DNA from: Oscillibacter sp.
GTDB lineage: Bacteria > Bacillota > Clostridia > Oscillospirales > Oscillospiraceae
Direction of reading: 5' to 3'
Length of the DNA stretch: 34,166 nt
NCBI GenBank assembly: GCA_017482345.1
Contig: JAFUNB010000028.1
Location: 1 to 34,166 of the forward strand
The notes beneath the pieces were generated by a model that was given only the letters and a program-made list of their open reading frames with translations, did no database searches and was not told where the DNA came from. Shown piece by piece: positions 1 to 34,166 of the stretch. Both the position numbers and the translations under genes were made by a program. Position 1 is the first letter of the stretch. The number at the start of each line of letters is the position of its first letter.

Positions 1-854
1 CCGGAACGGTCCACCTTGGTGAGGTCCTTACCGGAGAAGGCGCCGCCACCGTGGGGAGCGCTGCCGCCGTATGTATCGACGATGATCTTGCGGCCGGTCA
101 GACCGGAGTCGGCAGCGGGACCGCCCTTAACGAAGCGGCCGGTGGGGTTGACGAAATACTTGGTGTTCTCATCCAGCAGCTCGGCGGGGATGACCACGCG
201 GATGACCTGCTCGATCATGTCGTGGCGGATCTGCTCCAGAGTCACGTCGGGGTTGTGCTGGGTGGAGATGACGACGGTATCCACGCGGACGGGGCGGTTG
301 TTCTCGTCGTACTCCACGGTGACCTGGCTCTTGCCGTCGGGACGCATGTAGTTCAGCAGGCCGGTCTTGCGGACCTCAGCCATGCGCTTGCACAGCTTCT
401 GGGACAGGGACAGGGGCAGAGGCATCAGCTCGGGGGTCTCGTCGCAGGCATAGCCGAACATCATGCCCTGGTCGCCGGCGCCGTGGTCCAGCTCGGCGTC
501 CTCGCGGCTCTTGGCCTCCAGAGACTTGTCAACGCCCAGAGCGATGTCGGGGGACTGCTCGGTGATGGAGGTGATGACGCCGCAGGTATCGCAGTCGAAG
601 CCGTACTTGCCGCGGTCATAGCCAATCTCGCGGACGACCTCGCGGGCGATGGTGGCGTAGTCCACCACGCAGCTGGTGGTGATTTCGCCCATGATGTGGA
701 TCAGGCCGGTGCAGGCAGTGGTCTCGCAGGCCACGCGGCCGTAAGGATCGGAGGCCATGATGGCGTCCAGCACTGCATCAGAGATCTGATCGCAGACCTT
801 ATCGGGATGACCTTCAGTCACGGACTCGGAAGTAAACAGATAGTGTCTTGCCAT
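1..854 (-). CDS. metK: S-adenosylmethionine synthetase (MetK), 3' end outside the window
   Basis: Makes S-adenosylmethionine from methionine and ATP in the cytoplasm, releasing phosphate and pyrophosphate. The minus frame starts at ATG 854 ([19 protein letters not shown]) and stays open to the window edge, giving about 284 of the usual roughly 395 residues. The family signatures visible are the N-terminal [11 protein letters not shown] segment (ATP and Mg binding), [12 protein letters not shown] and, near the edge, GGGAFSGKD of the phosphate-binding loop. An AAGGAGA ribosome binding site lies just upstream. The gene stands alone behind a SAM-I riboswitch and terminator, so the product represses its own synthesis. 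The C-terminal third cannot be judged. Identity is very secure. Confidence 0.97.
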
Positions 855-888
855 GGTGATTCTCCTTTGTGTTTTTTCCCTCTCAAGA

Positions 889-924
889 GGCGAAAAAGAA
901 GCGCGTTTCGACGACGAAACGCGC
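889..924 (-). terminator. Intrinsic terminator of the SAM-I riboswitch (metK leader)
   Basis: On the minus strand GCGCGTTTCG, loop TCGT and CGAAACGCGC form a perfect 10-bp hairpin (901-924), followed by a T-rich stretch (TTCTTTTTC). It lies between the aptamer and the metK start, as expected of the OFF-state expression platform. Confidence 0.85.
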
Positions 925-939
925 AGTAACTTCTCTTGC

Positions 940-1035
940 TCGCTCCTCATCTCTCGGTTTCCGCCGGATTTGGCACCTTACAATGCAGGTTGCCGTGGCT
1001 TCATAGGGCCGTTCCCTCCGCCACTCTTGATAAGG
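940..1035 (-). promoter_or_regulatory. SAM-I (S-box) riboswitch aptamer controlling metK
   Basis: The minus strand has the S-box landmarks in order: CTTATCAAGAG (1034-1024), GGAGGGA, GGCCCTATGAAGCC, CGGCAACC, GGTGCCAAATCC and the closing P1 strand GATGAGG (951-945). P1 pairs CCTTATC with GATGAGG. The terminator follows directly. In this class SAM binding stabilises P1 and favours termination. Position before metK fits feedback control. Confidence 0.93.
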
Positions 1036-1056
1036 GATATAAAATTTTCATACAAT

Positions 1057-1084
1057 ATAGTATCAGGTTTTATGGGATTGTCAA
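1057..1084 (-). promoter_or_regulatory. metK promoter
   Basis: On the minus strand TTGACA (1084-1079), a 16-nt spacer and TACTAT (1062-1057) with an upstream TGA giving an extended -10. Transcription would start about 15 nt before the riboswitch P1 stem. Confidence 0.7.
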
Positions 1085-1145
1085 GGGATATTCCCCACCT
1101 TTTGAGGAAAATTCCCACCTTTTTTCCAACGTTTAAAAATTATAC

Positions 1146-1174
1146 ATGACTTTTCCCCTGTGAGCGGGTATAAT
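1146..1174 (+). promoter_or_regulatory. Promoter of the rhomboid-like gene
   Basis: ATGACT (1146-1151), a 17-nt spacer and a perfect TATAAT (1169-1174). An in-frame ATG at 1173 lies inside this -10 box, so it cannot be the start; translation more likely begins at TTG 1209. Confidence 0.65.
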
Positions 1175-1208
1175 GCAATTTAACTATGACATTCCGGGAG
1201 GTTTTACC

Positions 1209-2081
1209 TTGAAAAAACTGAACGATGCCGTGGATCGCTTTGCGTACAACCACCCCAATTTCGGCATCCCCAATTTGATGAAATTCATCGTGGCGGGAAA
1301 CGTGATCGTGTTTCTGCTGCTGCGTCTGACCAATTATGGTCTCTTCTCCTATCTGGGCTTCAACTGGGGCCGCGTGCTGGATCTGCAGCTCTGGCGTCTG
1401 CTGAGCTTTGTCTTTGTACCGGACACCAGCAGCGTGTTCTCCCTCATGCTCTCCCTGTACTTCACCTACTTCATCGGCAATCTGCTGGAGCGGGAATGGG
1501 GCACGCCAAAGTTTAATCTGTACTATCTCTCCGGCGTGGTGCTGACCATCATCGTGGGCATCATCGGCTATTACGCCTTTGGCCCCGGCACCACCATTTA
1601 TGGCACCTATTATGTCAGCATGTCCATGTTCCTGGCCTTTGCCGCCCTGTATCCCAACGCGCAGGTGCTGCTGTTCTTCATCATTCCCCTGAAGGTCAAG
1701 TGGCTGGCCATTTTGGATGTGGTGCTGTTCGCCGTGGATATTCTGGCCGCCCTGCTGCGCTTTGACATCGTCAGCGCCCTCCTCCCCATCATCGCCCTGC
1801 TGAACTTCCTGGTGTTCTTCTGGAGCGATATGACGGAGGCCTTCGGCTACCAGCGCCAGCGTGCCCGCCATCAGAACTCCCACAAGACCATCCAGTTCAA
1901 AACCGCCGCCAGACAGCAGCAGAAAAAGGAGGCCCAGCAGGGTTACCGCCACAAGTGTGCTGTCTGCGGCCGCACGGACACAGAGTATCCCGATCTGGAA
2001 TTCCGGTACTGCTCCCGCTGCGCCGGCTACCACTGCTTCTGCCAGGACCATATCTTCAGCCACGAGCATTTTACCCAGTGA
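1209..2081 (+). CDS. Rhomboid-like polytopic membrane protein with C-terminal Cys-rich domain, probably not a protease
   Basis: About 290 residues starting at TTG 1209, with GGGAGG seven bases upstream. Roughly six hydrophobic segments occupy residues 20-200. LQLWRLLSFVF and the stretch after YYVSMSMF resemble the rhomboid core. Where rhomboids carry the catalytic GxSG, this protein has YVSM, so the serine may be present but both glycines are gone. The last core helix has no catalytic histidine. After a basic, Gln-rich linker the C-terminus carries CAVCGRTD, then YCSRCAGYHCFCQDH, a probable zinc site. Inference: an inactive rhomboid-type membrane scaffold with a cytoplasmic zinc ribbon. It is monocistronic, with its own promoter and terminator. 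The substrate or partner is unknown. Confidence 0.7.
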   Translation: MKKLNDAVDRFAYNHPNFGIPNLMKFIVAGNVIVFLLLRLTNYGLFSYLGFNWGRVLDLQLWRLLSFVFVPDTSSVFSLMLSLYFTYFIGNLLEREWGTPKFNLYYLSGVVLTIIVGIIGYYAFGPGTTIYGTYYVSMSMFLAFAALYPNAQVLLFFIIPLKVKWLAILDVVLFAVDILAALLRFDIVSALLPIIALLNFLVFFWSDMTEAFGYQRQRARHQNSHKTIQFKTAARQQQKKEAQQGYRHKCAVCGRTDTEYPDLEFRYCSRCAGYHCFCQDHIFSHEHFTQ

Positions 2082-2093
2082 CATCTGTCTCTC

Positions 2094-2125
2094 AGCAGCC
2101 GCCTTCGGGCGGCTGCTTTAATTTT
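2094..2125 (+). terminator. Terminator after the rhomboid-like gene
   Basis: GCAGCCGCC, loop TTCG, GGCGGCTGC (perfect 9-bp stem, 2095-2116), followed by TTTAATTTT. Confidence 0.85.
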
Positions 2126-2184
2126 CCAGAACTGCAAATAATATGTTAACATTTTCATTTTTTATAGCTGTGGTGGAATTTATT

Positions 2185-2193
2185 TGATATACT
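2185..2193 (+). promoter_or_regulatory. Probable promoter of the RND-TolC operon (extended -10)
   Basis: TGATATACT matches the extended -10 pattern TGn-TATAAT. No good -35 lies at the right distance. The region 2126-2180 is AT-rich. The first gene starts at 2246, giving a leader of about 45 nt. Confidence 0.45.
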
Positions 2194-2245
2194 TAATTGT
2201 TATTAAATGAACCAACCATCATGTATCACGTAAGGAGAAGTCATT

Positions 2246-3553
2246 ATGCGCAAACGTTTTATTTCCGCGGCGCTGGCGCTGACGCTGTGCGGTTCGCTGA
2301 TGACCGCACCGGCTCTGGCCGCGTCGGACAGCAGCTCCTCCGCAGGCAAGGCTGCCGCCGACGCCATCAGCGCCGTCACCGGCACCGAGGATCAGCTGAT
2401 CACGGAAAAGGAGCTGTTTCCCGACGATCCGGAGGGCACCGTCTCCTTTGAAAATCTGGAGAAGCGGGTCCGGGAACACAACGCCAACATCCTGACACTG
2501 GAGGAGACCATTGCCACGCTGGAGGCCATCGACTATGACGAGATGTCCGATGAGCTGCGGGACGGCATGAACGCCATCATGGACACCATCTGGGCCAAGG
2601 ATGATCTGCCGCCGGAATTCTCCTCCGCGCTGGGACTGGACCGGGTGTCCTACGATTCCCTGCTGTCCTCCCACGCCAACCTGAAAAAGACGTTTGACGA
2701 CATCAAGGAGGGCACCCTCCAGCAGGACAACGCCGACACCGTCCGCCAGCTGCGCTCCGCCCAAAACCAGGTGGTCATCGGCGCCGAGGCGCTGTATATC
2801 GCCCTGGTGGATCTGGAGATCCAGGAGACCGCTCTGCTGCGGCAGCTGGCGGCTCTGGACCGCACCGTGCAGGAGATGGAGCTGCGCCACAAGCTGGGCC
2901 AGATCTCCGCTCTGACGCTGCAGCAGGTGAAGACCGGCCGCACCACGCTGGCCAGCGGCATCTCCACCCTGCAGATGAACATCACCGTGCTGAAAATGCA
3001 GCTGGAGCAGATGCTGGGCGTGGAACTGACCGGTACTATCAAGCTGGGCCCCCTCCCCAGCGTGCAGCCCTCCCAGGTGGAGGAGCTGGCTCCCGAAACG
3101 GACCTGGCCGCCGCCATGGAAAAAAGCTATACCATTTACACGGCCCAAAAAACGCGGGACGACGCCGAGGATGAATACATCGACGCCATGCGGGAATACG
3201 CCAACGACAAGAAGAACTACCACTACATCATGGCCCTGCACACCTGGAACGCCGCCCAGCACACCTACGATTCCAACATCCATGGCTTTGAGCTGAGCTT
3301 CCGCAGCGCCTATCTGAAGGTCACTGATTTCCAGCAGGCCCTCGCCGCCTCTGAGGAATCGCTGACGCTGGAGCAGGCCAACTACAAGGTGGCCGAGCTG
3401 AAGCACCGGCAGGGCACCATTTCCAAAAACGCGCTGCTGGACGCGCAGGACAAACTGACCACGGCCGAGGAGGCTGTTCAGTCCGCTTCCATCGACCTGT
3501 TCACCGCCTATCACACCTATCTCTGGGCGGTGGAATACGGCATCATCAACTGA
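2246..3553 (+). CDS. TolC-family (OEP) exported protein of an RND efflux operon
   Basis: 435 residues with an N-terminal signal peptide (MRKRF, hydrophobic run, cleavage near APALA-A at about residue 26). The rest is mostly helical. Two OEP-type repeat landmarks are visible: RHKLGQIS near residue 215 and KHRQGTIS near residue 390, each followed by a long Leu/Ala/Gln-rich helix; this spacing is typical of TolC proteins. AAGGAGA precedes ATG 2246. The adaptor gene follows after 16 bp and then the RND permease, so this should be the outer duct of a tripartite pump. The oddity is the host: clostridia of this type normally lack an outer membrane, so where this protein sits is unclear. I see no lipobox. 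Family assignment is secure from repeats plus context; exact function is inferred. Confidence 0.82.
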   Translation: MRKRFISAALALTLCGSLMTAPALAASDSSSSAGKAAADAISAVTGTEDQLITEKELFPDDPEGTVSFENLEKRVREHNANILTLEETIATLEAIDYDEMSDELRDGMNAIMDTIWAKDDLPPEFSSALGLDRVSYDSLLSSHANLKKTFDDIKEGTLQQDNADTVRQLRSAQNQVVIGAEALYIALVDLEIQETALLRQLAALDRTVQEMELRHKLGQISALTLQQVKTGRTTLASGISTLQMNITVLKMQLEQMLGVELTGTIKLGPLPSVQPSQVEELAPETDLAAAMEKSYTIYTAQKTRDDAEDEYIDAMREYANDKKNYHYIMALHTWNAAQHTYDSNIHGFELSFRSAYLKVTDFQQALAASEESLTLEQANYKVAELKHRQGTISKNALLDAQDKLTTAEEAVQSASIDLFTAYHTYLWAVEYGIIN

Positions 3554-3569
3554 CGGAGGGCTACATACC

Positions 3570-4733
3570 ATGAATCTGAAAAAAATCACATCCCTTCTGA
3601 CGGCAGCTCTGCTCCTTCTGGGACTGACTGCCTGCGGCGGCAAGGAAGAGTCCGCACCTGCCGCTCCCTCCGGCGTGGCCGTTGAGGTGACCGAGGTGTC
3701 CATGGACGCCATCTCCACCGAGCACCGGGTCTCCGGCCAGGTGGCCGCCGAGAACTCCTCCACCATCATGCTCACCTCCGCCGCCAAGTGCAGCGCCGTC
3801 TATTTCCACGCCGGCGACGCGGTGAAGGAGGGCGACATCATCTGCACGCTGGAGCTGGAAGGTACGCTGGCCACCTACAACGCGGCCTCCATCGGCTATG
3901 AGTCCGCCTCTCAGAGCTACTATGACCAGGCTGCTGTGTTCGATCAGCAGATCGCCCTGCAGCAGCAGAATCTCAACAATCTGAAGGAGCTGTTTGCCAT
4001 CGGCGCCGCCTCCCAGCTGGAGATCGATCAGGCGCAGCTGCAGCTGCAGTCCGCCATCGCCACCCGCAACGCCACCCTGGCCCAGCTGGAAGCCGGTATG
4101 GAAAACGCCAAGTCCGGTCTGGAGCAGCTGGATCTGGCGCTGGAAAACGTGGATGAAAACGGCAACGTCATCGCTCCCATGGACGGTGTGCTGGCCAGCA
4201 TGACCGCCGTGGAGGGCGGCATCGTCTCCAACGCCATGCCCGTGGCCGTCATCAACGACAACTCCCGCATGAAAATCTCCGTCATGGTGTCTGAATCTCT
4301 GGTGTCCCAGCTGACCATCGGCGACAAGGCCGACGTGTCCGTGGCCGCCGCCGGCATTGCTCTGAAGGGCACCATCCGCTCTGTGGACCAAACCGCCAAC
4401 ATGCAGACCAATCTGTATTCTGTCACGCTGGCTCTGCCGGAGGATGCCGAAGGCCTCCTGCCCGGCATGTTCGCCGACGTGACCTTCCACACCGACGTCA
4501 ATGACAACGCCGTGGTCATCCCCACCCAGTCCATCCTCACCAGCAACAATGTGCAGTACGTCTTCGTGGTGGAGGACGGCACCGCAGTCTACAGAGAAGT
4601 CACTACCGGCCTCACCGGCAGCGGCGTCACGGAGATCCGCTCCGGTCTCAGCGCCGGCGAGCAGCTGGTAACCGTCGGCCAGACCTATCTGCAGGACGGC
4701 GACGCGGTCCGCGTGGTTTCCGGGGAGGCTTAA
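3570..4733 (+). CDS. RND efflux adaptor (membrane fusion protein), lipoprotein
   Basis: 387 residues. The N-terminus is a lipoprotein signal with lipobox LTAC, lipidated Cys at residue 22. In order, there is a lipoyl-like half (AKCSAVYFHAGDAVKEGDII), an alpha-helical hairpin of about 70 residues rich in Gln/Leu/Ala (about 115-190), the returning lipoyl half (VIAPMDGVLASMTAVEGGIV), a beta-barrel domain and a membrane-proximal domain (VIPTQSILTSNNVQYVFVVEDGTA). This is the HlyD/AcrA layout. The protein would be tethered to the outer face of the cytoplasmic membrane, linking the permease with the TolC-like protein. GGAGG lies about 10 nt before the ATG, and the next gene begins directly after the stop codon. 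Confidence 0.9.
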   Translation: MNLKKITSLLTAALLLLGLTACGGKEESAPAAPSGVAVEVTEVSMDAISTEHRVSGQVAAENSSTIMLTSAAKCSAVYFHAGDAVKEGDIICTLELEGTLATYNAASIGYESASQSYYDQAAVFDQQIALQQQNLNNLKELFAIGAASQLEIDQAQLQLQSAIATRNATLAQLEAGMENAKSGLEQLDLALENVDENGNVIAPMDGVLASMTAVEGGIVSNAMPVAVINDNSRMKISVMVSESLVSQLTIGDKADVSVAAAGIALKGTIRSVDQTANMQTNLYSVTLALPEDAEGLLPGMFADVTFHTDVNDNAVVIPTQSILTSNNVQYVFVVEDGTAVYREVTTGLTGSGVTEIRSGLSAGEQLVTVGQTYLQDGDAVRVVSGEA

Positions 4734-7700
4734 ATGAATACGGCAAAATTTTGCATCAAACACCGCGTGACAACGCTGCTGGCGGTCATCATGATCTCCA
4801 TTTTCGGCGTGGTCTTCACCACCCAGCTGCAGATGGCTCTGCTGCCTGACGTGGAGGCCCCCATGGCTGTGGTGATGTGCTACTACAACGGCGCCACCCC
4901 CAGCGACATGGAGGAGCTGGTCACCCGCCCGCTGGAGACGGCTATCATGTCCGTGCCCGGCGTGGATGGCGTGTCTTCTACCTCCTCTGACGGCGTCTCT
5001 CAGCTCCAGATCACCTATGTGGAGGACACCGATCTGGATATCGCCGCCAGCAAGCTCCGCGAAAAATTCGACCTGCTGACTCTGCCGGACGGCGCCATCG
5101 ATCCCATCATCGTCAACATGAACCTCAGCGACCTGCTGCCCACCGCCATGATCGCCCTGATGGGCGATGACCTCAGCGAGACACAGGCACTGGCCGAGGA
5201 CGTCGTGGTGCCCGCACTGGAGCGTATCGACGGCGTGGCCTCCGTCTCTGTCAGCGGCGGCGTCACTCAGCAGATCGCCGTGGAGATCGACTCCGCCAAG
5301 GCTGCCGGTTACGGCATCTCCACCAGCTACATCTCCCAGTTCCTGATGGCAGAGAACCTGCTGTATCCCGGCGGCGATCTGAAAAACGGCGACAAGACCC
5401 TGACCGTCAGTACCGACGCCAAATTCCAGAGTGTGGACGACGTGGCCAACATGATCCTCATGCTCCCCACCGGCGGCACCGTCCGTCTGGGCGAGGTGGC
5501 CAACGTCGCGCTGGAATCCAAGGAGCAGGACACCGTCGCCATGATGGACGGCAAGGGCTGCGTCATCCTGCAGGTATCCAAGCAGTCCGGCGCCAACGAA
5601 ATGGCCACCTCCGGCGCTGTGGCACAGCGCATGGAGGAGCTCTCCGCGGAAAACCGCTCCGTCCACTACTCCATTCCCTATCTGGCCTCCGATTTCATCC
5701 ATCTGGCCTCTGACGCCGCCATCAGCAACATCATCACCGGCGTCATTCTGGCGGCCATCGTAGTGTTCCTGTTCCTGCGCCGCTGGGGCGCCACTTTGGC
5801 CATCGCCATCTCCATGCCCGTCTGTATCCTGACGGTGTTCGTGCTGATGAACGTGTGGGACCTGACCCTGAACATGATGAGTATGGGTGGTATCGCCATG
5901 GGCGTCGGCATGATCGTGGATAACTCCATCGTCGTGCTGGAAAACATCTACCGCTTTGCTTCCGAGGGCCACGACCGCATGAGCGCCTGCGTGGAGGGAA
6001 CGCAGGAGGTCACCACCTCCGTTATGGCCTCCACCCTGACCACCGTGGCCGTGTTCCTGCCTCTGGGTCTGACCGGCGGCATGGCTGGCATGCTGTTTGA
6101 CGACTTCTGCCTGACCATCTCCTTCCTGATCTTGGGCTCCATGGTCATCGCACTGACTCTGGTCCCCCTGCTGTGCTACCTGCTTCTGGATACGGAAAAG
6201 GTTCGTCAGGACGAGCTGAAGCGGGCCGAAAAGAAGCCCAACGCCATCGTGGCAAAGGTGGGCGGCTGGATCAACAAGCTGTACGACCGCTACATCCGTC
6301 TGCTGGACTATTTCGTCCATCACCTCAAGGCCGGCATGCTGACCTCCGTGGCGCTGGTGGTGGTCTTTACGGCCATCTGCTTCACCACCAACATGACGCT
6401 CCTGCCGCCCATGGATATGGGCCAGATGTCCATCACCATCTCCATGCCCCTGGGCTCTCAGGTTAATGAGACCACCGCCATCGCGGACCGCGTGGCGGCC
6501 ATCGCCATGGAGCAGATCCCCGAAATGGAGAGCATTTATTACGCCACGCAGGCTGAGACCGCCAGTGTCTCTGTCACCCTTGTGGAAAAGAGCCAGCGTC
6601 AGCGCAGCACCGATGAGGTGGCTGACGATCTGCGTCCCCTGCTGCAGGATATCGCCGGCTGCGAGATCAGCGTGGTATCCAGCGACATGACCGCCATGAT
6701 GGGCGGCAGCGAGATCAGCGTGGATATCACCGGCGCGGACTATGGCACGCTGAGCATGATCGCCGGCGACCTGTCCGCCCAGATCGCCGCCCTGCCTGAC
6801 GCTGTGGAGGTCAGCTCCACCGTGGCCGATCAGGTGCCGCAGGTGGAAATCACCATGAACCGCGAAGCCGCTTCCATGTATGGCCTGACCGCCGCCACCA
6901 TCGGCTCCGCCGTCCGCTCTGAACTGACCGGCGCCACCGCCACCACCGTGACCATTGACAACAAAGAACTGGATGTGGTGGTCCGCGGCAGCGGCGCCGC
7001 CGCCGAAAGCCTGGACGCCCTGCGTTCCATGCCTGTATCCAGCCCCCGCGGCGGCTATGTGCCTCTGAGCGCTGTTGCACAGGTCAACGTGGTGCAGGCT
7101 CCCCAGACCATCAACCGCGTCAACCAGTCCCGTCAGGTCAGCATCACCGGCAGCACCCTCAGCGGCGACCTGACCGCCATGAACAAAAGCATCCGCACCA
7201 TTCTGGATTCCTACCAGCTGCCCGAGGGCTACACCGCCGAGATTTCCGGCTCCTATACGGAGATGATGGAGAGCTTCCAGGATCTGCTGCTGGCGCTGGT
7301 CGTGGCACTGGGTCTGGTGTACTTCGTGCTGGCCGCCCAGTTTGAGTCCTTCCTCATGCCCGTCATCATCATGATGATCCTGCCGGTGGCCTTCTCCGGC
7401 GCTCTGTTCATCCTGCCCATCACCGGCCGTGACCTCACCATGATCGCACTGGTGGCCCTCATCTTCCTGGCGGGCACGGTGGTCAACAACTCCATCATTC
7501 TGGTGGACTACATCAAGATCCGCCGCGACATGGGTGAGGCCAGGGATGTTGCCATCCTCAACGCCTGTCCCCTCCGTGTGCGTCCCGTCATGATGACCAC
7601 CATCACCACCGTCATCGCCATGATCCCCATGGCTCTGGCCATGGGCAACACGCTGGAAATGATGAGTGATATGGCGCTTACCATGATGAGCGGCATGACC

Positions 7701-7814
7701 ATCTCCACTCTCATCACGCTGGTGTTTACCCCCGTGTACTACTCCGTCATCGACAATATGACCATCCGCTTCACTGAAAAGCGCAAAAAGAAGCAGCAGG
7801 AAGCTGCCGCATAA
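4734..7814 (+). CDS. RND-family efflux permease (HAE1/AcrB/SwrC-like)
   Basis: 1026 residues, the normal size for an inner-membrane RND exporter: TM1 near residues 12-30, a large extracytoplasmic loop, TM2-6, a second loop and TM8-12. The TM4 motif GVGMIVDNSIVVLENIYR keeps the first proton-relay Asp (D396), but the second position, Asp in AcrB, is Asn (N397). In the C-terminal half the AcrB Lys940 region reads GTVVNNSIILVDY, with Asn in place of Lys, as I recall for Gram-positive SwrC-type pumps. The ATG follows the adaptor stop (TAA-ATG) without a gap, so translation is coupled. It probably exports amphiphilic compounds by proton antiport. The substrate cannot be read from the sequence. Confidence 0.93.
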   Translation: MNTAKFCIKHRVTTLLAVIMISIFGVVFTTQLQMALLPDVEAPMAVVMCYYNGATPSDMEELVTRPLETAIMSVPGVDGVSSTSSDGVSQLQITYVEDTDLDIAASKLREKFDLLTLPDGAIDPIIVNMNLSDLLPTAMIALMGDDLSETQALAEDVVVPALERIDGVASVSVSGGVTQQIAVEIDSAKAAGYGISTSYISQFLMAENLLYPGGDLKNGDKTLTVSTDAKFQSVDDVANMILMLPTGGTVRLGEVANVALESKEQDTVAMMDGKGCVILQVSKQSGANEMATSGAVAQRMEELSAENRSVHYSIPYLASDFIHLASDAAISNIITGVILAAIVVFLFLRRWGATLAIAISMPVCILTVFVLMNVWDLTLNMMSMGGIAMGVGMIVDNSIVVLENIYRFASEGHDRMSACVEGTQEVTTSVMASTLTTVAVFLPLGLTGGMAGMLFDDFCLTISFLILGSMVIALTLVPLLCYLLLDTEKVRQDELKRAEKKPNAIVAKVGGWINKLYDRYIRLLDYFVHHLKAGMLTSVALVVVFTAICFTTNMTLLPPMDMGQMSITISMPLGSQVNETTAIADRVAAIAMEQIPEMESIYYATQAETASVSVTLVEKSQRQRSTDEVADDLRPLLQDIAGCEISVVSSDMTAMMGGSEISVDITGADYGTLSMIAGDLSAQIAALPDAVEVSSTVADQVPQVEITMNREAASMYGLTAATIGSAVRSELTGATATTVTIDNKELDVVVRGSGAAAESLDALRSMPVSSPRGGYVPLSAVAQVNVVQAPQTINRVNQSRQVSITGSTLSGDLTAMNKSIRTILDSYQLPEGYTAEISGSYTEMMESFQDLLLALVVALGLVYFVLAAQFESFLMPVIIMMILPVAFSGALFILPITGRDLTMIALVALIFLAGTVVNNSIILVDYIKIRRDMGEARDVAILNACPLRVRPVMMTTITTVIAMIPMALAMGNTLEMMSDMALTMMSGMTISTLITLVFTPVYYSVIDNMTIRFTEKRKKKQQEAAA

Positions 7815-7827
7815 CGCACGCAAGCAA

Positions 7828-7865
7828 AACAGCGCACAGGATCATCTCCTGTGCGCTGTTGTTTT
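7828..7865. terminator. Bidirectional terminator between the RND operon and the PadR-HAAS operon
   Basis: Perfect 14-bp stem, AACAGCGCACAGGA (7828-7841) with its complement at 7847-7860, and a 5-nt loop. GTTTT follows on the plus strand and TTTTGC on the minus strand. It lies between converging genes. Confidence 0.85.
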
Positions 7866-8535
7866 ATGTATGCCAATACCGCCAGTGCGGCTCAATCGTG
7901 GCGACAGCGTTTCCGTCTTTATCATAGCCGGTCAGCTGAAAGCCCCGGGTAAAATAGGACTGCTCCCGCAGCTCTATTTCCGTCAGCAGATAGCTTGTTC
8001 CGCTCCGCTCAAAGATGGGCACGTCCTTCAGCGTCACCGGCAGCGTCACCTCGTCATCCGGATGGAGCCCGCTCTCCGGCGCCAGAACGGCCTGCACGGT
8101 TTCCGTCAACTCTACCGTGACGATTTCCGGATCGTCGATGCGGCCGAACAGATACCCCACTGCTTTGTCGTCCTGCCCGTGCTGGTAGACGCCGGCATAA
8201 AGGCCGCTGCCGTCCCAGGCCTCCGCCTCGGAAAATGCGCGGTAATACCAGCCGCCGGCCAGCGGGTTGAAGCTCACTGCCGTCAGCATCATGGACCGCT
8301 CGCCGTCCACCAAAGCATGGAGGGAAAAGCGGGTGATGGGCAGCGTGCCGTCATAGAACCAGTCCACCACCTCCGGGTTTTCCACATCACAGACGTCCGC
8401 TGCCTCCGCGATGGCCATACCCGGCAAGGGCGTATACAGCCGCGTCACAGACAGGAACAGCAGAATCGCCGCCAGCAGGGCGCAGCGGCGCAGGGCCTTG
8501 CGCCGGCGGTCAGGACACTTGTTTCGTTTATTCAT
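7864..8535 (-). CDS. Membrane-anchored exported protein of unknown function, second module copy (B)
   Basis: 223 residues starting at ATG 8535 (MNKRNKC), with GGGAGG six bases upstream. The start lies inside the end of the upstream HAAS gene (8-nt overlap). The basic N-terminus is followed by one hydrophobic segment (about residues 17-33) without a clear cleavage site, then about 180 polar residues, presumably outside the cell. It resembles the protein at 9260-9913: MxKRxxxPxRxRxALR at the start, VGYLFGRIDDPEIVTVEL against YHYVFGAVEDPGVMELVI in the middle, and a similar GY-DG-EPHW-type C-terminus. The two are therefore probably paralogues. I recognise no family. It is the last gene of the PadR operon. 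An envelope-sensing or signalling role is a guess from context. Confidence 0.7.
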   Translation of the reverse strand: MNKRNKCPDRRRKALRRCALLAAILLFLSVTRLYTPLPGMAIAEAADVCDVENPEVVDWFYDGTLPITRFSLHALVDGERSMMLTAVSFNPLAGGWYYRAFSEAEAWDGSGLYAGVYQHGQDDKAVGYLFGRIDDPEIVTVELTETVQAVLAPESGLHPDDEVTLPVTLKDVPIFERSGTSYLLTEIELREQSYFTRGFQLTGYDKDGNAVATIEPHWRYWHT

Positions 8536-9247
8536 AAGCATCCTCCCATTCCAGCGGCACCTGAAGCTCCACACGTTCTCCGTATCGCTCCCAGACTGCT
8601 GTCACATACGGATCTCCCGCCTGTACCACCAGTTCCCGCCGGGAATAGGCCGCGGCGGAGGTGCTGTGGCCGCCTCCGCCGCCGATGGCCTCCTCCCCCC
8701 GGCAGTCCAGCCAGCCAATGTTTCTGTCTGATACCAGCCCGAAGGGACTCTGGTCATACTGGCAGTACACCACCACGGCAACGGCTTCGTCCTCCTCGAT
8801 CTTCGTGCCGCTGCCCAGGATCCGCAGAATGTCCGAGCCGACGGGCTGGCGGATGTCCAACTGCTGATTCACAGCCTCTTCCCACTCCTGCTGAATATCC
8901 GACCAGGGGGCCACGCGGGCACGGATGCTGTTGAACAGATAGTATGTATTGAATGTACCGGTAAGCGCCAGCGCTGCCAGCAGCGCCAGACATACCGTAG
9001 CCGCCCGGCTCACCACCAGCCAGAAGGTGGAATACTGCCGGTCCAGCTCCCGGCCTACCTCCGCCGGATCGCCCATGTGCTGCAGCATCCGCTCCTCGGC
9101 CAGTTCTTCCTCGTAGCCCAGGTCCATCAGCGCCAGCATATGGTCCTCCATATGGGCCTCCAGTTCCGCCTGCACAGCGCTGCGCTCAGCTTCTGTCAGC
9201 CGCCGCAGACAGGAGAGCACCTGCTGGGTATAGGTCTGTCTGGTCAT
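8528..9247 (-). CDS. HAAS-domain (DUF1700-like) membrane protein, module copy B
   Basis: 239 residues. Residues 1-75 form a HAAS-type helical domain (MTRQTYTQQVLSCLRRLTE, then LMDLGYEEELAEERMLQHMGDP), a cytoplasmic domain commonly encoded next to PadR regulators. One transmembrane segment follows (about residues 76-98, VVSRAATVCLALLAALALTG), then an extracytoplasmic domain of about 140 residues with a Gly/Ser-rich patch (GGGGGHS). The C-terminus (YGERVELQVPLEWED) resembles that of the paralogue at 9910-10650. Part of the HAAS region is nearly identical at DNA level to that paralogue, while the outer domain has diverged. It starts 12 bp after copy-A's exported protein ends. HAAS identification is good; signalling partners are unknown. 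Confidence 0.8.
   Translation of the reverse strand: MTRQTYTQQVLSCLRRLTEAERSAVQAELEAHMEDHMLALMDLGYEEELAEERMLQHMGDPAEVGRELDRQYSTFWLVVSRAATVCLALLAALALTGTFNTYYLFNSIRARVAPWSDIQQEWEEAVNQQLDIRQPVGSDILRILGSGTKIEEDEAVAVVVYCQYDQSPFGLVSDRNIGWLDCRGEEAIGGGGGHSTSAAAYSRRELVVQAGDPYVTAVWERYGERVELQVPLEWEDAYE
9040..9169 (-). repeat. 130-bp near-identical direct repeat within the HAAS genes (copy B)
   Basis: Matches 10443-10572 at a constant offset of 1403 with only two differences by eye (positions 9058 and 9140). Similarity falls off sharply on both sides. It encodes the HAAS core from about the AELEAHMED segment to GRELD. Confidence 0.9.
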
Positions 9248-9259
9248 GCTCTCCTCCTC

Positions 9260-9913
9260 TCATTCCCATCTGGGTTCCGATCCCATCAGCTGCAATCGTT
9301 TGGTCATGGTGCCATCTGCATAGCATCCCACTACGCTGCAGGCCCGGCTATGGTTCCCCACCTCCGGCTCCAGCGCACAGAGGAAGAAACGGTCACCGGA
9401 ATCGTTGCGGATCCAGTTCGCCTCCGTCAGCCGCACTGTCTGATCAAAGCCGCCCTCAATAGCGTCAAAAAAGATAACAAGTTCCATCACGCCGGGATCC
9501 TCCACGGCGCCGAATACGTAATGGTAATCCACATTCTTCTCCCAATCCCGGTCGTATCTGCCCCACCCCTGATAGTGGGCCGCGGAAAAAGGTTGGTCCG
9601 CCCGGCGCTCCGTGTAGTCAGTGGACCCAGCCTCCCAGCCACCGCTCCAGGAAAACTGATACAGGCACAGGATCGCGACATGGTCTCCGCCGGAGAGGCG
9701 CAGACTGCCTTTATCCCAGCCCTCCGGGGCGTCATCCCGCCACAGGAATTCCGTCTCACCGGTATGTCGGACCTGCTCCAGCTTCCGCAGTACCCGCTCC
9801 GGCGTCAGGCAGTAGGCGCCCAGCTGGTGGCAGGCCAGCACCAACACCATCAGCGCCGCCATCCACCGCAACGCCCGGCGGCACCGGGTGGGAAGTTGTT
9901 TTCGTTTTTTCAT
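9260..9913 (-). CDS. Membrane-anchored exported protein of unknown function, first module copy (A)
   Basis: 217 residues starting at ATG 9913, which overlaps the stop of the upstream HAAS gene as ATGA. The N-terminus is basic (MKKRKQLPTRCRR), followed by one hydrophobic helix (about 16-34) with Cys28 and Cys35 but no canonical lipobox. The remaining 180 residues are polar and aromatic-rich, likely outside the membrane. Paralogous to the protein at 7864-8535, as described there. No catalytic motif is visible. Tight coupling to the HAAS protein suggests the two products act together, perhaps as an envelope-sensing pair; this is inference. Confidence 0.7.
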   Translation of the reverse strand: MKKRKQLPTRCRRALRWMAALMVLVLACHQLGAYCLTPERVLRKLEQVRHTGETEFLWRDDAPEGWDKGSLRLSGGDHVAILCLYQFSWSGGWEAGSTDYTERRADQPFSAAHYQGWGRYDRDWEKNVDYHYVFGAVEDPGVMELVIFFDAIEGGFDQTVRLTEANWIRNDSGDRFFLCALEPEVGNHSRACSVVGCYADGTMTKRLQLMGSEPRWE

Positions 9914-10650
9914 GGTGTCTCCTCCCAGGGCAGTTCCACTGTCAGGTCAAAAGTCTGACCGAAGGCATCGTAGGTCAGCTGAACGCTGTCGCCATATTCC
10001 ACCGGAAGCTCATAGCGGAACGCCCAGAGCCAGCCGCTGCCGCCGTCCGGATTGCGGCCGGAGGAGGTACGCACCCACAGAGGCGCCGGCGTCATCCAGA
10101 AATAGGAGTTCGCGATCTCCGGCTGCTCAGCAAAGGGATTCCGATTCCAGCAGCTGAGGGCCACATAGGCCCGACAGGCCGCATCCGCATCCTCCAGTGC
10201 CACCTGATAGACCCGTACCATTACATCATCCAGCTGCACCCGGATATCCGTATCCTGCACCACTTCCGGCACTTCCTTCAGATGGTGAACATCCATCAGC
10301 TTTTCCGGGTAAAACCGTGCCCAAAAGCTATCACCGGCATTATTTAAAATCTGCGCCACATCCGTGAAGGTTAAGAGGATAAAAATCACGGTCAGCACAA
10401 TGGTGATCCGCTTCAGAACAAGCCAGTGGGGCGGATACTGTTGGTCCAGCTCCCGGCCTATCTCCGCCGGATCGCCCATGTGCTGCAGCATCCGCTCCTC
10501 GGCCAGTTCTTCCTCGTAGCCCAGGTCCATCAGCGCCAGCATGTGGTCCTCCATATGGGCCTCCAGTTCCGCGCGGATGGCCGCACGCTCCCCGCCGGTC
10601 ACACGGCGCAGATTCGCCATGACCTCCGCACAATAATCCCGCCTGTTCAT
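9910..10650 (-). CDS. HAAS-domain (DUF1700-like) membrane protein, module copy A
   Basis: 246 residues. The HAAS helical domain covers residues 1-75 (MNRRDYCAEVMANLRRVTG, then LGYEEELAEERMLQHMGDPAE), one TM segment lies near 77-100 (VLKRITIVLTVIFILLTF), and an extracytoplasmic domain of about 145 residues ends in FGQTFDLTVELPWEETP. The start is one nucleotide after the padR stop (TGA-T-ATG), so the two are translationally coupled. Paralogue of 8528-9247. PadR repressors commonly control adjacent HAAS proteins; the function of this outer domain is unknown. Confidence 0.82.
   Translation of the reverse strand: MNRRDYCAEVMANLRRVTGGERAAIRAELEAHMEDHMLALMDLGYEEELAEERMLQHMGDPAEIGRELDQQYPPHWLVLKRITIVLTVIFILLTFTDVAQILNNAGDSFWARFYPEKLMDVHHLKEVPEVVQDTDIRVQLDDVMVRVYQVALEDADAACRAYVALSCWNRNPFAEQPEIANSYFWMTPAPLWVRTSSGRNPDGGSGWLWAFRYELPVEYGDSVQLTYDAFGQTFDLTVELPWEETP
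10443..10572 (-). repeat. 130-bp near-identical direct repeat within the HAAS genes (copy A)
   Basis: Partner of 9040-9169, with two mismatches over 130 bp. The surrounding parts of the two genes are much less alike, which suggests gene conversion or recent exchange. Confidence 0.9.
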
Positions 10651-10651
10651 A

Positions 10652-10993
10652 TCAGGCCAGGGTCAGGCCGCCGATGCTGCTGCGCAGCACGGCGTTGACA
10701 GCGCCAGAATAGCTCCGCCAGCTCTCTTCCTCTGTTTTCAGCAGCTCTGTGCCTTTCCGGGTGATGTGGTAATATTTCCGCATCCGGCCGGTGGGTGCCT
10801 CCTGCTGGTAGGCCTCCACAGCACCGGCACGCTCCAGTCCGTGGAGCACCGGATACAGCGTGCCCTCCTTCATCTCAAAGGTATGGTCGCTGCGGCGGGC
10901 CAGCTCCACAATGATCTGGTAGCCATACATATCCTCCCCTGCCAACAGGGACAGCACCAGCAGCTGTGCATGGTCGATGGATTGCTTCTTCAT
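10652..10993 (-). CDS. PadR-family transcriptional repressor
   Basis: 113 residues, the size of the short PadR-s2 group. The winged helix covers about residues 8-85: DHAQLLVLSLLAGEDMYGYQI, then EMKEGTLYPVLHGLERAGAVEAY (recognition helix region) and GRMRKYYHITRKGTELL (wing). The short C-terminal helix normally mediates dimerisation. ATG 10993 has GAGGAGG six bases upstream. First gene of a five-gene operon with the two HAAS modules. The promoter contains a perfect palindrome between -35 and -10, so autorepression is very likely. The inducer is unknown; PadR proteins often respond to phenolics, drugs or envelope stress. Confidence 0.92.
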   Translation of the reverse strand: MKKQSIDHAQLLVLSLLAGEDMYGYQIIVELARRSDHTFEMKEGTLYPVLHGLERAGAVEAYQQEAPTGRMRKYYHITRKGTELLKTEEESWRSYSGAVNAVLRSSIGGLTLA

Positions 10994-11012
10994 TGAGATC
11001 CTCCTCTCACTT

Positions 11013-11055
11013 TGCCTAGACTATCTATGTATAGTTTACCTAGACATTCTAGGTA
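11013..11055 (-). promoter_or_regulatory. Probable PadR operator: palindrome in the promoter spacer
   Basis: TACCTAGA-CAT-TCTAGGTA (11037-11055) is a perfect 8-3-8 inverted repeat that fills the spacer between -35 and -10. A further half-site TGCCTAGA lies at 11013-11020, and a second inverted repeat ACTAT-N6-ATAGT covers 11020-11035, just downstream of the -10. A dimer bound here would block RNA polymerase. Assignment to this PadR is by context. Confidence 0.65.
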
Positions 11056-11061
11056 TGTCAA
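11033..11061 (-). promoter_or_regulatory. padR operon promoter
   Basis: On the minus strand TTGACA (11061-11056), an exactly 17-nt spacer and TAAACT (11038-11033). The padR ATG lies 40 nt further on. Confidence 0.75.
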
Positions 11062-11064
11062 GAG

Positions 11065-11100
11065 CAAAAAAACACACGGACTGCCGTCCGTGTGTTTTAG
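11065..11100 (-). terminator. Terminator after the DUF3298 lipoprotein gene
   Basis: Stem of ten pairs (11072-11081 with 11086-11095), four-base loop, followed on the minus strand by TTTTTTTG. It separates this gene from the padR promoter. Confidence 0.85.
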
Positions 11101-11102
11101 GC

Positions 11103-11996
11103 TTATTCAGCGGCTTTCTCCAGCTGCAGTACCTCGATGCCATGGTCGCTGAGAGCCGGCTGCAGCAGGTCGTATTCCAGCGTGAAGATCTGGGCACCCG
11201 CTGCGTAAGCAGCCATCTCGTAGGGGGAATAGCCCACCGTCATACCGGTTTCATCAAAGGAAACCGCATAGCTGCCCCAGCTGGCGGCGATCTCCTCATA
11301 GTTCTCCCAGAAGCACTCCTCCGGCAGCAGCTGCTGCTCCGCCGCCCGCTCACGGGCCTGCCGGATGATCTCCTGTGTCACCAGATCGGAGAATTCCTGG
11401 CTGTCCGCCGCCAGAGCCTCCGGCGCGAAGTATGCGCCGGTAGTCAGATCGAAATTCCAGCTCAGCAGCACATAGTTGGGGTGCGCGCCGCCGGTATAGG
11501 TGCTGTACAGACCGGAAATGCTGATCAGCTGTTCCGTCTGATAGACCTGACAGCGCAATCCATCCGTATAGGCCGAGGTATCGTCCCAAGGGATACCAGC
11601 CTCCTCCCGGAATTTCCGGTCCTCCTCGGCAAAGCCGATGATGCCCTGAATGTATTCCGAGCCGTTCCAGTCTGCAAACTCCGCATTGAACGTATCTGTG
11701 ACCGTCAGGGCCTCCACCTCGGCAGGGGTCTGAGGCTCCTCGATCCGGCTGCCGTCGGCACGCACGGCCCACAGCACCGGCACCTGATATGCATACTCCA
11801 CCAGCAGCACGCCGTCCTCACTGCGGACCGCGTCACCGTTTTCCCGCAGCTCCACCTCATAGGCAATGACCTCTTCAACAGTCACCTGAGGGGGCTCCTC
11901 TACGACAGGCGGTGAGTTTTTTACATCGGTCACGCTTCCTCCCGCACAGGCGGTCAGCGTGCACAGCACCAGAAGCAGTGCGATCAGAGTAGCCAT
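11103..11996 (-). CDS. DUF4163/DUF3298-type lipoprotein (RsiV/PdaC-like ectodomain)
   Basis: 297 residues from ATG 11996 (MATLIALLLVLCTLTACAGG). AAAGGAG lies seven bases upstream; the ATG six bases earlier is too close to that site. Lipobox LTAC, Cys17. After a Pro-rich linker (residues about 27-37) the body carries YSTYTGGAHPNY in its middle, typical of DUF3298 proteins, where a DUF4163 part precedes it. Relatives include the ectodomain of the anti-sigma factor RsiV (lysozyme binding) and the N-terminal part of PdaC. There is no catalytic domain or transmembrane anti-sigma part, so it is a surface lipoprotein of unknown role. It starts 21 bp after tmcAL and is probably cotranscribed with it. 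Confidence 0.75.
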   Translation of the reverse strand: MATLIALLLVLCTLTACAGGSVTDVKNSPPVVEEPPQVTVEEVIAYEVELRENGDAVRSEDGVLLVEYAYQVPVLWAVRADGSRIEEPQTPAEVEALTVTDTFNAEFADWNGSEYIQGIIGFAEEDRKFREEAGIPWDDTSAYTDGLRCQVYQTEQLISISGLYSTYTGGAHPNYVLLSWNFDLTTGAYFAPEALAADSQEFSDLVTQEIIRQARERAAEQQLLPEECFWENYEEIAASWGSYAVSFDETGMTVGYSPYEMAAYAAGAQIFTLEYDLLQPALSDHGIEVLQLEKAAE

Positions 11997-12016
11997 ATTC
12001 ATGCTCCTTTTCTCGG

Positions 12017-13231
12017 CTATTGGGAAATAACAGGACCCTCCCGCCATTCCGCGCCGCCGTCTGCGGCAGTCAGATCAGGATATGCCAGCGTGTAAAGATC
12101 CGTGGCCCGGACCTCCAGTTCAAACAGGCGCTGAGCCGTATCCGACAGGCGCCGGACGTCCGCGCTCTTTGTCAGCACCGGAAGGTCTGCGGTCTTTTTC
12201 ATGCGGGAGAGCGCTTCCCTGCCCCGTCCGTTGGCCGCCAGCACCCGCAGGTACGGCAGCTCCACCGGGAATTCCGCCGGCCGCAATCCCAGCCAGGCCC
12301 ACAGCACCATGCGCCGCAGACGGGTATAGGCGTAGCGTTTCGTTTTGGCCGTCTCCAGCACCTCCTCCACGGAGGTGGCCCGGCGGCTGGCCTCGTACAA
12401 TCTGCGGTACAATCCCTCGTTTCCCTCGTCCAGCGCGGCGAATTCCGCCTCGCTCATGGCCCGCAGGCGGGCCAGTATGGCACGCTCACAGTTCTCCCGG
12501 AACACCGGTGCCCGGCCGCAGCGCTCCTCCGCCTCGTAGGCGGCGCGCATGGCCAGAGGCATCCGCTCCAGTGCCTCGTCCCGCCGCCCCTGCGTCAACA
12601 GGGCACGAATGGAGGTGGCGGAAGGCAGTTCCTCCCGTTTCGTGTGGACATCATGGTATCCTGCGCCCGAGCGGCGGATCGTCACCGGCCGGATAGCACT
12701 GCCGCGGCGCAGCAGCGCCTTGCAGTACTCCACACCCAGAATGTTGTTGGGACTTTCCAGAATGGCGGCATATTCGCTGCCCAGCAGCTCCTCCACCGCC
12801 GCCTGACGGCTGGCGGCATAGGATACGCCGTCGCCCAGCCGGGCGCGCAGAGCGTTCTCGTAGTCCGGGGAGAGCAGGCAGGCCGCCACATGCTCCAGCG
12901 CGTCCGCGTCGCCGCACTCGCTGCCGAAAGCCATGTGGGTGACAACACCGGTGGCCTCCAGGGCCTGAACGCCGCCGTCGGCAAAGCGCTCCGCCGAGCC
13001 GACTGCCCAGGGCAGCGGCAGCTCCAGTACCAGATCCACACCGCTTTCCACGGCGGCTTTGGCCCGGGCGTGCTTGCGCACCAGAGCGAAGTCGCCCCGC
13101 TGGACGAAGTTGCCGCTCATCACGCCGATGACGGCCGTCTCCTCACCCAGCTGCTCCCGGATCTGCCGGACCAGATATAAATGCCCATGATGCAGGGGAT
13201 TGTACTCTATTATCATACCTGCAGTCTGCAT
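12017..13231 (-). CDS. tmcAL: tRNA(Met) cytidine acetate ligase (TmcAL, formerly YlbM)
   Basis: 404 residues from ATG 13231, with GGAG eight bases upstream; an in-frame GTG nine bases earlier overlaps that site. The N-terminus GMIIEYNPLHHGHLYLV has the nucleotidyltransferase HxxGH-type motif (His14, His17). VMSGNFVQRGDFALV and LELPLPWAVGSAERFADGGV are diagnostic. In characterised relatives it activates acetate with ATP to acetyl-AMP and forms N4-acetylcytidine at the wobble position of elongator tRNA-Met. It diverges from acetate kinase across a 193-bp gap, which fits its need for acetate. The C-terminal 200 residues are the helical tRNA-binding part. Length is normal. Confidence 0.93.
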   Translation of the reverse strand: MQTAGMIIEYNPLHHGHLYLVRQIREQLGEETAVIGVMSGNFVQRGDFALVRKHARAKAAVESGVDLVLELPLPWAVGSAERFADGGVQALEATGVVTHMAFGSECGDADALEHVAACLLSPDYENALRARLGDGVSYAASRQAAVEELLGSEYAAILESPNNILGVEYCKALLRRGSAIRPVTIRRSGAGYHDVHTKREELPSATSIRALLTQGRRDEALERMPLAMRAAYEAEERCGRAPVFRENCERAILARLRAMSEAEFAALDEGNEGLYRRLYEASRRATSVEEVLETAKTKRYAYTRLRRMVLWAWLGLRPAEFPVELPYLRVLAANGRGREALSRMKKTADLPVLTKSADVRRLSDTAQRLFELEVRATDLYTLAYPDLTAADGGAEWREGPVISQ

Positions 13232-13293
13232 AGAATTCACTCCTGATTTGGTGACAAAAAAGTGACATTTTGGTAAAAACGAAAAAATGGTAG

Positions 13294-13321
13294 TTGTAAC
13301 CTTGGAAAACTCTGTTATAAT
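13294..13321 (+). promoter_or_regulatory. ackA promoter
   Basis: TTGTAA (13294-13299), a 16-nt spacer and a perfect TATAAT (13316-13321). The leader is about 95 nt and contains a small hairpin TGTCCGC-AGG-GCGGACA (13337-13353). Upstream are two GTGACA direct repeats (13251 and 13262), 11 bp apart. Confidence 0.75.
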
Positions 13322-13424
13322 TAACTCGTAGTATTTTGTCCGCAGGGCGGACAGGTCTGTTCCATTTTATATTAATTAAGGGTGGGCTGCAAGGCCTTCC
13401 TGAAAAGAAGAGGAGACGATTCCA

Positions 13425-14630
13425 ATGAACATTCTTGTTATCAACGCTGGCAGCTCTTCCCTGAAGTATCAGCTGCTGAACCCCGAAACTGGCGTGCTGC
13501 TGGCCAAGGGCCTGTGCGAGCGCATCGGCATCGACGGCAAGTTCACCTATAAGCCCCAGGTCGAGGGCAAGGAAGCTCTGGACGCTGTTGACGTTGCTAT
13601 GCCCACCCATTCCGAGGCCATCCAGGCTGTTCTGGACGCCCTGGTCGACGCCAAGAACGGTGTCATCGGTTCCATGGAAGAGATCGATGCTGTTGGCCAC
13701 CGCGTGGTCCATGGCGGCGAGGCCTTTGCCGGTTCCGTCCTGATCACTGACGCTGTTATGCAGGCTCTGGAGGATTGCATCCCCCTGGCTCCTCTGCACA
13801 ACCCCGCCAACATCACCGGCATCAAGGCCTGCGAGGCCTGCATGCCCGGCGTTCCCATGGTCGGCGTGTTCGATACCGCTTTCCATCAGACCATGCCCGC
13901 CAAGGCCTATATGTACGCTCTGCCCTACGAGTACTACGAGAACGATAAGGTCCGTCGCTACGGCTTCCACGGCACTTCTCACAAGTATGTTGCCGGCCGT
14001 GCCGCTGCTATGCTGGGCAAGGATCCTTCTGAGCTGAAGCTGATCTCCTGCCACCTGGGCAATGGCTCCTCCGTCACCGCTGTTGACGGCGGCAAGTCTG
14101 TCGACACCTCCATGGGCTTCACCCCCCTGGCCGGTGTTCCCATGGGCACCCGCGCCGGCGATCTGGATGCCGGTATCCTGCAGTATCTGATGAACAAGCA
14201 CGGCATGGACATCGACGCTATGCTGAACATCCTGAACAAGAACTCCGGCGTTCAGGGCGTTTCCGGCGTCAGCTCCGACTTCCGCGATCTGGAGAACGCT
14301 TTCAAGGGCGGCAACGAGCGCGCCGGTCTGGCCGTTGATATGTTCAACTATGGTGTTAAGAAGCTGATCGGTGCTTACGTTGCCGCTATGGGCGGTGTTG
14401 ATGCCATCATCTTCACCGCCGGTGTCGGTGAGAACTCCGCTTCTCAGCGCATGGCCATCGCCTCCGGTCTGGAGTTCATGGGCGTCAAGATGGACGCCGA
14501 GGCCAACAATGTCCGCGGCAAGGAAGTGGAGATCTCCGCTGCCGATTCCAAGGTCAAGGTCCTGCTGATCCCCACCAACGAGGAGCTCATGATCGCCATG
14601 GATACCGCCGCTATCGTGTCCGGCAAGTAA
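13425..14630 (+). CDS. ackA: Acetate kinase
   Basis: 401 residues, the normal length. Transfers phosphate between acetyl phosphate and ADP, giving ATP and acetate at the end of fermentation. Signatures are the N-terminal INAGSSSLKYQ, FDTAFHQTMP, RRYGFHGTSHKYV (with the catalytic Arg/His region), HLGNGSSVTAVDGGKSVDTSMGF in the phosphate-binding region, and FTAGVGENS near the C-terminus. AGAGGAGA precedes ATG 13425. Codon use differs from the neighbours: GCT and GTT are frequent, typical of a highly expressed gene here (as in rplU and rpmA). No phosphotransacetylase gene lies beside it. It has its own promoter and terminator. Confidence 0.98.
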   Translation: MNILVINAGSSSLKYQLLNPETGVLLAKGLCERIGIDGKFTYKPQVEGKEALDAVDVAMPTHSEAIQAVLDALVDAKNGVIGSMEEIDAVGHRVVHGGEAFAGSVLITDAVMQALEDCIPLAPLHNPANITGIKACEACMPGVPMVGVFDTAFHQTMPAKAYMYALPYEYYENDKVRRYGFHGTSHKYVAGRAAAMLGKDPSELKLISCHLGNGSSVTAVDGGKSVDTSMGFTPLAGVPMGTRAGDLDAGILQYLMNKHGMDIDAMLNILNKNSGVQGVSGVSSDFRDLENAFKGGNERAGLAVDMFNYGVKKLIGAYVAAMGGVDAIIFTAGVGENSASQRMAIASGLEFMGVKMDAEANNVRGKEVEISAADSKVKVLLIPTNEELMIAMDTAAIVSGK

Positions 14631-14647
14631 TTCACCCATCGAAAAAA

Positions 14648-14677
14648 GAGGGCGGACTGATGTCCGCCCCCTTTTTC
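14648..14677 (+). terminator. Terminator after ackA
   Basis: GGGCGGAC, loop TGAT, GTCCGCCC (14650-14669) and CCTTTTT. The ribosome binding site of the next gene follows at once, so some readthrough may feed it. Confidence 0.8.
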
Positions 14678-14694
14678 TGTCAGGAGGTTCATCC

Positions 14695-15369
14695 ATGAAG
14701 ATCGGCATGCTCTTTGCCATGAGATCCGAATTTTCTGCCATGCCCGGCGCCGGGGACTTTCCCCTGCTGGAGACCGTGGCGGACATTCCCGTATATGAAG
14801 TCGGGCCGGACATTCTTGCCTGCATCGGCGGTGTCAGCAAGGTGAACGCCGCCATGGCCACCCAGATCCTGTGCATGAAATACGGCGTGGATCTGGTGCT
14901 GAACGCCGGCGTGGCCGGCTGCCTCACGGACCTGCCCTTAAACGCGCTGGTGATCGCCAGCGACCTGGTACAGCACGATGTGGACACCTCCGCTGCCGGA
15001 GATCCCCCGGGACTGGTCTCCACCGTGAACCGCATCTCCTTCCCCGTCTGGGAGCCGGAGCTGTGTGTGGAACTGCTGGCCCGGGAGGGCTTCGCCGCCA
15101 CCCTTGGCCGCGTCGCCACCAGCGACAGCTTCCTCGCCCAGGGCGAGCGCATCGACTATATCTGGAACACCTTCCACCCCGTTCTGGCGGAGATGGAGGG
15201 CTGCGCCGCGGCGCAGGTGTGTCTCCGCAACGGCGTGAAGTTCGTGGCTCTGAAGTCTGTCTCCGACCATATGTCCGCGGAGGAATATGCGAATTTCGGC
15301 GCTGCGCTGGACGCCGTGGGCCGGGCCGCACTGGCTCTGGCCAAAGCACTGCAGGCATATCCCGCATAA
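14695..15369 (+). CDS. mtnN: 5'-methylthioadenosine/S-adenosylhomocysteine nucleosidase (MTAN)
   Basis: 224 residues, normal for MTAN. Cleaves adenine from MTA and SAH, removing by-products of SAM use. Visible family parts are MKIGMLFAMRSEF at the N-terminus, GGVSKVNAAMATQ (phosphorylase-superfamily glycine loop), LNAGVAGCL, EMEGCAAAQVC (substrate-binding Met-Glu) and KSVSDH (catalytic Asp in the SD pair). CAGGAGG lies before ATG 14695, directly after the ackA terminator. No separate promoter is obvious, so expression may depend on readthrough from ackA. MTAN is favoured over a purine phosphorylase by the MEG and SD motifs and the size. Confidence 0.88.
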   Translation: MKIGMLFAMRSEFSAMPGAGDFPLLETVADIPVYEVGPDILACIGGVSKVNAAMATQILCMKYGVDLVLNAGVAGCLTDLPLNALVIASDLVQHDVDTSAAGDPPGLVSTVNRISFPVWEPELCVELLAREGFAATLGRVATSDSFLAQGERIDYIWNTFHPVLAEMEGCAAAQVCLRNGVKFVALKSVSDHMSAEEYANFGAALDAVGRAALALAKALQAYPA

Positions 15370-15377
15370 AAAATGAC

Positions 15378-15413
15378 CGCCGCTGTCGGAATATCCGGCA
15401 GCGGCGATTCTTT
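15378..15413. terminator. Bidirectional terminator between mtnN and the small minus-strand ORF
   Basis: 12-bp stem with one wobble (15378-15389 with 15395-15406) and loop AATAT. On the minus strand it is followed by ATTTTTTATG, a good T-tract; on the plus strand the tail ATTCTTTAT is weaker. The better minus-strand tail supports a real minus-strand transcript. Confidence 0.7.
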
Positions 15414-15528
15414 ATCCACGTCTTTTCCGGCGTCTGACCTGATAGTCCAGCCGCAGCACCGACTCCAGCACCACATAGCAGCTGTACACCACGCCCACCA
15501 ACATAAAAAACACATCCAGATGTTCCAT
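15412..15528 (-). CDS. Candidate 38-residue single-pass membrane protein
   Basis: ATG 15528 starts a 38-residue peptide (MEHLDVFFMLVGVV...), with a strong AAAGGAG seven bases upstream. A hydrophobic stretch (about residues 6-24) is followed by a strongly basic tail (YQVRRRKRRG), the classic shape of a small inner-membrane protein. The stop lies six bases before a hairpin with a T6 tail on the same strand. Such peptides can be regulators of membrane complexes or type I toxins; nothing here distinguishes these. I found no convincing promoter in the 110 bases upstream. Start and terminator signals are good, but the gene remains a prediction. Confidence 0.5.
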   Translation of the reverse strand: MEHLDVFFMLVGVVYSCYVVLESVLRLDYQVRRRKRRG

Positions 15529-15625
15529 ATTTGATCTCCTTTCACGGCTGATTCTGTTTCCTGTTGTACCGATCGTACCAAAGCATCTGTCCCAAAAAAC
15601 GGTCTGTATCACAGATTCTTTTTCC

Positions 15626-15654
15626 TTTACAGCCGTTTTTCAGGAGGGTATGAT
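15626..15654 (+). promoter_or_regulatory. Promoter of the FMN-binding/GyrI-like gene pair
   Basis: TTTACA (15626-15631), an exactly 17-nt spacer and TATGAT (15649-15654). The ATG is at 15691 with AGGAGG six bases before it. The -35 box lies within one arm of an imperfect inverted repeat (15594-15640). Confidence 0.8.
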
Positions 15655-15690
15655 AGAACCATAAACCATCAATTGATCAGGAGGTACCCT

Positions 15691-16083
15691 ATGGAACGCG
15701 TATGTGAATTTCTGAAGGCCGTCGGCGTCTACTATCTGGCCACGGTGGAGGGCGACCAGCCCCGTGTCCGCCCCTTCGGCACCGCCCACATCTTCGAGGG
15801 CAAGCTCTACATCCAAACCGGCAAGAGCAAGCCCGTCTCCAAGCAGCTCGCCGCCAATCCCAAGGCCGAGCTCTGCGCCTTCAAGGACGGTGTCTGGCTC
15901 CGCGTGGCCTGTGAGCTGGTGGAGGATGACCGCATCGAGGCCAAAAAGTCCATGCTGGACGAGTACAGCAATCTCCGCGCCATGTACGACGAGAACGACA
16001 GCAACACCCAAGTACTATATCTGAAGAACGCCGTGGCAACCTTCAGTTCCTTCACTGCCGCGCCGGAGACCTACCAATTCTGA
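15691..16083 (+). CDS. Pyridoxamine 5'-phosphate oxidase-like flavin-binding protein
   Basis: 130 residues from ATG 15691 (MERVCEFLKAVGVYYLATVEGDQPRVRPFG), chosen for its AGGAGG site. The split-barrel pattern is plain: YYLATVEGDQPRVRPFGTAHIFEGKLYIQTGKSKPVSKQ is the flavin and substrate face of the PNPOx-like superfamily, followed by ELCAFKDGVWLRVACELVEDD. It is too short for PdxH itself. Relatives are general FMN or F420 oxidoreductases, including nitroimidazole reductases. The next gene encodes a GyrI-like ligand-binding protein starting three nucleotides after the stop, so the two are probably coexpressed. Substrate unknown. Confidence 0.8.
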   Translation: MERVCEFLKAVGVYYLATVEGDQPRVRPFGTAHIFEGKLYIQTGKSKPVSKQLAANPKAELCAFKDGVWLRVACELVEDDRIEAKKSMLDEYSNLRAMYDENDSNTQVLYLKNAVATFSSFTAAPETYQF

Positions 16084-16086
16084 GTG

Positions 16087-16722
16087 ATGGCATTTGATTT
16101 CAAAAAAGCCTATAAGGCGCTGTATCAACCGAAAAACGAGCCAGGTATCATCACCGTCCCTCCAGCCAATTACATCGCGGTGCGGGGCGAAGGCGACCCC
16201 AATCTCGAGGGCGGCGCCTATCAGCAGGCCATCAGCGTGCTGTACGCCATCGCATATACCCTGAAAATGAGCTACAAGACCGACCGCCGCATCGACGGCT
16301 TTTTCGAGTACGTCGTACCGCCGCTGGAGGGCTTCTGGTGGCAGGACGGCACCGACGGGATCGACTACAGCAACAAATCCTCCTTTCACTGGATCTCTGT
16401 CATCCGCCTGCCGGACTTTGTGACCCGCCAGGATTTTGCGTGGGCTGTGGAGAACGCCGCCAAAAAGAAAAAGCTGGACTGCTCCGCCGCGGAGTTTCTG
16501 ACCATCGAGGAGGGCCTGTGCGTACAGATGCTGCACCTGGGGACCTTTGACACGGAGCCGGAGACTGTGGCGCAGATGGAGCGGTATCTGGAAGAGCACG
16601 GCTATGTGACAGATATCAGCCACGACCGTCTGCACCATGAGATCTACCTTTCCGACCCAAGAAAGACGGCCCCTGAGAGGTGGAAAACCGTCATCCGCCA
16701 CCCGATCCGAAGCAAAACCTGA
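16087..16722 (+). CDS. GyrI-like small-molecule-binding domain protein
   Basis: 211 residues. ATG 16087 is three bases after the upstream stop; no good ribosome binding site is visible, so translation is probably coupled to the flavoprotein gene (a GTG at 16084 is an alternative). YIAVRGEGDPNLEGGAYQQAISVLYAIAYTLKM and EGFWWQDG match the GyrI-like proteins annotated in many clostridia. These are stand-alone SOUL/GyrI folds related to the ligand-binding part of MerR/AraC multidrug regulators, and no DNA-binding domain is present here. Likely role: binding, and perhaps hydrolysis, of hydrophobic compounds. Function unproven. Confidence 0.75.
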   Translation: MAFDFKKAYKALYQPKNEPGIITVPPANYIAVRGEGDPNLEGGAYQQAISVLYAIAYTLKMSYKTDRRIDGFFEYVVPPLEGFWWQDGTDGIDYSNKSSFHWISVIRLPDFVTRQDFAWAVENAAKKKKLDCSAAEFLTIEEGLCVQMLHLGTFDTEPETVAQMERYLEEHGYVTDISHDRLHHEIYLSDPRKTAPERWKTVIRHPIRSKT

Positions 16723-16733
16723 TCAGACGCAAA

Positions 16734-16762
16734 AACGGGAGCTGCTCCGCAGCTCCCGTTCT
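16734..16762. terminator. Bidirectional terminator between converging genes
   Basis: AACGGGAGCTGC, loop TCC, GCAGCTCCCGTT: perfect 12-bp stem (16734-16760). CTCTTATT follows on plus and TTTGCG on minus. Confidence 0.8.
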
Positions 16763-16763
16763 C

Positions 16764-17453
16764 TTATTCCAGACTCAGCATGGCCGCCCGCTCCGCGTGG
16801 ATGAGGGTGGTGTCGTACAGCTTCACCGCCGTGTCGCTCTGCCGCACCAGCAGGCCGATCTCCGTGCAGCCAAGGATCACCGCCTGGGCGCCCCGCTCCG
16901 CCATATCGTCGATGGCCGCCAGAAACGCCTGACGGGACTCGTCGCGGATCTCGCCCATGCACAGCTCGTGGAAGATGACGTCGTTGATGACCTCCACCGC
17001 CTCCTTGCCGGGGATCACCACTTCAATGCCGTTTTCCACCAGTTTCGCCTTATAAAATTCCTGTTCCATGGTGTATTTCGTGCCCAGTAGTCCCACTTTT
17101 TCCACATCGTCCGCCTTGAGAGCGTCTGCCGTCATCTGGGCGATGTGGAGCAACGGCACGCTGACGCAGCTCTGCACCTGGTCAAAGACCTTGTGCATGG
17201 TGTTGGTGCAGATGAGGATGTAGTCCGCGCCGGCGGCCTCCAGACCGCGGGCCGCCTGACCCAGAATTTCTCCGGACTTCTCCCACTCGCCGGTGGACTG
17301 GAGACGCTCGATCTCGTCGAATTCCACGCTGTGGAGGATACACTTGGCGCTGTGCAGGCCGCCCAGTTCCCGGCGGATCACCTCGTTGACGATCTGATAA
17401 TATGTGACGGTGCTCTCCCAGCTCATGCCGCCGATCATGCCGATGGTTTTCAT
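16764..17453 (-). CDS. Aspartate/glutamate racemase family protein (YgeA-like amino-acid racemase)
   Basis: 229 residues from ATG 17453 (MKTIGMIGGMSWESTVTYYQ), with AAAGGGTG about 9 nt upstream. Cofactor-independent racemases use two cysteines; here they are Cys82 in ICTNTMHK and Cys196 in LGCTEIGLL, both in the expected motifs, so the enzyme should be active. Length and the GMIGGMSWEST start fit YgeA/RacX-type enzymes, which are often broad-specificity racemases rather than strict aspartate racemases. D-amino acids would serve the cell wall or signalling. Divergent from an MFS transporter with 108 bp between; a functional link is possible but unproven. Confidence 0.88.
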   Translation of the reverse strand: MKTIGMIGGMSWESTVTYYQIVNEVIRRELGGLHSAKCILHSVEFDEIERLQSTGEWEKSGEILGQAARGLEAAGADYILICTNTMHKVFDQVQSCVSVPLLHIAQMTADALKADDVEKVGLLGTKYTMEQEFYKAKLVENGIEVVIPGKEAVEVINDVIFHELCMGEIRDESRQAFLAAIDDMAERGAQAVILGCTEIGLLVRQSDTAVKLYDTTLIHAERAAMLSLE

Positions 17454-17532
17454 TTGTTTCAGCACCCTTTCCCTTGATTCATCTTGCATTTTTCCAGTGA
17501 TTTGCTTAAGATATAACCGATTTAATAAATCC

Positions 17533-17560
17533 ATTTTAGCATACTCAGGGAGTTTTTCAA
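17533..17560 (-). promoter_or_regulatory. Racemase promoter
   Basis: On the minus strand TTGAAA (17560-17555), a 16-nt spacer and TAAAAT (17538-17533), preceded by TGC (extended -10). It abuts the MFS ATG on the other strand. Confidence 0.7.
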
Positions 17561-17561
17561 C

Positions 17562-18713
17562 ATGTTCCACGCACTTCTGGCCATCATCTATCTGTCCTTC
17601 ATCAGTCTCGGTCTGCCGGACGCTCTGCTGGGCGCCGCATGGCCGGTCATGTATACGCCCTTCGGTGTTCCGGTGTCCTATGCCGGCGTCATCTCCATGA
17701 TCATCGCCGCCGGCACCGTGGTATCCAGTCTGCAGAGTGACCGGCTGACCCGCCGACTTGGAACCGGCAAGGTGACCGCCATCAGCGTGGCCATCAGCGC
17801 CGCCGCACTGCTGGGGTTCTCCTGCAGCAATTCTTTTCCCGCCCTCTGCCTGTGGGCCATTCCCTACGGCCTCGCCGCCGGCAGCGTGGACGCCTCCATC
17901 AACAACTATGTGGCCCTTCACTACTCCAGCCGCCACATGAGCTGGCTCCACTGTATGTGGGGCATTGGCGCATCCACTGGGCCGTACATCATGAGCTTCG
18001 CCCTGACGAACGGCCATTTCTGGCACAGCGGCTACCGCTGGGTAGGCCTGTTCCAGATCTGTCTGACGGCCATTCTGTTTTTGAGCCTTCCGCTGTGGAA
18101 AACTCAGAAAAATTCCGATTTTTCAGTCTCTGACAAGGCACTTTCCTTGTCAGAAATTGTCGCCATTCCCGGCGCAAAAGAGATCATGGTGGCCTTCCTC
18201 TGCTACTGCGCCCTGGAGAGCACGGCCGGTCTTTGGGCCAGCAGCTATCTGACGCTGCACCGGGGCGTGGATCCCGAGACTGCCGCCGGCTTTGGAAGCC
18301 TTTTTTATCTGGGCATTACAGCGGGCCGCGCCGTCAGCGGCGTCATCGCCGGGTTCTTCAACGATACTCAAATGATCCGTCTGGGACAGGCACTGGTGAT
18401 TCTCGGCGCGCTGGCCATGCTCCTGCCGCTGGGAACAGGCGTCGCTCTGGCGGGACTGATCGTCATGGGCTTTGGCTGCGCACCCATCTATCCCTGCATC
18501 ATCCACTCCACGCCGGAGCACTTCGGCGCGGACCGCTCTCAGGCCATCGTTGGCGTCCAGATGGCCAGCGCCTATACCGGCACCTGCCTCATGCCGCCCC
18601 TGTTCGGTTTCCTTGCAAACCACGTCTCCATCGCCCCGCTGCCCCTCTTTTTGCTGGCTCTGACGGCACTGATGACGGTCATGTATCAGCGGTTGTGCCG
18701 GCTCTGCGGATAA
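17562..18713 (+). CDS. MFS transporter (sugar/fucose permease-like group)
   Basis: 383 residues with about 12 hydrophobic segments in two halves. The first half has YLSFISLGLPDALLGAAWP and, after TM2, SDRLTRRLGTGKVT, the major facilitator loop 2-3 motif (D-x4-RRxG-type). SVDASINNYVAL and WLHCMWGIGASTGP in TM4-5 resemble the FucP-like subgroup common in clostridia. It ends in GLIVMGFGCAPIYPCII and a short tail. AGGGAG precedes ATG 17562 by nine bases. Substrate cannot be inferred; a sugar or amino acid is possible. No clear terminator is visible before the rplU promoter. Confidence 0.88.
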   Translation: MFHALLAIIYLSFISLGLPDALLGAAWPVMYTPFGVPVSYAGVISMIIAAGTVVSSLQSDRLTRRLGTGKVTAISVAISAAALLGFSCSNSFPALCLWAIPYGLAAGSVDASINNYVALHYSSRHMSWLHCMWGIGASTGPYIMSFALTNGHFWHSGYRWVGLFQICLTAILFLSLPLWKTQKNSDFSVSDKALSLSEIVAIPGAKEIMVAFLCYCALESTAGLWASSYLTLHRGVDPETAAGFGSLFYLGITAGRAVSGVIAGFFNDTQMIRLGQALVILGALAMLLPLGTGVALAGLIVMGFGCAPIYPCIIHSTPEHFGADRSQAIVGVQMASAYTGTCLMPPLFGFLANHVSIAPLPLFLLALTALMTVMYQRLCRLCG

Positions 18714-18800
18714 AGTTCGCTCCCTGAAACACACCCCCTCGTTCCGCTATGTTTTCCTGCTAAAAGCCGCAATTTTTCTCACTTTTCTTTCGAAAAATCA

Positions 18801-18829
18801 TTGACAAACCCAGGATTGATTGATATACT
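18801..18829 (+). promoter_or_regulatory. Promoter of the rplU-prp-rpmA(-obgE) operon
   Basis: Perfect TTGACA (18801-18806), an exactly 17-nt spacer and TATACT (18824-18829), preceded by TGA. One of the strongest promoters in the window, fitting ribosomal protein genes. Confidence 0.9.
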
Positions 18830-18835
18830 TGATGA

Positions 18836-18906
18836 GCCGCTTTGAATGGGTCAGAAAGTGTCCCGAAGGGGACCACCCCCGACAGCGAGCCCGTAAATGA
18901 AGGAGT
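18836..18906 (+). promoter_or_regulatory. Structured rplU leader, probably an L21-type autoregulatory leader
   Basis: The transcript begins about 80 nt before the rplU ATG and contains hairpin GTCCC-GAAG-GGGAC (18860-18873), with surrounding GGGT (18848-18851) able to pair with GCCC (18889-18892). Firmicutes commonly carry an L21 leader RNA here. I recognise it by position and fold, not by aligned consensus. Confidence 0.45.
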
Positions 18907-18917
18907 TGAAAAGTAAA

Positions 18918-19229
18918 ATGAACGCAATCATCGTGACCGGCGGTAAGCAGTACAAGGTCGCTGAGGGCGACGTCCTGTACATCGAGAAGCTGGACGTCGA
19001 AGCCGGCGAGACCGTCAAGTTCGAGCAGGTCCTGGCCATCCTGGACGGCGAGAACGCCACCTTCGGTACCCCCGTTGTTGAGGGTGCTTCTGTTGAGGCT
19101 ACCATCGTGAAGAACGGCAAGGGCAAGAAGGTCCGCATCTTCAAGTACAACCCCAAGAAGGGTTATCGTAAGCGTCAGGGTCATCGTCAGCCTTACACCA
19201 AGGTTGAGATCACCAAGATCTCTGTCTGA
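18918..19229 (+). CDS. rplU: 50S ribosomal protein L21
   Basis: 103 residues from ATG 18918 ([19 protein letters not shown]), the canonical L21 start; AAGGAG lies 12 bases upstream, slightly far. [24 protein letters not shown] at the C-terminus is the family signature. It binds 23S rRNA in early 50S assembly. Two bases separate it from prp. Codon use is of the highly expressed type (GTT, GCT, CGT). Confidence 0.98.
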
Positions 19230-19231
19230 GC

Positions 19232-19564
19232 ATGACGACCATCACATTCCGCAGCGAGGGCAACCGGATCATCGGTTTTGACTCTCAGGGCCACAGCGGC
19301 TACGCCGAAGAGGGCGAAGACATTGTCTGCGCCGCAATCACCAGCGCCATCCGCCTGGTTGAGAGCACCATCAACGACGTGCTGGGTCTGGCTGCAGCTG
19401 TGAAGGTTCGGGAAGAAGACGCATTCATCTCCCTCCGGCTCCCCGGCAGCCTCGGCCAGACGGCTGAGAGCACCTGCCAGGCGCTGCTGACGGGTATGAT
19501 GGTCTATTTCACCGAGCTCCACGACGAGTTCCCCGATAACATCGAAGTTCTGGAGGAAGAATAA
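19232..19564 (+). CDS. prp: Ribosomal-processing cysteine protease Prp (YsxB)
   Basis: 110 residues. Prp removes the N-terminal extension of L27 in Firmicutes. The catalytic dyad is visible as His21 in SQGHSGYAEEGEDIVCAA and Cys33 in the same block, with the invariant spacing. The substrate gene rpmA follows at once and its product begins [16 protein letters not shown], with the LQFF-A cleavage site, so enzyme and substrate match. It starts two bases after the rplU stop and is translated by coupling. Confidence 0.95.
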   Translation: MTTITFRSEGNRIIGFDSQGHSGYAEEGEDIVCAAITSAIRLVESTINDVLGLAAAVKVREEDAFISLRLPGSLGQTAESTCQALLTGMMVYFTELHDEFPDNIEVLEEE

Positions 19565-19606
19565 TTCCTCTCCATCTAAAATCATTCAGAAAGGATGGTC
19601 CGTATC

Positions 19607-19888
19607 ATGATTCGTATTGGTCTTCAGTTCTTCGCCCACAAGAAGGGCGGCGGCTCTACCAAGAACGGCCGTGACTCCGAGTCCAAGCGCCTGGGTCCCA
19701 AGCGCGCTGATGGTCAGTTTGTCAAGGCCGGCAACATCCTGGTTCGCCAGCGTGGCACCCACATCCATCCCGGTGTGAACGTTGGTATCGGCACTGACGA
19801 TACCCTGTTCGCTCTGGTGGACGGCGTGCTCCGTTTCGAGCGCCTGGGTAAGGATCGTAAGCAGGCTTCTGTTTACGCTGCTGAGTAA
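19607..19888 (+). CDS. rpmA: 50S ribosomal protein L27, with cleavable N-terminal extension
   Basis: 93 residues from ATG 19607 ([23 protein letters not shown]). AAAGGATGG lies about eight bases upstream; an ATG inside that site (19595) is rejected. The nine residues ending in LQFF should be removed by Prp, exposing the mature N-terminus AHKKGGG that reaches towards the peptidyl-transferase centre. [29 protein letters not shown] is the family core. A strong terminator follows. Confidence 0.98.
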
Positions 19889-19900
19889 TCAGTCAATGGA

Positions 19901-19933
19901 GAGCCCCGAACAGCATTGTTCGGGGCTCTTTTT
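19901..19933 (+). terminator. Terminator between rpmA and obgE
   Basis: GAGCCCCGAACA, loop GCAT, TGTTCGGGGCTC (perfect 12-bp stem, 19901-19928) plus TTTTTC. It would keep obgE expression well below that of the ribosomal proteins. Confidence 0.88.
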
Positions 19934-19943
19934 CAAGAACACC

Positions 19944-19994
19944 AGGCGTATGCATCCGAGGGTACGAATTTCGCACCTTGGGATGCACGCGCCT
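19944..19994 (+). other. Unexplained 51-nt inverted repeat/hairpin upstream of obgE
   Basis: Arms AGGCGTATGCATCC (19944-19957) and GGATGCACGCGCCT (19981-19994) pair over 14 positions with one mismatch and one wobble. The enclosed segment folds further (AGGGTACGA at 19959-19967 with TCGCACCTT at 19971-19979, one mismatch and one wobble). No T-tract follows, so it is not a standard terminator. It could be a cis-acting RNA of obgE, an RNA-processing site or a small palindromic repeat. Confidence 0.6.
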
Positions 19995-20029
19995 CAAACC
20001 ACTCATACTATTATCGGAGGTGTGTTTCC

Positions 20030-21313
20030 ATGGCAACTTCTTTCATCGACAAGGCCCGGATCACCGTGCGCGCCGGCAACGGCGGCAACGGCGTTGTGGC
20101 CTTCCACCGCGAAAAATACGTGGCCAACGGCGGTCCCGACGGCGGCGACGGCGGCCACGGCGGCTCCATCGTCCTGAAGGTGGACGACAATATGTCCACC
20201 CTGATGGACTTCCGCTACAAGCGCAAGTATACGGCCGAGCACGGCCAGGACGGCCAGGGCGCCCGCAAGAGCGGCCGCAACGGTCAGGATCTGGTGATCC
20301 GCGTGCCCCGCGGCACGCTGGTGCGCGACGCCGAGACCGGCGAGATCATCAAGGACATGAGCGACAGCGAGCCTTACGTCCTGTGCAAGGGCGGCCGCGG
20401 CGGCTGGGGCAACCAGCACTTCGCCACGCCCACCCGTCAGGTCCCCCGCTTCGCCAAGGCCGGTCTGCCTGGCGAGAGCCACGACGTGTTCCTTGAGCTG
20501 AAGCTGCTGGCTGACGTGGGCCTCATCGGCTTCCCCAACGTGGGCAAGTCCACCCTGCTGAGCGTGGTGTCCAAGGCTCAGCCCAAGATCGCCAACTATC
20601 ACTTCACCACCCTGTATCCCAACCTGGGCGTTGTGTGGGTGGAGGAGGGCGTCTCCTTCGTCATGGCCGACATTCCCGGCATCATCGAGGGCGCCAGCGA
20701 GGGCGCCGGCCTGGGCCACGACTTCCTGCGCCACATCGACCGCTGCCGCCTGCTGGTCCATGTTGTGGACGTCTCCGGCAGCGAGGGCCGCGACCCTGTG
20801 GCCGACTTCGACGCCATTAACGAGGAGCTGCTGCAGTACAGCCCCGAGCTGGCCACCCGTCCCCAGATCGTGTGCGCCAACAAGATGGACATCATGGAGG
20901 ATCCCGAAAATCTGGAGCGCCTGCGCCAGCATGTCGAGGCCAAGGGCTACACCCTGTTCGAGCTGTCCGCCGCTGCCCACCAGGGCACCCGTCAGCTGGT
21001 ACAGAAGGTGGCCGAGCGTCTGTCCACCCTGCCCCCCGTCACTGTGTACGAGCCGGAGTATGTGCCCCGTCCCGTGGCAGTGGATTCCTCCGCTCCCCTG
21101 GATATCGAGCGGGCCGACGACGGCACCTGGCTGGTGGAGGGCCCCTGGCTGCAGCGCCTGATGGGCAACATCAACTTTGCCGACTACGAGAGCCGTATGT
21201 ACTTCGACAAGTGCCTGCGTGATTCCGGCCTGTTCCAGCAGCTGGAGGACATGGGCATCGCCGACGGCGACATCGTCTCCATGTACGACTTCGAATTCGA
21301 ATATCAGCGCTAA
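20030..21313 (+). CDS. obgE: Obg-family GTPase ObgE/CgtA
   Basis: 427 residues from ATG 20030 (MATSFIDKARITVRAGNGGNG), with GGAGGTG seven bases upstream. Three domains: Gly-rich Obg fold (1-158, with GGPDGGDGGHGGS and GGRGGWGNQHF), GTPase domain (about 160-335; G1 GFPNVGKST 167-175, G3 DIPG 214-217, G4 NKMD near 287, G5 SAA), and a C-terminal OCT domain (about 350-427) as in many Firmicutes. Binds the 50S subunit and links GTP/ppGpp levels to ribosome assembly and stress. Last gene of the rplU block, but separated by a terminator. No clear own promoter is visible between 19934 and 20020. Confidence 0.97.
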   Translation: MATSFIDKARITVRAGNGGNGVVAFHREKYVANGGPDGGDGGHGGSIVLKVDDNMSTLMDFRYKRKYTAEHGQDGQGARKSGRNGQDLVIRVPRGTLVRDAETGEIIKDMSDSEPYVLCKGGRGGWGNQHFATPTRQVPRFAKAGLPGESHDVFLELKLLADVGLIGFPNVGKSTLLSVVSKAQPKIANYHFTTLYPNLGVVWVEEGVSFVMADIPGIIEGASEGAGLGHDFLRHIDRCRLLVHVVDVSGSEGRDPVADFDAINEELLQYSPELATRPQIVCANKMDIMEDPENLERLRQHVEAKGYTLFELSAAAHQGTRQLVQKVAERLSTLPPVTVYEPEYVPRPVAVDSSAPLDIERADDGTWLVEGPWLQRLMGNINFADYESRMYFDKCLRDSGLFQQLEDMGIADGDIVSMYDFEFEYQR

Positions 21314-21318
21314 AACGC

Positions 21319-21351
21319 AAAGCGGCAAGCTCAAGCTTGCCGCTTTTTTTG
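21319..21351 (+). terminator. Terminator after obgE
   Basis: AGCGGCAAGC, loop TCAA, GCTTGCCGCT (21321-21344) and TTTTTT. Confidence 0.9.
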
Positions 21352-21380
21352 TGAACCTCTCCAAAAATGTTTTTCTCTTA

Positions 21381-21409
21381 TTGACAAATCGCTCCATCAG
21401 GCGTACACT
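21381..21409 (+). promoter_or_regulatory. Promoter of the T-box/trpB2 transcript
   Basis: Perfect TTGACA (21381-21386), 17-nt spacer and TACACT (21404-21409). Confidence 0.85.
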
Positions 21410-21419
21410 CACACCAAGT

Positions 21420-21716
21420 TCAAAACACAAACCGATGACGCAGACGAGTACGCAGGATGAGTTTCTCCCAGAGAGCCGCCGATGGTGTGATGGCGGCAGG
21501 AACGACCTTGCTGAATGGACTGCCGAGGGCGGGCTGAACGGGGTTTCCTCAGTAAGTTCCGACGGGTTTTTCCCCCGTTACCATGGAAAGGCGTGTGATG
21601 GCACGTCGCCGAGCGGACGAGTGATCGTCAATTTGGGTGGCACCGCAGAAGTTTTCAGACTTTTGTCCCAAAGGAACCATTGAAATGGGTCCTGGAGGGA
21701 TGAAGGTCTTTTTTGT
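21420..21716 (+). promoter_or_regulatory. T-box leader, tryptophan specifier
   Basis: The T-box sequence AATTTGGGTGGCACCGCAG is at 21630-21648. Stem I occupies about 21430-21530. GAATGGAC at 21513-21520 fits the specifier loop pattern, with codon TGG (Trp) at 21516-21518. This agrees with the downstream TrpB2 gene. Uncharged tRNA-Trp would bind and favour the antiterminator; charged tRNA leaves the terminator at 21658-21714. Specifier assignment is by eye; the T-box itself is certain. Confidence 0.93.
21658..21716 (+). terminator. T-box regulatory terminator
   Basis: GACTTTTGTCCC (21658-21669) pairs with GGGATGAAGGTC (21697-21708) over 12 positions including G-T wobbles, followed by TTTTTT. 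A smaller stem (GGAACCAT with ATGGGTCC, one mismatch) sits inside. Confidence 0.8.
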
Positions 21717-21751
21717 TTCTCCGACCCGCAGATTTGAAAGGAGCAAATACT

Positions 21752-23125
21752 ATGACAACCGAAAAGAACATTCCTTACAAGATCTATCTGTCTGAAAATG
21801 AACTGCCTCACGCCTGGTACAATATGCGGGCCGATATGAAGAATAAGCCCGCTCCCCTGCTGAATCCCGCCACCGGTGAGCCCATGGGCTACGAGGATCT
21901 CCGCCCCGTATTCTGCGACGAGCTGATCCGCCAGGAGCTGGACAATGATACCGCTTATATCCCCATTCCCCAGGAGATTCGGGATTTCTACAAGATGTAC
22001 CGTCCCGCGCCTCTGACCCGGGCCTACTGTCTGGAGGAGAAGCTACAGACTCCCGCCAAGATCTATTACAAATTTGAGGGCAACAACACCTCCGGCTCCC
22101 ACAAGCTGAACTCCGCCATCGCCCAGGCCTACTACGCCAAGCAGCAGGGCCTCAAGGGCGTGACCACCGAGACCGGCGCCGGCCAGTGGGGCACGGCTCT
22201 GTCCATGGCCTGCGCCTATCTGGGTCTGGACTGCAAGGTCTATATGGTGAAATGTTCCTATGAGCAGAAGCCCTTCCGCCGCGAGGTCATGCGCACCTAC
22301 GGTGCCTCCGTCACCCCCTCCCCCTCCATGGATACCGCCATCGGCCGGAAGATCCTGGAGGAGCATCCCGGCACCACCGGCAGTCTCGGCTGCGCCATCT
22401 CCGAGGCCGTGGAAGTGGCCGGTCAGAATCCCGGCTACCGCTATGTGCTGGGCAGCGTTCTGAATCAGGTGATGCTGCACCAGTCCATCATCGGTCTGGA
22501 AGCCAAGGCCGCCATGGACAAGTACGGCATCGTGCCGGACATCATCATCGGCTGCGCCGGCGGCGGCAGCAACCTGGGCGGCCTTATCGCTCCGTTCATG
22601 GGCGAGAAGCTGCGGGGCGAGCGGGACTATCAGTTCATCGCTGTGGAGCCCGCCTCCTGCCCCAGCCTGACCCGCGGCGTGTTCGCCTATGACTACTGCG
22701 ACACCGGTGCCGTCTGCCCCCTGGCCAAGATGTATACCCTGGGCAGCAGCTTCATCCCCTCCGCCAACCACGCCGGCGGTCTGCGCTACCACGGCATGAG
22801 CCCCACCCTCAGCCAGCTCTATGCGGACGGTCTCATGGAGGCCCGCAGCGTGGAGCAGACGAAGGTCTTTGAGGCCGCCGAGCTGTTTGCCCGAGTGGAG
22901 GGCACCCTGCCCGCTCCCGAGTCCAGCCACGCCATCCGTGTGGCCATCGACGAGGCGCTCAAGTGCAAGGAGTCCGGCGAGGAGAAGACCATCCTCTTCG
23001 GCCTGACCGGCACCGGCTACTTCGATATGTACGCCTACGAGAAGTTCCACAACGGCGAAATGAGCGATTATATCCCCACGGACGAGGAGCTGGCAGCCAG
23101 CTTCGCAAAGCTCCCTCAGCTGTAA
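21752..23125 (+). CDS. TrpB2-type tryptophan synthase beta-like enzyme
   Basis: 457 residues from ATG 21752, with AAAGGAG upstream. PLP enzyme: Lys118 in NNTSGSHKLNSA, Glu140 in TTETGAGQWGTAL, phosphate loop GCAGGGSNLGG near 275. The longer N-terminus (RPVFCDELIRQELD; YRPAPLTRAYCLEE) and size match the TrpB2 group rather than the classical TrpB1 of about 400 residues. TrpB2 condenses indole with serine (or phosphoserine in some archaeal relatives) and usually acts without TrpA. There is no trpA or other trp gene nearby. With the Trp T-box, a role in making tryptophan from salvaged indole is likely. It is monocistronic. Confidence 0.9.
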   Translation: MTTEKNIPYKIYLSENELPHAWYNMRADMKNKPAPLLNPATGEPMGYEDLRPVFCDELIRQELDNDTAYIPIPQEIRDFYKMYRPAPLTRAYCLEEKLQTPAKIYYKFEGNNTSGSHKLNSAIAQAYYAKQQGLKGVTTETGAGQWGTALSMACAYLGLDCKVYMVKCSYEQKPFRREVMRTYGASVTPSPSMDTAIGRKILEEHPGTTGSLGCAISEAVEVAGQNPGYRYVLGSVLNQVMLHQSIIGLEAKAAMDKYGIVPDIIIGCAGGGSNLGGLIAPFMGEKLRGERDYQFIAVEPASCPSLTRGVFAYDYCDTGAVCPLAKMYTLGSSFIPSANHAGGLRYHGMSPTLSQLYADGLMEARSVEQTKVFEAAELFARVEGTLPAPESSHAIRVAIDEALKCKESGEEKTILFGLTGTGYFDMYAYEKFHNGEMSDYIPTDEELAASFAKLPQL

Positions 23126-23129
23126 ATCA

Positions 23130-23166
23130 CAAATCCCCTGCTGCGGCGCAGCAGGGGATTTTTTTA
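23130..23166. terminator. Bidirectional terminator between trpB2 and the MATE gene
   Basis: AATCCCCTGCTGC, loop GGC, GCAGCAGGGGATT: perfect 13-bp stem (23132-23160). TTTTT follows on plus. Confidence 0.9.
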
Positions 23167-24495
23167 CGCGTGTTTTCGTTTGTTCCAGAGATACCAGCCC
23201 ATGCACAGGAAAATCTGCACCAGCGAGGACGCCGGTGTGGACAAGCCCAGCTGGAACAGAGAGCCGCCCAAGCTGCTGACCAGCAGCGCCACCGGCAGGC
23301 GGACGCAGAACGCGCCGATAAAGCCCTGTACCATGACGAATACCGTCTGGCCGCGGCCGTTGAAGTAGCCGACAAAGCAGAACAGGAAGCTGGTAAACAG
23401 GCAGTCGATGGCGTAGGACTTCAAATACTCCCAGCCGGCCAGCACCACCGCGGGATCCTCCGCGAAGAAGCCGGCCAGCACATCTCCGCGGAAAAATCCG
23501 GCCCATGCCATGACCACACCGGCCACCAGTGAGGACAGGATGCCCGTCCACAGGGCCTTCTGTGCCCGGTCCTCCCTGCCAGCGCCGATGTTCTGGGCCA
23601 CAAAGGCAGACATGGACTGCATATAGGCCGAGGGTACCAGCATCACAAAGCCGCACAGCTTCTCCGCCACGCCGACGCCGGCAGAGGCTACCACGCCCAT
23701 GCCATTGGCGATAGCAGTGATCACCAGGAAGGAAACGCTCACCAGCAGATCCTGCAGGGCAATGGGCGTGCCCAGCCGCAGGATCCGGCGCATGACGCTC
23801 CGGTCAGGCCGCAGCTCCGTCCGGGTCAGAGTGAAGGGCAGCTCCCGACGCCGGATGATGAGCAGAGACAGCAGCACGCTGACCGCCTGGGCAAATACCG
23901 TGGCAATGGCCGCGCCGGCCACGCCCATGCCCACACCGGCCACCAGCAGCAGATCGCCGATGATATTCAGGACGCAGGCGATCAGCACCGTCAGAAGCGG
24001 CATCTTGGAATCGCCCAGTCCCCGGAAAATACTGCCCAGCAGATTATAGGCGATGATGAACACGGAGCCTGCGCCGCAGATGCGCACATAGCTGACCGTG
24101 CCTGCAAAGGCATCCGCCGGGGCATGCATAACCTCCGCCATTTTGGGGGCCGCAAGAAGTACCGCCGCCGTCATGACCAGCGTCACCACACTGAACAGGC
24201 AAATGCCGCTGCCGACCACTCCGCCGGCCTCCCGGGGCTTTCCCTCGCCGATCTTCTGGCCCAGCAGGACAGTAATGCCCATGGACAGTCCCGTGACGAT
24301 GATCGTCAGGGAATGCATGATCTGGCTGCCGGTAGCGACTGCGGAGATATCCGCCGCCGTTCCGAATTTGCCCACTACCTGCAGATCCACTGCGCCGTAC
24401 ATGGCCTGCAGCAGCAGGGCCAGCAACACCGGCAGCGCAAACTTCAGCAGAGCCGGCAGAATGGGTCCCTGCGTAAAATTCTGATTTTGTTTCAT
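23164..24495 (-). CDS. MATE-family multidrug/metabolite efflux transporter
   Basis: 443 residues from ATG 24495 (MKQNQNFTQGPILPALLKFALPVLL), preceded by GGGAGGGAG. Twelve hydrophobic segments in two homologous halves. DLQVVGKFGTAADISAVATGSQIMH is the first-half MATE pattern (the family usually reads VGxxG-x-xALAA), followed by GISMGITVLLGQKIGEGK-type loop residues (here GLSMGITVLLGQKIGEGK). The second half has AQNIGAGREDRAQKAL. It is of the clostridial NorM/DinF-like type driven by Na+ or H+. Substrate unknown. Expression seems controlled by a dedicated promoter, a short upstream ORF and a terminator in the leader (24492-24635), which is unusual and suggests induction by a ribosome-acting drug or an amino-acid state. 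Confidence 0.9.
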   Translation of the reverse strand: MKQNQNFTQGPILPALLKFALPVLLALLLQAMYGAVDLQVVGKFGTAADISAVATGSQIMHSLTIIVTGLSMGITVLLGQKIGEGKPREAGGVVGSGICLFSVVTLVMTAAVLLAAPKMAEVMHAPADAFAGTVSYVRICGAGSVFIIAYNLLGSIFRGLGDSKMPLLTVLIACVLNIIGDLLLVAGVGMGVAGAAIATVFAQAVSVLLSLLIIRRRELPFTLTRTELRPDRSVMRRILRLGTPIALQDLLVSVSFLVITAIANGMGVVASAGVGVAEKLCGFVMLVPSAYMQSMSAFVAQNIGAGREDRAQKALWTGILSSLVAGVVMAWAGFFRGDVLAGFFAEDPAVVLAGWEYLKSYAIDCLFTSFLFCFVGYFNGRGQTVFVMVQGFIGAFCVRLPVALLVSSLGGSLFQLGLSTPASSLVQIFLCMGWYLWNKRKHA

Positions 24496-24584
24496 GGCTC
24501 CCTCCCTCTTTTCGGGCATATAAAAAAGCCGGATAAGACTCCGGGCGCACCCGGCATCTTATCCAGCTTTGCGATTGCGATCAC
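24492..24584 (-). CDS. Candidate leader peptide (30 residues) of the MATE gene
   Basis: GTG 24584 has GGAGGG (24593-24588) just upstream. The frame reads GTG-ATC-GCA-ATC-GCA-AAG-CTG and continues for 30 residues through the terminator hairpin, ending at TGA 24494-24492, which overlaps the MATE start as ATGA. No domain; two Ile-Ala pairs at the start and Arg/Lys near the end. An ORF across an attenuator that stops exactly on the next start codon is the layout of leader peptides such as BmrB of Bacillus or the Erm leaders. Predicted only; spacing of four bases to the GTG is short. Confidence 0.45.
   Translation of the reverse strand: MIAIAKLDKMPGAPGVLSGFFICPKRGREP
24522..24567 (-). terminator. 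Terminator/attenuator inside the MATE leader
   Basis: On the minus strand GCTGGATAAGA pairs with TCTTATCCGGC (11 pairs, one wobble), enclosing CCGGG-TGCG-CCCGG, followed by TTTTTT. It lies downstream of a promoter and upstream of the MATE ATG, so it must be bypassed for expression. It may also terminate transcripts from the flavodoxin-like gene. Confidence 0.85.
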
Positions 24585-24606
24585 AAGCCCTCCGATGAAC
24601 ACAGAC

Positions 24607-24635
24607 AATCTAACATGATTGGGGAAAAATGTCAA
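24607..24635 (-). promoter_or_regulatory. Promoter of the MATE leader transcript
   Basis: On the minus strand TTGACA (24635-24630), a 17-nt spacer and TAGATT (24612-24607), preceded by TGT (extended -10). It begins 10 bases after the stop of the upstream gene. Predicted start near 24600, only a few bases before the leader ORF's ribosome binding site. Confidence 0.7.
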
Positions 24636-24644
24636 GATTAGCCA

Positions 24645-25202
24645 TTACAGCGTGGCGTTGGGCATGATGCGCACCCTGCCGTCATGGAGGCCGGTCTGGA
24701 ACCACCGGACGATGGGCTCCAGCTGCGCCTCGTCAAAGCAGTCGCCGCCGTGGAGGAACAGGTTCATCATCTCCAGCTCGCTCTCCGTGGCCTTGGGTCC
24801 CTTATCCCGGATCTCCTGCACCACAGAATTGGCCATGGGCTTCATCAGCAGCCTGTGCAGACCCTTCAGCTTGTCCGGCGCATAGCCGCCCCGGAGGTAG
24901 AATACCGGTGCGCCGCCATCAGAATAGCCGCCGTTTTTGCAGGCCACGTCCCACAATCCACCGTTGCCGCCGGGAGACATGCCCACGATTGCCACACCGC
25001 GGACGGTATATTTCTCCACAACGGTGTCCAGACCGCTGGTACGGCCAGCCATCAGCCAGCCCATATAAAAGATGTCGTCGTTCTTACGCAGGTACTTTCC
25101 CGCCTGCTTCAGGGGATAGGCCGGCACACCGGTCTTTTCCGACAGCAGCTTGGCATATCGCTCCGTAAATCCCGTCTGGGACTTGTAAACAATGGCTTTC
25201 AT
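24645..25202 (-). CDS. Flavodoxin-like protein
   Basis: 185 residues from ATG 25202, overlapping the stop of the upstream hydrolase gene (ATGA). The first strand and phosphate loop, MKAIVYKSQTGFTERYAKLL, is flavodoxin-type (S/T-x-TG-x-T), and DIFYMGWLMAGRTSGLDTV fits the second FMN loop. The middle AIVGMSPGGNGGLWDV continues the fold. The C-terminal 60 residues are an extra helical part. Probably FMN-binding and a one-electron carrier or quinone-type reductase; partner unknown. GAGGAG lies upstream. Last gene of a two-gene operon with the DUF2974 hydrolase. Confidence 0.78.
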   Translation of the reverse strand: MKAIVYKSQTGFTERYAKLLSEKTGVPAYPLKQAGKYLRKNDDIFYMGWLMAGRTSGLDTVVEKYTVRGVAIVGMSPGGNGGLWDVACKNGGYSDGGAPVFYLRGGYAPDKLKGLHRLLMKPMANSVVQEIRDKGPKATESELEMMNLFLHGGDCFDEAQLEPIVRWFQTGLHDGRVRIMPNATL

Positions 25203-26368
25203 GAATTTGTCTCCTCTTTCTTTGTCCGGTTCAGCTTTTTCGGCAGCTTTTCCATCTCCTGCTGCAGCTCCTCCCGCAGCACCTTGGCGTTGCTGCGGAT
25301 CAGCACCTTCAATGCATACAGGACCGCGTCCCGTGTATCCTTTTCCATGTCCTTCATAGCGCGGATCATGGCGCCCGCCGCCTTGAGGCTTTCCTCCTTC
25401 AGATCCGTCAGCGTCACAGCGCCGGAGGCGGAGAGCACCTCAAACAGGCCCTCCACAAACTTCTCCCGCTGGTCCAGCGGCATACTCCGGACCCATTCCT
25501 TCAGCGCCCGGTCATTCATCCGGCTCTGGCGGGTCACATCGTCCAAACGAATGAAATGATCGCCTAGCACCGACCAGGAAAAGCCGTCGTGCTGCAGAAG
25601 GCCCTGCTCCACACTGTCCACCACGATATAATCCTCGTCGTGTTCCAGCAGCATGCCCACCACGGAGGACTTGGGCACAATGGACACCACACGCTCCGCG
25701 ATCCGGGCGTACTCCGCAGAATCCAGAATCCTGCGGTGGAAGCCGGGACCGTCATTGGACCAGACGGACTGGATGCGGCGCTGGGTGACAGGCGGCACAA
25801 GCGCCGCGGAATACACCGCCAGATTGCCGCCTTTGGAGTGTCCGCCAAGGCGCAGACGCCGTCTGGGATACTGCCGTGCCACCGCCCGGGTATACTCCAC
25901 GGCCATGCGCTGGGCGGGCACCTCCTCCATGCAGGCCATGTGGAAGTCCTCCTTCCAGCCGGCCAGCGTATCGTCCGTGCCCCGGAAGGCAATGTAATAC
26001 AGACCGTCGCCGGTCTCGATGGTCAGAGCGGAAAACTGTACCGCCTGCTCCGTGTCCAGCCAGTCCACATAGCAGCTCAGCCGCATATCCCGGAACCGCC
26101 GGGACGCTGCCGTCTTTTTCAGCAAAAGCGGAATCGTATCCGGCACCAGAACACCCATGTCAATGGCCGCACCGGCAGGAACGCGGGCAAACACCTGCTC
26201 CGCCGCCTCCCGCAGGGAAACGGCTCCACTGGCGCCCGGTTCAGGCACGATGCCCCGGAAATCCACAAAGGACAGCTCGGCCAATATCAAATTGTCCACC
26301 TCGTTGAACGGTGCCTGCGCCAGAGTCAGATCACCGCGCCAGTCCAGATAGTCAAACAGATTTGCCAT
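25199..26368 (-). CDS. DUF2974 (Mbeg1-like) alpha/beta-hydrolase
   Basis: 389 residues from ATG 26368 (MANLFDYLDWRGDLTL), with AAGGAGG upstream. The nucleophile elbow is GGHSKGGNLAVYSA (Ser178), preceded by YYIAFRGTDDTLAGWKEDF, which resembles lipase-type oxyanion and lid segments. SNDGPGF and the region after ERVVSIVPKSSVVGMLLEH should carry the acid, and DDVTR or later the His. This whole pattern is the DUF2974 family found in Firmicutes. A cytosolic esterase or lipase is probable; the C-terminal 100 residues are Lys/Glu-rich and helical. It overlaps the flavodoxin-like gene by four bases. Confidence 0.82.
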   Translation of the reverse strand: MANLFDYLDWRGDLTLAQAPFNEVDNLILAELSFVDFRGIVPEPGASGAVSLREAAEQVFARVPAGAAIDMGVLVPDTIPLLLKKTAASRRFRDMRLSCYVDWLDTEQAVQFSALTIETGDGLYYIAFRGTDDTLAGWKEDFHMACMEEVPAQRMAVEYTRAVARQYPRRRLRLGGHSKGGNLAVYSAALVPPVTQRRIQSVWSNDGPGFHRRILDSAEYARIAERVVSIVPKSSVVGMLLEHDEDYIVVDSVEQGLLQHDGFSWSVLGDHFIRLDDVTRQSRMNDRALKEWVRSMPLDQREKFVEGLFEVLSASGAVTLTDLKEESLKAAGAMIRAMKDMEKDTRDAVLYALKVLIRSNAKVLREELQQEMEKLPKKLNRTKKEETNS

Positions 26369-26392
26369 AGCGTCCTCCTTTTGATCCTTTTT

Positions 26393-26421
26393 ATTATATG
26401 CTACATTTTCTCCCAACACAA
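26393..26421 (-). promoter_or_regulatory. Promoter of the DUF2974-flavodoxin operon
   Basis: On the minus strand TTGTGT (26421-26416), 17-nt spacer and perfect TATAAT (26398-26393). The ATG is at 26368. Confidence 0.6.
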
Positions 26422-26490
26422 GAGGTCTATCCCGCCGGAACGGTTCATACAGTGTCTCATCACGATCATTTACAGTTTATGAGGTAGCCG

Positions 26491-27099
26491 ATGATGACAA
26501 CACCGTTCCAAAACGAAGTCCTGCTTGAGGGCCGGGCCCTCCAGAGCCCTGTTCTGTCCCACGAAAACCACGGCTTGCGGTTTTACCGCTTCCCGCTGGA
26601 GATCCCCCGCCTGTCCGGACAGGCGGACATCCTGCCGGTCCTGGTGACCGACGCGCAGCTTTCCTGCATCACAACCGACAGCCCTCTGCGGATCCGCGGC
26701 CAGCTGCGATCCTTCAACAACCGCAGCGGCACCGGGAACCGTCTGGTGCTGACCGTGTACGCCCAGTCTGTAGAGCCCGGCACCGGTGAGCCGGAAAACC
26801 GCATCGTCCTCTCCGGCGCCCTGTGCAAGCCACCCATCTTCCGCCGGACGCCGCTGGGCCGCAGTATCTGCGACCTGATGCTGGCGGTGCCCCGCCGCTA
26901 CGGCCGGGCGGACTATCTGCCGGTCATCGCCTGGGGCCAGCTGGCCGTCCGGGGCAGCGAACTGCAGGTGGGCGACGAAATCGCCCTGGAAGGCCGGGTG
27001 CAGAGCCGGGTCTACCATAAAGTGACGGAGGAGGGCACCTTTGAGCGGGTGGCCTACGAGGTGTCTATGATGCACCTGCTGGATCCGGAGACAGAGTAA
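26491..27099 (+). CDS. Single-stranded DNA-binding (SSB/OB-fold) protein with two OB domains
   Basis: 202 residues from ATG 26491, with GAGGT a few bases upstream. Two similar halves: VLLEGRALQSPVLSHENHGLRFYRFPLEI (about 9-37), ending near VLTVYAQSVEP (86-96), and VLSGALCKPPIFRRTPLGRSICDLMLAV (about 106-133), then LPVIAWGQLAVRGSELQVGDEIALEGRVQSR and a final strand. IxGxLxxxPxxRxTPxGxxxxxxxLAV is the SSB OB-fold pattern, clearest in the second half. There is no acidic C-terminal tip of the DDDIPF type, so it is not the standard replication SSB. A variant SSB or PriB-like role is inferred. Confidence 0.75.
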   Translation: MMTTPFQNEVLLEGRALQSPVLSHENHGLRFYRFPLEIPRLSGQADILPVLVTDAQLSCITTDSPLRIRGQLRSFNNRSGTGNRLVLTVYAQSVEPGTGEPENRIVLSGALCKPPIFRRTPLGRSICDLMLAVPRRYGRADYLPVIAWGQLAVRGSELQVGDEIALEGRVQSRVYHKVTEEGTFERVAYEVSMMHLLDPETE

Positions 27100-27111
27100 A
27101 TTTTTGTACCC

Positions 27112-27140
27112 TTTACATTCAACCGAAAACCCGGTATGAT
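27112..27140 (+). promoter_or_regulatory. Promoter of the CcdA-thioredoxin gene
   Basis: TTTACA (27112-27117), 17-nt spacer and TATGAT (27135-27140). ATG at 27171 with AAAGGAG. Confidence 0.8.
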
Positions 27141-27170
27141 GGCTGTAATTCCATTGTCAAAGGAGCTTTC

Positions 27171-28403
27171 ATGGGTTTTACTGTTGAGACCGGCGTTTCC
27201 GCCGTTACCGTATTTCTGCAGGGCACACTGAGCTTTTTCTCCCCCTGTGTCCTGCCGCTGATCCCACTGTACATCAGCTATCTGGCCGGCGGCGCCGCCG
27301 AAGTGGATGAAAACGGCGTCCGCCGCTATCCCCGGGGACGGGTATTCTGCAACACGTTCTTTTTCGTTCTGGGCATCAGCTTTGCCTTTTTCCTGTTGGG
27401 TTTCGGTCTGACTGCGCTGGGCAGCTTTTTCCGTGCCTATCAGGTGTGGTTCGCCCGCGTCAGCGGCGTCATCATCATTCTGTTCGGCCTGTATCAGCTG
27501 GGCGTGGGACGCCGCTCCATGCTGCTGGAACAGGAGCACCGCCTCCCCTTCCGGCTGGATCAGGTGGCCATGAATCCCGCCACGGCGCTGGTTCTGGGCT
27601 TTACCTTCAGCTTCGCCTGGACCCCCTGCGTAGGACCGGCCCTGAGCAGCGTGCTGCTGATGGCCTCCTCCGCCGTCTCCGCTGTCACCGGCTATGTGCT
27701 CATCGGCGTGTACACCCTTGGTTTCGTGCTGCCCTTCCTGGCGGTGGGCCTGTTCACCGGACAGGTGCTGGATTTCTTCAAGAGCCATCAGAGCGTGGTG
27801 AAGTGGACGGTGAAGCTGGGTGGTATTCTGCTGATCGTCATGGGCGTTCTGACGCTGCTGGGCTTCACCGGTCAGGCATCCGAGGTCCTTGCACAGGACG
27901 AAAACTCCGCCGCCCAGGAGGAGACCGTCGATCAGGAGCCTTCCGCCGAGGAGGTCATGACTCCCATGGCGCCGGACTTCACGCTGGTCGACCAGTATGG
28001 CGAGACTCACACCCTGTCCGACTATCAGGGCAAGACGGTGTTCCTGAACTTCTGGGCCACCTGGTGTCCCCCCTGCCGTGCGGAGATGCCGGACATTCAG
28101 GCCATGTATGAGGAGCACGGCCTCAACGCAGAGGATCTGGTGGTTCTGGGCGCAGCTCAGCCCAACGTGGGACAGGAGGGCAGTGCCGAGGACATTGCAG
28201 CCTTCCTGGAGGAGAACGGCTACACCTACCCGGTCGTCATGGACGAGAGCGGCATGACCTTTGCCCAGTACGGCATCCGGGCCTTCCCCACCACCTTTAT
28301 GATCTCACCGGACGGCACCGTGTTTGGCTACATCTCCGGCGGCATCAGCCGGGAGGTCATGGAGGACATCGTGGAGCAGACCATGACCGGCAACAGACGA
28401 TAA
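27171..28403 (+). CDS. CcdA-type membrane reductase fused to a TlpA/ResA-like thioredoxin domain
   Basis: 410 residues. Residues 1-235 are a six-helix CcdA/DsbD-beta module with its two transport cysteines, Cys26 in SFFSPCVLPLIP and Cys153 in AWTPCVGP. A short acidic linker (about 240-265) leads to an extracytoplasmic thioredoxin domain (about 268-405: APDFTLVDQYGETHTLSDYQGK, then WATWCPPC with Cys299 and Cys302, then the cis-Pro loop FPTTF). It should carry electrons from cytoplasmic thioredoxin across the membrane to reduce disulfides outside the cell, in one polypeptide. No cytochrome c genes are nearby, so the client may be another exported thiol protein. Monocistronic, with strong signals at both ends. 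Confidence 0.93.
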   Translation: MGFTVETGVSAVTVFLQGTLSFFSPCVLPLIPLYISYLAGGAAEVDENGVRRYPRGRVFCNTFFFVLGISFAFFLLGFGLTALGSFFRAYQVWFARVSGVIIILFGLYQLGVGRRSMLLEQEHRLPFRLDQVAMNPATALVLGFTFSFAWTPCVGPALSSVLLMASSAVSAVTGYVLIGVYTLGFVLPFLAVGLFTGQVLDFFKSHQSVVKWTVKLGGILLIVMGVLTLLGFTGQASEVLAQDENSAAQEETVDQEPSAEEVMTPMAPDFTLVDQYGETHTLSDYQGKTVFLNFWATWCPPCRAEMPDIQAMYEEHGLNAEDLVVLGAAQPNVGQEGSAEDIAAFLEENGYTYPVVMDESGMTFAQYGIRAFPTTFMISPDGTVFGYISGGISREVMEDIVEQTMTGNRR

Positions 28404-28413
28404 CCGCATAAAA

Positions 28414-28448
28414 AGACAGCGTTGGGACAATCCCAACGCTGTTTTTTC
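28414..28448. terminator. Bidirectional terminator between the CcdA fusion and the NUDIX gene
   Basis: ACAGCGTTGGGA, loop CAA, TCCCAACGCTGT (perfect 12-bp stem, 28416-28442), then TTTTTC on plus; TTTTTATG on minus. Confidence 0.9.
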
Positions 28449-28965
28449 ATTTCGTCACAAAGCCAAAAGTATCCTGCATATCGAAGAGAAACTCCAGAAA
28501 GCTTTTGGGATAGGTGATAAATTCATCTTTTTCCAGAAGCTCCAGCGCCTCCGCCCGGGTGACCCAGCGGACCTCCGCCACTTCCTCCATCTGCAGGCGC
28601 AGCTGCGTGATGTCCAAATCCCGCTTCACGATATAATAGTCATCGAAGCCGCCGCCGAAATTCACCGTCACAGATGGGCGGATACCGGTCAGATCCAGGG
28701 GGTAGCCAAGCTCCTCCTGAAATTCCCGCTCCGCGCCCTGACGGCTGGTCTCGCCGGCGTCCACACCGCCGCCGATGGACACGTCCCAACGGCCCGGCCA
28801 GATATGCTTGCTCTCCGTCCGCCGCTGGATCAGCAGGCGGCCATCGGTGCCGAACAAGCACACATGCACCACCATGCGATACTCGCCACACTTCTTTTTT
28901 CCGTAGCGCTCCGCAGTCTTGCCCAGCGGCACGCGGTTTTCATCGTAGAGATCCACCAGTTCCAT
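28447..28965 (-). CDS. NUDIX hydrolase
   Basis: 172 residues from ATG 28965 (MELVDLYDENRVPLGKTAERYG), with GAGGTG four bases upstream. The NUDIX box GGGVDAGETSRQGAEREFQEELG is complete (residues about 65-87; G-x5-E-x7-REUXEEXG). The N-terminal DLYDENRVPLGK and RRTESKHIWPGRWDVS resemble the YfcD and IPP-isomerase-like branch, which usually acts on small nucleoside diphosphate-type substrates. A true isopentenyl isomerase is less likely. It lies eight bases downstream of the DUF6472 gene, last in the YedF operon. Substrate unknown. Confidence 0.88.
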   Translation of the reverse strand: MELVDLYDENRVPLGKTAERYGKKKCGEYRMVVHVCLFGTDGRLLIQRRTESKHIWPGRWDVSIGGGVDAGETSRQGAEREFQEELGYPLDLTGIRPSVTVNFGGGFDDYYIVKRDLDITQLRLQMEEVAEVRWVTRAEALELLEKDEFITYPKSFLEFLFDMQDTFGFVTK

Positions 28966-28973
28966 CTGCCACC

Positions 28974-29147
28974 TCACTGCCGCCGCGCGGTGCGGTATTC
29001 ATCGCCCCGGCGATAGAAGGGACAGGCGTTGTTGGCACTGCGCAGGAAACGCTCCATCTCATCTTCGTCCAGATCCATGGTACAGTAATAGACGTCTACC
29101 TCATCGTCATAATCGTAGTGGACGCACTCTTCACAATTGACTGCCAT
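28974..29147 (-). CDS. DUF6472-type small four-cysteine protein
   Basis: 57 residues from ATG 29147 (MAVNCEECVHYDYDDEVDVYYC), with GAGGTGA five bases upstream. Cysteines are arranged C-x2-C, then YYC and NACPFY, so a zinc site is likely. MDLDEDEMERFLRSANNACPFYRRGDEY is the conserved core of a family widespread in clostridia. Function unknown. It sits between DUF3343 and NUDIX with 12-bp and 8-bp gaps, so it is cotranscribed with the selenium-type genes. Confidence 0.78.
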   Translation of the reverse strand: MAVNCEECVHYDYDDEVDVYYCTMDLDEDEMERFLRSANNACPFYRRGDEYRTARRQ

Positions 29148-29159
29148 ACAAATCACCTC

Positions 29160-29396
29160 TTAAATCAGTATAGCATAGATCCCGTCTACATCCAAGTGCT
29201 GTTCCATCACCAATTCCTCCACCACCGTCCGGGCCTCCTTCGGCGCCGCCCAGCACATGCCGCAGCCTGCGGTGATGGTGCGGGGCACCGGAATGAGCCG
29301 CCCCGGCACACCCTGCGCCTTGCAGGCGCGCTCCATGGCCATGGCGCCGGTGGTGGTGCGGAAGGTCACGATGCACTTTTCCTCTCTCTGCCGCAT
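29160..29396 (-). CDS. DUF3343 protein (putative Se/S carrier-like)
   Basis: 78 residues from ATG 29396 (MRQREEKCIVTFRTTTGAMAMERACK), with GGAG seven bases upstream, overlapping the end of the cysteine desulfurase-like gene region. VPGRLIPVPRTITAGCGMCWAAP is the DUF3343 signature with two cysteines close together. Proteins of this family are found with YedF and selenocysteine lyase-like enzymes and are proposed carriers of reduced sulfur or selenium. Here the context matches exactly. No biochemical role is established from sequence alone. Confidence 0.85.
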   Translation of the reverse strand: MRQREEKCIVTFRTTTGAMAMERACKAQGVPGRLIPVPRTITAGCGMCWAAPKEARTVVEELVMEQHLDVDGIYAILI

Positions 29397-29400
29397 GCGC

Positions 29401-30537
29401 TCACTCCTCTGCCAGGATTCGGACGGCCTCCGCCGCCGCATCCGTCTCCTCCGCCGTGTTGGCCCAGGACCAGGAGAAGCGCACTGCCCCCTGTTCCTGC
29501 GTCCCCAGCGCCCGGTGGAACCGGGGCGCGCAGTGGGCGCCGGGGCGGGTGGCGATGCCGAACCGCTCCGCCAGCTCGTCGGACACCTGGGCCGAATCCC
29601 AGTCGCCGATGTTCAGCGCCACCACCGGAGCACGGTTCTCTGTGGAAAAATCGCCGTACACCGTCACGCCGGGAATGGTGCGGACCTGTTCATAAAACCG
29701 GCGGGCCAGCGCCTGCTCATGGGTGCGGATAACATCCACGCCCGTCTTTTCCAGAAAGTCCAGCGCGGCGCCGAGGCCCGCCAGGCCGTGACTGTTGAGG
29801 GTGCCCGCCTCCAGCCGGGTGGGATATTCCTCCGGCTGGGTTTCCAAAAAGCTCTGCACGCCGGTGCCGCCCACGGCAAAAGGCCGAATCTCCACACCCT
29901 CGCCTACACACAGTCCGCCGGTGCCCTGAGGCCCCAGCAGACTCTTATGGCCGGTGAAGCACAGCACGTCGATGCACTGGAGCTCCATGTTGATGGGGAA
30001 CACGCCTGCCGTCTGGGAGGCGTCCAGAATAAACAGCAGCCCGTGTTTCCGGGCAAAGTCCCCCACAAATTCAATGTTCATCAGATCGCCGGTCAGGTTA
30101 GAGGCATGGGTGCAGACCACCGCCTTTGTCTCCGGCCGCAGCAGCCTCTCAAAGGCCGTATCATCCAGTCTCCCCTGCCGGTCTGCGGTCACAAAATCCA
30201 CGCTGCCGCCCATCTGAGACAGGCGGTGCAGGGGCCGCAGGACAGAGTTGTGCTCCCAATCTGTGGAGATCACATGGTCGCCCGGCCCCAGCAGACCGCC
30301 GATGGCCATATTCAGCGCCATGGTGGAATTGGACGTGAAGACCACGCGCTCCGCGCCTGGAGCGTGGAACAGCGCAGCAAGCCGCTCCCGCACCGAAAAT
30401 ACGCCGCGGGAGGCTGTCAGGGCATCCTCATGGGCACCCCGGCCGCTGTTTCCGTATGTCTCCATAGCTGCCAGCACCGCCTCCGCCACACCGGGCGGCT
30501 TGGGTCGGCTGGTGGCCGCATTGTCCAGATAGATCAC
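29401..30537 (-). CDS. Cysteine desulfurase/selenocysteine lyase-like class V aminotransferase
   Basis: 378 residues from GTG 30537 (IYLDNAATSRPKPP after the start), overlapping the yedF stop as GTGA. PLP Lys198 lies in CFTGHKSLLGPQG, the His/Asp pair in THASNLTG and ILDASQTAG, and the catalytic loop Cys336 in TRPGAHCAPRFHRALG. This belongs to the NifS/SufS superfamily, in the group annotated as selenocysteine lyase or YedF-linked. It would pull S or Se from cysteine or selenocysteine and pass it to YedF or the DUF3343 protein. No iscU or sufU gene is nearby, which argues against general Fe-S assembly. Confidence 0.9.
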   Translation of the reverse strand: MIYLDNAATSRPKPPGVAEAVLAAMETYGNSGRGAHEDALTASRGVFSVRERLAALFHAPGAERVVFTSNSTMALNMAIGGLLGPGDHVISTDWEHNSVLRPLHRLSQMGGSVDFVTADRQGRLDDTAFERLLRPETKAVVCTHASNLTGDLMNIEFVGDFARKHGLLFILDASQTAGVFPINMELQCIDVLCFTGHKSLLGPQGTGGLCVGEGVEIRPFAVGGTGVQSFLETQPEEYPTRLEAGTLNSHGLAGLGAALDFLEKTGVDVIRTHEQALARRFYEQVRTIPGVTVYGDFSTENRAPVVALNIGDWDSAQVSDELAERFGIATRPGAHCAPRFHRALGTQEQGAVRFSWSWANTAEETDAAAEAVRILAEE

Positions 30538-31151
30538 GGCTTGATCACCTTTCCGGCGCCGGCCAGTTTTTCCACAATGGTATACATGTTGCTGACACCG
30601 CCCACGGCCAGCTTGTCCGTCAGGCCGTAGTAGTTCAGGCAGGTGCCGCAGGTCAGGATCTCCACACCCTGAGCCTCCATGTTTTTCAGATCCTCCAGAG
30701 CGTCAGAACCCTCCACCGTCAGCTTCGCGCCGCCGTTATAGAAGAGCATGGTCTTCGGCAGCTGGGGCAGCTGGCTCACCGCGAACAGGAAGCCCTTCAT
30801 CAGCGTACGGCCCAGCTCCTCGCTGCCGCGGCCCATGACGTCGGTATCCACCGCCACCAGCACACTGCCCCGCTGATCCGGCACACAGACCAGTTCCTCT
30901 TCCTCCGCAGGGGTCTCGCCCATCGGTTCCATCACCGTCATGACCACGGAAAAATCCCGCTCGGCGAGCTTCTCCGACCGGACGGCCAGCTTGTGTCCCG
31001 CGGCCATGCGGGTCAGATTCTGAACCGCGATCTCGTTATCCACACGAATCTCCAGCTCGCCGGCCTCCGTCATGCTCCGCAGAGCACGGGTGGCCTTCAC
31101 CACCGGAATGGGGCACTGATCCCCCAGCGCATTTACCACAATACGTCCCAT
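30534..31151 (-). CDS. yedF: YedF, TusA-like selenium-metabolism sulfurtransferase with DsrE-like domain
   Basis: 205 residues from ATG 31151 (MGRIVVNALGDQCPIPVVKATRAL), with AAGGAGG eight bases upstream. The TusA-like domain (1-75) carries Cys13 in the CPIP motif. Residues about 95-205 are a DsrE/F-like fold with GTCLNYYGLTDKL, containing the second pair of conserved cysteines (CGTC). This two-domain architecture is the selenium-metabolism YedF family. First gene of a five-gene operon: yedF, desulfurase/lyase-like, DUF3343, DUF6472, NUDIX. I see no selD, selenouridine synthase or molybdenum hydroxylase in the window, so the destination of the selenium or sulfur is unknown. Confidence 0.9.
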   Translation of the reverse strand: MGRIVVNALGDQCPIPVVKATRALRSMTEAGELEIRVDNEIAVQNLTRMAAGHKLAVRSEKLAERDFSVVMTVMEPMGETPAEEEELVCVPDQRGSVLVAVDTDVMGRGSEELGRTLMKGFLFAVSQLPQLPKTMLFYNGGAKLTVEGSDALEDLKNMEAQGVEILTCGTCLNYYGLTDKLAVGGVSNMYTIVEKLAGAGKVIKP

Positions 31152-31192
31152 AATCGGTTCCTCCTTCAATATGAACCTTATCTTCCAATTTT

Positions 31193-31221
31193 ATTGTATG
31201 TCAGCACTTCCACAAAAACAA
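31193..31221 (-). promoter_or_regulatory. yedF operon promoter
   Basis: On the minus strand TTGTTT (31221-31216), 17-nt spacer and TACAAT (31198-31193). The ATG is at 31151. Confidence 0.55.
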
Positions 31222-31276
31222 GGGTTATTTTTTCAAAAGAATACCGCCGTCAATTATGGTCTCTCCAGTTTTTGCC

Positions 31277-31305
31277 TTGACAGCAGCGCATTGGGCCCGT
31301 AGAAT
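31277..31305 (+). promoter_or_regulatory. Promoter of the LysA-type decarboxylase
   Basis: Perfect TTGACA (31277-31282), 17-nt spacer and TAGAAT (31300-31305). ATG at 31354 with TTGAGG upstream. Confidence 0.85.
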
Positions 31306-31353
31306 GAAATCTATCCATTTAACGCGATATTTCGCAGGATTTGAGGTTTTATT

Positions 31354-32610
31354 ATGAAGACACCCTTTGTCACCAAGGAGCAGTTGGAGGCCATTGCCAC
31401 CCAGTATCCCACACCCTTCCACATCTATGATGAGGCCGGCATCCGCTCCAACGCCCGCCGCCTGAAGGAGGCTTTCGCCTGGAATCCCGGATTTCGGGAG
31501 TATTTTGCTGTAAAAGCCACGCCCACGCCTGCGATTTTGAAAATTCTGAAAGAAGAAGGCTGCGGCTGCGACTGCTCGTCCATGGCGGAGCTGGTCATGG
31601 CTGAGCGCATCGGCGCCGCGGGGCAGGAGATCATGTTCTCCTCCAACAACACCCCGGCCGAAGACTTCCGGAAGGCCGCTCAGCTGGGCGCCATCATCAA
31701 TCTGGACGATCTGACGTTGGTGGATGCGTTGGAAGAAGCCGTCGGCTCCGTTCCCGCCACCGTCTGCTGCCGCTACAATCCCGGCGGCGTATTCACCCTG
31801 GGTGAGACCCGGGAGGGCTTCCAGGTCATGGACAACCCCGGCGACGCCAAATACGGCATGACTCGCGCCCAGATGGCCGAGGCCTTCCGCCGTCTGGCCG
31901 CCAAGGGTGCAGTGAACTTCGGCATCCATTCCTTCCTGGCCTCCAACACCCTCTCCAACGAGTACTATCCCACGCTGGCCCGGCTCCTGTTCCAGCTGGC
32001 CGTGGAGCTGAAGGAGGAAACCGGCGTTCACATCGCCTTCATCAACCTCTCCGGCGGCGTAGGCATCCCCTATCGCCCCGAACAGCCTGCCAACGACATC
32101 GCCGTCATCGGTGAGGGCGTCCGGAAGGCCTATGAGGAAATTCTGGTGCCTGCCGGTATGGGCAACGTAGCTCTGTATACGGAGCTGGGCCGTTTCATGC
32201 TGGCGCCTTACGGCCATCTGGTGACCTGTGCTACCCACGAAAAGCACATTTACAAGGAATACATCGGCGTGGACGCCTGCGCCTGCGACCTCATGCGCCC
32301 CGCCATGTACAACGCGTATCACCATATCACCGTCATGGGCAAGGAAAACGCCCCTTGCGACCACAAGTATGATGTGACCGGCGGTCTGTGCGAAAACAAC
32401 GACAAATTCGCCGTGGATCGCATGCTGCCCCGCATTGACCGGGGCGACCTGTTAGTCATCCACGACGCCGGCGCCCACGGCCACGCCATGGGCTACAACT
32501 ACAATGGCAAGCTCCGCTCCGCCGAGCTGCTGTTGAAGGAAGATGGCAGCGTGGAACTGATCCGCCGGGCCGAAACGCTGGAGGACTACTTCCGCACGGT
32601 CATTTGGTAA
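31354..32610 (+). CDS. lysA: Diaminopimelate decarboxylase-like PLP enzyme (LysA family)
   Basis: 418 residues. Group IV PLP decarboxylase (alanine racemase-like barrel plus C-terminal beta domain). PLP Lys54 lies in YFAVKATPTPAIL; the Gly-rich phosphate loop is NLSGGVGIPYRPEQ; CENNDKFAVDR carries the catalytic Cys of the partner subunit; GAHGHAMGYNYNGKLRSAELLL closes the site. It would convert meso-diaminopimelate to lysine, the last step of lysine synthesis. This long variant with few typical LysA spacers differs from the E. coli enzyme but has the residues expected of an active enzyme. Other ornithine/arginine-type members of the fold are less likely. Monocistronic. Confidence 0.85.
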   Translation: MKTPFVTKEQLEAIATQYPTPFHIYDEAGIRSNARRLKEAFAWNPGFREYFAVKATPTPAILKILKEEGCGCDCSSMAELVMAERIGAAGQEIMFSSNNTPAEDFRKAAQLGAIINLDDLTLVDALEEAVGSVPATVCCRYNPGGVFTLGETREGFQVMDNPGDAKYGMTRAQMAEAFRRLAAKGAVNFGIHSFLASNTLSNEYYPTLARLLFQLAVELKEETGVHIAFINLSGGVGIPYRPEQPANDIAVIGEGVRKAYEEILVPAGMGNVALYTELGRFMLAPYGHLVTCATHEKHIYKEYIGVDACACDLMRPAMYNAYHHITVMGKENAPCDHKYDVTGGLCENNDKFAVDRMLPRIDRGDLLVIHDAGAHGHAMGYNYNGKLRSAELLLKEDGSVELIRRAETLEDYFRTVIW

Positions 32611-32626
32611 CTGCACAGACGCAAAA

Positions 32627-32658
32627 AATCCCGGGTCATCAGACCCGGGATTCTCTAT
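32627..32658. terminator. Bidirectional terminator between lysA and mntP
   Basis: AATCCCGGGTC, loop ATCA, GACCCGGGATT (perfect 11-bp stem, 32627-32652). The minus strand has a TTTTTTGC tail (for mntP); on plus the tail is CTCTATT. Confidence 0.8.
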
Positions 32659-33233
32659 TACGCAAGGATGCCCAAATGCTCCAGCAGGATCTTCACGCCC
32701 AGCACCACCAGAATGATGCCGCCGGTCAGCTCCGCACGTTTTTTGTACTTCGCACCGAAGTAGTTGCCTACTACAACGCCCACCAGAGACAGCACAAAGG
32801 TGGTGCAGCCGATGATGGAGATGGCAGGGACGATCTCAACACTCAAAAACGCGAACGTCACACCCACAGCCAGCGCGTCAATACTAGTGGCAATGGCCAT
32901 CAGCAGCAGCTGCTTATAATCCATCCGATCCGTCATGGAGCAGGCCACTTCTTCCTCCTCGGGAGAGAGTGCCTCTCGGATCATGTTGCCACCGATAAAG
33001 CCCAGCAGCACAAAGGCCACCCAGTGATCAATGCTCTGGATGGAAGCCGCAAACTGAGAACCGAGGAACCAGCCGGTCAGCGGCATCAGCGCCTGGAATC
33101 CACCGAAAAACAGTGCGATCACAGCACCATTCTTCAGATTCAGCTTCGGCATGCACAAGCCTTGGCAGATCGCCACAGCAAAGGCGTCCATGGAAAGGCC
33201 CACGCCAATGAGAAATAGTTCCCACAAACCCAC
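32658..33233 (-). CDS. mntP: Manganese efflux pump MntP
   Basis: 191 residues, six predicted TM helices, GTG start 33233 with GGGAG about 10 bases upstream. Two inverted-repeat DUF204 halves: [15 protein letters not shown] (Asp16) and [16 protein letters not shown] in the second half carry the conserved Asp needed for Mn2+ export. The cytoplasmic loop has EEEEVACSM. MntP protects cells from excess manganese. No Mn (yybP-ykoY) riboswitch is visible upstream; instead it follows sfsA by 15 bases and shares its promoter. Confidence 0.92.
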
Positions 33234-33248
33234 GAAAGTATCTCTCCC

Positions 33249-33929
33249 TTACAGGATCACCGGCACAGACCGATGGATCCGCAGACTATCCGGCGTCACC
33301 GCGCAGCTGTATGCACAGACATGAACACCGCTTTGCGCCGCCTCCCGCAGAGCCTGACCAAAGGCCGGATGCGTGGTATCATTGGGCGCTACAGAATTGA
33401 CGTTTTGAAATTGTACCACGAAGAACAGTGTCGCGTCAAGGCCGGCTTCCACTGCCTTCTGCAGCTCCCGGATATGCCTGACGCCCCGCTCTGTTGGTGC
33501 GTCCGGAAAGCGGGCAGCTCCCTGATCCTCCAGAGTCACACCCTTGACCTCCACCAGATGCAAGCCACGCGCTGTCTCCGCGCAGAAATCCAAACGGGAT
33601 TCGCCGTAGCGGTACTCCGGCCGTAAAGCTTTGAGATCCGGCAGCCAGCCACCTGCCTCAGCCCATTCCGCAAACACCTTGTTGGGCGCCTGTGCATCCA
33701 TATTGATCAGCAACGGACCCTTTTCCACGGCGATCAGATCATAGGCAGTTTTCCGGTTGGAACTCGTTCCCCGTTCCAGATAAACCGTCGCCCCCGGGAC
33801 CAGCAGTTCCCGGCACCGACCGGTATTTTTCACATGAACGACCTCAACTCCTGCCTCCGTCTCAACATGCGCGATGAAACGGTTAGGCCGGGCCAGAAAA
33901 CGGCCTGGGATCACAGTTCCATACTGCAT
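33249..33929 (-). CDS. sfsA: SfsA family DNA-binding/nuclease protein
   Basis: 226 residues from ATG 33929 (MQYGTVIPGRFLARPNRFIAHVE), with GGAGG eight bases upstream. GRFLARPNRFIAHV (OB-like N-terminus), LLVPGATVYLERG, then ESRLDFCAE and LVEVKGVTLEDQGAARFPDAPTERGVRH, the PD-(D/E)XK nuclease-like centre (D-x-EVK pattern). First described as a sugar-fermentation stimulator; a nuclease fold is now accepted for the family. Cotranscribed with mntP. No sugar genes are nearby. Confidence 0.93.
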   Translation of the reverse strand: MQYGTVIPGRFLARPNRFIAHVETEAGVEVVHVKNTGRCRELLVPGATVYLERGTSSNRKTAYDLIAVEKGPLLINMDAQAPNKVFAEWAEAGGWLPDLKALRPEYRYGESRLDFCAETARGLHLVEVKGVTLEDQGAARFPDAPTERGVRHIRELQKAVEAGLDATLFFVVQFQNVNSVAPNDTTHPAFGQALREAAQSGVHVCAYSCAVTPDSLRIHRSVPVIL

Positions 33930-33960
33930 GGCGGCAGCCTCCTTTTTATTGAACTATATC

Positions 33961-33989
33961 AGTGTAACACATCTGTCTGTAAAGCACAA
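33961..33989 (-). promoter_or_regulatory. sfsA-mntP promoter
   Basis: On the minus strand TTGTGC (33989-33984), 17-nt spacer and TACACT (33966-33961), preceded by TGT (extended -10). A TTTACA/TATAGT pair with 19-nt spacing is an alternative within the same bases. Confidence 0.55.
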
Positions 33990-34023
33990 GTCATGTACAG
34001 TCCTTGTACTAACACATTTTAAA

Positions 34024-34060
34024 CTAAACAAAAGCGACAGTCTATAAAGACTGTCGCTTT
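34024..34060 (-). terminator. Terminator of the rRNA operon
   Basis: AAAGCGACAGTCT pairs with AGACTGTCGCTTT (perfect 13-bp stem, 34031-34060, loop ATAA). On the minus strand TTTTGTTTAG follows. It lies directly after the 5S rRNA 3' end. Confidence 0.88.
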
Positions 34061-34063
34061 GTG

Positions 34064-34166
<103 letters not shown>

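What the first reader, a model, noticed from the sequence alone, without database searches (positions are those of the whole stretch)
24492..24635. MATE pump leader laid out like a translation-dependent attenuator
Seen: a TTGACA/extended -10 promoter just after the previous gene, a start codon with its own GGAGGG, a 30-codon ORF that reads through a strong intrinsic terminator, and an ORF stop overlapping the MATE start as ATGA. Known: BmrB-bmrCD and Erm-type leaders use stalled ribosomes to open a terminator and induce resistance. Inference: ribosome-targeting drugs or amino-acid starvation could switch on this MATE pump. I do not know of a described MATE attenuator with this exact form.
Basis: partly seen in the sequence, partly recalled or inferred. 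Interest (0 to 1): 0.7.

Follow-up and report, generated by a model that had tools for sequence, protein, structure and literature searches.

The report
New riboswitch-like switch for drug pumps
The stretch in front of this drug-pump gene is a small folded RNA, found in many related bacteria ahead of several unrelated kinds of drug pump, that probably senses a harmful chemical directly and lets the pump gene be read; it does not seem to depend on a translated mini-gene as first thought.

Summary
The translated-leader reading fails: relatives keep the RNA but not the start codon or frame (27 of 70, against 35 and 31 of 70 at control offsets). The leader is instead a conserved RNA fold at the predicted 5' end of the transcript: helix P1 (CAUC/GAUG), an asymmetric internal loop GGAG / GGAUAA, and a variable hairpin P2. 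The 3' loop strand and most of P1 also belong to the 5' arm of the terminator, so the two folds exclude each other. P1 covaries (0 of 5000 permutations). Genome scans found the RNA in two classes of one phylum; an efflux transporter lies within 1 kb downstream in 36 of 44 places, upstream in 0 of 44: MATE (four groups), MFS (two), one SMR. No Rfam 15 match in 29 of the 70 leaders scanned. It differs in architecture from guanidine-IV and Gd4v as published, which also precede MATE genes. Best reading: an orphan ON riboswitch for a toxic compound that these pumps export. The ligand is unknown; nothing was tested at the bench.

The parts
24607..24635 (-). promoter: TTGACA, 17-nt spacer, TAGATT, extended -10 (TG)
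   Evidence: position relative to the RNA kept in relatives
24521..24600 (-). whole conserved leader RNA (aptamer-like domain plus terminator); predicted transcript start near 24600
   Evidence: covariance model R1, built without this sequence: 57.3 bits, E 4e-14; R2, which contains it: 78.2 bits
24594..24597 (-). P1 5' strand CAUC
   Evidence: own pairing better than swapped pairing; nascent fold
24590..24593 (-). internal loop, 5' side GGAG
   Evidence: core GGAGG in 62 of 70; unpaired in the nascent fold
24559..24564 (-). internal loop, 3' side GGAUAA; also part of the terminator 5' arm
   Evidence: GGATAA in 66 of 70; overlap with terminator 66 of 70
24555..24558 (-). P1 3' strand GAUG; its first three bases also lie in the terminator 5' arm
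24522..24568 (-). intrinsic terminator: 13-bp stem, inner hairpin, U tract
   Evidence: not conserved
23164..24495 (-). MATE family efflux transporter (ATG at 24495; an in-frame ATG at 24519 also exists)
   Evidence: PF01554; TIGR00797

Best explanation
The leader is a transcription-terminating ON riboswitch of a class not found in Rfam 15. The transcript is predicted to start about 6-7 nt before the loop, so its first bases form P1. As RNA polymerase leaves the aptamer, P1, the GGAG/GGAUAA internal loop and P2 can form (shown by folding and covariation). Without ligand the later-made CUUAUCC strand takes GGAUAAG into the terminator and transcription stops (overlap shown; course of events inferred). 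A toxic small molecule bound in the internal loop would hold P1 and keep the terminator from forming, so the pump is made (inferred). Unrelated exporters behind the same RNA point to a ligand that these pumps remove. Identity of the ligand: unknown.
For: P1: 31 distinct strand pairs, mean -2.36 own against -1.06 kcal/mol swapped, 0 of 5000 permutations; the 18 distinct ones that depart from CAUC/GAUG, -2.11 against -0.85, 0 of 5000. Nascent RNA cut after P1 folds with at least 3 P1 pairs in 60 of 70, 23.4 expected with the 3' strand shuffled; the window's own folds exactly so, -12.5 kcal/mol, while the full leader folds as terminator, -38.2. Terminator 3' strand pairs with at least 8 of 9 bases around the 3' loop strand in 66 of 70 (19 of 70 for shuffled 9-mers), with a U-rich tail in 64 of 70. 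Genome scans, own or centre genome included: 16 of 391 class genomes at E<=0.01 with R1; 6 of 398 phylum genomes and 25 of 250 genomes of a second class at E<=0.001 with R2. Downstream efflux transporter in 36 of 44 non-own places, upstream 0 of 44: 22 MATE, 13 MFS, 1 SMR; 7 protein groups at 40% identity.
Against: No binding or expression data; the ligand is not known; a protein could be the sensor. Eight of 44 hits have no transporter match downstream: L089, L090, L092, L105, L106, L121, L130, and L131, where only a MATE-like start is visible by eye. Eight of the 36 transporter matches are self-matches of query loci. P1 is poor (weaker than -0.7 kcal/mol) in L057, L089, L107, L120, L121 and L131, and -0.7 in L022; 10 of 70 nascent folds lack P1. 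Permutations ignore descent, though only distinct pairs were used. The shuffled control for terminator overlap is not low (19 of 70).
Confidence: 0.74

Rival explanations
1. Protein-dependent antiterminator: an RNA-binding protein (as in BglG/LicT-type systems, recalled) binds the P1-loop-P2 hairpin and blocks the terminator when induced.
For: A hairpin with an asymmetric internal loop overlapping a terminator is also the form of protein-bound antiterminators (recalled). The conserved purine loop could be a protein site.
Against: I noticed no shared regulator gene beside the genome-scan places, but neighbours were not surveyed systematically. Hosts span two classes and seven pump groups. P2 can be as short as 11-14 nt (L127, L120, L118), leaving little for a protein to grip.
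Confidence: 0.16
2. A diverged guanidine-IV (mepA motif) or Gd4v riboswitch, sensing guanidine or a relative.
For: Both precede MATE genes and act, or are thought to act, through a terminator as ON switches; [quoted passage not shown]). Here too an inner hairpin tops the terminator, and one weak match outside the 70 (L033, 23 bits) precedes a GNAT gene.
Against: Published architecture: two distant loops that pair with each other, one of them in the terminator hairpin (passages). Here the first conserved strand lies at the predicted 5' end, before any hairpin; P1 encloses P2; P2 varies in sequence and length (11-34 nt). None of the 36 transporter-bearing places has a SugE-type exporter; the one SMR scores 7e-19 with a Qac model and 9e-9 with SugE. 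No genuine guanidine-IV or Gd4v sequence was obtained for direct alignment, and of the eight places without transporter only L091-type neighbours were searched by family.
Confidence: 0.05
3. Translation-dependent attenuator: a ribosome stalled on the 30-codon ORF opens the terminator.
For: An ORF with a purine-rich sequence before GTG runs through the terminator to the MATE start.
Against: Start codon not enriched, frame not kept; GGAGG is explained as the loop; only 4 nt separate GGAGG from GTG.
Confidence: 0.03
4. Only a terminator of the upstream gene; the pump has another promoter.
For: The upstream gene ends at 24645, 77 nt before the terminator stem.
Against: A promoter of at least 10 of 12 matches sits just before the RNA in 58 of 70 leaders (0.6 expected).
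Confidence: 0.02

Closest known systems
Guanidine-IV riboswitch (mepA motif, GGAM-1)
   Same: precedes MATE and SMR genes; ON switch through a terminator (PMC7736828: two parts of the text and passages; PMC12186494: passages)
   Different: there two loops pair with each other; here one nested hairpin with an internal loop at the RNA 5' end. The SMR here is Qac-like rather than SugE-like
Gd4v motif (orphan guanidine-IV variant)
   Same: MATE and GNAT genes, gut bacteria, hairpin atop the terminator (PMC9788692, parts 1-4 of 6 read)
   Different: pseudoknot between two hairpins; its main gene, a transaminase, was not seen here
yjdF (azaaromatic) riboswitch
   Same: RNA proposed to turn on a response to toxic planar compounds (PMC4793209, passages)
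   Different: other RNA and other gene; no Rfam match of any kind at our leaders
FMN riboswitch variant sensing lumichrome/lumiflavin
   Same: ON switch before a drug exporter in C. difficile (PMC11477304, passages)
   Different: built on the large FMN aptamer (recalled); no FMN family match here
In-vitro selected FMN aptamer (recalled, loop AGAAGG / AGGAUAU)
   Same: same topology of a purine-rich internal loop; GGAUA and A-G-G shared; L121 reads AGAAGG
   Different: one base fewer in most 5' strands, a C/U-G pair in place of a mismatch; comparison from memory, not confirmed in print

Membership tests
riboswitch (general kind) | conserved, covarying aptamer-like fold | tested here: met
riboswitch (general kind) | expression platform that excludes the aptamer fold | tested here: met
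   66 of 70, control 19 of 70
riboswitch (general kind) | upstream of functionally related genes of unrelated families | tested here: met
   36 of 44
riboswitch (general kind) | direct ligand binding without protein | not testable with these tools
   needs in-line probing and purified transcription
any Rfam 15 family | score above gathering threshold at the leader | tested here: not met
   window and 28 other leaders of the 70; below threshold only isolated matches (E 0.34 to 6.9 at the window; E 0.99 at L070)
guanidine-IV / Gd4v | two hairpins joined by a loop-loop pseudoknot, with conserved loop bases | tested here: not met
   first conserved strand precedes any hairpin and P2 is unconserved; compared with the published description, not with sequences
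guanidine-IV | binds guanidine | not testable with these tools
   -
BmrB/Erm-type translated leader attenuator | conserved start codon and frame of a leader peptide | tested here: not met
   27 of 70 against 35 and 31 of 70 controls
T-box | Rfam RF00230 match at the leader | tested here: not met
   one search finds a T-box only at 21426-21673
in-vitro FMN aptamer fold | loop identity and flavin binding | tested here: inconclusive
   loop compared by eye with a recalled sequence; binding not testable

The most novel reading that the evidence does not exclude
A widespread, so far unreported riboswitch class with a minimal 5'-terminal aptamer (about 33-50 nt) that senses planar aromatic toxins or drugs by stacking in a purine-rich loop akin to the laboratory-selected FMN aptamer, and switches on MATE, MFS and SMR drug pumps: an RNA counterpart of multidrug-sensing repressor proteins.
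Probability: 0.25. Interest if true: 0.88.

Novelty: new variant of a known kind. Interest (0 to 1): 0.74.

Why it matters
Control of multidrug pumps is usually credited to repressor proteins (general knowledge). An RNA that stands ahead of four MATE groups, two MFS groups and an SMR pump would give these bacteria a protein-free way to sense a toxin, and its ligand would tell what these uncharacterised pumps export. The aptamer is short, lies at the predicted 5' end of the transcript and is simple in form, so it can be tested directly in vitro.

Tried and rejected
Leader peptide: rejected by start-codon and frame counts. Rfam families: none over threshold. Guanidine-IV: I tried to get a true sequence through SMR genes (6 loci from 118 genomes) and a Paraclostridium plasmid; 5 of the 6 loci and the plasmid carry guanidine-I, so the comparison rests on published descriptions. 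Gd4v: its transaminase family gave no protein over the cut-off in 60 genomes, so no Gd4v sequence either. The FMN-aptamer likeness could not be checked in print. Searches for a prior report. None of the papers listed was seen to describe this motif, but most were seen as listings only, with passages of PMC2965389, PMC2864571, PMC11477304, PMC6429828, PMC8632094, PMC11109978, PMC13273304; lists were capped (one search lists 20 of 113), supplements were not readable and most subscription journals are not held. Pair counts on a 12-row alignment (P2 and terminator, 94.4% of cells paired against 92.6% shuffled) had little variation to show. Rows left out before counting: L090, L092, L105, L106 (judged chance) and L032, L033, L091 (weak) are not in the 70; two mirror-strand matches (L093, L108) and the own locus are not in the 44; ten downstream proteins (L033, L078, L089, L091, L112, L114, L120, L121, L130, L131; broken, weak or not transporters) were left out of the clustering of 62. 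A viral-contig pattern scan gave 4 stretches: 3 look like coding DNA by eye, 1 (L153) has the RNA before a further MATE.

Full report
Observation. The window's - strand carries, in order, the stop of a 185-aa gene (24645), a promoter (24635-24607), the leader (24600-24521) and a MATE pump gene.

Relatives. Among 60 related genomes, 36 of them of the same genus, the MATE protein has a close relative (E<=1e-80) in 5 of the 36, and all five keep the leader (L017-L021). Of four more distant relatives in the order (L022-L025), only L022 matches (E 1.5e-4). Of 40 loci from public genome contigs that encode a relative of this MATE, 23 carry the leader; four of the other 17 hold no DNA upstream of the gene (L043, L059, L061, L073). 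The aligned leaders show two conserved blocks, UUCAUCGGAGGG and CCGGAUAAGAUG, separated by a variable hairpin. That first set was picked by a pattern, so its invariance is partly by choice. I therefore built a covariance model from 12 rows (R1), which does not contain the window and finds it at 57 bits, then a second from 42 matches (R2), and scanned genomes.

Distribution. R1 rang in 16 of 391 genomes of the class (E<=0.01); R2 (E<=0.001) in 6 of 398 of the phylum, 25 of 250 of the class of G474 and 6 of 17 of the family of G515 (all six already). These counts include the window's own genome or the centre genome, weak matches, and three genomes shared. Named isolates with the RNA are Murimonas intestini DSM 26524 (L045; its record is flagged UNVERIFIED_CONTAM) and a Subdoligranulum variabile plasmid (L101). 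The own genome has 16 MATE-like places but one leader, plus a weak mirror match on the other strand.

Fold. Seventy leaders (42 rows of A4, five more, and 23) were cut into 5' strand, loop core, hairpin, loop core and 3' strand. The 5' core is GGAGG in 62 of 70 and the 3' core GGAUAA in 66 of 70. P1 changes type: CAUC/GAUG, CCAUC/GGUGG (L078), UGCU/GGCA (L077, L082, L111, L125), GGCU/GGCU (L080, L088), CACU/GGUG (L101), CUC/GAG (L127), and in L022 UUGU/ACAA by eye, where the program gives three pairs. The mean energy of own pairs is better than that of swapped pairs in 5000 of 5000 permutations, also with the consensus type left out. In L057, L089, L107, L120, L121 and L131 P1 is poor. The nascent RNA, cut after P1, folds into P1-loop-P2 with at least three P1 pairs in 60 of 70; 23.4 are expected with the 3' strand shuffled. 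P2 is 11-34 nt between the cores and folds better than mononucleotide shuffles on average (mean z -2.07; 51 of 65 distinct below -1).

Switch. The strand GGAUAAG of the aptamer is part of the 5' arm of the terminator: a 3' strand matching at least 8 of 9 positions follows in 66 of 70 (19 of 70 for shuffled 9-mers), with a U-rich tail in 64 of 70. The window's nascent RNA folds as aptamer (-12.5 kcal/mol) and its full leader as terminator (-38.2). So the default should be OFF, and whatever holds P1 and the loop turns the gene ON. This last step is inference.

Start of the RNA. A promoter with at least 10 of 12 matches lies upstream in 58 of 70 leaders (0.6 expected); of 61 scoring at least 9, the -10 ends 13-14 nt before the loop in 52. 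The transcript is therefore predicted to start at or just before the P1 5' strand. No hairpin can then enclose that strand, which separates this RNA from guanidine-IV and Gd4v as published (PMC9788692 parts 1-4 of 6; PMC7736828 two parts and passages; PMC11611296 one section and passages; PMC12186494 passages).

Genes. Of 44 non-own places from the genome scans (15, 6, 23), 36 have an efflux transporter within 1 kb downstream by tblastn, 0 of 44 upstream. Eight of the nine queries came from these loci, so 28 of the 36 are not self-matches. They are 22 MATE (in L091 behind a cytidylate-kinase-like gene), 13 MFS (Bcr/CflA-like, and a second kind) and one Qac-like SMR whose frame is broken in its assembly. 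Pfam confirmed the class for L077, L080, L084, L086 (MatE), L102, L103 (MFS_1) and L107 (SMR). At 40% identity, 62 downstream proteins make 8 groups, of which L020 is a wrong-frame artefact of my ORF picker, leaving four MATE, two MFS and one SMR group; at 50% there are 10. One viral-contig record, L153, has the RNA before a further MATE, about 26% identical to the queries.

Ligand. Unrelated exporters behind one RNA suggest a compound toxic to the cell. The internal loop recalls the laboratory FMN aptamer (from memory), and RNAs that sense planar compounds and call up a response are known (yjdF, PMC4793209 passages; lumichrome-type FMN variant, PMC11477304 passages). This is a lead only.

Verdict. 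The finding is real and more interesting than described, but by another mechanism: a candidate new structural class of riboswitch, ligand unknown.

Noticed in passing
window 21426-21673 (+): T-box leader (RF00230, 101 bits) ahead of a PLP-dependent enzyme gene at 21713-23125.
   Followed up: no
window 944-1036 (-): SAM riboswitch (RF00162, 85 bits).
   Followed up: no
window 34062-34166 (-): 5S rRNA cut off at the contig end.
   Followed up: no
window 24645-25202 (-): 185-aa gene upstream of the leader with no Pfam match; the next gene, 25199-26419, is Mbeg1-like.
   Followed up: no
L114 and L131 (one contig of G963): Two copies of the leader about 2.3 kb apart, each before a MATE-like start.
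   Followed up: partly
L103, L104, L122, L123, L128, L129: Leaders before the second MFS kind carry a long extra stretch inside the terminator loop (match 136-146 nt instead of about 80).
   Followed up: no
L102 and L107 (both G474): One genome has the RNA before an MFS pump and before an SMR pump.
   Followed up: partly
L091, and L078: A cytidylate-kinase-like gene (PF13189) lies between leader and MATE in L091; in L078 the MATE is broken and a frame that looks similar by eye follows.
   Followed up: no
L033: A weak match (23 bits) precedes a GNAT acetyltransferase gene, the kind of gene also reported behind Gd4v.
   Followed up: no
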